Below the pieces are notes generated by a model that searched no databases, was not told where the DNA came from, and saw nothing but the letters and a program-made list of their open reading frames with translations. 45,504 bases of DNA, taken from positions 1 to 45,504 of the forward strand of contig MKRX01000010.1 in assembly GCA_001898035.1 (NCBI GenBank), in the 5' to 3' direction. The position numbers and the translations under genes were made by a program. This stretch comes from Armatimonadetes bacterium 55-13. Lineage in GTDB: Bacteria; Armatimonadota; Fimbriimonadia; Fimbriimonadales; Fimbriimonadaceae. This document shows, piece after piece, positions 1 to 45,504 of the stretch; the stretch's first letter is position 1, and the number at the start of each line of letters is the position of its first letter.

Positions 1-907
1 CATGGGTCACCCAAACGTCTTCCGCCCCCGTCGCCTGAATCGCGCCAAGCAAAGACGGCCAGTCCACGTGATCGCTTAACGCGACCCCCCGATCCAAGGC
101 TCGCCGCCTCCGCGTCCCCCGAATCGCCATCCACCCCGAAAGGAAAGCCGTCGAATGATCCCCAAAGCGCCTCACCCAGGGCGAACCCGCCGCACTGGGG
201 GGAGCGACAATCAACGCCTGTGACCAGTCAAAACCCTTCTCCACTTCCCAAACCTGCCGGGTTGGCGGCAGCGATATTCCCTGCTCCCTGTACGCCTCCG
301 TCAAACCATGGACCGCCCCGTGAACAAAGATCGGCCCAATCGAAGCATCTACACCCGCCAGCGCCCTTTGTGCCTTTCCAAGTGCATAGCCAAGAAGAAT
401 CGAGGCCTTACCCTTCGCCTGGTTCTCTCGCCACCAGGAGTTCACTTCGTCGAAAACCTGAGTCTGAGGCGCCCACCGGTAGATCGGCAGCCCAAAGGTC
501 GATTCCGTCACAAACGTATGGCACCGGATCGGTTCAAAAGCCGAGCATGTCGGATCTGACTCCGTTTTATAGTCGCCGCTGACCACCGCGATTTGCCCGC
601 CCACTTCGACCCGAACCTGCGCCGAACCCAAAATGTGCCCCGCCGGATGTAAAGACACCTTCGCTCCGTGAAGCTCCAAGGATTCTCCGAACGCCAAAGT
701 GTCAATCCTCGCCCCCTCTTCCAACCTCAGTCGCAAGACGCGCTCAGACTCTGCAGAGCAAAGGTATCGCTTCATCCCCCATCGGGCGTGGTCGCTGTGG
801 GCATGGGTGACGATGGCTCGCTCAACCGGACGCCAGGGATCAATGTAGAAATCCCCCGCCGGACAATAAAGCCCGCGGTCCGTCAGCGTCAGCACCTCCT
901 CAGCCAT
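1..907 (-). CDS. Ligase-associated-type metallo-beta-lactamase exonuclease (3' end cut by window)
   Basis: The minus-strand frame opens with ATG at 905-907 and stays open to the window edge, giving about 302 codons without a stop. The N terminus reads MAEEVLTLTDRGLYCPAGDF. It is followed by the metallo-beta-lactamase motif HAHSDHAR (HxHxDH, two-metal site), then a PAGHILGSAQV segment and SGDYK, in the order usual for the beta-CASP / mRNA 3'-end-processing-like exonucleases. The early residues match best the family annotated as DNA-ligase-associated damage-response exonuclease, normally about 330-340 aa, so only the last few dozen residues are missing. The partner ligase and helicase, if present, would lie beyond the window. 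The family call is firm; the repair role is inferred from the family. Confidence 0.85.
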   Translation of the reverse strand, partial: MAEEVLTLTDRGLYCPAGDFYIDPWRPVERAIVTHAHSDHARWGMKRYLCSAESERVLRLRLEEGARIDTLAFGESLELHGAKVSLHPAGHILGSAQVRVEVGGQIAVVSGDYKTESDPTCSAFEPIRCHTFVTESTFGLPIYRWAPQTQVFDEVNSWWRENQAKGKASILLGYALGKAQRALAGVDASIGPIFVHGAVHGLTEAYREQGISLPPTRQVWEVEKGFDWSQALIVAPPSAAGSPWVRRFGDHSTAFLSGWMAIRGTRRRRALDRGVALSDHVDWPSLLGAIQATGAEDVWVTH

Positions 908-999
908 AAAGTTATCTACGATACTCAACCTAGAAGACTCGTATTTTCGCGGGCTATTTGCCTCTTGCTCATAACTATTGACTGACTTAAACTACATCC

Positions 1000-2520
1000 A
1001 TGTTTTTGCCAGTTGTCATTGCCTTTGCCACCGTCGGCAGCGCAAAAGTTCAGTTCTCCGCCATAAGAACATCCTGGGATGGCCAATGTGGAGATGCTCA
1101 ACACACCGCAATGTCGACCGTCCGATCTCAACACCTTGAAGGAGTCTGGTGGAGCACTCCCATCGACCTCCAGCCGCGCTACTCCGGGGCTAGTCTTCTC
1201 ACCCACTATGGCTCTCCTTGCATCACCCTTAAGAACAACCTGATCATCCCTGTTAAACAGAATCTTGACAGTGGATTTAGAGTTGAAGCATACGAACTCA
1301 AACACCACAGTCAAATCTGGTCGGCGGACACGGACTACATCATGCCGCCCCATAGTTGGACCCCTTCTTTCGGTCCTTGTCTGGTGAAGTATAAGACGGG
1401 TCAAATGGTTGCGTGGCCCATGGCAGGCGGGCGAATCGCCATCCGTTCGGCTGATTCTCCTAGCAGCTCAACCACCATCGTTGCTTTCTACGGAAATTCT
1501 GCCTACAACGCCGATCCTAGCCTCTATAACGACGTTGTCCGGATATCTACCCCGCTGACGGCATCTCCAAACGGAAATATCTATTTCGGATTTCAAACGT
1601 CGGGCGCCAATCCTGCTGGAGTCCGATCAGGAATCGCAATGGTCACACCATCGGGAACGGGAAAGTGGATGGCTGCCGATACGGCCTCCGGTGATGGCTC
1701 GGTGAATAAAGTTCGCATGAACTGCGATCCCGCTCTCAGCAATCGGCTAGATTCGGTTTATATCACACTCAGTAGCGGAGGCTTTGGCTACGGCTACTTG
1801 GCCAAACTGAATTCTTCGACTTTGGCCCCCCAAGCAAAGGTTCTCCTCAAAGATCCCAAATCCGGGCTGAATGCGCGAACCGAAGACCTCGGAACTGGTT
1901 GCCCAATGATTGGCCCCGATGGCGATGTGTTCGTTGGCGTCCTGGAAAACTCATCGTCCAACCATTCTCGCGGTTGGATGCTTCATTTCAATGGAGATCT
2001 TTCCCAGACCAAGATTCCCGGCGCATTTGGCTGGGATGATACGCCGTCCGTAGTTCCCGCCTCTTGTGTTCCGAATTACACCGGATCGTCTCCTTACCTG
2101 ATCTGCAGCAAGTACAACAATTACGCCTCCACGGGCGGCGATGGAGTCAACAAGGTTGCCCTGCTCGACCCCTTCGTCTCCGCCACCGAGGCTGTCTCAG
2201 GAATTCCCACCATGAAGGAGGTCGCCGTTGTCGCTGGTCCTACTCCCGATCCCGAGTTTCTGTCTACATTCCCGAACGCGGTCCGAGAGTGGTGCGTTAA
2301 CACCTCTGCCGTTGACGTACCGGGAAAGAGCGTGATCTTAAATTGCGAAGACGGCGTTGTCTATCGCTGGAACTTAGTGAATTTCACCTTGAGCGAAAGC
2401 GTGCGATTAACGGACGGAATAGGTGAGGCCTACACGTCCACGGTGATCGGTCCTGGAGGTGACATCCTTGCCATCAGCAATGCTCGGTTGTACATCGTCA
2501 GAGGCGCTCCTTATCACTGA
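1000..2520 (+). CDS. Secreted beta-propeller-like protein of unknown function
   Basis: This 506-aa protein begins with a short hydrophobic segment (MFLPVVIAFATVGSA) that looks like a signal peptide, although it lacks the usual positive charges. An in-frame TAA just upstream makes this ATG the first possible start. The body consists of repeated short beta-rich blocks such as SPNGNIYFGF, GPDGDVFVGV, CEDGVVYRWN and GPGGDILAIS, the pattern of PQQ-like or WD-like propeller blades. Several cysteines (e.g. NCDP, GCPM, ASCVP, ICSK, NCEDG) may form disulfides in the cell envelope. The stop codon overlaps the start of the next gene (TGATG at 2518-2522), so it is translationally coupled to a monoheme cytochrome. 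No catalytic motif is recognised. A scaffold or redox role with the cytochrome is only inferred. Confidence 0.7.
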   Translation: MFLPVVIAFATVGSAKVQFSAIRTSWDGQCGDAQHTAMSTVRSQHLEGVWWSTPIDLQPRYSGASLLTHYGSPCITLKNNLIIPVKQNLDSGFRVEAYELKHHSQIWSADTDYIMPPHSWTPSFGPCLVKYKTGQMVAWPMAGGRIAIRSADSPSSSTTIVAFYGNSAYNADPSLYNDVVRISTPLTASPNGNIYFGFQTSGANPAGVRSGIAMVTPSGTGKWMAADTASGDGSVNKVRMNCDPALSNRLDSVYITLSSGGFGYGYLAKLNSSTLAPQAKVLLKDPKSGLNARTEDLGTGCPMIGPDGDVFVGVLENSSSNHSRGWMLHFNGDLSQTKIPGAFGWDDTPSVVPASCVPNYTGSSPYLICSKYNNYASTGGDGVNKVALLDPFVSATEAVSGIPTMKEVAVVAGPTPDPEFLSTFPNAVREWCVNTSAVDVPGKSVILNCEDGVVYRWNLVNFTLSESVRLTDGIGEAYTSTVIGPGGDILAISNARLYIVRGAPYH

Positions 2521-3905
2521 TGCTCGCCTTCATTGCCCTGTTGGCAACCCAGTCGGTTGCCAATGCTGAACTCACCGCATGGCGCACGCCCGATTCAAAG
2601 GGGGCGGCGTGCGCCTCATGCCATTCTCCCGACGGAATCGAATTATCGGCCTACGGTTTTGGAAGTACGGATATTGTTCGTCGTGCCAGCGCTCATTTGA
2701 ATGAATCCAATCGAGCCTTAGTACTGAAGCAGGTTCTTGGCGGAAGAAAGGCCCTCCCCAAACAGTCCGTCCTAACTCCCGAAGACCGCCCCATGCAACC
2801 CGGAGGCGTCGTCCTTCCTGGAAATTCCCCTGAAGAGAGAGACGTTGCTCTGCTCATGGAGCTAAGGGAGTTAGTGCCCGCCCTCTTTAATAAACCGATA
2901 CAGACCGCCTCGGAAGCAAAGGTTGCCGCTTCCAAGATTCTATCTTTGGATCTGCGCTCCGTCCGCGTCGGCATCATTATGAATCGGCTCAGCGAAGATG
3001 GCTTCCACGGTCCTGAGCACGCATCACTCGCCAACTGGATTCCCGATGTCGCCATCCCCATCTCGCCTGTCTTCATTGCCGCTCAGGAGGCTTACCTAGA
3101 CTGTCCAACTCCCGCAACTCTCGCGCTTCTTGATGAAGCCGCCCGAAGGGCCTTCACACCCAAGTCACCGATCGAATCGCTTTCCTTGGCCAAGTATCGG
3201 TGCCTTCTAGTCATGCAGCACCACTTACGGCAAGGGGCGGGTCTGGCGCCCGCCGCACCAGACCCAATCGTTGTTCCTTTGGGGAACCCGTTTTGGCAGA
3301 TCGGAGATATGGCCCGAATGTATGCGAACGCAAATCCGAACCAGTTAGGATTACCTGCAGACATGCAGGCCAAAAAGACCGCTGGCCCAAGCATTGGCCG
3401 CCAACTTCAAGCTCTCCGTCTTCCCTGGTTCTGGTTGGGATGGTTAGAAGATCCTAGCCTCACCCAAAGTGGACCGGAAGTCGAGACCCGCCAAGCCGAT
3501 TATTTTGTGGAGACTCTTCTCGACGATTCCCATCTCCCTGCGCACGCTGCGTTCATGTTAGCCAGGAAGCTCCTGGAGCAGACTCGCCAGACCAAGCGCC
3601 CCTTTGAAATTCAGTTCTCCTATCTCCTTCTTAAAGACCGCATTGGCGACCGCGAACCCAGATCTGAGGAAGGAAGGCAGCTCTTTAGAACCTTTATCGG
3701 CAACGTTTTTCGGACAATCATGTGGACCGCTCAGAGTGAACTCGCCCGCACGGGGATCACCATCAATCCGGAGTCGCAGAGTCTCCAGATCAAACTCATG
3801 CGCGACTACCTCAACGAGATCGGCGAACCGGAGACTGCCCTTGCCGACCACGTTATGAAGTCTTTGTCTACCGCTAAGGTCAAAGGACGACGCACCCAAC
3901 TCTAG
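2520..3905 (+). CDS. Secreted monoheme c-type cytochrome-domain protein, otherwise unknown
   Basis: This 461-aa protein has a signal peptide (MLAFIALLATQSVANA, likely cleaved after residue 16). A single covalent heme site, CASCH, sits at residues 31-35 and is followed by SPDG. The remaining roughly 400 residues are helix-rich, without a second CxxCH and without a domain I recognise. It therefore resembles a periplasmic protein with an N-terminal cytochrome c tag. Its ATG overlaps the stop of the beta-propeller gene by one base, so the two are probably made together and may form a complex. An 11-bp perfect inverted repeat overlaps the last codons and stop. The partner and electron acceptor are unknown. 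Confidence 0.7.
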   Translation: MLAFIALLATQSVANAELTAWRTPDSKGAACASCHSPDGIELSAYGFGSTDIVRRASAHLNESNRALVLKQVLGGRKALPKQSVLTPEDRPMQPGGVVLPGNSPEERDVALLMELRELVPALFNKPIQTASEAKVAASKILSLDLRSVRVGIIMNRLSEDGFHGPEHASLANWIPDVAIPISPVFIAAQEAYLDCPTPATLALLDEAARRAFTPKSPIESLSLAKYRCLLVMQHHLRQGAGLAPAAPDPIVVPLGNPFWQIGDMARMYANANPNQLGLPADMQAKKTAGPSIGRQLQALRLPWFWLGWLEDPSLTQSGPEVETRQADYFVETLLDDSHLPAHAAFMLARKLLEQTRQTKRPFEIQFSYLLLKDRIGDREPRSEEGRQLFRTFIGNVFRTIMWTAQSELARTGITINPESQSLQIKLMRDYLNEIGEPETALADHVMKSLSTAKVKGRRTQL

Positions 3906-3920
3906 TTACGCGTCGTCCTT
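3883..3920 (+). terminator. Strong hairpin spanning the stop codon of the cytochrome gene
   Basis: AAGGACGACGC at 3883-3893 is perfectly complementary to GCGTCGTCCTT at 3910-3920, with a 16-nt loop containing the TAG stop. No long T tract follows, so it may terminate weakly or simply protect the 3' end of the transcript. The next gene starts 11 nt after it. Confidence 0.5.
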
Positions 3921-3931
3921 ATGTCCATCGG

Positions 3932-4843
3932 ATGCCCCATCAAACGATTCGCGATGTCTATCTGCCTGCGGCCCGTGAGTGGTCAAAACACTCAGGCGCT
4001 CGCCTTGCCGCAGCGCTGAGCTTTTACTCGATTCTCTCATTAGCGCCTCTTTTAGTCGTCGCCGTTACCATTGCGACTCAGATTATCGATACCAGCACCG
4101 TTCGTCAGACGCTCTATGACGAGTCAATGCAATCACTCGGTAAAGGATCGGCCGATCTCTTTATTGGCCTCGTAGAAAGGGCTACTCAACCGGCAACCAG
4201 CGTGTTTGCGACCATCGCCGCCATCCTGGTCTCCGTCTATGCCGCATCTGGACTCTTCAACCAGTTAGTGGAATCCGTGGAGTACATCTGGGAAATTCGA
4301 CGGGAGGGCTCGCCTGTCCGCGTTTTCTTGCTCAATCGATTGAAATCTATCGTCCTACTTTTAGGGTTTCTTCTGGTCTTTGTCACCTGGATAGCGGTTG
4401 ATGCTGTGCTTGGGTGGTTGGCACGAACTTCGGGAGATTTTTACGGATGGCCCGTTATCAGTCTTCTCGCCTCTGTGGTCTTCGTGACCTTGGTTTTGGC
4501 CCTCACCTATCGTGCGACTCCCAGAAAACGGGTTCGCTGGAGAGACGTTTGGCATGGCGCCATCGTCACGGGTCTGGGATTTAGCTTAATGAAGGCGGCG
4601 CTGGGTCTCTACTTCAGTTACAGCGGCGTTGCTACTGCCTATGGCTCAGCAGGCGCCCTGGTAATCATCCTGCTTTGGACGTATTATTCTGCCCAGATCT
4701 TCTTTTACGGCTTCGAAGTGACTCGCGTCGTTATCTTACGACGCGAGTCACAAGAGGTTAAGTCGACGCCCGATTCTTCGGAGGGCTTGCCAGACGGATC
4801 AACCATCGTAAAACAAGAATCGCCACAATCCAGATTGGACTAA
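3932..4843 (+). CDS. YihY/BrkB family inner-membrane protein
   Basis: This 303-aa protein carries the family hallmark near the N terminus (GARLAAALSFYSILSLAPLLVVAV) and about six hydrophobic segments. Typical features include the SGLFNQLVESVEYIWEIRREG loop and the final TM with SAGALVIILLWTYYSAQIFFYGFEVTRV. The family was once called ribonuclease BN, but that activity belongs to another protein; the true role of YihY is unsettled and envelope or export functions are proposed. The hydrophilic C-terminal tail, about 30 residues, is encoded in DNA that also codes, on the other strand, for the end of the DUF4349 lipoprotein (overlap 4758-4843). Confidence 0.9.
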   Translation: MPHQTIRDVYLPAAREWSKHSGARLAAALSFYSILSLAPLLVVAVTIATQIIDTSTVRQTLYDESMQSLGKGSADLFIGLVERATQPATSVFATIAAILVSVYAASGLFNQLVESVEYIWEIRREGSPVRVFLLNRLKSIVLLLGFLLVFVTWIAVDAVLGWLARTSGDFYGWPVISLLASVVFVTLVLALTYRATPRKRVRWRDVWHGAIVTGLGFSLMKAALGLYFSYSGVATAYGSAGALVIILLWTYYSAQIFFYGFEVTRVVILRRESQEVKSTPDSSEGLPDGSTIVKQESPQSRLD

Positions 4844-5633
4844 AAACAACCAACCACATAAGGATTCCGACCATGGCCCGAAAGGCGCTCACGCCCGCTC
4901 CCCAAGCATTCGCCCAAGAGGTTTGAAACCAGTTGGGATCAGTTGCGGCGACCGCCTCAGCCGTTGCCTTCTGTATCAGCGTGATGTTGAGAGTAGAAAA
5001 TGCCGCTTGGCTCGCCAACGACTTCCGTTGCGCCGTCATGCTCTCGATCTCACCGCGAAGGTTCATTAGCTCTCGGTTCACCGCAAGAGAATTTTCCATT
5101 GAAGAACTCTTCGCAAGGATTTTTCTGAGCGAATCCTCTTGCGCCAACATTATCTTTAGTCGGGCCTCCATGTCCACGATTCGTTCAGTAACATCCTCGG
5201 CTGAAACCGACTTGTTCATACGAACGCCTATGCCCTCAAGGTCCTCCATCACATCGTCGAATTGTCCAACGGGCACCCGAACAGTCATCGAAATGGACGG
5301 GTTTGGCCCGGCCAGATCGGAACTCTCGACCCTGTCGACTCGACCATTCGCCCTCTCCGTGATTTCCCTTGCCTGCTTTTCTCCTTTATCCACCGCCTCT
5401 ACCTGAACCGTAAGACTTCCGGTCTTGACCACCTGACGAGGAACTTCCATCAAGGAAGCCAATTGAGCGTTGCCACCGGCATCGCCTGCCATTCTCGTAT
5501 CGGTTGTCGAGGGAGCCTTTGCCGCCTCGCCATAGCTGCTTGGTGAGGATGCCGAGGTGTCTTCGCTGTAATGGCCGCTGGCACAACCAACTACGAGCCC
5601 GGCTAGAACCAACAGCATTGCGTATTTAGCCAT
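4758..5633 (-). CDS. DUF4349 lipoprotein
   Basis: Starting at MAKYAMLLVLAGLVVGC the protein is 291 aa, with a lipobox (VVGC) for lipid attachment. A start nine bases earlier (MCQ) is also open, but the shorter form gives the better signal peptide. After a low-complexity Ser/Thr linker comes the DUF4349 region: TGSLTVQVEAVDKGEKQA, the RVPVGQFDDVMEDL segment, a charged coiled-coil stretch (MEARLKIMLAQEDSLRKIL...LRGEIESMTAQRKSL), a beta strand ending in LNITL, and finally one transmembrane helix (VGILMWLVVFSPIWIVAILVL). The function of DUF4349 is unknown; an envelope anchoring or signalling role is plausible. It converges on and overlaps the YihY gene by 86 bp. Confidence 0.88.
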   Translation of the reverse strand: MAKYAMLLVLAGLVVGCASGHYSEDTSASSPSSYGEAAKAPSTTDTRMAGDAGGNAQLASLMEVPRQVVKTGSLTVQVEAVDKGEKQAREITERANGRVDRVESSDLAGPNPSISMTVRVPVGQFDDVMEDLEGIGVRMNKSVSAEDVTERIVDMEARLKIMLAQEDSLRKILAKSSSMENSLAVNRELMNLRGEIESMTAQRKSLASQAAFSTLNITLIQKATAEAVAATDPNWFQTSWANAWGAGVSAFRAMVGILMWLVVFSPIWIVAILVLRWLIRLASPPKNRAST

Positions 5634-5740
5634 TTGACACATCTGTGACCATGTGATGACGATTTGTTCAACAAAGATTCCCCGACAGGTTTCACGGATT
5701 GGCGCCGCGAACGGAATTCGGATGTCAGAATGAACCTGAT

Positions 5741-7105
5741 ATGCGCGTGATGATGCTCTCCTGGGAATACCCGCCTCGAATCGTGGGAGGCATCAGCCCT
5801 CACGTTCACGAACTATCCCAAGAGTTGCAGAAAAAAGGCATCGAAGTTCATGTCGTCACCAAGGCGACACCCAATGCCCCAGATGAAGAAATCGAACCTA
5901 GTGGAGTCCAAGTTCACCGCGTTCATCTGGAAGGAACTCCAAACGATTTTCTGCACGAGATCCAACTTCTGAATCTGGCTACGGAAAAGCGCGTGAGAAA
6001 TCTCCTGGAGGACTGGCGTCCGGGCGGACAGCCTACACTCTTTCACGCACATGATTGGCTATCGCTTGATGCGGCAAGGGAGTTGAAGTACGACTACAAA
6101 CTTCCCATAGTTGCCACTATCCACGCCACCGAAACCGGGCGCCATGGCGGCATCTTCAACAATACGTCCCGCTATATCCATGAACAGGAGTATTGGCTCA
6201 CCTACGAAGCTTGGCGCGTTATCGTTTGTTCTCAGTTTATGCGAGAAGAGGTTGGTCGCATCTTTAACACTCCAGCGGATAAGGTCGATGTTATCTTCAA
6301 CGGGGTCAATGCAGAAAAGTTCGAGTTTGACTGGTCTGATACAGAGCGTGCGGCTCACCGCGCGAAACTTGCTTTGCCCGAAGAAAACATCGTCATGTTC
6401 GTTGGCCGATTCGTTCGGGAGAAGGGAATCCAAGTCCTTTTGAACGCGGCGGGAGCGATCCTGGCCCAAAAGCCTAACACCAAGTTCCTGATCGTTGGAG
6501 GGGGGAACCGGGATAAATTGGAAGAGTTTGTGGACTGGGCAGGGCTCTCGGACAAGGTGCTTTTCACCGGATTTATGGCGAATCGATCGCTGCACATGCT
6601 CTATCGCTGCGCAGATGTCGCAGTCTTTCCTTCTCTCTACGAACCTTTCGGCATCGTAGCTCTTGAAGCAATGGCGGCGGATGCAGCGGTCGTGGCTTCC
6701 GATGCGGGCGGACTACAGGAAGTTGTTCTGCACGACAAAACGGGCACGAGTTGCTTTGCCAACAACGCCGAATCTCTGGCATGGGCGGTTTTGCGAGTGC
6801 TGGATGATCCCGCCCGTGCCAAGAAACTCAAGATTGCCGCCCGCGAGCGACTTACGTCTGACTTTGATTGGTCGGGCTTGGCCGATCAAACGATCGAAGT
6901 CTATGATCGAGTTTGGAATGAGTTCATGAGCTCCTACTGGGTGGAAGACACACTGTGGCCAGTATCACCTGGCGCAGAAGAGCGGGCCACGACGAAACGC
7001 ATTCGAGAAAAGGCAGAGGCAGCGACCCTTATCGAGAGACCTATGCCCGCAGGAGGATCCATCCTGCACAAACCGGAAGAGCTGGAAGAAGTCGAAGCCG
7101 TCTAG
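5741..7105 (+). CDS. GT4 glycosyltransferase, glycogen/alpha-glucan synthase-like
   Basis: I place the start at the ATG giving MRVMMLSWEYPPRIVGG, the conserved N terminus of the family, rather than the upstream in-frame ATG at 5699; the result is 454 aa. The glycine-rich donor loop (IVGGISPHVHEL), the HAHDWLS motif, GVNAEKF, the second-domain start FVGRFVREKGIQVLL and the EPFGIVALEA retaining-transferase motif (E-x7-E) are all present. The opening and the HAHDW segment resemble GlgA/GlgM-type alpha-glucan synthases more than lipopolysaccharide transferases. An alpha-glucan phosphorylase elsewhere in the window fits glycogen metabolism. Substrate (ADP- or UDP-glucose) is not determined here. 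It is divergent from the DUF4349 gene. Confidence 0.85.
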   Translation: MRVMMLSWEYPPRIVGGISPHVHELSQELQKKGIEVHVVTKATPNAPDEEIEPSGVQVHRVHLEGTPNDFLHEIQLLNLATEKRVRNLLEDWRPGGQPTLFHAHDWLSLDAARELKYDYKLPIVATIHATETGRHGGIFNNTSRYIHEQEYWLTYEAWRVIVCSQFMREEVGRIFNTPADKVDVIFNGVNAEKFEFDWSDTERAAHRAKLALPEENIVMFVGRFVREKGIQVLLNAAGAILAQKPNTKFLIVGGGNRDKLEEFVDWAGLSDKVLFTGFMANRSLHMLYRCADVAVFPSLYEPFGIVALEAMAADAAVVASDAGGLQEVVLHDKTGTSCFANNAESLAWAVLRVLDDPARAKKLKIAARERLTSDFDWSGLADQTIEVYDRVWNEFMSSYWVEDTLWPVSPGAEERATTKRIREKAEAATLIERPMPAGGSILHKPEELEEVEAV

Positions 7106-7141
7106 TTCCACGAAAGGAGGAATTCGACTATACTCAGCGCC

Positions 7142-7675
7142 ATGACACGGACGTTCTTGCGTACGATTCTTGGTTGTTCGGTTTTGGCGGGTGCAGTCGT
7201 CGCTTCAGCTAGCGACGTGCTTGGAGTTCGACTTCGAGTCGGTTACCACTTCACTCAGAACTTTGAGCTCAAGAATGGAGGATCTGGCCATTTGGAGGGT
7301 CCAGAAGTCGCGGGCGACTTCCCTCTTTCAAAGCTGCCGGGAATCCAACTCTACGCGACTCCATCCATCTGCTTTGGTGGGAAGCTTTCGCACGGGGGCG
7401 ACATCGACGGATCTATCTATCGATTCATGATTAGCGCCAAACAGACCATTACCCGCGACGGCTTCTATGGAATCGTTGCCGCTGGAGCCGCCCACTCAGA
7501 GTCAAGGGGCTTGAACGAATTCAAAGACGCCAACGCCTTCGTAAGCTCGGTGACTTTCGGGGTGCCGCTATCCTTTAAGATTTTGGGAGTAACACCCTCT
7601 TTCGAGGGAACCTACTACATCAGTGGCAAAGATCAGTTTCGAGGATTCACCTTCGGCATCTCTGCCAGCTTCTAA
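7142..7675 (+). CDS. Small secreted protein, outer-membrane beta-barrel-like
   Basis: This 177-aa protein has a signal peptide (MTRTFLRTILGCSVLAGAVVASA) followed by alternating hydrophobic/polar strands such as GVRLRVGYHFTQNFEL, YRFMISAKQTI, GFYGIVAAGAAH and FTFGISASF. The C-terminal residue is phenylalanine in an amphipathic strand, the usual outer-membrane insertion signal. A perfect AAAGGAGG lies at 7113-7120, farther than normal (21 nt) from the ATG, so it may not be the working ribosome site. The gene ends three bases before feoB on the other strand. No function can be assigned. Confidence 0.7.
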   Translation: MTRTFLRTILGCSVLAGAVVASASDVLGVRLRVGYHFTQNFELKNGGSGHLEGPEVAGDFPLSKLPGIQLYATPSICFGGKLSHGGDIDGSIYRFMISAKQTITRDGFYGIVAAGAAHSESRGLNEFKDANAFVSSVTFGVPLSFKILGVTPSFEGTYYISGKDQFRGFTFGISASF

Positions 7676-7678
7676 CTG

Positions 7679-9859
7679 CTATCGAAGCGCCTGGCCCAGG
7701 AAGTTGATTCCGACTGAGGCCAGGTACGCCAACGCAGTCATGTAAGTAAACACGAAGACCGGCCATTTCCAGGAATTCGTTTCTCGTCGAATCGTTGCCA
7801 GAGTAGACATGCACTGGCAACATAAGGCGAAGAACACCATCAAACTGATGGCGGTCCACACGGTAAAGAGGGGGCGCCCGTCGGGCCATTTCGCCCTGTT
7901 GATTGCCTGCTGCAAGTCAACGGACCCTTCGTCTACATCTCCGCCAAGATTAAAGATAATCCCTAAGGAAGGAACGACGGTCTCTCTTGCCGGAAAAGCC
8001 GAAAGCACCGCCGTGGTAATTCGCCAGTCGAATCCTGCCGGAACGAAGACCGGCTCCAACGTTTTCCCAAATCTACCAAGGTAGGAATTCGCCAACTGCT
8101 GCTCAGCGACATAGCTATCCTGCGCAGACTTATATTTGTCGCCGAAGGGTTCCTGCTTCTCCGTTTCCACCCACTGACGTTCAAAAGTCTGTTCGTATCG
8201 AGTCGTCGCCTCATTGGACCGTGGGAAATAAGATAATCCCCAGATCAAAACCGACATCAAGACGATGATCGTCCCCGCCGTAGTTACGAATACTTTGCCC
8301 CGAAAGTACATCGCCAGCCATACGTCTTTCCACTTGGGCCACTGGTAAGGCGGGAGTTCCAACAAGAAGGGCAACCGGGTGCCCTTGAAGACTCGGCGGT
8401 TAAGGAACCAAACAATAGGAATTGCAACCACCAGTCCCAGCAAGTGCATCGCAAAGAGGGTGATGCCTGCCCAAACTGGTCCATATTTCGGCGCGATAAA
8501 AGTTCCGATGAGGAGAACATAGACAGGCAGTCGAGCGCTACAACTCATCAGGGGAGCCACCAAGATCGTTGCCAGTCGGCTCTTAACGTCCGGCATCACT
8601 CGCGCCGCCATAATCCCGGGAATCGCACAGGCGAAACTTGATAGCAGGGGAATAAACGCCCGTCCATTCAAGCCACACCAGCCGAGCACTCGGTCCATCA
8701 AGAAAGCCGCCCTCGCCAGATAACCCGTTCCTTCCAGTACAGCGATGAAGAAGAACAGAATTAGGATTTGCGGGAGGAACACCAGCATGCCTCCCACTCC
8801 GCCGATCAAACCGTCTACGACCAGAGATTGCAGCACGGGCGCTCCATCAAGCATGGGGCCCACCCAACCTGAGAGTTTCCCAAAGATCCAGTCGATTCCG
8901 TCCATGAGTGGACCTGCAAAACTGTAGATCGATTGGAACACCAGGTACATCACCCCGGCGAACACCAACATTCCCCAAACTCGATGCGTCAAGATGTGAT
9001 CGATTCGGTCGGTCAGCGTCTTTCTTCCCGGGTCTCCTGGTTCACTGATCGCCGCCCGACTGACCATCGTCGACCATCCATATCGATACGAAGAGTCGTC
9101 CTCCGGCGTTGGTTCTACATCGCTCGTTACGGCGTCCAGCGCACGCACATAGACCTCCTCGATTTCAGGAAAGTCCTTTGCGTAGCTCGCAAGATCGTTC
9201 GACTCGGATTGCAGTTTGTCCTTAAGCTCTCGCTTGGTGAAGTCCTCGCCAGATCGCGCGAGCCGTTCGCGTAGCGAAGCAATTTTGGCCTTCGTTTCAA
9301 GTGAAAGCGTGAAGTCGACGTCTGGAGGTTGGGGGCTCTCAAAGGCTCGATCAACCGCTTCGAGCAGATCTTTGATGCCTCGTTCCTTATGGCCAACCAC
9401 TGGCACGACCTCAACGCCTAAGAGATTGGACAACCGAGACAGATCCAGTAATCGCTTCGCCGACTCAAGTCGATCAACCATTGTCAGAGCGACGACGGTA
9501 GGTATGCCCAACTCTGCAACCTGGCTAAAGAGGAACAGATTGCGCTCCAGGTTCGAGGCGTCAACGACGCAAATCAACAAATCAGGTTGACGGTTTGCCG
9601 GCGCTTCACCCCGGATTGCTGCCACCGCCACTCGCTCGTCTTCCGATACCGGAGACATGGAGTAAAGTCCCGGAATATCGACGCATTCAACGCTGCCCGA
9701 AGCTAATTGAAGTGGGCCCGAGACCCTTTCTACGGTCACGCCAGGGTAGTTGCCGACCTTTTGACGTGAACCCGTGAGGGCATTAAAGAGAGTGGTCTTC
9801 CCCGCGTTCGGATTCCCTACGATCGCAACAAGACGCGTTCCGGCGGCTACGGTGGCCAA
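7679..9859 (-). CDS. feoB: Ferrous iron transporter FeoB
   Basis: This 726-aa protein imports Fe(II) across the inner membrane. The N-terminal G domain has the P-loop GNPNAGKT (residues 15-22), GVTVERVSG switch I, DIPGLYS (G3) and TMVD as the G4 motif, with Thr in place of the commoner Asn. A helical GDI-like region follows, then the polytopic channel. Both Gate segments are clear: SSFACAIPGIMAARV with APLMSCSARLPVYVLLI, and SAFPARETVVPSLGIIFNLG. Length and order are standard. It lies 8 bp after feoA in the same operon. Regulation probably acts at the palindrome upstream of feoA. Confidence 0.97.
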   Translation of the reverse strand: MATVAAGTRLVAIVGNPNAGKTTLFNALTGSRQKVGNYPGVTVERVSGPLQLASGSVECVDIPGLYSMSPVSEDERVAVAAIRGEAPANRQPDLLICVVDASNLERNLFLFSQVAELGIPTVVALTMVDRLESAKRLLDLSRLSNLLGVEVVPVVGHKERGIKDLLEAVDRAFESPQPPDVDFTLSLETKAKIASLRERLARSGEDFTKRELKDKLQSESNDLASYAKDFPEIEEVYVRALDAVTSDVEPTPEDDSSYRYGWSTMVSRAAISEPGDPGRKTLTDRIDHILTHRVWGMLVFAGVMYLVFQSIYSFAGPLMDGIDWIFGKLSGWVGPMLDGAPVLQSLVVDGLIGGVGGMLVFLPQILILFFFIAVLEGTGYLARAAFLMDRVLGWCGLNGRAFIPLLSSFACAIPGIMAARVMPDVKSRLATILVAPLMSCSARLPVYVLLIGTFIAPKYGPVWAGITLFAMHLLGLVVAIPIVWFLNRRVFKGTRLPFLLELPPYQWPKWKDVWLAMYFRGKVFVTTAGTIIVLMSVLIWGLSYFPRSNEATTRYEQTFERQWVETEKQEPFGDKYKSAQDSYVAEQQLANSYLGRFGKTLEPVFVPAGFDWRITTAVLSAFPARETVVPSLGIIFNLGGDVDEGSVDLQQAINRAKWPDGRPLFTVWTAISLMVFFALCCQCMSTLATIRRETNSWKWPVFVFTYMTALAYLASVGINFLGQALR

Positions 9860-9867
9860 GGCCAGTT

Positions 9868-10119
9868 TTACTCCACCGGCTCAACGTCGAAACCGAGCGT
9901 TTCCTTCTTCCGAAGGCACAAGCGATAGCCGCGAAGATCGATTTCAACGGGATCGCCAAAAGGAGCGACCTTGACCACGTTAAGCGTGGTGCCCACCGTC
10001 ATCCCCATTTCCTTGAGGCGGCGTGCCTCGGGGGAGTCATTGTGAATACCTACGATGCGAACACGCATTCCCTGTTTAAGCTCGGAAAATGTCATGACGG
10101 AATCGCGCATCAGCGGCAT
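9868..10119 (-). CDS. feoA: FeoA, SH3-like partner of FeoB
   Basis: This protein of up to 83 aa has the FeoA fold: FSELKQGMRVRIVGI, then RRLKEMGMTVGTTLNVVKVAPFGDPVEIDLRGYRLCLRKKE. FeoA is a small cytosolic accessory needed for full FeoB activity. Three ATGs are in frame (10119, 10110, 10095); the last gives MTFSELKQG, the commonest FeoA start. The outermost start has a TAGATT six bases upstream, which would fit a leaderless transcript. No Shine-Dalgarno site is evident for any of them. The gene is first of the feoAB pair. Confidence 0.93.
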   Translation of the reverse strand: MPLMRDSVMTFSELKQGMRVRIVGIHNDSPEARRLKEMGMTVGTTLNVVKVAPFGDPVEIDLRGYRLCLRKKETLGFDVEPVE

Positions 10120-10129
10120 ACAATGAATC

Positions 10130-10177
10130 TACCCAAAAATGTATTTTTTGATACGTCAAAAAATTAATTAATGGGTA
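10130..10177 (-). promoter_or_regulatory. Nested palindrome upstream of feoAB, candidate metal-regulator operator
   Basis: The inner repeat is TTTTTTGA at 10144-10151 and TCAAAAAA at 10156-10163 around a TACG centre, extended by one further A/T pair. An outer pair, TACCCA at 10130-10135 and TGGGTA at 10172-10177, has exactly the same centre (10153.5). The site begins about 11 bp before the longest feoA start. On the feoA strand the inner arm contains TTGACG, a possible -35 box. Position and symmetry suggest an iron-responsive operator, but it does not obviously match a Fur box. The DNA from 10120 to 10200 holds no gene. Confidence 0.55.
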
Positions 10178-10200
10178 AGACGCCCAAAAATTCACGCCGT

Positions 10201-10971
10201 TCAATTGTATTTCAGCTTGACCTTGAATAGGGAGGGCTCAACGGTTGCGTTCACTTTCAGGTTTACATCCCACTGGCTGGTCACCAAAACGGATTTACCC
10301 TCTCCAACCGCCACTTTCATCTGCTCGACGTATTGCAGAAGATCTCCTTCCTCGGAAACAACCATTTGATAGGAGCCCATTTGGGCGGCCCCTAAATTCT
10401 CACGCAGCCCGCCGGAAATGCGAAACCCTTCGACTCCTCGGAGGGTGTTTTTGCCAGTTACCGCGTAATCCATCCACTGGTTCTTTCTGAAGAGCATATC
10501 GTCTCGGCGAGCGATTGCAATGTCCAGAGGCATCGACCGGTCGCCCAAGCTCTTTCCCGCTGCCAAGTAAATATCCCCAATGTCCATGGGCTTCCCAGTC
10601 CGTGGATTGGTCTGAGTCTCTTTGAGCCGGGTTCCCGCATTTCCCGTACCAAGACTGGTGGAAACGTCAGGAGCGTCGTACGAGAATTCTTTTCCATCGC
10701 CCGTCACCATCCAGCGCCACTGCTCGTCTTTGCTGCGATGGGATTCATCTTTTTGTTGGAAGAGATAAAACTTTCCTGGGCGCTCGTACTGGAGAACCGT
10801 TTCCATCTTCGCGGATTGGTTTCCGCTGGCTACGGTCAACATGATCGTGCCCACCACTGACTTTGCGCTGTAGTAGTGGCCCAACATCTTCTCGATGAGT
10901 TGTTTGGCGTTTGGGTCCCCTTGGGACGTTCCCCCAGCCAATACGGCGATCAACGCTAAAGTCGTACTCAT
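10201..10971 (-). CDS. LolA-like periplasmic lipoprotein-carrier-fold protein
   Basis: This 256-aa protein has a short hydrophobic N terminus (MSTTLALIAVLAGGTSQG). It then shows the LolA/LppX-like pattern: AKQLIEKMLGHYYSAKSVVGTIMLTV, METVLQYERPGKFYLF and a WMVTGDGKEFSYDAP strand. Repeated beta strands end in VNLKVNATVEPSLFKVKLKYN. Such proteins bind lipids or lipoproteins in the periplasm. It starts three bases after the stop of the cobalamin adenosyltransferase gene, so it is last in a wecG-like/pduO/lolA-like operon. Whether it is the true LolA or one of its many paralogues cannot be decided. Confidence 0.7.
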   Translation of the reverse strand: MSTTLALIAVLAGGTSQGDPNAKQLIEKMLGHYYSAKSVVGTIMLTVASGNQSAKMETVLQYERPGKFYLFQQKDESHRSKDEQWRWMVTGDGKEFSYDAPDVSTSLGTGNAGTRLKETQTNPRTGKPMDIGDIYLAAGKSLGDRSMPLDIAIARRDDMLFRKNQWMDYAVTGKNTLRGVEGFRISGGLRENLGAAQMGSYQMVVSEEGDLLQYVEQMKVAVGEGKSVLVTSQWDVNLKVNATVEPSLFKVKLKYN

Positions 10972-10974
10972 TAA

Positions 10975-11514
10975 TTACAATCCTCTTTTCCAGTTCACTT
11001 CCTCGACGTTTGAGAGATGGTTTGCGGTTCGTGCGCCGATAAACAACCAGTCTGCGAGTCGATTGAAGAAAACTCTCAACTCATACCTTACCGGTTCTTC
11101 CCGATGCAGGCAAAGCGAGGTCCGTTCAACCCGTCGGCATACGCTTCTGGCCAAATGCAAGTGAGCCGCTAAGAGATTGCCTCCTGGCAAAATGAAGTTC
11201 TTCAGTTCTGGCAAGTCACGCTCTTGCTCGTCGATCGAAGCCTCAAGCGCGTCGATAGCTGATTGCCCTACGGTGGCGAAGCGCGATTCATTCGGTGAAG
11301 CAAACTCCGCGCCCGCTTCAAAGAGCCATCCCTGAATTTTTTCCAAAAGCCCATCGAGGGGAAATGAAGCGTCGATCGCTCGTACAACGCCAATGAGGGC
11401 ATTCAATTCATCCACCTCGCCAATTGCGCTAATTCGAAGTGAATCTTTCCCGACTCGTTCGCCGCCAATGAGGCCCGTCTCACCTGAGTCGCCCGTCTTG
11501 GTGTAAATCTTCAT
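10975..11514 (-). CDS. pduO: PduO-type cob(I)alamin adenosyltransferase
   Basis: The protein is 179 aa from MKIYTKTGDSGETGLIGGE. This start overlaps the upstream stop as ATGA (11511-11514), so I prefer it to the upstream in-frame start at 11604. The TGDxGxTGL nucleotide loop, the CRRVERTS helix with the conserved Arg-Glu-Arg set, and LNRLADWLFIGART mark the PduO family. This family transfers the adenosyl group of ATP to cob(I)alamin, making adenosylcobalamin. It is translationally coupled to the WecG-like gene, an unexpected partner. The product could serve the B12-binding regulator encoded at 40419, but the two are far apart. Confidence 0.93.
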   Translation of the reverse strand: MKIYTKTGDSGETGLIGGERVGKDSLRISAIGEVDELNALIGVVRAIDASFPLDGLLEKIQGWLFEAGAEFASPNESRFATVGQSAIDALEASIDEQERDLPELKNFILPGGNLLAAHLHLARSVCRRVERTSLCLHREEPVRYELRVFFNRLADWLFIGARTANHLSNVEEVNWKRGL

Positions 11515-12263
11515 CGAGGAGATCGCAGAATCAACCAAACGAACTTGGGCAAGTTCTTCACCTTGGCAATTTTCTTCGGATTCTGCAAGAGCCGCCAGAG
11601 CCACTCCAAATGAAGGGCCTGAAAGAACTTTGGAGCTCGCCTCACTTTCCCCGAAAAAACATCGAAAGAACCACCGACCCCCATTGATACCGACGCGTTG
11701 ATGATGCCTTCGGTCGCCTTAATGAACTTCTCCTGGCGAGGGATTCCCATGGCTACAAAAAGGAAATCCGGTTGAGTCTCCGCCACCTCTTGCGCAATGA
11801 TCGCATCGCTGTCAGCGGGGAAAAAGCCATGACGGGCGCCCACAATATTGCATCCGGGATGCTTTAGTCGCATCTTTTCTGCCGCTAGCTCAGCCACCCC
11901 CGGCGCTGCGCCCAAGAAGAAAATCCGGTATCCCTTATCCGCGCTCAGACCACATATACGGTCCACAAGGTCCACTCCGCTCACTCGTTCCGTGATCGGC
12001 ATTCCTTTCCGCTTTGCTGCCCAAATAACGCCGATGCTGTCTGGGGTGATCAGGTCGGCGCTCTTGAAGAGTTCCTGGAATTCTGGGTCATCCTGCGCCT
12101 GGACGATGCCGCTTGCGTCGGCCGTCACGACCAAGTGGGGTCGCTTTTCGGCCACGAACGATTCCAAGACCCGGAGGGTTTCGTTCATGCCCAATCGGTC
12201 GACGGGCATTCCCAGGATTTCGACACGACTTGGTCTAGAAATGTCCGCGTTGAGAGTCATCAA
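11511..12263 (-). CDS. WecG/TagA/CpsF family glycosyltransferase
   Basis: This 250-aa protein shows the family features: VEILGMPVDRLGMNETL, HLVVTADASGIVQAQ, then the LITPDSIGVIWAAKRKG...ERVSGVDLVDRI block. Further on are YRIFFLGAAPGVAELAAEKM, FVAMGIPRQEKFI, MGVGGSFDVFSGKVRRAP and LEWLWRLLQNPKK. WecG-type enzymes add the second sugar (often ManNAc or a uronate) onto undecaprenyl-linked GlcNAc during surface polysaccharide assembly, at the inner face of the membrane. The length is normal. It is the first gene of a minus-strand operon with pduO. The exact sugar is not predictable. Confidence 0.92.
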   Translation of the reverse strand: MMTLNADISRPSRVEILGMPVDRLGMNETLRVLESFVAEKRPHLVVTADASGIVQAQDDPEFQELFKSADLITPDSIGVIWAAKRKGMPITERVSGVDLVDRICGLSADKGYRIFFLGAAPGVAELAAEKMRLKHPGCNIVGARHGFFPADSDAIIAQEVAETQPDFLFVAMGIPRQEKFIKATEGIINASVSMGVGGSFDVFSGKVRRAPKFFQALHLEWLWRLLQNPKKIAKVKNLPKFVWLILRSPR

Positions 12264-12368
12264 TTTTCTCGAATTTTACCTTTGGGTTCAAAGACCACCT
12301 CTTGCATTCGGGACGAAATAAGATCACAATTTCGCACGTCTTTTCTTAACAACCCGACAAATTTTGAT

Positions 12369-12385
12369 TTGGTCTGGTTTTTGCA
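12369..12385 (+). promoter_or_regulatory. Sigma-54-like promoter of the prepilin gene
   Basis: The element TTGGTCTGGTTTTTGCA places GG (12371-12372) and GC (12383-12384) exactly ten bases apart. It agrees with the -24/-12 consensus (YTGGCACGrNNNTTGCW) except at three positions in the first half. Transcription would begin near 12396, about 50 nt before the prepilin start. Pilin genes in several bacteria are RpoN-dependent, which supports the reading, but rpoN itself is not in this window. Confidence 0.5.
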
Positions 12386-12404
12386 AGAAAAGATGATATA
12401 TCAA

Positions 12405-12420
12405 GTCGGCTCAGACCGAC
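12405..12420 (+). promoter_or_regulatory. Small hairpin in prepilin leader
   Basis: GTCGG (12405-12409) and CCGAC (12416-12420) can pair around a 6-nt loop. It lies 13 bases ahead of the AGGAGG ribosome site (12434-12439) of the prepilin, in the short leader expected from the sigma-54-like promoter. The rest of the 12264-12444 gap shows nothing else I can name. Confidence 0.3.
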
Positions 12421-12444
12421 AAACGCCCATACGAGGAGGTATGA

Positions 12445-13254
12445 GTGAAACGAGCATTTACTCTCATTGAGCTATTGGTAGTTATTGCCATCATCGCCAT
12501 TTTGGCGGCCATCCTTTTCCCGGTTTTTGCCAAGGCCAAAGAGGCGGCAAAGAAAACGGCTGCACTGAGCAACGTCAAACAGAACGCTACGGCGGTCCTC
12601 ATGTACAACACCGACTATGACGGCAACTTCGCGATGGTCGCGTACATGGGCAATGGAAACGGAACCATTCCTGGCACCGGCACCATGGTCGTCTCCATCT
12701 TCGACGCGATTATTCCCTACACCAAGAATAAGGACATCTTTCTTTCGCCAGGAGATCCCAAAGCCATTCACTGGAGTGACAATCCTCAAACGACAAGCTC
12801 AATCATCGGCTCTCTCTCGGGTGGGGCATGGACTTCACAAGCCGATATTCGATATGCCAGCTTTGGACCTAACTTCCGCCTCTTCGAGGACACCGCCGTC
12901 CTCGCTCCCTTCGGAGCTCAGCACCCGGTTCGAAATGAGAGCGGACTGCCCGATTCGGTCAACACCACCATGTTCTACGACGCGCGCTATATCAAGGCCG
13001 GCGTAACCAATCCCGATGCCCCAAGCGGACCCTACCGAGTCCCCACATTGCCCTTCAGCCGTTTCAACTTCCCCGGAACAGCAAGGTATAGCGAAACCTT
13101 CGTGGTGAATTTTGCCGATGGCCACGCCAAGGCATACAATAAGAAAGCGAACATCTCAGTTGTTGCCCCGGAAGCTGGCGTCCAAACTCAGGTCTACTAC
13201 TTCCCCTACGACCTGAACGGAATTCCCGAAGTCGTCGCCGAACTCAACCCCTAA
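12445..13254 (+). CDS. Type IV prepilin-like protein (major pseudopilin class)
   Basis: This 269-aa protein uses a GTG start six bases after a good AGGAGG. The N terminus MKRAFTLIELLVVIAIIAILAAIL is a class III signal: peptidase cleavage after Ala4, N-methylated Phe5 and Glu9. FPVFAKAKEAAKKTA follows, a style common in Armatimonadota and Planctomycetes pseudopilins. The C-terminal part has VVNFADGHAKAY, a variant of the H-X9-DG motif of DUF1559-type proteins, with Tyr where His is usual. It is exported through a type II/IV pilus-like system. An ATG at 12441 opens only a nine-codon frame overlapping the GTG. The gene ends at a strong terminator. Confidence 0.9.
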   Translation: MKRAFTLIELLVVIAIIAILAAILFPVFAKAKEAAKKTAALSNVKQNATAVLMYNTDYDGNFAMVAYMGNGNGTIPGTGTMVVSIFDAIIPYTKNKDIFLSPGDPKAIHWSDNPQTTSSIIGSLSGGAWTSQADIRYASFGPNFRLFEDTAVLAPFGAQHPVRNESGLPDSVNTTMFYDARYIKAGVTNPDAPSGPYRVPTLPFSRFNFPGTARYSETFVVNFADGHAKAYNKKANISVVAPEAGVQTQVYYFPYDLNGIPEVVAELNP

Positions 13255-13259
13255 TCCAC

Positions 13260-13296
13260 CCGCCCTTGGCCGATTTTCCTCGTCCAAGGGCGGTTT
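13260..13296 (+). terminator. Rho-independent terminator after the prepilin gene
   Basis: CCGCCCTTGG (13260-13269) pairs perfectly with CCAAGGGCGG (13284-13293) around a 14-nt loop and is followed by TTT. It begins just after the prepilin stop codon and separates it from sdhB. Confidence 0.75.
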
Positions 13297-13351
13297 AGCG
13301 CCCTAAACCCGCGCCTTCTAAGGTTCAAAAACCGTATTATTAGGATTAGAA

Positions 13352-14134
13352 ATGTCTGCAACCATAACCGCGACCAAGATCAGAGTCAAGATTCTTCGTC
13401 AAAAGTCGGCCGGTGAGCCCTCTCACTGGGATACCTTCGAGGTTCCCTACCAGGACAAGATCAACGTCATCTCGGCCCTGATGGAGATTCGCAAGAAGCC
13501 GGTGACTGCGGATGGCAAAACCGTAGAGCCACCCGCCTGGGAAGCCGCCTGCTTGGAAGAGGTCTGCGGTTCCTGCACCATGAACATCAACGGCGGCATC
13601 CGTCAGGCTTGCACGGCGTTGATTGAAGAAGTCGGAGAACTCGTCGGAGACACCTACGAAGTCACCCTTGAGCCGATGAAGAAGTTCCCGCTCATCCGGG
13701 ACCTGATGGTCGACCGCAGCAAGATGTTCAACAACCTGATCAAGGTGAAAGCATGGGTTCCCATCGACGGCTCCTATGATCTCGGCATGGCCCAGCCTCA
13801 AGACGATCACGTCCGACAGCTCCGCTACGCGCTCTCGCGCTGTATGACCTGCGGCTGCTGTATGGAAGCCTGCCCCCAGATCAACGAGAAGTCTAGCTTC
13901 ATCGGCCCTGCCACCCTCGCCCAGTCACTCCTCTTCAACTTGCACCCCATTGGAAAGGGGTTAGAAGGTGAGCGAATGGAAGTCCTCACCTCGGAGGAAG
14001 GCATTACCGGCTGCGGCAACGCTCAAAACTGCGTGAAGGTCTGCCCGAAGGGCGTTCCCCTTACTCGAGCCATTGCGCAACTCAACCGAGACACCACCGT
14101 GTACAAGATCAAGAAGTGGATGGGCCTGTCCTAA
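13352..14134 (+). CDS. sdhB: Succinate dehydrogenase / fumarate reductase iron-sulfur subunit
   Basis: This 260-aa subunit carries electrons from the flavoprotein to quinone. The [2Fe-2S] ligands are C67, C72, C75 and C87 (CLEEVCGSC...C). The C-terminal ferredoxin-like part has C164, C167, C170, C174 and C221, C227, C231 for the 4Fe and 3Fe clusters. The spacing is that of a complete SdhB/FrdB. A TATTAT box at 13335 and AGGA just before the ATG may drive it. No sdhA or membrane anchor gene is adjacent: the upstream neighbour is a prepilin and the downstream one a DsbD-alpha-like protein, so the complex is split over the genome. Confidence 0.95.
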   Translation: MSATITATKIRVKILRQKSAGEPSHWDTFEVPYQDKINVISALMEIRKKPVTADGKTVEPPAWEAACLEEVCGSCTMNINGGIRQACTALIEEVGELVGDTYEVTLEPMKKFPLIRDLMVDRSKMFNNLIKVKAWVPIDGSYDLGMAQPQDDHVRQLRYALSRCMTCGCCMEACPQINEKSSFIGPATLAQSLLFNLHPIGKGLEGERMEVLTSEEGITGCGNAQNCVKVCPKGVPLTRAIAQLNRDTTVYKIKKWMGLS

Positions 14135-14168
14135 GGTAACGCCTCGGGCAGTCCATCCGTCAAGAACC

Positions 14169-14651
14169 ATGATGAACCTGAAACGAATTGCAATCCTCGC
14201 CTCGCTCGCCCTTTCCGTCTTCGCGAGCGCTCAGGCCCCCGATCCCAAGGTCGCCGTCTCCGCAGTGCCGAAGGAAGTGGCTATCGGTGGCCAGTTAAAG
14301 CTCACGGTCACCGTCACCTTTGCCGAGGGTTTCCACGGTTACCAAAACCCACCCGCCTCTGAATACGAGATCCCGGTTGTCGTGAAGGTAGACGGTAAAG
14401 AGTTCAAATTGACCAAGGTGATCTATCCCGCTGGCGTTGACGCCAAGGTTGCGGGCAGCGAGACGCCCACCAAGACCTACATGGGCGCTGTCAAAATCCC
14501 GGTGGTCATCACCGTCCCCAAGAAGATCGGCAAGAAGGATCTCAAAATTCTGGTGAGCTTCCAGCAGTGCAACGAGCAAAGCTGCATGCCTCCCGGCGAA
14601 GTCGCTTCCACCGTGAAAGTGAACATCGTCAAAAAGGTCAAGAAGTCTTGA
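14169..14651 (+). CDS. Free-standing DsbD N-terminal (alpha) domain protein, secreted
   Basis: Starting at ATG 14169 ([23 protein letters not shown], a signal peptide) the protein is 160 aa; the longer frame from 14073 runs back into sdhB. The mature part has the DsbD-alpha immunoglobulin-like pattern: a strand pair with [26 protein letters not shown], then [17 protein letters not shown]. This contains a Cys-x4-Cys pair where DsbD keeps its periplasmic cysteines. No transmembrane or thioredoxin part follows. It probably shuttles reducing equivalents in the periplasm, perhaps from the full DsbD encoded 0.9 kb downstream on the other strand. Its stop overlaps the TTG start of kdsA. Confidence 0.82.
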
Positions 14652-15454
14652 ACGTAGGGCCCGTTACAGTCGGCCCGGAGCGGCTGACTTTGATCGCCGG
14701 GCCCTGCTTGGCAGAATCCCTCGATCTTTGCCTCCAAGTTGCCGACAAACTTGTTCCCCTTGCTGAAAAGCTGGGAGTGAACTACATATTCAAGGCCTCC
14801 TTCGATAAAGCCAACCGGACATCCATCGGCACCACCCGAGGAGCGGGGCTCGAAGAGGGCCTCACTATCCTCCAGACAGTCAAAGACCGCTTTGGCGTAC
14901 CCGTGACCACAGACGTTCACCTGCCCTACCAAGCGGCCCCAGTATCTTCGACCGTCGATCTCCTTCAAATCCCGGCGTTTCTCTGCCGCCAGACCGACCT
15001 GCTGGAGGCATGTGCCCTCACCGGTCGCCCGGTGAACGTCAAAAAGGGCCAGTTCTTAGCGCCTCAGGACACTAAGAACATCGTCGATAAGCTTAAATCC
15101 TTCGATGCCTCCGGCATCATGCTCACCGAGCGCGGCACCACCTTCGGCTACAACGCGCTCGTCGTCGACATGCCTGGCCTGGAGATCATGCGATCCTTCG
15201 GAGTCCCCGTGTGTTTTGATGCCACCCACTCCGCCCAACGCCCGGGTGCTGGCGGAACCTCCAGCGGCGGCAACCGTGACTCCATCCCTGCCCTCGCCCG
15301 CGCCGCCGTCGCCGTCGGCGTCGACGCCCTATTCATGGAGATCCATCCCGATCCCGCTCACGCCCTTTCCGATAGTGCTACCCAATGGCCCCTGGACCGC
15401 GCAGAGGAGCTACTCACCGATCTCCTCAAGCTCGACGCCGCTCGACGTGCCTAA
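14648..15454 (+). CDS. kdsA: 3-deoxy-8-phosphooctulonate synthase (Kdo-8-P synthase)
   Basis: The enzyme condenses PEP and arabinose-5-phosphate to Kdo-8-phosphate for lipopolysaccharide. I place the start at TTG 14648, which overlaps the previous stop as TTGA and yields a 268-aa protein of usual length. The frame stays open upstream to 14567, but that would bury 28 non-conserved residues in the neighbour. Motifs: [76 protein letters not shown] and [13 protein letters not shown]. Cys in AGPC (not Asn as in E. coli) indicates the metal-dependent class. It is strong evidence for a Gram-negative envelope. Confidence 0.95.
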
Positions 15455-15463
15455 TCCAAAAAG

Positions 15464-15502
15464 AAACGCCTCCTGCGACCAACATCGCAGGAGGCGTTTT
15501 CG
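15464..15502. terminator. Bidirectional terminator between kdsA and dsbD
   Basis: A 15-bp perfect stem (15464-15478 with 15485-15499) encloses the loop CCAACA. It is flanked by A residues on the left and T residues on the right, so it can end transcription from both kdsA (plus) and dsbD (minus). Confidence 0.9.
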
Positions 15503-15518
15503 TTGATGAACGAATCAA

Positions 15519-17483
15519 CTAGCGTCGCGCGATCGCGCCCGCCTTCGACTTTCCATCCCGAATGAACTTCAAGAACTCATCGGGATCTTCCGTCGAACCA
15601 CCAAACTGGCTCAAAACATCACCCTTCGGCGAAAGCACTACGTAAACCGGAAGCGTCACGCTCCCCGTCAGCTTTTGCTGAAGCTGCTGATTCTGCTTGT
15701 TGTCGTCCGTCTTGCCGTCGGTATAAAGCTCGACGATGACCATATCGTTGAACTCCTTACGTACATCGCCCTTTGGCAAAATGTTCTGTTCCATGTATCG
15801 GCAGTTCGTGCACGTGTATCCCGTGAAGTTCACAAAGACCGGCTTGCCAGAGGCTTGAGCCTGAGCGATCGCTTCCTTGTAATCTTTCATCCAAGGCAGC
15901 GCATTCTCCGACTTCGACTCCCTACCCGGATACGGATCCGGCGGGAGCAGCGCGCCAATCTTGCCAAGGTTGTAGCCTTCCATCGCCGCCAAGCACATCA
16001 CGCCGCCGACCAGCGTCGCCACGCCGAAGCCTCGACGGAGCCACCCAATCTTGCTTGCCCCGTGATCAGTAGCAATCTGGAGCCAGCCAAACAGGTACCC
16101 CGCCGCAATCACCGCAAGTGCAAACCAGACACCGAGAGCGATCGGTCGTGTGATCAGTCCCCACTGGTAAACCACGTCGATATTCGACAGGAACTTCACC
16201 GCAAACGCCAACTCAAGGAAGCCCATAAAGGACTTCACCGTGTTCATCCAACTGCCAGAGCGAGGCAGCTTGCTTAAATAACCGGGGAACAGCGCAAGGA
16301 GGAAGAACGGGAAGGCAAACGCCGTGCTGAAGCAAAGCATGCCAATCGTGGGCCTCAAGAAGTCGCCCTTCGAAGCCGCGACCAAAAGTGCGCCGACTAC
16401 CGGAACCGTGCAGGTGAAGCTGGTGAGCGTAAAGGTCAGACCCATCAGCACCGGCCCAAGCACACCGCCCGTTCGAGACTTCGCGCTAACCTTGTTGACC
16501 ATGCCGCTCGGCAAGGCGATGTTAAAGACGCCGAACAAGGAAAGTCCAAGTCCAACGAAGACCAGGAACATCAATCCGTTGACCCACGGGTTAGTGGCCA
16601 AATTCTGAATGCCAGCCGCGCCAAAAACGGCCGTTACCAACAGTCCAAGCCCCGTGAAGGTGCCGATAATTCCCAGGCAGTACCACAGCGGCCCTTTGAT
16701 GTTAACCTTCTCGTCTTCCGCCTTCTGCTTGGAGAAGTAGCTCACCGTGATCGGAATCATCGGGAACACGCAGGGCAGAAGCAGCGAGAGCAAACCCGCG
16801 CCAAAGCAGAAGCCGATGTAGCCAATCAGGCTCATCTTGCTGAAATCGTTCGGGGTTCCCGCACCGGTGGCGTCCGTATTCTCGGGAGCGACTTCTGGAG
16901 TCGCGCCTGGCTGCTCCGGCTGGTTGGGAAGTCCGGTCATCGCCGCTAACCGTTCCGAACGAGGCTCGCCCGGTGCGACGTCAAATGAAACCTTGAGCGT
17001 GTTATTCCGAGGGATGTCGCAGGTTCCCTTCCGGCAAGCCTGGTAGCTGTAGTCCAGCGTAACTTCCTGCTTGCCCGAGACTCCTTCTTTGACCTTGATC
17101 GGCAGGGAGAAAATCGCCTCTCCCTCGTAGTAGGTCACATCGATATTGAAGTTCTTGTCGAAGTCCTTCTTGGGATTAGGGACAACCAACTTTCCATTGG
17201 TCTCTAAAACCTTGTTCTCAGGCAGCGAAATCACCGTGTTCATCGGCGCCAGCCCGTCCGGACCTGGCTTCGCTTCCTCGGTCCCGTAGACGTGCCACGG
17301 ATCCTCGACCTTCAAGTGAATCAAGATTCGTCCCGATTCACCGGCCCGAATGTCCGTCGGCTCCATGGTTGCCGACCAGGTTGCGTACTCTTTGCCTTGG
17401 GCGAAAGAGGAGCCCACCAAAGTGAGCAACGCCGCCAAAAGAGCGATAAGTCTTAGTCTCAGTCTCATTTGTTCGCTAACCAA
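15519..17483 (-). CDS. dsbD: Thiol:disulfide interchange protein DsbD
   Basis: This 654-aa three-domain protein moves electrons from cytoplasmic thioredoxin to the periplasm. After the signal peptide comes the alpha domain with YQACRKGTCDIP. The membrane domain has about eight helices with LLLPCVFPMIPITVSYF and FTCTVPVVGALLV as its redox cysteines. The gamma thioredoxin domain has CTNC at residues 558-561 and the cis-Pro segment VTLPVYVV. A start five codons later (MRLRLRLIALLAAL) gives an equally good signal peptide. It is downstream of the GT4 gene, probably the last gene of the NIL/esterase/GT4 operon. Confidence 0.95.
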   Translation of the reverse strand: MVSEQMRLRLRLIALLAALLTLVGSSFAQGKEYATWSATMEPTDIRAGESGRILIHLKVEDPWHVYGTEEAKPGPDGLAPMNTVISLPENKVLETNGKLVVPNPKKDFDKNFNIDVTYYEGEAIFSLPIKVKEGVSGKQEVTLDYSYQACRKGTCDIPRNNTLKVSFDVAPGEPRSERLAAMTGLPNQPEQPGATPEVAPENTDATGAGTPNDFSKMSLIGYIGFCFGAGLLSLLLPCVFPMIPITVSYFSKQKAEDEKVNIKGPLWYCLGIIGTFTGLGLLVTAVFGAAGIQNLATNPWVNGLMFLVFVGLGLSLFGVFNIALPSGMVNKVSAKSRTGGVLGPVLMGLTFTLTSFTCTVPVVGALLVAASKGDFLRPTIGMLCFSTAFAFPFFLLALFPGYLSKLPRSGSWMNTVKSFMGFLELAFAVKFLSNIDVVYQWGLITRPIALGVWFALAVIAAGYLFGWLQIATDHGASKIGWLRRGFGVATLVGGVMCLAAMEGYNLGKIGALLPPDPYPGRESKSENALPWMKDYKEAIAQAQASGKPVFVNFTGYTCTNCRYMEQNILPKGDVRKEFNDMVIVELYTDGKTDDNKQNQQLQQKLTGSVTLPVYVVLSPKGDVLSQFGGSTEDPDEFLKFIRDGKSKAGAIARR

Positions 17484-17516
17484 AAGTCTCCGACCGGTAG
17501 CCGGGTTCCCTAATCG

Positions 17517-18587
17517 CTAAATCTTTGGGTCCCCAACGCGAAGAAAAACCTGCTCGATCCTCTCCGCCATCTTCTCGACCGTGTAATCCTCACGGTGACG
17601 AGTCTTGGCCGTCTCTCCCATTGTGACGCGTTTGCCTTCGTCAGCGATAAGACCGCGAAGCACACTCGCCAATTCCTGATCATTGTTACGTTCAAAAAGC
17701 ATGCCGGTGATCCCAGATTCCACGATCTCCGGTAAGCCGCCTACCCGAGAGGCCACCACTGGCCTTCCCAAGGACATAGCTTCTAGTACGGAGGAAGGAA
17801 AGGCTTCGTCCCAAGTCGAAGGCACCGCGACCAAATCACAAGCATTCATCGCGTCCGCCACGTTTGGCACGAACCCCTTGAACTCCGCCCGATCCGTAAT
17901 GCTGAGCGATCGCGCCAAGTCCTCCAGAGCCGGTCGATGAGGTCCCTCGCCAAAGATCAGCGCACGAGCATTCTGTGTCGCCGACACCGCCTTTAGGAGC
18001 ACTTCGATCCCCTTCTCCGGCACCAACCGTCCAAAGCTCCCCACCACAAATTCGCTATCTGCCAAGCCGAGGTCTTTGCGAACTGCCTCAGGCGCCCTTT
18101 CCGCAACCAAGCCCGGCGTACCCGCTTTGGCCACCGTCATCATTTGCATCGGAACGCCCGACTCCGCCAGCTTCTGCTCCACCGCATGAGAAACCGGAAT
18201 GATGTGGTCGAACAACCCCGTGTAGCGCTTAACCTTCCCTGCCGACCACTTAAGCGCCACATGCCGGGTGGCCACAATCTTTCCCGCCCGAGCGTGTCGA
18301 GCCGCCAGCGCTGGCATCACAAAGTCTGGACTGAAGTGCAGGTGGATGACATCAAACGAACGCCCCCGGAAGAACTTGCGATACCGCAGATAATTCTTGG
18401 GAGAAAACTGCCCCCGTAAGGCAAACCGGAATTTCTCACCCGAAACCCGCTCATCAAGCGGTGAACCGGGAGGACAAGAAACGGTCACCTCATGCCCCCG
18501 TCCTCTCAGGCCCTCCGTCAAATAGGCGACATAACGCTCAATCCCGCCCCAGTCGTAGAGCGAGCTCCCGACTTCCAGAACCTTCAT
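17517..18587 (-). CDS. GT4 family glycosyltransferase
   Basis: From MKVLEVGSSLYDWGG the protein is 356 aa; this ATG overlaps the esterase stop as ATGA, so it is preferred to the upstream in-frame start. The N-terminal domain has WGGIERYVAYLTEGL and DVIHLHFSPDF. The second starts at VVGSFGRLVPEKGIEVLL and carries the EAFPSSVLEA motif (E-x7-E) plus GRPVVASRVGGLPEIVE. It is a retaining, nucleotide-sugar-dependent enzyme with two Rossmann-like domains acting at the cytoplasmic membrane face. Acceptor and sugar are unknown; context with WecG and PMT-like genes in the window suggests surface glycan. Confidence 0.9.
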   Translation of the reverse strand: MKVLEVGSSLYDWGGIERYVAYLTEGLRGRGHEVTVSCPPGSPLDERVSGEKFRFALRGQFSPKNYLRYRKFFRGRSFDVIHLHFSPDFVMPALAARHARAGKIVATRHVALKWSAGKVKRYTGLFDHIIPVSHAVEQKLAESGVPMQMMTVAKAGTPGLVAERAPEAVRKDLGLADSEFVVGSFGRLVPEKGIEVLLKAVSATQNARALIFGEGPHRPALEDLARSLSITDRAEFKGFVPNVADAMNACDLVAVPSTWDEAFPSSVLEAMSLGRPVVASRVGGLPEIVESGITGMLFERNNDQELASVLRGLIADEGKRVTMGETAKTRHREDYTVEKMAERIEQVFLRVGDPKI

Positions 18588-19477
18588 TTCAGATGATCGA
18601 GAAGCCACTGGCGGTTATTCTCCACCATATCCGGGTGCCAGTCATGTCCCCAGTCATAGACTCGCAGCGCCTTCTCGCCCGGCAATGCATCGTAGGTAGC
18701 TTGCACCACATCCGGTCGGCAAGCCGGATCCTTCAGCCCCATGCTCACTTGTGTTGGTACCTTGCATCGGGTTGCCTGATTCATGGTGTCGAAGTAGCTC
18801 AACGTGTTGAGAACGCGAGCCTCGCCCACTGGAATCGAATCCATAAAGTCTCGAACTTCCTTGAGCGGGTAACGATAGACTGTCTTTGTCAGCGTGTGGT
18901 TAATCGCGCTCAAAAACGGCATGTCGGCACAGACCGCTTTGACCACTGGCGAATGTGCGCCGAGCCAGATCGACATCCCGCCCCCCTGGCTCATTCCCAT
19001 CGCGCCAATTCGCTCCTCGTCAACCTCAATCTGCGCCTGCAACACTCGCGCCGCAATCATCGCGTCCTGAATCATTCGCCGAAAAACAAAGGTGTGGGGA
19101 TCCGCCGATCCTTCCGAGAAGTAGCCCCGCGAGGTCGTGTACTTTTCTTGGTGAAACGCGTCGTGGCCGTGCAGGTTGATGCTCAAACTCACCAATCCTT
19201 TCCGAGTCCCGTATTTGTTGGGCAGCAAACTCTCCCGTCCATAGGGCGGAACCCACAGAAACCCTGGCAGCCGCCGCGCCCCCTCGGGATAAGCAATCCA
19301 GCCGTGAACCCGGTGACTCATCCCCTGAAAGGAAAGGGTTTCAACAACGAAGCCTGGCCAATCGCAATCGTTGGTCATGCTTCGGTGATAATCCAGCCGA
19401 ACGGCATTGGCTTCCGACACCGTCTCGGCCCAGAATTCGTCAAAATCCTCGGGAACGTAGGGCGTTAGCTCGCTCAT
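18584..19477 (-). CDS. Alpha/beta hydrolase of the CE7 acetyl-esterase type, atypical
   Basis: The start at MSELTPYVPEDFDEFW (297 aa) overlaps the NIL gene stop as ATGA. The fold follows carbohydrate esterase family 7: HRVHGWIAYPEG, GFLWVPPYG, the nucleophile elbow GMSQGGG, and a C-terminal YDWGHDWH for the catalytic His. The family signature RGQ is replaced by HGH (INLHGHDAF) and the HE motif by HD, so the specificity probably differs from acetylxylan or cephalosporin-C deacetylases. It is coupled to a GT4 gene, so deacylation of a surface glycan is a fair guess. Confidence 0.8.
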   Translation of the reverse strand: MSELTPYVPEDFDEFWAETVSEANAVRLDYHRSMTNDCDWPGFVVETLSFQGMSHRVHGWIAYPEGARRLPGFLWVPPYGRESLLPNKYGTRKGLVSLSINLHGHDAFHQEKYTTSRGYFSEGSADPHTFVFRRMIQDAMIAARVLQAQIEVDEERIGAMGMSQGGGMSIWLGAHSPVVKAVCADMPFLSAINHTLTKTVYRYPLKEVRDFMDSIPVGEARVLNTLSYFDTMNQATRCKVPTQVSMGLKDPACRPDVVQATYDALPGEKALRVYDWGHDWHPDMVENNRQWLLDHLK

Positions 19478-19713
19478 GCACCGACGGCGCGCTGGAGGGC
19501 TTCTACGTGCAGACCGGTGGTCATCAGCCATGCGGTCGCACGCTGAATCTCCTCGACCGGGCCCTCAAGCTCCAGGCTTACCCAACCGAAATCGACGTCG
19601 ATGTTCGCCTTCTTGATTGTAACCTTGACGTTGAACTCTCGGCTAAGTCGCCAAATCCAGGGCTCGCCAACGCTATCCTTACCGGCGGTGATATTAAGAT
19701 CGACTTGAGTCAT
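19474..19713 (-). CDS. Small NIL-domain protein
   Basis: This 79-aa protein is a single ferredoxin-like NIL domain: LSREFNVKVTIKKANIDVDFGWVSLELEGPVEEIQRATAWLMTTG with the usual two-helix, four-strand pattern. NIL domains occur at the C terminus of MetN ATPases and as small proteins near sulfur-assimilation genes, probably as ligand-binding modules. Here it heads an esterase/GT4/DsbD set instead. Overlapping ATGA signals couple it to the esterase. Its function in this setting is unknown. Confidence 0.85.
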   Translation of the reverse strand: MTQVDLNITAGKDSVGEPWIWRLSREFNVKVTIKKANIDVDFGWVSLELEGPVEEIQRATAWLMTTGLHVEALQRAVGA

Positions 19714-19764
19714 GCGCTCGCATAGGATACCGAATCGCTAAGATAAATCCCAACCGACTTTTAG

Positions 19765-19803
19765 GTTAGCCCTAACGGCACCGCCTCCCCTCAAACGTAT
19801 AAT
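19765..19803 (+). promoter_or_regulatory. leuA promoter with adjacent operator-like inverted repeat
   Basis: A perfect TATAAT lies at 19798-19803, 25 bases before the leuA ATG; the -35 region 17 bp upstream is weak. GTTAG-CC-CTAAC at 19765-19776 is a perfect inverted repeat covering the start of that -35 region, where a regulator could act. The divergent NIL gene starts at 19713. Nothing else is visible in 19714-19828. Confidence 0.5.
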
Positions 19804-19828
19804 TAAGATCGAGGTCCCATAAGAAACA

Positions 19829-20974
19829 ATGAACAATCGAGTTTTAGTTTTCGACACTACCCTGCGCGACGGTGAACAGAGCCCCGGCGTGCGGCTATCC
19901 GTTGCCGATAAAATCGAGATTGGACGTCAGCTAGTGGACCTTGGTGTTGACATCCTAGAATCTGGTTTTCCCATCAGCTCCCCCGGCGACTTTGAAAGTG
20001 TAGAGACGCTTGCCCGTGAGTTGAAAGGCGTTACCATCTGCGCCCTCACCCGAGCGCGACAAAAGGATATTGAGGTTGCTGCCGAAGCCCTCAAGCCTGC
20101 CGAGCGACGCCGAATTCACACTGGCCTGGGCGTCAGCGCCAACCACCTGGATTTCAAACTCCGCATGACCAAGGAGCAAGCCTTGGAAACCGGCGTGAAC
20201 GCGGTCAAGTTTGCTCGCCAGTACACGGATGATATCGAGTACTTCATGGAAGACTCCGGTCGAGCTGATCCCGAATACGTCTATCGCGTCGTTGAGGAAG
20301 TCATCAAGGCGGGTGCGACCACCATCAACGTGCCCGATACCACCGGCTACACCTACCCGAACGAGTACTACCACCTCATCAAGGGAATCATCGACAACGT
20401 TCCGAACTCTGATAAGGCAATCTTCTCCTGCCACTGTCACAACGACTTAGGCATGGCCACCGCCAATACCCTCGCCGGCGTCATGGCCGGTGCGCGTCAG
20501 GTCGAAGTCACCGTCAACGGAATCGGAGAACGAGCCGGAAACACTGCCCTTGAAGAGGTTGTAATGGCGCTTCACATCCGAAGCGACAAGTTCATGTGCC
20601 AAACCGGCATCGACACCAAGCAGCTCCTTGCCACCTCCCGCATGGTCTCTCGCCTCACCGGCATGACCGTTCAGCGAAACAAGGCGGTCGTCGGCGCCAA
20701 TGCCTACGCCCACAGCAGCGGCATTCACCAGGACGGCGTGCTCAAGGAGCGCTCCACCTACGAGATCATCGATCCTCACCTGGTCGGTGCGGAAAAGAGC
20801 GAGATCATCCTCACCGCCCGATCCGGTCGCCACGGCCTGAAATTCCGACTCCACGAGATGGGATTCGACTTCCCCGACGAGCGATTCGAGCACCTCTACA
20901 ACGAGTTCCTCAAGGTTGCCGATACCAAGCAGGAAGTCGATGAGGACGATCTGCGAGAACTGGTCAACCGCTAA
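19829..20974 (+). CDS. leuA: 2-isopropylmalate synthase-type enzyme, short form without regulatory domain
   Basis: This 381-aa TIM-barrel enzyme of the LeuA/homocitrate synthase family condenses acetyl-CoA with a 2-oxoacid. Visible: LVFDTTLRDGEQSPG, the metal motif SCHCHNDLG, VNGIGERAGNTALEEVV and SGIHQDGVLKERSTYE. These and GATTINVPDTTGY look more like LeuA than homocitrate synthase. The protein ends at EVDEDDLRELVNR, exactly where the LeuA allosteric dimer domain would start, so leucine feedback through that domain is absent. Homocitrate or citramalate synthase are alternatives. leuD lies nearby, which favours leucine synthesis. A terminator follows directly. Confidence 0.85.
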   Translation: MNNRVLVFDTTLRDGEQSPGVRLSVADKIEIGRQLVDLGVDILESGFPISSPGDFESVETLARELKGVTICALTRARQKDIEVAAEALKPAERRRIHTGLGVSANHLDFKLRMTKEQALETGVNAVKFARQYTDDIEYFMEDSGRADPEYVYRVVEEVIKAGATTINVPDTTGYTYPNEYYHLIKGIIDNVPNSDKAIFSCHCHNDLGMATANTLAGVMAGARQVEVTVNGIGERAGNTALEEVVMALHIRSDKFMCQTGIDTKQLLATSRMVSRLTGMTVQRNKAVVGANAYAHSSGIHQDGVLKERSTYEIIDPHLVGAEKSEIILTARSGRHGLKFRLHEMGFDFPDERFEHLYNEFLKVADTKQEVDEDDLRELVNR

Positions 20975-20987
20975 CCTCTCGCCTCTC

Positions 20988-21030
20988 ACGCCCTCCCCGG
21001 TCATCCGCCGAGGAGGGCGTTCTTGTTTTT
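20988..21030 (+). terminator. Rho-independent terminator after leuA
   Basis: Arms 20988-21000 and 21008-21020 form a 13-bp stem with one mismatch around a 7-nt loop. They are followed by TCTTGTTTTT, a good T tract. Confidence 0.88.
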
Positions 21031-21057
21031 GACCTTTCCTTGCAATAAAATCCTTGC

Positions 21058-21645
21058 ATGGACATCTTGAATCGAACCTTTGTGGGGGTGCGAGTTCCCG
21101 CCGATCAACTTGCGATGATTCAAGAGAAGGTGCAACTGATCAAAAGAAAACCGGGAGTAGAAAATGTCCGCTGGAACGCCCCCTCGGAACTCCTGTTGAA
21201 CCTCGCCAGTCTCGGCGAACTTGAATTGGGCACCCTTCAAGCCCTCAAGCCGGTCCTCCATCAAGCCGCCGCCATAAGTCCACCCATGAACCTTGAGATC
21301 AAGGGCTTCGGTGGACTCCCCAATCTGATCCAACCGCGCTATCTGTATGCCGGAATCGAAGGCGAAGATGCCCAGTGGCTGCCACCCCTTGTTCAAAGAA
21401 TCAATCAGACCACCCAGCCGCTGACCCCGCATCGAGAAATCAAGGAGTTCAAAGCCCACATCCTGCTCGGTCGCCTGAAAACCGAGAACGAACAGTATCG
21501 TGTTGGACTAGGAAGGGCCCTCAAACTTGCCGAACAACCCGTCATCGGTCCTTGGCGGATCGATCACATCGAGCTATTGATCAGCTCGGCCAGCGAGAGC
21601 GGAATTGGCTACACCGTCGTGGAAATGATCCCACTCGGTGGTTAA
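21058..21645 (+). CDS. 2H phosphoesterase (ThpR/LigT) relative with eroded active-site motifs
   Basis: This 195-aa protein follows the RNA 2',3'-cyclic phosphodiesterase (ThpR) layout: RTFVGVRVP, VRWNAPSELLLNLASLG, a middle PRYLYAGIEG strand and FKAHILLGRLK. The two catalytic HxT motifs are damaged: the first reads L46-L-N48 instead of HxT and the second keeps H134 but has L136 instead of Thr. The 2H mechanism needs both His, so it is probably inactive as a phosphodiesterase or binds RNA or nucleotides only. The length is normal. Its TAA shares the palindrome TTAA with the stop of the convergent DUF192 gene. Confidence 0.75.
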   Translation: MDILNRTFVGVRVPADQLAMIQEKVQLIKRKPGVENVRWNAPSELLLNLASLGELELGTLQALKPVLHQAAAISPPMNLEIKGFGGLPNLIQPRYLYAGIEGEDAQWLPPLVQRINQTTQPLTPHREIKEFKAHILLGRLKTENEQYRVGLGRALKLAEQPVIGPWRIDHIELLISSASESGIGYTVVEMIPLGG

Positions 21646-22220
21646 TTTTCTGCCTTTACCTTTGGCAGGTCCAGCACGGTCCCCGCTTTGATCCCAAACT
21701 TCTCTGCCTGTCCCTGCTTTAGCTCCAGCACAAACTGAGCGCTTCCCTTACTGGGCAGCCCCGTTTCATCGTAGCTCTTCCCTTTCGCCACGTTGAGCAC
21801 TTTCCCCTTAGGGTCGATGTAGGCAATATCCAGCGGCAAAACCGTGTTCTGCATCCAGAAGGTCCGTGGCTCGGAATTCGAGAACACAAAGAGCATCCCC
21901 TCGTTATCCTTGACTTCCTTTTCCGTCAACCACATCATCCCTTCTTCCCGCTTACCGTCGTCATCCATGATCCAGACCTTGATCTCCTTACCGTTCACCT
22001 TGAACGTTTCGGCCTTCAGGTCTTTCAATTGATAAACGCGCTTGGCATTGAAGCTTGGATCCTGGGCTTCGGGCTCTTCTTTCGTGGGTTCCGAGGTGAT
22101 CGGATTTGCGGGTGGCGGGTTCTCCACCTTCGGCGCGGGGGCGGGCGGATCCACCGGCGCTGGATCGCATCCGAACACCGAGACGGCCAACAGCAGAAGG
22201 AGAGCGGCATGCTTCAACAT
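21642..22220 (-). CDS. DUF192 lipoprotein
   Basis: This 192-aa protein has a lipoprotein signal (MLKHAALLLLLAVSVFGC) and a Pro-rich linker of about 40 residues. The DUF192 fold follows: REEGMMWLTEKEVKDNEGMLFVF, EPRTFWMQNTVLPLDIAYIDPKGKVLNV and GSAQFVLELKQGQAEKFGIKAGTVL. DUF192 proteins are extracytoplasmic small domains of unresolved function. The protein is anchored in the envelope. It lies four bases after leuD on the same strand. Confidence 0.9.
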   Translation of the reverse strand: MLKHAALLLLLAVSVFGCDPAPVDPPAPAPKVENPPPANPITSEPTKEEPEAQDPSFNAKRVYQLKDLKAETFKVNGKEIKVWIMDDDGKREEGMMWLTEKEVKDNEGMLFVFSNSEPRTFWMQNTVLPLDIAYIDPKGKVLNVAKGKSYDETGLPSKGSAQFVLELKQGQAEKFGIKAGTVLDLPKVKAEN

Positions 22221-22224
22221 AGGT

Positions 22225-22815
22225 TTATCTCTGCGGAACGTAAGCGATGGATTTCGACTCGTACTCGCCGATTTCCTTCTCGTGGATAAGTGTCGTCCCG
22301 ATCAGGTCCAGTCCCTTCAGGATAGCTTCCTTACTCACCGGGCTGATATCGAAGTGAGACTCCTCACCCTGCTGCCGAACCAGCTGGCTCGGCAAATCGA
22401 TCTCAATCTCGACTCCGGAACCTCGCCAAGAAATCTTGTCGTGATCTTCCTCCGTCAGCTCCACCAGGAGCAACCCGCAATTCGCCGCATTCTGCCGGAA
22501 GATATCGCTATAGGCCGCGCTCGTCTCCGTGCGCTTGGCCACCACCGCCTTAAATCCTGCCTGTTGAATCGCCCACACCGCATGCTCGCGAGAGGACCCG
22601 CAGCCAAAGTTGGTTCCCACCACCAAAACCGTTGCCCCCTGGGCCGCCGGCTGGTCGAGCGGAAAGCCTTCGCCACGAACATCCGAAAAGAGAAGTTCGC
22701 CATACCCAGACCGACTCACTCGCGAAAGGAACCGCGCGGGAATAATGCGGTCCGTATCGACGTTATCGTCCGGTAACACCGCAGTCGTGCCGCGATGAAT
22801 CGTAAAGCCTTCCAT
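22225..22815 (-). CDS. leuD: 3-isopropylmalate dehydratase small subunit
   Basis: This 196-aa swivel subunit works with LeuC to isomerise 2- to 3-isopropylmalate in leucine synthesis. Motifs: DDNVDTDRIIPARFL, the GTNFGCGSSREHAVWAIQQAGFKAVVAKR block that closes over the substrate, and YSDIFRQNAANCGLLLVEL. The length is standard. leuC is not in the window. It is divergent from trpE with only 30 bp between start codons; GATTC (22821) and GAATC (22840) form a loose inverted repeat there. Confidence 0.95.
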   Translation of the reverse strand: MEGFTIHRGTTAVLPDDNVDTDRIIPARFLSRVSRSGYGELLFSDVRGEGFPLDQPAAQGATVLVVGTNFGCGSSREHAVWAIQQAGFKAVVAKRTETSAAYSDIFRQNAANCGLLLVELTEEDHDKISWRGSGVEIEIDLPSQLVRQQGEESHFDISPVSKEAILKGLDLIGTTLIHEKEIGEYESKSIAYVPQR

Positions 22816-22845
22816 AGTTCGATTCTGGCATACTCAATTGAATCT

Positions 22846-24312
<1,467 letters not shown>

Positions 24313-24319
24313 AACACGG

Positions 24320-24352
24320 GACGCGCACAAAATTCACGACTCTGTGCGCGTC
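24320..24352. terminator. Hairpin between trpE and the TPR gene
   Basis: GACGCGCACA (24320-24329) pairs with TGTGCGCGTC (24343-24352) around a 13-nt loop, between two convergent genes. It lacks a strong T tract, so termination may be inefficient or assisted. Confidence 0.6.
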
Positions 24353-24367
24353 TAAGATTCAATTTCC

Positions 24368-25249
24368 CTAAAGCGCCGTGTAGCCTCGGTCGTCCAGCCC
24401 CATCGCGGTCAGCGTTCGCCCCACGATGTCCCGGTCGTACCGATCCATCTGCTCCGCCCGCTCGACCTCAAGCTCCGCTTCCTCGATCTGCCCGGATTCC
24501 CGCAGCAAAGCCTCCAGAAGCCCGTGATAAACGTTCTTCTCCGTATCAAGGTCGCTCGCCAATCGAATCGCCTTGATCGCCTCCGGCTTTCGATCTGTCA
24601 TCCAAAAGGCAATCGAGGCCCTCAGATAAAGAAAGTCGTCCCCGGGCGAAAGCTCAATCGCCGCGCGAAGCGACTGCAAAGCCTCTTCATACCGCTTCAT
24701 CTGAATCAGCAAGTCCCCGATCCAGTAATGATAGAACGGCTCGTCCGGTTTAACCACCACCGCATACTGGGCCGCCTCCAAAGCCTTGGTAGGCTCGCCC
24801 ATCTCCCGAAGCGCCTCCGCCAACTTGATGTGATAGTAAGCGTTGCCTGGTTCAGCTTTTATTGCTCGCTCCAGCTCCGCAATGCTGTCGCGGAATCGCC
24901 CAGACCGCCGAAGCAAGTCGGACAGTCCCAGGTGCGGTTCTGATGAGCCTTCGTGCTGCTTCAGCGCCTTCCGATACTGTCGAAACGCCTGAAGCTCCAA
25001 ATCTCCATAGTCGTAAGCGCCCGCCAAATCCACCATCGTAGTCAAATCGGAGGTATCCCGTTGACTCAGAGCTTCCTTGAAGTGACGGATCGCGTTCTGG
25101 TAGTCGCCCTCGCCCAAGCGCAAGCGACCTAACTCTTCACTTTCCTCGGCGGTCTTTCCAGCCGCCGCATTTTTGGCAGCCTTGACCTCGTCGTCCTGCA
25201 TATCGACGACGTTAAACAGTTCAGCGATCTGCTGAAATGAGGGGTTCAT
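24368..25249 (-). CDS. Tetratricopeptide-repeat protein
   Basis: From MNPSFQQIAELF the protein is 293 aa and has no signal peptide or membrane segment. About six TPR units can be read, for example DYQNAIRHFKEALSQ, RFRDSIAELERAIKAEPGNAYYHIKLAEALREMGEPTKALEAAQYAVVVKPDEP and RYEEALQSLRAAIELSPGD. It is likely a cytoplasmic protein-protein interaction scaffold. It sits 11 bp downstream of the large secreted protein gene on the same strand, so they may be co-transcribed. The partner is unknown. Confidence 0.85.
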   Translation of the reverse strand: MNPSFQQIAELFNVVDMQDDEVKAAKNAAAGKTAEESEELGRLRLGEGDYQNAIRHFKEALSQRDTSDLTTMVDLAGAYDYGDLELQAFRQYRKALKQHEGSSEPHLGLSDLLRRSGRFRDSIAELERAIKAEPGNAYYHIKLAEALREMGEPTKALEAAQYAVVVKPDEPFYHYWIGDLLIQMKRYEEALQSLRAAIELSPGDDFLYLRASIAFWMTDRKPEAIKAIRLASDLDTEKNVYHGLLEALLRESGQIEEAELEVERAEQMDRYDRDIVGRTLTAMGLDDRGYTAL

Positions 25250-25269
25250 ATGCCTCAATTTTGAACGAT

Positions 25270-27147
25270 CTACTTCTTATCGTCCCGGGCATAGGCCCCG
25301 GTAGAGATCGACCGGATCGTCAATGTTGCCGGATAGCTGCTTCCCGAAAGGGGCACCGTCATCACTTGAATCGTTCGGCTGGCGCCTGCATCTAGATGAA
25401 ACTTCGCGATCTGGGTCTCCGCTTTCGGCTGCAAAAGCGGCGTCCGCACAAGTTGACCGTTGATAACGAACAGAGCTCCGCTATATCCTGCGCTCGCTTC
25501 AAAAACGAGTTCGATATCGCTCGCCGTCCCCGTCGGATTCTCCAGCGTTGCCGTCAGGTTATAAGTCACGCCAAAGTTCCCACTTAACTTATCCAACTTA
25601 TCCGCCCTAGAGATTGCCTTCTCCCCAATTCGAAAGAACCCATGTCGTCCGCCCACTTGGTAAGTCAGCTCTTCGGTCTTGAACGGGTGCGGATAGATGT
25701 GGATCGATGGAATATGGCTGTCTCGATCAAGGTTGGAAAGCGCTTGACTCCCTAAAATTCTCCATGGAGTACTACTTTTCGTTGCCGAAACCCATCGAGA
25801 ATCCATTGGAAATGGCGACTTCGCTTCCGTTCGAATGGTTACCTGATCGGGTCCTTCATCCAGGAGACGCAGATAACAGAGTCCACTCATCGTCTGCCCA
25901 TGTGCGATTTGCCTCATCGCGATAGGAAGTCGACTTCGTGCGGGAATTTCCACTACCTCGCCCGAGCTCAAGCTCCATCCTTTGATGAACTGATCCGCCG
26001 CTTGCACTCCCGCCAGAACGGGGTTTCGGTCAGGGCTACTGTCACCGGGAATAACCATAACGCGTGCGGGTTGGTCGGACTTGTTGATTGCCTCGACGGT
26101 CACGATCAACGGCTGGGACATCTCGTTGATATGGTGATACAACATTCGCGCCGGAGTCTCAGGACGCAACGGAGCCACAAACAACAGGCCCGGCTGTTTC
26201 AGATTCTCAGGCTCGTTGCAATACCAAAGCTCTTGCTCAGGAACTCGGCCCAAAGCTAGATTCTTCACCGTGACAAACACGGGCCCTTCGGCGTCTAGCA
26301 TGTTTGGCCCGGTGGCCTTCACCCGAGCGGTAAATGTCTTGGATTCGCCGGGCAAAATGGAACTGACCTTTGGAAACTGAAGGTCGACCTTTGCGTTGGC
26401 TTCACTTCCAAGCTGAGTCCGCAAGATACTCTCAATAGCACCCTTTACCGTCTCTTCGCTTGCCGGAATGCCGGTAACTACCGCCACGTGGCTTTGCGGG
26501 AAATTCGTGGCGTAGGGCAAAACGGAGACGGAAAAAGTCTTTACGATCTCGCCCGCCGTCAGCACCACTTCGGTCTTTCCGTATCCCACCGACTTGACCG
26601 AGATTCCTGTTTCGGTCTTTGCGGTTTGCACGACAGCACCGTCTGACGAGACGACTTGCATCGTCTTGAACATTCCTCCGCTTACGGACACTTGTCGCGT
26701 GGCGCCCAGCGGCATGCGAACCGGATCCGTCTTCAGGAGCAAAGGAGGAACTAGTAGTGCCTTGTGAATGTTTGCCGCCCATTGCGTCGCCAAGGCTGCG
26801 GTGGTGGTGTTATTCGCCTTCGCTTCCTCGCGCGTGATCGTCAATACCAAGTGACCGTCTACCAGAACCTGGTGAGTTCGCTTGAGCCTCTTAATCTCAA
26901 CCTTGCCTTCACTCGCGACTTTCTCGATGTTCGCCGCCAACATTGCCGCTCTCGAGGAGGGTCCCATGTTTCCGGTCTTGGTGCGCAAGGTCAGAACGCG
27001 CGAGCCGTTGATAAAGACAGATGCCCCTTGGGCAGTTACCGAGGCGGCACGGACGAGTCCGGTTCCCCAACAAAGAAGCAGCGATAAAGCAAAAACGAAG
27101 CGCACTTTCCAATCCTTGGACGTGTTCAGCCCTGAAGCGTTCACCAC
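25270..27147 (-). CDS. Large secreted protein with pilus/secretin-like N-terminal module, unknown role
   Basis: I choose the GTG at 27145-27147 because AAGGAG lies seven bases upstream and the product (625 aa) then begins just before a signal peptide (WKVRFVFALSLLLCWGTGLVRAA). The open frame extends upstream but into the divergent gene. The mature N terminus (ASVFINGSRVLTL...LVLTITREEAKANNTTTAALATQWAANIHKAL) resembles a periplasmic segment seen before some MscS-like channels. Next, VRMPLGATRQVSVSGGMFKTMQVV looks like a CpaC-type pilus/secretin N domain. The rest is beta-rich with Ig-like strands. The function is not known. Confidence 0.65.
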   Translation of the reverse strand: MVNASGLNTSKDWKVRFVFALSLLLCWGTGLVRAASVTAQGASVFINGSRVLTLRTKTGNMGPSSRAAMLAANIEKVASEGKVEIKRLKRTHQVLVDGHLVLTITREEAKANNTTTAALATQWAANIHKALLVPPLLLKTDPVRMPLGATRQVSVSGGMFKTMQVVSSDGAVVQTAKTETGISVKSVGYGKTEVVLTAGEIVKTFSVSVLPYATNFPQSHVAVVTGIPASEETVKGAIESILRTQLGSEANAKVDLQFPKVSSILPGESKTFTARVKATGPNMLDAEGPVFVTVKNLALGRVPEQELWYCNEPENLKQPGLLFVAPLRPETPARMLYHHINEMSQPLIVTVEAINKSDQPARVMVIPGDSSPDRNPVLAGVQAADQFIKGWSLSSGEVVEIPARSRLPIAMRQIAHGQTMSGLCYLRLLDEGPDQVTIRTEAKSPFPMDSRWVSATKSSTPWRILGSQALSNLDRDSHIPSIHIYPHPFKTEELTYQVGGRHGFFRIGEKAISRADKLDKLSGNFGVTYNLTATLENPTGTASDIELVFEASAGYSGALFVINGQLVRTPLLQPKAETQIAKFHLDAGASRTIQVMTVPLSGSSYPATLTIRSISTGAYARDDKK

Positions 27148-27177
27148 GTTTACGCTCCTTCTTAGATTTTCGGCAAT

Positions 27178-27195
27178 GTTGACCCTCCCGTCAAC
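27178..27195 (-). promoter_or_regulatory. Inverted repeat over a possible -35 box of the secreted-protein gene
   Basis: GTTGAC (27178-27183) and GTCAAC (27190-27195) form a perfect 6-bp repeat with a 6-bp spacer. On the minus strand it contains TTGACG, spaced 17 bp from GAAAAT and then AAGGAG before the GTG start. It could be promoter plus operator. The remainder of the 27148-27292 gap, between divergent genes, shows no other signal. Confidence 0.4.
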
Positions 27196-27292
27196 CCTTT
27201 TGGCGGAAACCATCCTAAATCCCCCCAAGGTAAACTTAAAACGTTGGCCCGAGGTTCGATGGGGATCCCGCTTGAGCCCGTCCTCTATTCCC

Positions 27293-27931
27293 ATGATCAC
27301 CATCCCGTTTCGCGGCATTCTGTTTGACCTTGATGGAACACTTGTAAATTCCCTTCCCGCCGTCGAGCGAGCGTGGGCTCAGTGGTCAATCGAACATGGT
27401 CTTTCTCCCGAAGACATTCTTCCAAAAATCCACGGACGTCGGGCAGTCGATTCCATCGCCGCCCTTGCGCCGCATCTGGATCAGGAAACCGCCTTCATCC
27501 GCCTGGAACATCTCGAAGCCTCCGACACCACGGGAGTAGTTCCTCTCCTCGGCGCTATCGACTTCGTCAGCAGCTTAGTAGACGTACCCTGGGGGATCGT
27601 AACATCGGGCACCTCTGCCATTGCTGAACCTAGGCTTCAAGCCGCGGGTATTCCAAAACCCCCTATCTTCGTTCCTGGGGAAGAAGTGCCGGTAGGCAAG
27701 CCAGATCCCGCCCCTTTTCTTGAAGGAGTAAAGCGTATGGGGTTACCCGCCTCCACCATCGTCGCTTTCGAAGATACTCTTGCCGGAGTCTTATCGGCTA
27801 AGCGAGCCCAACTAACGGTCATCTGTCTTACGGAAGAAGGAGCGGCCGAAGCCGACTACATCATCTCAGACTACTCGCAAGTAAAGGTTTCCTTGGGAGA
27901 GGATGGACAACACGCCCTTCACATTCAGTAA
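27293..27931 (+). CDS. HAD-superfamily sugar-phosphatase-like hydrolase
   Basis: From MITIPFRGILFDLDGTL (ATG 27293) the protein is 212 aa; the frame stays open upstream, antisense to the secreted protein, and is rejected there. All four HAD motifs are visible: D12-L-D14-G-T nucleophile, VTSGT (motif II), the Lys of VGKPDPAPF (motif III) and FEDTLAGVLSA (motif IV). The helical cap between motifs I and II puts it with beta-phosphoglucomutase/2-deoxyglucose-6-phosphatase-like subfamily I enzymes. The substrate is probably a small sugar phosphate, not defined. Confidence 0.9.
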   Translation: MITIPFRGILFDLDGTLVNSLPAVERAWAQWSIEHGLSPEDILPKIHGRRAVDSIAALAPHLDQETAFIRLEHLEASDTTGVVPLLGAIDFVSSLVDVPWGIVTSGTSAIAEPRLQAAGIPKPPIFVPGEEVPVGKPDPAPFLEGVKRMGLPASTIVAFEDTLAGVLSAKRAQLTVICLTEEGAAEADYIISDYSQVKVSLGEDGQHALHIQ

Positions 27932-27938
27932 ATTTGCC

Positions 27939-27967
27939 TTGGAAGAAACCAGATCTATTGGTATAGT
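27939..27967 (+). promoter_or_regulatory. Sigma-70-type promoter of the RRM protein gene
   Basis: TTGGAA at 27939-27944 and TATAGT at 27962-27967 are separated by exactly 17 bp. The transcript would start near 27974, leaving a leader of about 125 nt before the ATG at 28099. Confidence 0.6.
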
Positions 27968-28031
27968 TTCATAGTTTCGGAAAGTTTCGCGCCTTGCCTC
28001 TTGCACGTCTGTGTGCCAAAAAGCCAGTACA

Positions 28032-28098
28032 GAGCGAGTCTTGCCTGTCGCAGAATACGAACCGGACGGTTCCCGGGCTCGCTCGGGCAAGGACAGAA
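28032..28098 (+). promoter_or_regulatory. Structured leader of the RRM gene, candidate RNA switch
   Basis: Three helices are possible. Helix a joins GAGCGAG (28032-28038) with CTCGCTC (28078-28084). Helix b joins CTTGCC (28040-28045) with GGCAAG (28086-28091). A small hairpin, GAACC-GGAC-GGTTC (28059-28072), sits inside both. Helices a and b cross, so they form either a pseudoknot or two alternative folds. Helix b covers part of the ribosome site AAGGA (28089-28093), six bases before the ATG; helix a leaves it free. Confidence 0.5.
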
Positions 28099-28518
28099 AT
28101 GGCTACAAAAACTTTATACGTCGGGAATCTCCCGTACTCCACATCAGAGAGTGACCTCTTGGAGCACTTTGGCGCGTATAACGCAGTCAAAGCGCGTATC
28201 GTCGAAGGCCGAGGTTTCGGTTTTGTCGACATCGACGAAGACAAACTTGACGACGCCATTAACGAAAAGCACAATTCCGAACTTGGCGGTCGCAAACTCA
28301 CCGTAAATGAGGCCAGGCCCAAAGCGCCAGGGGGCGGAGGCGGTCGTGACTTCGGCGGCGGAGGCCGGGATTTCGGGGGAGGCCGTGACCGCGACTTTGG
28401 TGGCGGCGGGCGTGATCGCGATTTTGGCGGTGGCCGAGGTGGCGGCGGTGGCCGGGGTGGCGGATTTGGGGGAGGCCGCGGCGGCGGCAAAGGCGGCGGC
28501 CGCGGCGGTCGTTACTAG
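28099..28518 (+). CDS. RRM RNA-binding protein with glycine-rich RGG tail
   Basis: From ATG 28099 (MATKTLYVGNLPYS) the protein is 139 aa: one RRM with RNP2 (LYVGNL) and RNP1 (GRGFGFVDI), then a roughly 60-residue tail of GGGRDFGGG and RGG repeats ending in GGRY. The small-RRM plus Gly-rich layout resembles cyanobacterial cold-induced Rbp proteins, which bind single-stranded RNA. The RRM lacks a few residues in loop 3 compared with the typical 80-residue domain. The repeat-rich DNA (28327-28515) is protein-coding. Expression is probably controlled by the long leader. The stop TAG lies in a CTAG shared with glgP. Confidence 0.9.
   Translation: MATKTLYVGNLPYSTSESDLLEHFGAYNAVKARIVEGRGFGFVDIDEDKLDDAINEKHNSELGGRKLTVNEARPKAPGGGGGRDFGGGGRDFGGGRDRDFGGGGRDRDFGGGRGGGGGRGGGFGGGRGGGKGGGRGGRY
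28327..28512 (+). repeat. GGC-rich coding repeat of the RGG tail
   Basis: Imperfect tandem units encoding GGGRDFGGG/GGRDRDFGGG and RGGG recur over about 190 bp. They are in frame with the RRM gene, so they are a low-complexity protein repeat and not an intergenic array. Confidence 0.8.
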
Positions 28519-31085
28519 TTAGCCTGCCAGCGAATAAGGTTTAACTCGCTGGGCACATACACGTCGGGATGACTCGGAATCACTCGAACGGTGTATCCAC
28601 GATGGCCAGGTTCGTCACAAAGGATCTGGCCATCGAATTGGTGAGCCAATCCCTGTTGCCCGACGACTTTAAGTTCGTAAGGCACAAAGTCCACCAACTC
28701 CCGATTAGGACCAATCCTGCCAAGCAGCACTTGAACCTTCACATCCTCTGGCTTGAGTGATCCAAGATTCACTAGCGCGGTAATCGTGAGTGGCTTGCCG
28801 AGTTCGGTCGTGACGCCCGCGGTATCGGAAGCGCTCACCACTCCCACTTCACCCCAACTGCCCCGCACGCGTTGTCTCCAGGCAAACGCGTCTCGAGCCC
28901 GCTGGAGGTCGCCGGATCGCATATTCACAAATGACCGGGAGGCCGGCACATAGAATTTCTCGGCGTAATCCTGAACCATTCGTCCAGTTGAGAACTCGGG
29001 AGCAAGCTTCTTAATGGATCTACGCATCATTTGAATCCATCCCGTGGGCAGCCCATTATCCGGCCGATGATAGAACTTGGGTGCAAGCTCCATCTCAATC
29101 AGACCGTACAGTGACCGACTGTCCAGCCAGTCCTGCTGACCTTGATCGCCATACTCATTACGATCGCCGATAGCAAATCCAACGCCGGGATCGTATCCCT
29201 CGTCCCACCAGCCGTCCAAAATCGAACAATTAAGCCCGCCGTTCGGAACGACCTTCATGCCGCTGGTTCCGCTGGCTTCCATCGGTCGGCGCGGGTTGTT
29301 AAGCCAAACATCGACGCCTTGAACCAAAGCTCGAGCGACCTGCATGTCGTAGTCTTCTAGGAAGACCATCCGATTGCGACCACCTTCATAGTTGATAAAC
29401 TTCACCAACTCTTGAATGAGCGATTTTCCACCATCGTCGCGAGGGTGACTCTTGCCCGCTATGACAAACTGCACAGGTCGCTCGGAGTGATTCATTAACT
29501 CCAGCAGCTTCGCCTTGTCGCGTAGCATCAGCGTGGCTCGCTTATAGGTAGCGAATCGACGTGCGAAGCCAATCGTCAACACTCGCGGATCGAAAACCCC
29601 GCCGATCATGTTGAAGTCGGCCGGTCCGGCGTTGCGTCGAATTAGATCATTCTGAACTCTCTTACGAACGAACCGTACGAAATCTCCTCGCTGGTTTTCT
29701 CGCACCGACCAAAGCTCATGAGCCGGAATCTCGTCGATACCCGCCCAAACCTCTGGATTTCCGGGATCATCACGCCACGCCGGTCCTAAATATTCATCGT
29801 AGAGTTCTGCCGAACGCCGACTCACCCATGTCAACGTGTGGATGCCGTTCGTAATAGCTTCGACCGGCACTTCGTCTTCTGGATACTCGGGCCAACGCTG
29901 GTGAAACATCGATCGCGTAACTTTGGCGTGTAGCTTAGAAACGCCGTTCACATGATTGGCGGTCTCCATTGCCAAAATCGCCATATTGAACGCCTCGCCC
30001 TGATTTTCAGGATCGATGCGTCCCAGGGTTAAAAACGACTCGAAGTCCAAGCCCGTCTCTTGCACCAGCTTGCCCATGTATCGCTGAAGCAAGTCCTTCG
30101 TGAAGAGGTCGAATCCTGCCGGAACTGGCGTGTGCGTGGTGAAGACGTTTCCGTTAACCACCACTTGGCGCGCCGTGCGGAAGTCGCACTGCCGCTCGCC
30201 CATGAATTGCCGGATACGCTCGATGGACAAGAACGCCGCGTGCCCTTCGTTCATATGGCAGACCGTCGGTTCGATACCTACTGCACGCAAGGCACGCAGA
30301 CCGCCGATCCCCAGGATCATTTCCTGGCGAATGCGCATCTCTTCGTCTCCGCCATAAAGCGTGTCCGTAATGCCCTGGTCCGTCGGCTCGTTCTCAAGAA
30401 CGTTGCTGTCCAAAAGATAAAGCTGGATGCGCCCCACGTCCGCACGCCAAATCTGACAAGTGACTGTACGATCGGGAAACTCGACTTCAATCCGAATTGG
30501 ATCGTTCTGCTCGTTCCGCATGAGCGTTAACGGCATTTCATAAAAGTCGTACTGAGGATAGTGTTCTTGCTGCCATCCATCGGGAGTTAAACGCTGCCGG
30601 AAATAGCCTCGGGCATAAAGAAGTCCTACGCCAACGAGAGGAAGCCCCAGATCGCTGGCTGCCTTTAGGTGGTCACCCGCAAGCACTCCAAGACCCCCTG
30701 AGTAAATTGGAAGCCCTTCGGAAATACCAAATTCGGCGCAGAAGTATGCGAATTTCGCCGAGCCTGCTTGATCGGGATAGTTTTTCTGGAACCAGGTCTC
30801 GGCCCCTAAATAGTCGTCGAGGTCTTGTTCGCATGCCCGCAACTTCGCGAGAAAGACATTGTCTTCGGCCAGCTTTCCCAATCGATCCGCGTCGATCTTG
30901 TGGAGGAATTCAATAGGATTGTGGTGGGAACTGTCCCACAGGTCTTTGTCGATCGAACGAAAGACATCACGAGTCTCGTGATGCCATGTCCATCGAAAAT
31001 TCATCGCAAGCCTCTGTAGAGGCCGAAGCGGCTCCGCGAACTCGGAGACGACTTCAAATGAGCGGGCAAATTTTGGGTTCCTCAT
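28515..31085 (-). CDS. glgP: Alpha-glucan (glycogen/maltodextrin) phosphorylase, DUF3417 type
   Basis: This 856-aa enzyme releases glucose-1-phosphate from alpha-1,4-glucans. A start two codons earlier (31091) is possible, but GAGG sits only one base before it, whereas it is seven bases from the chosen ATG. The N-terminal DUF3417 part (PLQRLAMNFRWTWHHETRDVF) precedes AYFCAEFGISEGLPIYSGGLGVLAGDHLKAASDLGLPLVGVGLLY. Later come ITNGIHTLTWVS, IGFARRFATYKRA and the PLP-lysine region EASGTSGMKVVPNGGLN. The layout is the short GT35 form. It pairs functionally with the GT4 glucan-synthase-like gene at 5741. It converges on the RRM gene, sharing a palindromic CTAG stop. Confidence 0.95.
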   Translation of the reverse strand: MRNPKFARSFEVVSEFAEPLRPLQRLAMNFRWTWHHETRDVFRSIDKDLWDSSHHNPIEFLHKIDADRLGKLAEDNVFLAKLRACEQDLDDYLGAETWFQKNYPDQAGSAKFAYFCAEFGISEGLPIYSGGLGVLAGDHLKAASDLGLPLVGVGLLYARGYFRQRLTPDGWQQEHYPQYDFYEMPLTLMRNEQNDPIRIEVEFPDRTVTCQIWRADVGRIQLYLLDSNVLENEPTDQGITDTLYGGDEEMRIRQEMILGIGGLRALRAVGIEPTVCHMNEGHAAFLSIERIRQFMGERQCDFRTARQVVVNGNVFTTHTPVPAGFDLFTKDLLQRYMGKLVQETGLDFESFLTLGRIDPENQGEAFNMAILAMETANHVNGVSKLHAKVTRSMFHQRWPEYPEDEVPVEAITNGIHTLTWVSRRSAELYDEYLGPAWRDDPGNPEVWAGIDEIPAHELWSVRENQRGDFVRFVRKRVQNDLIRRNAGPADFNMIGGVFDPRVLTIGFARRFATYKRATLMLRDKAKLLELMNHSERPVQFVIAGKSHPRDDGGKSLIQELVKFINYEGGRNRMVFLEDYDMQVARALVQGVDVWLNNPRRPMEASGTSGMKVVPNGGLNCSILDGWWDEGYDPGVGFAIGDRNEYGDQGQQDWLDSRSLYGLIEMELAPKFYHRPDNGLPTGWIQMMRRSIKKLAPEFSTGRMVQDYAEKFYVPASRSFVNMRSGDLQRARDAFAWRQRVRGSWGEVGVVSASDTAGVTTELGKPLTITALVNLGSLKPEDVKVQVLLGRIGPNRELVDFVPYELKVVGQQGLAHQFDGQILCDEPGHRGYTVRVIPSHPDVYVPSELNLIRWQAN

Positions 31086-31140
31086 AGGCATACCTCTCGT
31101 ATCTTCGGTTGACCTGTAGAAATTACCTAGGTTAGACCGT

Positions 31141-31152
31141 ATTCGCGCGAAT
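31141..31152. promoter_or_regulatory. Perfect 12-bp palindrome between glgP and livF
   Basis: ATTCGCGCGAAT is self-complementary and lies in the 98-bp gap between the divergent glgP and livF-like genes. It is a possible operator for either. TTGACC upstream (31104-31109) could be a -35 box, but no convincing -10 follows. Confidence 0.3.
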
Positions 31153-31183
31153 CTTATTGAATCGGCTAGAATCGTGGGGTCCT

Positions 31184-31885
31184 ATGCTGGAAATCAACGG
31201 CATCAACGTTTTCTACGGCGCGATTCAAGCCCTCACCGACGTTTCAATCAAGGTCGAGCAGGGAGAAATCGTCTCAATTATCGGCTCGAACGGCGCAGGT
31301 AAAAGCACCCTGCTAAGAACGATCAGTGGCCTCCAGCGCCCAAGATCTGGCGCCATGTCATTTTTGGGAACTGAAATTCAGGACATGGCTCCAAATGACA
31401 TCGTCCGATTGGGAATCAGCCACTCTCCAGAGGGCCGTCGGATCTTCACGAACATGTCGGTTCTGGAGAACCTCCAACTCGGCGCCTTCACGCGAAAGGA
31501 TAACGAGATTGCTCAAGACATGGAGGCTGCCATGGACCGCTTCCCTCGCCTTCGAGAGCGAATCAAGCAGAATTCCGGCACGCTCAGCGGAGGCGAGCAA
31601 CAAATGCTCGCCATTGGCCGCGCGATTATGTCCCGCCCAAAGCTCCTACTTTTGGATGAACCATCCCTCGGGCTTGCCCCAAACCTTGTTGCAGAAATCT
31701 TCCGAATCGTTCTCGACCTAAACAAGGACGGCACCACCGTGCTTCTTGTCGAGCAGAACGCAAATCGCGCCTTGGAGATTGCCCACCGAGCCTACGTTCT
31801 AGAAACAGGTTGTATCGTTCTCAGCGACACCGGTAAGAATCTCCTCAGCGATCCCAAGGTCAAAGAGGCTTATCTCGGAGGCTAA
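31184..31885 (+). CDS. livF: LivF-type ABC transporter ATP-binding protein, orphan
   Basis: From MLEINGINVFYG the protein is 233 aa. It has Walker A GSNGAGKS (34-41), the LivF-type SPEGRRIF segment, signature LSGGEQQ (134-140), Walker B LLLLDEP (154-160) and the switch His region LLVEQNANRALEIAHRAYVLETG. LivF ATPases drive branched-chain amino-acid or urea/amide importers together with LivG, LivH, LivM and a binding protein. None of those partners is in this window; rimI and tsaD follow. It may act with a transporter encoded elsewhere. Confidence 0.9.
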   Translation: MLEINGINVFYGAIQALTDVSIKVEQGEIVSIIGSNGAGKSTLLRTISGLQRPRSGAMSFLGTEIQDMAPNDIVRLGISHSPEGRRIFTNMSVLENLQLGAFTRKDNEIAQDMEAAMDRFPRLRERIKQNSGTLSGGEQQMLAIGRAIMSRPKLLLLDEPSLGLAPNLVAEIFRIVLDLNKDGTTVLLVEQNANRALEIAHRAYVLETGCIVLSDTGKNLLSDPKVKEAYLGG

Positions 31886-31910
31886 GCGCGCGACCGCGCC
31901 TTGGCAACTC

Positions 31911-32381
31911 ATGAACACGCTTCGCTTCGAGCCCATCGCCGAAGACCACATCGCCCCGATTCTTGAGATCGAACGGGTCGTCAATACTGCGCCTTGGTCA
32001 GAACGTAGCTTCCGCAACGAACTCACCCATCCGTATGGCGTTTTTCTTGTCGCGATTGCCGAGGGCAAAGTGGTGGGTTACGGCGGATTCTGGATGGTAA
32101 TCGACGAGGCCCATATCACGACGGTGGCCGTATCGCAAGCCTACCAACGAAGGGGAATCGGTCAAAGGCTGATGATCGAATTGCTGACGCGCGCCCGAGA
32201 CAACGGGATGCAATGCTCGACCCTTGAGGTCCGCGCCGGCAATGTTGCCGCCATCAAGCTCTACGAGAAACTCGGTTACATAGCTTCAGCTCGACGAAAG
32301 GGCTACTATCCCGACAATCGAGAAGACGCCGTGGTAATGTGGCTGCACGACCTTCCTCACTGGGAGCCGCCCGCCAAATGA
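31911..32381 (+). CDS. rimI: Ribosomal protein S18-alanine N-acetyltransferase RimI
   Basis: This 156-aa GNAT enzyme has ILEIERVVNTAPWSERSFRNEL near its start, ITTVAVSQAYQRRGIGQRLM as the acetyl-CoA loop (QRRGIG) and VRAGNVAAIKLYEKLGYIASARRKGYY, a RimI hallmark. It acetylates the N terminus of S18 and perhaps other proteins. Its stop overlaps the tsaD start as ATGA; the rimI-tsaD pairing is common in bacteria and supports the assignment. Confidence 0.92.
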   Translation: MNTLRFEPIAEDHIAPILEIERVVNTAPWSERSFRNELTHPYGVFLVAIAEGKVVGYGGFWMVIDEAHITTVAVSQAYQRRGIGQRLMIELLTRARDNGMQCSTLEVRAGNVAAIKLYEKLGYIASARRKGYYPDNREDAVVMWLHDLPHWEPPAK

Positions 32382-33385
32382 GCCCCTTTTTCTCTGATCC
32401 TATTCTTGCCCTTGAATCCTCGTGCGACGAAACCAGCGCCGCCGTCGTGGTGGGAACTGAGATTCGCAGCAACGTTGTTTCAAGCCAAGTCGATCTCCAC
32501 AAGCAATGGGGAGGCGTTGTTCCTGAGGCAGCTGCCCGTGCCCATGTCGAAGCCATCCTGCCAGTCATCGAAGATGCGCTCGCTGAGGCACAGATCACAC
32601 TGAACGATATAAGGGCCGTTGCCGTTACGAATCGACCGGGCCTCATTGGCGCTCTCAGCGTTGGAGTCTCGGCAGCCAAGGCTCTTGCCTACTCACTCAA
32701 AGTTCCCCTACTGGGCGTTCACCACTTAGAAGGTCACTTACTCAGCACGCTGGCCGGTCGGGACGGCTTGCCCTTTCCGCACATCGGCCTGATCGTATCT
32801 GGGGGTCATACCGAATTGGTTGAGGTAACCGGCTATGGCGAATATCGAATCGTCGGACAAACCCGAGACGATGCTGCTGGCGAGGCCTTCGACAAAGGAG
32901 CGCGCGTGCTTGGCTTGGGATATCCCGGAGGAAAGGCCATTCAGGAAGCCGGAGCGGCCGGAAACCCGAAGCGCTACAAACTTCCTCAGGGCCTTTCCGG
33001 CGTAGCGACAATTGACTTCTCATTCAGCGGCCTAAAGACTGCCGTCCTCCGCCTGGCACAATCGGAGGGCGACAATATCTCCGTCCCAGACGCCGCCGCA
33101 AGTTTGCAGGAGACGATCGTCAGCGTGCTGGTCGAGCGGGCGATTCGGGCGTCTCAATCCCTAAACTCAAAGGCTCTAACTCTGGTGGGCGGGGTCGCGG
33201 CGAATAGACTGCTGCGCGATCGGTTGGCGGCGGCTTGTGAGCAGGAAGGAGTCGAGTTCATCACCCCTCCCATCGACCTCTGCACGGATAACGCAGCAAT
33301 GATCGGCTTGGCAGCCTCCGTCAGATTGGCGAGGGGTGAACGAGACTCGATGGACCTTGACTGCTACGCCACTGCTGACCTTTAA
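32378..33385 (+). CDS. tsaD: tRNA threonylcarbamoyladenosine transferase TsaD
   Basis: The enzyme transfers the threonylcarbamoyl group to A37 of ANN-decoding tRNAs, with TsaB and TsaE. From ATG 32378 (MSPFFSDPILALESSCDETSAAVV) it is 335 aa. Visible: VEAILPVIEDAL, the metal-binding HHLEGHL, SGGHTELVEV, DDAAGEAFDKGARVLGLGYPGG, FSFSGLKTA and the GGVAANRLLRDRL phosphate segment, then CTDNAAMIG. It is complete and standard. The TAA lies in a TTAA shared with the convergent recombinase. Confidence 0.97.
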   Translation: MSPFFSDPILALESSCDETSAAVVVGTEIRSNVVSSQVDLHKQWGGVVPEAAARAHVEAILPVIEDALAEAQITLNDIRAVAVTNRPGLIGALSVGVSAAKALAYSLKVPLLGVHHLEGHLLSTLAGRDGLPFPHIGLIVSGGHTELVEVTGYGEYRIVGQTRDDAAGEAFDKGARVLGLGYPGGKAIQEAGAAGNPKRYKLPQGLSGVATIDFSFSGLKTAVLRLAQSEGDNISVPDAAASLQETIVSVLVERAIRASQSLNSKALTLVGGVAANRLLRDRLAAACEQEGVEFITPPIDLCTDNAAMIGLAASVRLARGERDSMDLDCYATADL

Positions 33386-34287
33386 GAGCGGGGGTGCGCT
33401 TTCCGGTACCGCTTCTTGACCTCATCTACATCGAGCTGAGTGTAAACCTGGGTGGTAGCAATGGACTCATGTCCCAACAACTCCTGCACCGCTCTCAAAT
33501 CGGCCCCGCCCTTTAGCAGGTGAACCGCATAACTGTGCCTTAGGACGTGTGGGCTCACCGACGTCTCGATTCCAGCCTTTCGAGCGCAGTCTTCTAGAAT
33601 CTTGTAGGCAGTTTGTCTCCGCAACTGCAATCCACGATTGGAGAGAATCACCAGATCTGACGCCTCCTTCGCAAGCGATGGCCGAGCCGCTTCCAGATAC
33701 TTCCGAACCCAGAGTAAAGTCTCTGCTGGTAACGGTATCCACCGCGTCTTTCCCCGCTTCCCCGTCACCCTGACCGCGGCATTCCCTAGATCAAGACCAT
33801 CTCGAGTCAGGTCAACCGCCTCAGAAATCCGGAGTCCCGCCCCGTAAACTAACTCCAGTAAGGCGCGATCCCTCAGCCCTGGGATCGTCCCCAGGTCGGG
33901 CGCCTCCAAAATCGCCAAGATTTCATCAATCGTAAGCGCCTTTGGAAGCGCTTTCTTCTTTCTAAACCCTGCCGTGCTGGGCAAATCCGCCGAGGGCCCC
34001 GAGTTGTTTCGCTTGAGGAATTTCAGGAGCGATCGCAGTGAACTCAAGCGACGTTGCGCGGTTGCCTGCGAGATATTGCCTCCTAGAGAGGATTCAAACT
34101 GAATAATCTTGGCGGCGTCCAGTTGGCTCCAATCAGAAAGCCCCAGCCCCTGAAAGAACGCTCCCGCTTTTCCGAGGTCATTTCGGTAGGCCAGTACAGT
34201 GTGCTCACTCGCGCCCCTCTCGACGCGCAGGTGGTCAAGGAACCACTCGATCGCCTCGACTAGCCCGTTGTGGCCTTCCGTTTCCAT
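33382..34287 (-). CDS. Xer-family tyrosine recombinase
   Basis: This 301-aa protein has the SAM-like core-binding domain (VEAIEWFLDHLRVERGASEHTVLAYRNDL). The catalytic part carries Arg in GAGLRISEAVDL, Lys in VTGKRGKTRWIPL, HVLRHSYAVHLL (HxxR), LGHESIATTQVYT (His and the Tyr nucleophile). It is likely XerC or XerD for chromosome-dimer resolution at dif; which of the two cannot be decided. Nothing next to it suggests an integrated element. A start two codons earlier is possible. The gene overlaps the end of the PMT-like gene and is probably last in that operon. Confidence 0.92.
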   Translation of the reverse strand: METEGHNGLVEAIEWFLDHLRVERGASEHTVLAYRNDLGKAGAFFQGLGLSDWSQLDAAKIIQFESSLGGNISQATAQRRLSSLRSLLKFLKRNNSGPSADLPSTAGFRKKKALPKALTIDEILAILEAPDLGTIPGLRDRALLELVYGAGLRISEAVDLTRDGLDLGNAAVRVTGKRGKTRWIPLPAETLLWVRKYLEAARPSLAKEASDLVILSNRGLQLRRQTAYKILEDCARKAGIETSVSPHVLRHSYAVHLLKGGADLRAVQELLGHESIATTQVYTQLDVDEVKKRYRKAHPRS

Positions 34288-36008
34288 ACCCACACCGTCG
34301 GCTGGACGTACATCATGTCGTGGACCAACTCATCTCCGCCCGGTCCAAATTGCCGGTCGATCACATAGTTCGTCTTCAACCTCTCCATGAATTCCTTAGA
34401 CTGCTTGACCATCGTCTCTGCTGCCGGAGAGAGATTCGACTGCCGACTCAAACGGTCCAGCCCTTCACCTTCAAAACTGCTGATTACCACGTACTCCGGC
34501 TTATCGTTCTCCAAGAGCCGAATATCCCAGTCCGTACGATGCGCTAGATCTCGCTGTCCTAACTCATCCAGCGGAGCGTAGCGATCGATCTTCGGCTTGG
34601 TCATCGCCATAGTCAGCGGATCCAACGGCTCATAGCCCGTTTTCACCGGGAATGGGATATCTGGCCTGGCAATCAATCGTCGTCCGAGTTCCGGATGGAT
34701 TGAAGGTGTGTAAAACCACGGGTCGGTCACCACTCCCACCGTCGTGTCCAGACCGCTCAAATACTTGCCTGCCAACTCCCGGGGATCCGGCGATGCCATC
34801 CAGCCGGTGAACAACGCCGTACCGCGTAAACCGCCCATCTCCAGCCCACCGAGCCCTAAAATGCCCGCCGCGACCACGATGTGCCACTTCCCCTCTTTCT
34901 CCCGCGCCTTCCCCATTAGCCATCCAAATCCAACACCCAGCGCCAGATAGAGCGGGAAGGTGTATCGAATGAACTTCACTTCTGCGCGACCAATTAAGAG
35001 GTAGTAAGGGATGAAGAAGGCGAGCAACGCCAGCGCCCACGCATGTTTCCTAAAAGCGCCCGCTCCCAACCCGGCCATCGCCGCAAGAGTAAGAATAAAG
35101 CCAATCCCAAAGAAGAGATTAGACAGGTGATAGAGAAATCCACTGGTCGTCCCCTCAAAAATCAAACCGTGCCCCGCGCTCGTGTGCTTCATCTCGTAAA
35201 CGAAGTCCTGCATGAACTTCGCGTTATCCAAGATCGCTCCCGGTGTAACAAGGAAAAAGGCCGCCAACGCCGCTCCCGTCCCGATCAAACTCAACTTAAT
35301 CGCCGAGGGCCGTCGCGCCATAAACACGGCGACGTACAGCGTGAACAGACACAGAATCCCGGTGTACTTCGTTCCCGCGCTCAGTCCCGCGAAGAGCCCC
35401 GCCAAGACCGCTAGCTTGACATCCGAAGTAACTTTGACCTCTTCCAACTTGCTCGGCAAGAACTTCAGGGCAAAGTAAGCGCTCACCGAGAGCAAGAAAG
35501 CCGCTAAAATGTCAACCGTCTGAAATCGGGAATGCACCACGTGAGCTGGCGCCAGAGCAATGAGCAATCCACCAAACATTGCGCCCACATCGCTGCTAAA
35601 ACGCCGAAGAATCAGAAAGACCATGAGGGCCATTCCAGCCCCTGCCAGGGCGCTCAGCCACCGACCAGCTAAATGACACCTCGCCATATAGCTCCAGGCC
35701 GTATCCGGGTTCTTCGGATCGTAGCCTCCCGTGTAGGCCGCCGTCATGTCTGAAGCGATCTTGAGCGTGGTCAGATAGAGCGTGCCGTAATTATAAAACC
35801 CGGGCGTGAAGCTGAATTTGGCCGGTTCAACCTGCTGGGAAGAAATCCAAATGATCGACTCATCTGGGTGATAGCTTTCCTGGTGAACGTTGTTGGGAAG
35901 GCCCCACCCAATGCCAATGAGCCGAATGCCTAAGGCTAGGACGAAGAGGATAAGCGGCAGACCCCAACGGGCCTGACTAGGCCAAGCTGGGCTCAGGCTC
36001 TTTGACAC
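34260..36008 (-). CDS. PMT/ArnT-like membrane glycosyltransferase (GT39/GT83 type)
   Basis: This 582-aa protein starts at GTG. It has a hydrophobic N-terminal helix and a first periplasmic loop with ESYHPDESIIW, where the acidic DE pair is the catalytic motif of GT-C enzymes. About ten to twelve membrane helices follow, with LLIALAPAHVVHSRFQTVDILAAF typical of the family, then a soluble C-terminal domain of about 170 residues. It would transfer a sugar from a polyprenyl-phosphate donor to lipid A, protein or glycan outside the inner membrane. It overlaps the preceding gene by 32 bp. Confidence 0.85.
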   Translation of the reverse strand: MSKSLSPAWPSQARWGLPLILFVLALGIRLIGIGWGLPNNVHQESYHPDESIIWISSQQVEPAKFSFTPGFYNYGTLYLTTLKIASDMTAAYTGGYDPKNPDTAWSYMARCHLAGRWLSALAGAGMALMVFLILRRFSSDVGAMFGGLLIALAPAHVVHSRFQTVDILAAFLLSVSAYFALKFLPSKLEEVKVTSDVKLAVLAGLFAGLSAGTKYTGILCLFTLYVAVFMARRPSAIKLSLIGTGAALAAFFLVTPGAILDNAKFMQDFVYEMKHTSAGHGLIFEGTTSGFLYHLSNLFFGIGFILTLAAMAGLGAGAFRKHAWALALLAFFIPYYLLIGRAEVKFIRYTFPLYLALGVGFGWLMGKAREKEGKWHIVVAAGILGLGGLEMGGLRGTALFTGWMASPDPRELAGKYLSGLDTTVGVVTDPWFYTPSIHPELGRRLIARPDIPFPVKTGYEPLDPLTMAMTKPKIDRYAPLDELGQRDLAHRTDWDIRLLENDKPEYVVISSFEGEGLDRLSRQSNLSPAAETMVKQSKEFMERLKTNYVIDRQFGPGGDELVHDMMYVQPTVWVWKRKATTG

Positions 36009-36648
36009 GGGAGGATGTTAGCACATGGACGAATTCATCGACCACGTCAGGACAATACTCCAAGCCGCGCCCGTCAATGATCTTTCGTTGTGCATAGGCG
36101 CCTCCAGATTCGCCGTGAAATCTAACGTAATCTGCCGACACCTTCAATATTCGCGAGTTCAACGGCAAATCTGTTCCCACAGGGCTGCCGATTCCTGTAG
36201 CTCCATCAAACCTCGCGTGATGCCAGCGCACCATGTCCGCCACATGTCGCAGCGATGGCACCAACTCCAGCATTGCTGCGCTCACTTCGGGATGACGGTT
36301 ATAGATATTCCGTTCCGCTTCCGTCCACTGAATCCGACTTTTCCCGTTAAAGGGTTGGTAAGGAATCGCGCAACAGCCAATATCTCGCAAGTGAACCACC
36401 AGTTCAAGTTGATGCAATTCGGAGCGCGTGTACCCAAATCGCCTTCCGATCATCGTCGCTATCTGCACCACCTCGTCGGTACTGCCTGCGTTCATCGGGA
36501 AACGGAGTTCGATCGCCTTACTGAACGCCTTCATCGATTCAAGAAAACGCTGTTCCAGCTTGCGAGGCAAATAGAACTGGACGTAGACAATGAGCCAAAT
36601 CGTGGCAACAGCCGCCCCCACCAGCACGATGGTGGTGGTAGTAAACAT
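35977..36648 (-). CDS. Degenerate HD-GYP domain protein
   Basis: This 223-aa protein has one N-terminal membrane helix (MFTTTTIVLVGAAVATIWLIVYVQFYLP) and then a recognisable HD-GYP core that has lost key ligands. VHLRDIG (86-91) has Arg88 where the HD histidine should be, although Asp89 stays; HHARFDG (143-149) is kept; the GYP loop reads GATGIGSPVG. It is thus unlikely to cleave c-di-GMP and may be a regulatory pseudo-enzyme. The ATG overlaps the stop of the intact HD-GYP gene (TGATG), so the two are made together. Confidence 0.8.
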   Translation of the reverse strand: MFTTTTIVLVGAAVATIWLIVYVQFYLPRKLEQRFLESMKAFSKAIELRFPMNAGSTDEVVQIATMIGRRFGYTRSELHQLELVVHLRDIGCCAIPYQPFNGKSRIQWTEAERNIYNRHPEVSAAMLELVPSLRHVADMVRWHHARFDGATGIGSPVGTDLPLNSRILKVSADYVRFHGESGGAYAQRKIIDGRGLEYCPDVVDEFVHVLTSSRVKEPEPSLA

Positions 36649-37931
36649 CAGTACCGCCCCTCCATCACTACGTTACGAAACGCCCGGACGACTCCGCGAT
36701 CAAACTGAGTATCCGCGCATCGCTCCAACTCATCGAGCGCTTGCTGGACCGTCATTGGTTCTCTATACGACCGACTTGCGCCAGGTATTTCAGAACCGGT
36801 CATAGCGTCGTAAGCGTCTACCACTGCGATGATTTTGCTCTCGATCGGAATTTCGGGATCGCCCAGGCCGTCTGGGTACCCACGTCCATCCGGTCGCTCG
36901 TGATGATGAAGAATCCAGGGAAGCATTTCCCGGAACCCATGGACAGGCGCCAATATCTCAGCTCCCCATTTCGCATGTTGACGGACATGATCCATTTCCT
37001 CATCCGTCAACCGCCCGGGCTTATCCAGCAACTGTTCATCAACCGCAATCTTGCCTATGTCGTGCAGGACTGCCGCCTCCCGAACCATCCGCGCTCGATT
37101 GCTCGAAAGTCCCAACCGCCGCGCAACCTCTTCAGCCGTCCTTGAGACACGCTCCAAATGGCCATGCGTATAAGGGTGGGCCCGCTGAAGCATCAAGGTT
37201 AGCGCCGTGATTGTTTCATAATAATGCTCGAACATCTTCGCCTGATACTGCAAAGCTGTCCGAAGCGCCAGAACTGGCACAAGAGTTAGGGGAATGTAAT
37301 AAAACCGTCCCTGATAGGCCAGAATCGTCACCGCCATCCCTACCAACGTATAGAGGGCAAAACTCTTACTCGTAAGTTTGAGAGCGCCAACCAGATTCTC
37401 TTCCCATCGCCTCCCGCTGACTCTCCAATCTAAATAGGTAACAAGCAAGAAGTTCACCGCGCCGTAGCCCAGCATAAAGGCTACACACGAAGCCGCGACG
37501 GTCGAAACCGATCTCCCCAACCAAGCGTCGACTCCTAGCTTCACCAAGCTGCCAACACTTGCGCTGATCGCTCCCACGCAAGCATTAATTTCAAGCCAAA
37601 TGATCGCCGAGCGCGAACGACGTCTTCTCGCCATCATGTAGCCTGCGATCACCGTTACAAGGGCGTCGGTAATCACCGCCGCCATCGGGCCGACGGCAAA
37701 TGCGAGGCCCGCAACAAACGGGAGCGTAAACGCCACACGCACGCCGCGACGAGAAAGTTCGACGGGAATAAACTCGGCAAAAAGGGCAAGGGCGGGCAAT
37801 ACGAGCCACCCAAAATCGGGCGGAAGAATATCCCGTCCAAAATAGACGACCAACGAAATAAGAACTAGCCCGATAAGGCACAACCACGCTAGGGTTTGCC
37901 GCACCGAAACTAGTTCTCTTCGAGTCTGCAC
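36648..37931 (-). CDS. Membrane HD-GYP phosphodiesterase (c-di-GMP type)
   Basis: This 427-aa protein has about seven membrane helices in residues 15-225, a MASE-like sensor region. A complete HD-GYP domain follows: LHDIGKI with H290-D291, HHHERPDGRGYPDGLG (342-356) and VVDAYDAMT. Such enzymes hydrolyse c-di-GMP, often controlling motility, pili or surface polysaccharide. The start is GTG with no clear ribosome site; a second GTG at codon 10 is possible. It heads a minus-strand operon with a degenerate copy and a membrane glycosyltransferase. Confidence 0.92.
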   Translation of the reverse strand: MQTRRELVSVRQTLAWLCLIGLVLISLVVYFGRDILPPDFGWLVLPALALFAEFIPVELSRRGVRVAFTLPFVAGLAFAVGPMAAVITDALVTVIAGYMMARRRRSRSAIIWLEINACVGAISASVGSLVKLGVDAWLGRSVSTVAASCVAFMLGYGAVNFLLVTYLDWRVSGRRWEENLVGALKLTSKSFALYTLVGMAVTILAYQGRFYYIPLTLVPVLALRTALQYQAKMFEHYYETITALTLMLQRAHPYTHGHLERVSRTAEEVARRLGLSSNRARMVREAAVLHDIGKIAVDEQLLDKPGRLTDEEMDHVRQHAKWGAEILAPVHGFREMLPWILHHHERPDGRGYPDGLGDPEIPIESKIIAVVDAYDAMTGSEIPGASRSYREPMTVQQALDELERCADTQFDRGVVRAFRNVVMEGRY

Positions 37932-38074
37932 AGGCCGTTATTAAGGCGCTAATTCCGCTATCGGAAACTACCGCCCTCCTTAATCCGGTGAACACCACAC
38001 ATACGTGCAGTCCCCCCACCGATTATAGGGCAACTCTACTCGGCCTTGCCAGTTTTATAACCTGATTCCAAGGA
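37932..38074 (-). other. Gap upstream of the HD-GYP operon
   Basis: This 143-bp region holds no gene. On the minus strand a TATAAT (plus-strand ATTATA at 38022-38027) is a possible -10, with no good -35. I looked for a c-di-GMP riboswitch pattern and did not see one. Confidence 0.35.
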
Positions 38075-39109
38075 TTAACCGGATTTTGACCCAGTTTTTT
38101 TACTAGGCGTAGTCTTTGCACCAGGTTGTTTCACAATAGTTGCTTTGGTGAGGGACAGCACTGTGCGTCCTTTGAAGGTCTCCTCTTCCACCGGATCGTT
38201 CGGAAAGTCAGTGATGATCACTTGGAACCCGCCTTCTGTCTGGGCGATCGCAGTTAATGTCTTCATCGTTGCCGGATCCAAGTCGAAGTCGATGTGAGCC
38301 TTGAACTTCAGCGGAATCGTCTTCAGACCGGTGACGTCGGAATTTACGTCAAAAGTTTCGTTGATGAACGTCGCCAAATCCGAATTGAGAACGCAATCTC
38401 CTTCCACTCGCTGAACCTTCTTGCCATTGGAGTCCACAACACCCTTGTAGGTATAGGTGTAATCGAGTCGTTGCACAACCGTCTTGCCGTCCTTACCCTT
38501 CAGCTTCTGAGGTGAATATCCAACCGTACGCTTCCAGGTGTCTCCCACCTTCAATTTCTGAAACGGAAATCTTGGCGAAAAATCCAATGAGCTATCAAAG
38601 CTTCCGGCAAACAAAGAGAGTCGATGAATTTCCTGAATGAACTGGCCGATCATCGGAATTTGCCTTCCAGCCGCCGAGGTCCTCCAAAGCGCCGAACCAC
38701 CCTTCTTCTTGGGAGTCTCTTTTTTCGGAGGGTTTAAATCCTTCGTTCCCAGAATCTCGTTGGCGGGTGAAACGGTCATCAAGAAATTCAGATTGGTCTT
38801 CTCCACCTCAGTCTTGGGAGGACTGTCAAACGTCTCGCCGGTGATCATCGTCATGGTTGGACGCTTGTAAATCATGTCGGCAATGCCATCGGCCTTCAGA
38901 GCCTTAACTTCAGTAGTGAAGCCGTAGTTGATATCGAAGTCTTCCGGAATCCAAGTTTCCAGGCCCCGTTGCCGGTGCTGGGCGGAAAGGCTGGACTTGA
39001 TGCTGTACTCCAATTTCTCGCCCATCTTATGGACACGAGCAAGCAATACCCCCTCGCCTTGGGAGGGGGCGCTAACGGAAAGGACCGCGGCAAGGGCCGT
39101 CAAAATCAT
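38075..39109 (-). CDS. Secreted protein of unknown function
   Basis: This 344-aa protein has a short signal peptide (MILTALAAVLSVSAPSQG). The mature part is rich in beta strands: VLLARVHKMGEKLEYSIKSSLSAQ, YGFTTEVKALKADGIADMIYKRP, a Lys/Pro-rich loop (LNPPKKETPKKKGGSA), KLKVGDTWKRTVGYSP, LDYTYTYKGVVDSNGKKVQRVEGDCV and a Lys-rich tail. The KVGDTW segment with repeated strands recalls several DUF families of secreted proteins in this phylum, but I cannot name one with certainty. It is monocistronic as far as can be seen. Confidence 0.7.
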   Translation of the reverse strand: MILTALAAVLSVSAPSQGEGVLLARVHKMGEKLEYSIKSSLSAQHRQRGLETWIPEDFDINYGFTTEVKALKADGIADMIYKRPTMTMITGETFDSPPKTEVEKTNLNFLMTVSPANEILGTKDLNPPKKETPKKKGGSALWRTSAAGRQIPMIGQFIQEIHRLSLFAGSFDSSLDFSPRFPFQKLKVGDTWKRTVGYSPQKLKGKDGKTVVQRLDYTYTYKGVVDSNGKKVQRVEGDCVLNSDLATFINETFDVNSDVTGLKTIPLKFKAHIDFDLDPATMKTLTAIAQTEGGFQVIITDFPNDPVEEETFKGRTVLSLTKATIVKQPGAKTTPSKKTGSKSG

Positions 39110-39161
39110 GAATTACTCCTTACGGCCACAGCCGCTACGTTATTTAAGACGATTTACGTTC

Positions 39162-40280
39162 TTACCTCAGAACCTGTTTAGCGATGACCAATCTTTGGAT
39201 TTCACTGCAACCTTCTCCAATTTCTGTGAGTTTGGCGTCTCGCCAAAGCTTCTCCACCAGAAAATCCGGAGTCATGCCACGGCCGCCATGAATCTGTATC
39301 GCACGGTTCGTGACACGGTTTGAGGTCTCGCTGGCAAACAATTTTGCGTAAGACGCCTCGACGACAATCGGCAAACCCATGTCGAACTGCGCCGCTCCCT
39401 TATCCACCAAGAGCCGCGCGGCTTCGATCTCCATCGCGCTGTCGGCAATCATGTTTTGCACCGACTGCATATCGCATAGACGTCGGTTGAACTGTTCGCG
39501 TTGCTTCGAATACTCAACGGCAAGCTCAAATGCCTTCTCCGCAATCCCAAGCGCCATTGCGGCGATGCCCAACCTCCCTCGATAAAGTAACCCGATCGCC
39601 TCTTCGAACTTACAAGGCGTATGCCATCCAACGGCATCAACCAAGTCGAAACTGGTCGTCCAAGATGCGGAAACCCCAACCGTATGAATCCGTTCGACGT
39701 TCTGGATCCCTGGCTGTCTGGTCTCCACAAGAAACGCGCTCAATTCCGTGTCCGAGGTTCGGGCGATCAACACGATCAAGTCAGACTTCCCTGCGTTCGT
39801 AATGAACATTTTTCGCCCGTTTAGCCTGTAATACCCGGGCCGATCCTCGATCGGCTCCGCCTTCGTCTTGACTCGCCGAGCATCGGATCCTGCATCTGGT
39901 TCCGTCAACGCCCAAGCGAGCTTGATCTCGCCTTTAATGATGCCCGGCAGGTACTTGGCTCTTTGTTCTTCCGTGGCAAAGTGAACGAAGTGTCCAACAC
40001 ATAGCGCATTGATCGCGGCAATGTTCATTGCCAATGCCGGATCGCCCTTGGCTACTTCTCGGCAGACTTCACAATACGCTCGGCAAGAAGCACCCATCCC
40101 GCCTATTTCCTTCGGCAGGGTCATCGACAGGAGCCCCATTGCCCCTAACTTTGGCCAGATTTCATCGGGAAACGCCGCATTGCGTTCCCACTCGCGAGTA
40201 TGCGGAAGTACTTCGGACGCGACAAACTCGCGAACTCGTTCTAGGAATGTCGCTTCATCGGAGTTCATGGGTAAATACAT
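39162..40280 (-). CDS. Acyl-CoA dehydrogenase
   Basis: This 372-aa FAD enzyme oxidises acyl-CoA to enoyl-CoA, passing electrons to ETF. N-terminal LRDF-like part: FLERVREFVASEVLPHTREWERNAAFP. Substrate/FAD region: LAWALTEPDAGSDARRVKTKA, and YYRLNGRKMFITNAGKSDLIVL. C-terminal part: QSVQNMIADSAMEIEAARLLV, QIHGGRGMTPDFLVEKLWRDAKLTEIGEGCSEIQRLVIAKQVL. The catalytic Glu of the (Y)EGTSEIQ motif is kept, as EGCSEIQ. GAGGAA upstream supports the ATG at 40280 over an internal one at 40268. It is divergent from the ArsR-B12 regulator. Confidence 0.94.
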   Translation of the reverse strand: MYLPMNSDEATFLERVREFVASEVLPHTREWERNAAFPDEIWPKLGAMGLLSMTLPKEIGGMGASCRAYCEVCREVAKGDPALAMNIAAINALCVGHFVHFATEEQRAKYLPGIIKGEIKLAWALTEPDAGSDARRVKTKAEPIEDRPGYYRLNGRKMFITNAGKSDLIVLIARTSDTELSAFLVETRQPGIQNVERIHTVGVSASWTTSFDLVDAVGWHTPCKFEEAIGLLYRGRLGIAAMALGIAEKAFELAVEYSKQREQFNRRLCDMQSVQNMIADSAMEIEAARLLVDKGAAQFDMGLPIVVEASYAKLFASETSNRVTNRAIQIHGGRGMTPDFLVEKLWRDAKLTEIGEGCSEIQRLVIAKQVLR

Positions 40281-40418
40281 ATTTCTTCTTATTTCCTCTA
40301 TCGTTGAGAATGACTGCTACGCTGCTGCTTCATTGTACTTAGCGATACCCTCAGCCAAGCTAACCAAGTCCAATCTGCCGACGTATTGGTAAAGTAATCG
40401 CTCGAAACCACCGCAGCT
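40281..40418. other. Divergent control region between acyl-CoA dehydrogenase and the B12 regulator
   Basis: This 138-bp gap must hold both promoters. CCAAG at 40355-40359 and 40364-40368 and CCAAT at 40370-40374 are short direct repeats, the kind of pattern a multimeric repressor could use. No clear sigma-70 box could be fixed. The assignment of the repeats as an operator is speculative. Confidence 0.3.
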
Positions 40419-41336
40419 ATGATCGATGTCTACGAAGAACTCGCCGATTGCTCTCGAAGAAGCATTTTGGGAGAACTGAGAACCGGCCCCAAATGCGTGA
40501 AAGATCTGGTCATCGCGACCGGACTCAAGCAACCCAACGTGTCCAATCATCTCAACCGGATGCGGTCAAAGGACGTGGTCAGAGCCGAAAAACTTGGACG
40601 ACAGGTTTTCTACTCATTTGCATCCACCGATGTAGAAGAAATCGTAAATACCGTGTTCAGCGGCCGGAATCCCTGCCATCTATCAACCGAACTCGACCAA
40701 CTTCAAAGAAGCTACGCGACCTCAGCCATCCAGAGCGACGAAGGCGCCTGCTGTGAAATGATCGACTGCCTTCTAAAAGAAGGCGCCAATTTAGTCACCA
40801 TATACAGCAAACTTTTAACTCCCGCCATGTCCTTAATTGGACAGTGGTATTTGGACGGCGAGATTTGTGAAGCGAAAGAGCATATTGCCAGTGAGATCAC
40901 CTTCCGCATGATGGCAAAGGTGGTTCAAGCCAGTGGATGCGTTCGCCGAACTGGCAAGACCTCCGTCTTAGGGTGCGTCCAGGGATCACACCATTCGATG
41001 GGATTGAGAATGGTAGCGGACTACTTAAAGGTCCTTGGCTGGAGAACCATCTACCTCGGCGCCGATGTTCCGCTCCCCGCTTTCCTTGCCACCGTGAGAG
41101 AGTACTTGCCTGACCTCGTCCTCATCAGCTGCGTCGCCGAAGAATCCCTCGCCCCATCCCGAGCCCTTGTCAAAGCTCTAGCCGAAGATGAACGATACGT
41201 AATTGGAATCGGCGGTCACGCCGCGTTGAATCATCTGACGGAACTGAGAAGTGACGGCATTGACCTTTGGGCCGAGTGCCTGAATGACTTCACTCAAAAA
41301 CTCGCCAGGTCCTTTCCCCAAGCCTGCGGAAAATAA
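40419..41336 (+). CDS. ArsR-type winged-helix regulator fused to a cobalamin-binding domain
   Basis: This 305-aa protein has an N-terminal ArsR-like HTH (residues 5-70; LADCSRRSILGELRTGPKCVKDLVIATGLKQPNVSNHLNRMRSKDVV) without the two-Cys metal site. A helical B12 cap follows (about 95-170), with IGQWYLDGEICEAKEH in which W143, Y144, E154 and H155 occupy the CarH-like W...EH region. Then comes the Rossmann B12 domain with SHHSMG (190-195; H192 the probable cobalt ligand, Ser where Asp/Glu is usual) and GIGGHA. Light- or ligand-responsive control by adenosylcobalamin is inferred from CarH, which carries a MerR HTH instead. It is divergent from an acyl-CoA dehydrogenase gene. Confidence 0.85.
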   Translation: MIDVYEELADCSRRSILGELRTGPKCVKDLVIATGLKQPNVSNHLNRMRSKDVVRAEKLGRQVFYSFASTDVEEIVNTVFSGRNPCHLSTELDQLQRSYATSAIQSDEGACCEMIDCLLKEGANLVTIYSKLLTPAMSLIGQWYLDGEICEAKEHIASEITFRMMAKVVQASGCVRRTGKTSVLGCVQGSHHSMGLRMVADYLKVLGWRTIYLGADVPLPAFLATVREYLPDLVLISCVAEESLAPSRALVKALAEDERYVIGIGGHAALNHLTELRSDGIDLWAECLNDFTQKLARSFPQACGK

Positions 41337-41339
41337 TTA

Positions 41340-41369
41340 AGCCCCAGGGAACCATACATCCCTGGGGCT
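41340..41369. terminator. Bidirectional terminator between the B12 regulator and rplT
   Basis: AGCCCCAGGGA (41340-41350) pairs perfectly with TCCCTGGGGCT (41359-41369) around an 8-nt loop. On the minus strand it is followed by TAATTATTTT, a good end for the infC-rpmI-rplT operon. Confidence 0.88.
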
Positions 41370-41385
41370 GAATTGCCAAAGACTC

Positions 41386-41745
41386 TTACGCGGTCAGAGC
41401 GGCCTTAGCCTGCTCGACAACGGCCTTGAAAGCGGCCATATCTGCGATCGCGAGTTCGCTCAACATCTTTCGGTTAACCTGAATTCCGGCCTTGGTCAGA
41501 CCGTTGATGAACTGGCTGTACTTGATGTCGCACTCGGTGCAAGCCGCAGTAATTCGGGCAATCCACAATCGGCGAAAATCTCGCTTCTTGGCTCGGCGGT
41601 CACGGAAGGCATACTGCCCCGACTTCATGACCTGCTCGTGAGCTCTCGAGAATACGTTGCCCTTACGGCCCCAATATCCCGAGGCCTTCTCGATAATCTT
41701 CTTATGGCGTTTGTGGCGCATTAAGCCACGTTTTACACGTGCCAT
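41386..41745 (-). CDS. rplT: 50S ribosomal protein L20
   Basis: This 119-aa protein begins [68 protein letters not shown], the classical L20 sequence, and is of normal length. L20 binds 23S rRNA early in assembly and in several bacteria represses its own operon. It is the last gene of infC-rpmI-rplT, 89 bp after rpmI. Confidence 0.98.
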
Positions 41746-41815
41746 GGGTTCTTACTCCTCGTTTGTTTAATGACCGGGTCCCAGTCTCAAAGGACGGTAG
41801 CGGTAGAGATGACGA

Positions 41816-41836
41816 AAGCCCGACGGAGTCGGGCTT
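41816..41836 (-). terminator. Hairpin between rpmI and rplT, possible attenuator
   Basis: AAGCCCGAC (41816-41824) pairs with GTCGGGCTT (41828-41836) around a 3-nt loop. On the minus strand it starts within the rpmI stop codon and is followed by only three T residues. It could reduce read-through into rplT or stabilise the upstream mRNA. Confidence 0.55.
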
Positions 41837-42029
41837 ACAGGCAGAGCAGTCGCTTTACGCGCTTTCGCTCGCCGCGGAAAAGTTCAGGCTCTTGTTCAAG
41901 ACGTCGCTTTCGGCTCGCCTTCTTGTGCAGGAACTGGTGATTGTTGTGCGACTTGCGGCGCAGAATTTTCCCCGTCCCGGAGATTTTGAACCTTTTCGCT
42001 GCTGTCTTGTTTGTCTTCAGCTTTGGCAT
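41835..42029 (-). CDS. rpmI: 50S ribosomal protein L35
   Basis: From [21 protein letters not shown] the protein is 64 aa, the normal L35 size; a GGAAG lies eight bases before this [24 protein letters not shown] and [10 protein letters not shown] complete the family pattern. The first 134 nt overlap, in another frame on the same strand, the 3' end of infC, so translation of the two must be coordinated. Confidence 0.96.
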
Positions 42030-42579
42030 TCTTCTTACTTCCAATATTAGGCTTCGGATTAAGAACCATGATCATGAGTCGACCATCGAGTGATGGCGGT
42101 CTCTCAACCACGGCCAAATCCTTCACCATGTCGGCAAAGGTCTCGAGTTTCTTTCGACCCAATTCAGGGTGCGTAATCTCGCGTGCCTTAAACATGCAGG
42201 TCACCTTGACCTTGTGCCCCTCCTCAAGAAACTTAATCGCGTTCTTGACAAGGAAGGTCAAATCGTGTTCTGCGATGCGCGGACTGATCTTTATACCCTT
42301 TACGTCAAGCTGCTTGCTCTTCTTATCTTTGCCTTGCTTGCCTTCTAGGTATTTGTGCTTCCCGTAGTCGATGATCTTACACACCGGCGGCTGAGCCGTC
42401 GGCGAAACCATCACGAGGTCCAGTCCTTCATCCCTCGCCATCTGCAGCGCCTGACGGCTCTGCATGATTCCAAGTTGTTGACCTTCAGATCCGATGACTC
42501 GAATGTCTCGGTACTTCAAGACGCGTTGGTTAATCTCGGGGCCCGGTTCAGGGCGGGGCGGCCTTCTAAATCCTGCTAT
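41896..42579 (-). CDS. infC: Translation initiation factor IF-3, probable AUA start and long C-terminal tail
   Basis: The core is clear: [108 protein letters not shown]. The first ATG/GTG/TTG in frame is TTG at 42519, which would cut off the conserved INxxI region. Twenty codons upstream an ATA (42577-42579) follows GAGGTGA at the right distance, giving [19 protein letters not shown]; an in-frame TGA lies three codons before it. ATT (the codon of E. coli infC) occurs 15 codons into the extension. The protein would be 227 aa; the last 45 residues form an acidic, Gln-rich tail that overlaps rpmI. Confidence 0.92.
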
Positions 42580-42597
42580 GTTCTCTCACCTCTAGTT

Positions 42598-42613
42598 TCT
42601 GCATTCATGCAGA
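42598..42613 (-). promoter_or_regulatory. Stem-loop at the predicted 5' end of the infC mRNA
   Basis: On the minus strand TCTGCA-TGAA-TGCAGA forms a 6-bp stem with a tetraloop. It starts about seven bases after the -10 box, so it would sit at the very 5' end, just before the AGAGGTGA ribosome site. Confidence 0.5.
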
Positions 42614-42619
42614 CTCGTT

Positions 42620-42648
42620 AGTATATCTCGGGTATTTATGACGGTCAA
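42620..42648 (-). promoter_or_regulatory. Promoter of the infC-rpmI-rplT operon
   Basis: On the minus strand TTGACC (42643-42648) and TATACT (42620-42625) are spaced exactly 17 bp, a near-consensus sigma-70 promoter. Transcription should begin near 42613. Confidence 0.75.
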
Positions 42649-42739
42649 TCTAGAGTATATGTTGCTTACACTTTAGACCCGTATTGTCACTGGTATCCTC
42701 TCACGCAGTTTTCCTGATCTCTTTCCTCGGTCCAAGCAC

Positions 42740-44935
42740 ATGAGTTCCGACAACCAAAACTACGATTCTTGGCAATCCGCCCAACGCGTCTGCGTCATTG
42801 GTGCAGGCACGATGGGCGCTGGCATCGCCGCTCATTTGGCGAACATTGGCTTTCAAGTCAGCCTTCTGGATGTCACGCGGGAGGCTGCCTCAGAAGGCTT
42901 AGCCCGTGCAAAGGCCGCAAAGCCACCGCACTTTTACGTTCCAGAACGCGCGGCAGATGTTGAAGTAGGATCCCTCAAAGATTCATACGACTTAATTGCA
43001 CGTGCGGACTGGGTCTGTGAGGCCATTGTCGAGAAAATTGACATAAAGAAAGCTCTATTCGCGGAAATCGAGCCACATCTTAGGCCCGATGCGATGATTT
43101 CAACCAACACCAGCGGCCTCCAAATATCTCTTCTCGCGCAGGGGCGCTCGGATTCATTTCGTCGCCGTTTCATGGGGACTCACTTCTTTAATCCGCCTCG
43201 ATACCTCAAGCTTCTGGAGTTGATTCCTACCGAAGAAACAGACCCAAACGGCGTAACCGCGATGAGTAAGTTCTTGGAGGACCGTGTGGCCCGCCGGGTG
43301 GTCGTTGCCAAAGATACTCCGGGATTTATTGCTAACCGCTACGGAATGTGGGCGATGTACCAGGCCATCCACGCCGCAGAGCGCCTCCATCTCACCATTG
43401 AGCAGGTTGATGCAATCACCGGTGAATTCCTTGGTCGCCCCCGAAGCGGCAGTTTCCGCCTAAACGACATCGTCGGGCTGGACATCATGGAAGACATCGC
43501 GAAAAACCTCGTTCAGCGGTGTCCTCACGATTCCCACATGGGCGTCTTCGAGACCCCTAAATCCATGAAGGTGCTCATTGAAAAGGGCTGGATTGGCGAG
43601 AAAGCCCGCCAGGGCTACTATCGAAAGGAGGGTCGCGAACTCCTCGCACTTAACCTGGATACACAGGTCTACAACCAACGCCAGGAACCCGACCTTCCAT
43701 CGCTGAAGGAGTTGGGAAAAACTCCCCTTGGTGAGCGCATCAAACTCGCCCTCGATAAGAAGGATGAAGTGGGGGAGTTCTTGAGGAACTACTTGGTTCC
43801 GGTTCTCAAGTACGCTGACTTCCTCAAAAAGGAAGTCAGCCACAGCGTGGAAGACTTTGATCGGGTCATGAAGTGGGGCTTTGGGTGGAAGATGGGTCCC
43901 TTCGAACTCATAGATGCCATAGGCCCTGACCGCCTCGGCCTCTCGACCGGATCAAATTATTCAGAGGCTGGGATTCGAGACTTCGACGGGATTTATCGCC
44001 AACGAGAAGCCCATCCTGAATACCTCCAACTCGCCGACTGTCCTGTCATTGACGGCACGGATACCTATAGTCTCCGCGACCTTGGCGATGGGATATTGGC
44101 CGTTGCTCTCAAGACCAAAATGGGTGTCATTACTCCCCAGGTCGTGAGCGATCTCACTGAATTCGCCAAAGAACGCAAAGCGCAACCGTTCGTCCTCACC
44201 AGCGAGGCCAAATCCTTTTCCGCTGGCTACGATCTTAGTTTCTTTGATCAAGCTATTGACAAGGGCGACTACGAGAGCATCGATCGCGCCCTCTCAGATC
44301 TCCAATCCCTTGGCGAGCTTCTTGAAGAAGCGGAGTGTGTAGCCGCCGTCTTTGGTCACTGCCTCGGCGCCGGGCTCGAAATCGCCTTGTCATGCGCAAA
44401 GATCCTGGCCCATGCAGAAACCAACATCGGCCTGCCCGAGTCGCGAGTCGGTCTTATCCCCGGTGGACGAGGAACGACTCTCTTGCGCCTGCACAACCAG
44501 TTCACGGCAAAGCGACTCGCTGAGGTGGCATTCACCATGGCCGAAGGAGCGATCTCGACCAGCGCGGACCAAGCCCGTTCCCTAGGCTATCTTCGCCAAA
44601 CCGATGTCACCGTCTATCATCCAGACCGACTCCTCAGCGCTGCCAAACGAATGGCCCTCACCGTCGGCCAGTCTCGTCGACCGAACTGGCACACTCCCGA
44701 AGGGCCGATTGCTGGAATGATCGACCGCGAATTGGATTCCGGAAAAAGACAGGGCGTTCTGTCAGACCATGACAAAACCATTGGCGATAAAATCAAGGTC
44801 ATCTTCGCCAAGGCTGTCTCCTATGAAGATGCCGTCCGGATGGAACGGGTCGAATTCGTCGATCTATGCAAAAAGGCGTTATCGCACGCCCGCATCAAGC
44901 ACATGCTGGAAACCAACCGCCCGCTTCGCAACTAG
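42740..44935 (+). CDS. Fused 3-hydroxyacyl-CoA dehydrogenase / enoyl-CoA hydratase (FadN-like order)
   Basis: This 731-aa bifunctional beta-oxidation enzyme has the dehydrogenase first: NAD loop VCVIGAGTMGAGIAAHLANIGF, GTHFFNPPRYLKLLELIP, the VAKDTPGFIANRYG segment and the helical C domain. The crotonase-like hydratase domain follows from about residue 455: SEAKSFSAGYDLSFFD, AAVFGHCLGAGLEIALSCAK and GLPESRVGLIPGGRGTTLL, which keep both catalytic Glu positions. The order is opposite to E. coli FadB and like Bacillus FadN. It is followed by etfB, so acyl-CoA oxidation genes cluster here. Confidence 0.94.
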   Translation: MSSDNQNYDSWQSAQRVCVIGAGTMGAGIAAHLANIGFQVSLLDVTREAASEGLARAKAAKPPHFYVPERAADVEVGSLKDSYDLIARADWVCEAIVEKIDIKKALFAEIEPHLRPDAMISTNTSGLQISLLAQGRSDSFRRRFMGTHFFNPPRYLKLLELIPTEETDPNGVTAMSKFLEDRVARRVVVAKDTPGFIANRYGMWAMYQAIHAAERLHLTIEQVDAITGEFLGRPRSGSFRLNDIVGLDIMEDIAKNLVQRCPHDSHMGVFETPKSMKVLIEKGWIGEKARQGYYRKEGRELLALNLDTQVYNQRQEPDLPSLKELGKTPLGERIKLALDKKDEVGEFLRNYLVPVLKYADFLKKEVSHSVEDFDRVMKWGFGWKMGPFELIDAIGPDRLGLSTGSNYSEAGIRDFDGIYRQREAHPEYLQLADCPVIDGTDTYSLRDLGDGILAVALKTKMGVITPQVVSDLTEFAKERKAQPFVLTSEAKSFSAGYDLSFFDQAIDKGDYESIDRALSDLQSLGELLEEAECVAAVFGHCLGAGLEIALSCAKILAHAETNIGLPESRVGLIPGGRGTTLLRLHNQFTAKRLAEVAFTMAEGAISTSADQARSLGYLRQTDVTVYHPDRLLSAAKRMALTVGQSRRPNWHTPEGPIAGMIDRELDSGKRQGVLSDHDKTIGDKIKVIFAKAVSYEDAVRMERVEFVDLCKKALSHARIKHMLETNRPLRN

Positions 44936-44948
44936 AAATTAATGTCAA

Positions 44949-44974
44949 CCACTGGTGGCTTGAGTCGCCAGTGG
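44949..44974 (+). promoter_or_regulatory. Hairpin between the FadN-like gene and etfB
   Basis: CCACTGGTGGC (44949-44959) and GTCGCCAGTGG (44964-44974) pair over 11 bp in RNA, counting two G-U pairs, around a TTGA loop. It starts 14 bases after the stop codon. No T tract follows, so processing or mRNA stabilisation is as likely as termination. The rest of 44936-45070 shows nothing clear. Confidence 0.45.
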
Positions 44975-45070
44975 CCCCCACTCCGTACCGGGCATCTAGT
45001 AATCTATTCGCCATTCCGCCGCCCCAGCAGACAAAGTCTTTGAGCGGCACAAAGGTGTGTTCATCAGTAC

Positions 45071-45504
45071 ATGAAGATTCTTGTTCCCCTGAAGAGAGTC
45101 GTCGATCCCTATGCCAAGGTCAAACCCCTGGCGGACGGCACGGGCATCGACACCTCCGGCGTCAAATTTGAAATCAATCCTTTCGACGAAATAGCCGTCG
45201 AAGAGGCGGTTCGACAAAGAGAAAAGGACCCAAGCATCGAAGTCACCGTCGTCTCGATCGGTGGTCCGGAGTGCGAAGAGCAGCTTCGAAAGGCCCTTGC
45301 GATTGGTGCGGACAAAGCCGTCCTCATCGAGACCAACGCCTTATTCGATTCCCCTGGAGTTGCGGGTGAACTCGCGGCATTCGCGAGAGAGATTCAGCCC
45401 GACCTCATCCTCATGGGCAAGCAAGCGACTGACGATGACAACGGCCAAGCCGCTCAAATGTTAGCCGCAAAGCTCGACTGGCCCCAAGCCACCTTTGCCT
45501 CCAA
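45071..45504 (+). CDS. etfB: Electron transfer flavoprotein beta subunit (3' end cut by window)
   Basis: The first 144 codons read MKILVPLKRVVDPYAKVK, then FEINPFDEIAVEEAVRQRE, VVSIGGPECEEQLRKALAIGADKAVLIE and PDLILMGKQATDDDNGQAAQMLAAKLDWP, the EtfB/FixA pattern with the AMP-binding segment. EtfAB accept electrons from acyl-CoA dehydrogenases and hand them to the quinone pool; the acyl-CoA dehydrogenase at 39162 is a likely donor. etfA should follow beyond the window. Confidence 0.95.
   Translation, partial: MKILVPLKRVVDPYAKVKPLADGTGIDTSGVKFEINPFDEIAVEEAVRQREKDPSIEVTVVSIGGPECEEQLRKALAIGADKAVLIETNALFDSPGVAGELAAFAREIQPDLILMGKQATDDDNGQAAQMLAAKLDWPQATFAS

Follow-up and report, generated by a model that had tools for sequence, protein, structure and literature searches.

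The mRNA leader of an RRM-RGG protein gene in an Armatimonadota genome of the family Fimbriimonadaceae could be a cis-acting translational brake peculiar to the genus. Based on fold modelling, we give this reading a probability of about 0.4, and it is closely rivalled by the absence of any function. By default, the segment GGGCAAGG, which holds the Shine-Dalgarno sequence (SD), would pair with an upstream anti-SD copy, CCTTGCCT, and helix a would nest inside that pairing, leaving the ribosome site shut (Table 1). A second anti-SD copy may capture the same SD arm; since it would then exclude helix a, the alternatives would be two closed states and one open state. Opening would require co-transcriptional timing or a trans factor, for which the RRM protein itself is the likeliest candidate, along with other RNA chaperones and helicases. 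The computed part of this model consists of the arms, the predicted closed state, a flat temperature response, the promoter and an excess of SD complementarity in the class. As for cells, we infer that the closed state exists there and would control translation, with the RRM protein as its putative effector.

The RRM-RGG gene and its leader

The window, that is, the whole stretch of DNA analysed, covers 45,504 nt, and all coordinates refer to it. The encoded 139-aa protein has a single RRM and an RGG-rich tail. Its gene lies downstream of a HAD hydrolase gene on the same strand and is followed by a convergent glycogen phosphorylase gene. The promoter with 17-bp spacing and the leader of about 125 nt, both announced in a preliminary description of this DNA, were found again, the transcript start at about 27974 (GTTTCGG) being inferred from the promoter position. 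The promoter is kept in the nearest relative, L005, which belongs to the same genus and shares 84% identity over the RRM; there, TTGGCA-17-TATAAT is followed by GTTTCGG in the same layout as in the window. The RRM frame is open upstream as far as TTG 27994 (27994-28518), and the conserved start is the ATG at 28099.

Table 1. Positions of the RRM-RGG gene, its promoter and the pairing segments of its leader in the window.
Feature	Position	Strand	Remarks
RRM-RGG protein gene	28099..28518	+	139 aa, MATKTLYVGN..., RRM_1 E 4e-12
Promoter TTGGAA-17-TATAGT, sigma-70-like	27939..27967	+	also in L005
mRNA leader, ~125 nt	27974..28098	+	inferred start to ATG 28099; aligned with L005 (alignment A5)
First anti-SD copy (5' arm of helix b'), CCTTGCCT	27992..27999	+	inverted repeat; pairs with 28085-28092
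Helix a, 5' arm GAGCGAG	28032..28038	+	pairing in window and L005 only
Second anti-SD copy (5' arm of helices b and b2), GTCTTGCCT	28038..28046	+	direct repeat of first copy
Hairpin GAACCG/CGGTTC	28059..28072	+	1/5 pairs kept in L005
Helix a, 3' arm CTCGCTC	28078..28084	+	repeat search
Ribosome-site arm, GGGCAAGGAC	28085..28094	+	SD AAGGA 28089-28093; common partner of both anti-SD copies

To our knowledge, bacterial RRM proteins have been little studied outside cyanobacteria, and if the RRM genes of Armatimonadota carry dedicated leader elements, these would offer a direct handle on the targets and the regulation of the proteins. The window leader itself would be of modest value, as a plausible but lineage-specific closed leader.

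Crossing helices and the predicted closed state

The preliminary description proposed that two mutually crossing helices, each enclosing a small hairpin, switch access to the ribosome site. The elements themselves are all present in the sequence, namely helix a (7 bp), helix b (CTTGCC 28040-28045 with GGCAAG 28086-28091, 6 bp) and the hairpin GAACC(G)/(C)GGTTC. The arms indeed follow each other in the order a-b-a'-b', and helix b overlaps part of AAGGA. There is, in addition, a third perfect helix that had escaped that description, formed by seven Watson-Crick pairs between CCTTGCC (27992-27998) and GGCAAGG (28086-28092). Designated b', it extends to eight pairs between the first anti-SD copy and GGGCAAGG, and is nested with helix a. 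Its 5' arm repeats the b arm in direct orientation, the segments 27988-28005 and 28035-28052 being 78% identical. This repeat provides the two competing anti-SD copies, and a third TTGCCT is found at 27934-27939.

In the ensemble prediction, helices a and b' both have a pair probability of about 1.0 from 5 to 55 °C, which argues for the brake, whereas helix b, the presumed blocking helix, has a probability of 0.00 over the same range. The constrained energies are -46.4 kcal/mol for a with b', -40.7 for b, -39.8 for its shifted register b2, -38.1 for an open SD and -36.1 for the P1 and P3 helices described below; helix b is thus about 6 kcal/mol worse than the nested pair. The ribosome site is accordingly predicted to be closed at every temperature modelled, by a nearest-neighbour model that ignores pseudoknots, Mg2+, co-transcriptional folding, kinetics and proteins. 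Since helix a is nested inside this predicted closed fold, it belongs to the closed state and not, as had been proposed, to the open one. A two-state switch between a and b likewise finds no counterpart in the ensemble, where helix b is unpopulated, pseudoknots being outside the model. Of the initial interpretation, one idea is supported in outline, namely that the leader is probably able to shut its own ribosome site; the choice of blocking helix, the part given to helix a and the link to temperature are not supported. A true a+b pseudoknot has the arms alternating in the required order, but its linkers would be one base each (28039 and 28085). In the usual H-type geometry, such linkers are too short to span the 6-7 bp of the other helix. 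Given also the strong competing nested fold, we regard the pseudoknot as extremely improbable.

Almost as probable as the brake is that crossing helices and a closed fold arose by chance in a GC-rich leader and have no regulatory role, the conserved leader parts serving the promoter, the start site and mRNA stability. When the leader was shuffled with dinucleotides preserved, a helix of at least 7 bp crossed by one of at least 6 bp appeared in 293 of 2000 shuffles (15%), and crossing helices with exactly one on the SD in 107 of 2000 (5%). Nor is the fold of the window leader more stable than those of shuffles (z -0.73). The Rfam covariance models gave no match to this leader at gathering or permissive thresholds.

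The suggestion of a temperature switch was confronted with the predicted SD exposure. An RNA thermometer or cold switch, in which helices a and b would swap with temperature, should have the SD paired when cold and exposed on warming. In the model, the window SD is paired at 5-20 °C (exposure 0.17-0.20), and the exposure stays flat at that level up to 55 °C. In L005, exposure even drops on warming, from 0.37 to 0.21, and the helix b needed for the swap is missing from the window ensemble throughout. Since the SD is predicted to be closed at all temperatures, the thermometer is unsupported, and we consider it very unlikely. What speaks for it is the function of cyanobacterial RRM-glycine proteins in cold adaptation: PMC9333190, citing Maruyama et al. 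1999, describes type I rbp genes as encoding an RRM with a glycine-rich tail, with cold-response boxes conserved in the 5' UTR of some. The window leader resembles SD-sequestering RNA thermometers in that the ribosome site is paired to an upstream anti-SD, but differs from them in having no predicted opening on warming. Similarly, it recalls the cspA-type cold-shock leaders, which also precede the gene of a small RNA-binding protein and have alternative folds, though here the protein has an RRM instead of a cold-shock domain and no temperature shift is predicted. What it has in common with autogenous operators, for example those of ribosomal proteins, is that the gene for an RNA-binding protein carries a structured leader of its own, autoregulation being putative here.

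Comparison with orthologous leaders

BLAST searches with the leader in the family and the order gave, over the leader itself, a match only in the genus relative L005. Between the two leaders, 6 of the 7 pairs of helix a, 5 of the 6 of helix b and 7 of the 8 of b' are kept; with a single pair retained, the hairpin is not conserved. Changes on both sides of a pair were found in none of a, b, b' and the hairpin, and the break in b', an uncompensated T to C, counts against the brake. On the other hand, the shifted register b2 (28038-28042 with 28090-28094 and 28043-28045 with 28086-28088, A89 bulged) is kept in 8 of 8 pairs, with one change from U-G to C-G. The SD of L005 is also predicted to be closed, through the second copy in this shifted register (exposure 0.24 at 37 °C), as the brake would have it.

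For the comparison across genera, orthologs were called by the gene order HAD-RRM-glycogen phosphorylase, because a seven-member clade of the protein tree proved unstable once sequences were added. Both flanks are present in L005, L016 and L031, the HAD side in L032, L038, L121 and L124, and the phosphorylase side in L012 and L015. Pairing of the GAGCG arm with the segment preceding the SD exceeds shuffles only in the window (p 0.009) and in L005 (p 0.03); in seven other syntenic orthologs it does not (p 0.27-0.99), and helix a is missing there. The loss of helix a beyond the genus and the lack of two-sided changes fit an origin by chance, against which stand the p values of the helix a arms within the genus and the full conservation of b2.

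Helices a and b as a conserved switch were rejected, given the lack of two-sided changes between the window and L005 and the missing helix a in the other syntenic orthologs. The preliminary description had named absent conservation or covariation of the arms in relatives as evidence against its switch, and this largely holds for helix a and the original register of b, the shifted b2 being the exception. A weak apparent covariation of a and b in the MAFFT alignment A3 (reached by 3 of 500 shuffles and dependent on the alignment) was not taken as support: only 62% of the helix a cells pair, the second pair of this helix is broken in 6 of 8 rows, and for most of helix b just two rows contain letters.

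The leaders of the sister genus g5 (L016, L032, L038, L121 and L124) have a conserved fold in common, made up of P1, which is a long-range helix, the internal P2 and P3, a hairpin ending just 5' of AAGGA. Their SD is predicted to be mostly open (exposure 0.67-0.79), and this different fold is a further point against the brake. When coding sequence was added (L213-L217), AGAGCG/AGAGAG of the g5 orthologs paired with codons 5-6 (CGCTCT/CTCTCT), with one two-sided change from C-G to A-U.

A covariance model built from the five g5 leaders, R1, matched the window leader over its full length, in register with the SD and the ATG. This match, of 10.4 bits, was the best in 2 kb (E 0.013), with an E of 0.55 over 86 kb; L012 was matched with 18.5 bits (E 0.0037 in 86 kb), and the L005 leader gave no match. 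The R1 matches suggest that the window, L012 and g5 leaders are probably homologous but rewired. They also raise an unlikely, though not negligible, alternative: that the working fold of the window leader is of the sister-genus type, with P1 (27986-27991 with 28049-28055), P3 (28072-28077 with 28082-28087) and AAGGA open after P3, and that the RRM protein represses by binding to the UACG segment in between. The two R1 matches and the shared locus of the genes favour it. However, P1 with P3 is 10 kcal/mol worse than a with b' in the window, the E value over 86 kb is weak, L005 is unmatched, and the g5 core has one two-sided change among its 31 pairs.

RRM gene leaders across the Fimbriimonadales

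To compare leaders as a class, the best duplex of each with its own SD was set against shuffled leaders. Among deduplicated RRM leaders of the order, 23 of 94 reached p<0.05 and 7 reached p<0.01 (median 0.15, KS p 5.6e-12, class-wide values that overstate the evidence because the RRM leaders are mutually related and not independent). Ordinary genes, taken from the window and from loci around other RRM genes, gave 9 of 105 at p<0.05 and 0 at p<0.01 (median 0.64). This lends some support to the view that RRM gene leaders of the order close their own ribosome site more often than ordinary genes do, an excess that favours the brake and weighs against chance. The window leader taken alone is not significant (p=0.10-0.13), which counts against the brake; the values are 0.01-0.02 for L005 and 0.003-0.005 for L034. 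The RRM leader of L034 (L034:1383-1503) contains a near-perfect SD-closing helix, AUUGUCCUU/AAGGACAAU, and GACC/GGUC, with a predicted SD exposure of 0.04. When the anti-SD segments of six leaders were matched or swapped, the matched set ranked 11-18 of 720; since the segments were picked by eye, this result is only suggestive.

A separate conserved element, class A, which is the stronger result of the analysis and lies outside the window leader, occurs on RRM genes of the Fimbriimonadales and was modelled as R2, with GTTACG at the transcript start and a CCGGUUC/GAACCGG hairpin. GTTACG is present in 52 of the 111 RRM leaders of the family, 3.5 being expected by shuffling, usually at the inferred transcript start, and in none of the 68 leaders of RRM genes in other phyla. 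Many of these leaders share the hairpin as well, with 84.5% of cells paired, compared with 13-54% in slid registers; three of its pairs have two-sided changes, and 3 of 500 shuffles covaried as strongly. The covariation of the hairpin beats slid registers, a result that is not decisive. In the 113 genomes of the class, R2 found 25 places, spread over 23 genomes and two families; by their coordinates, 24 of these immediately precede an RRM gene (L256-L277 and L279-L280, from 22 genomes in two Fimbriimonadales families; for example G048:C2:631235-631346:-). The exception, in G089 (E 0.037), has no adjoining RRM match. Class A would be a previously undescribed element; Rfam holds no counterpart of it and gave no match for the related leaders.

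Such a leader element, almost exclusive to RRM genes, suggests that leader-based control of these genes is common in the order. It is possible, if somewhat less probable than the brake, that the RRM-RGG genes of the Fimbriimonadales are leader-controlled, many paralogs through the class A element and others through fast-evolving SD-closing leaders like that of the window, in one autoregulatory circuit. Compared with the cyanobacterial rbp genes as described in PMC9333190, the likeness lies in the single RRM with a glycine-rich tail and in leader boxes conserved in many family members of the order; the window leader differs in lacking the GTTACG element common in its own order. R2 found no match in that leader, which has GTTTCG instead of GTTACG, nor elsewhere in the window's genome. 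Contig C25 of the same genome carries two tandem RRM-RGG paralogs (L002:480-1610), each with a third leader type, a GCGAGTTTTGT ... GTACGTTACGAAACTCG stem, which is common to L130, L155, L162 and L169 and, in family f2, L243.
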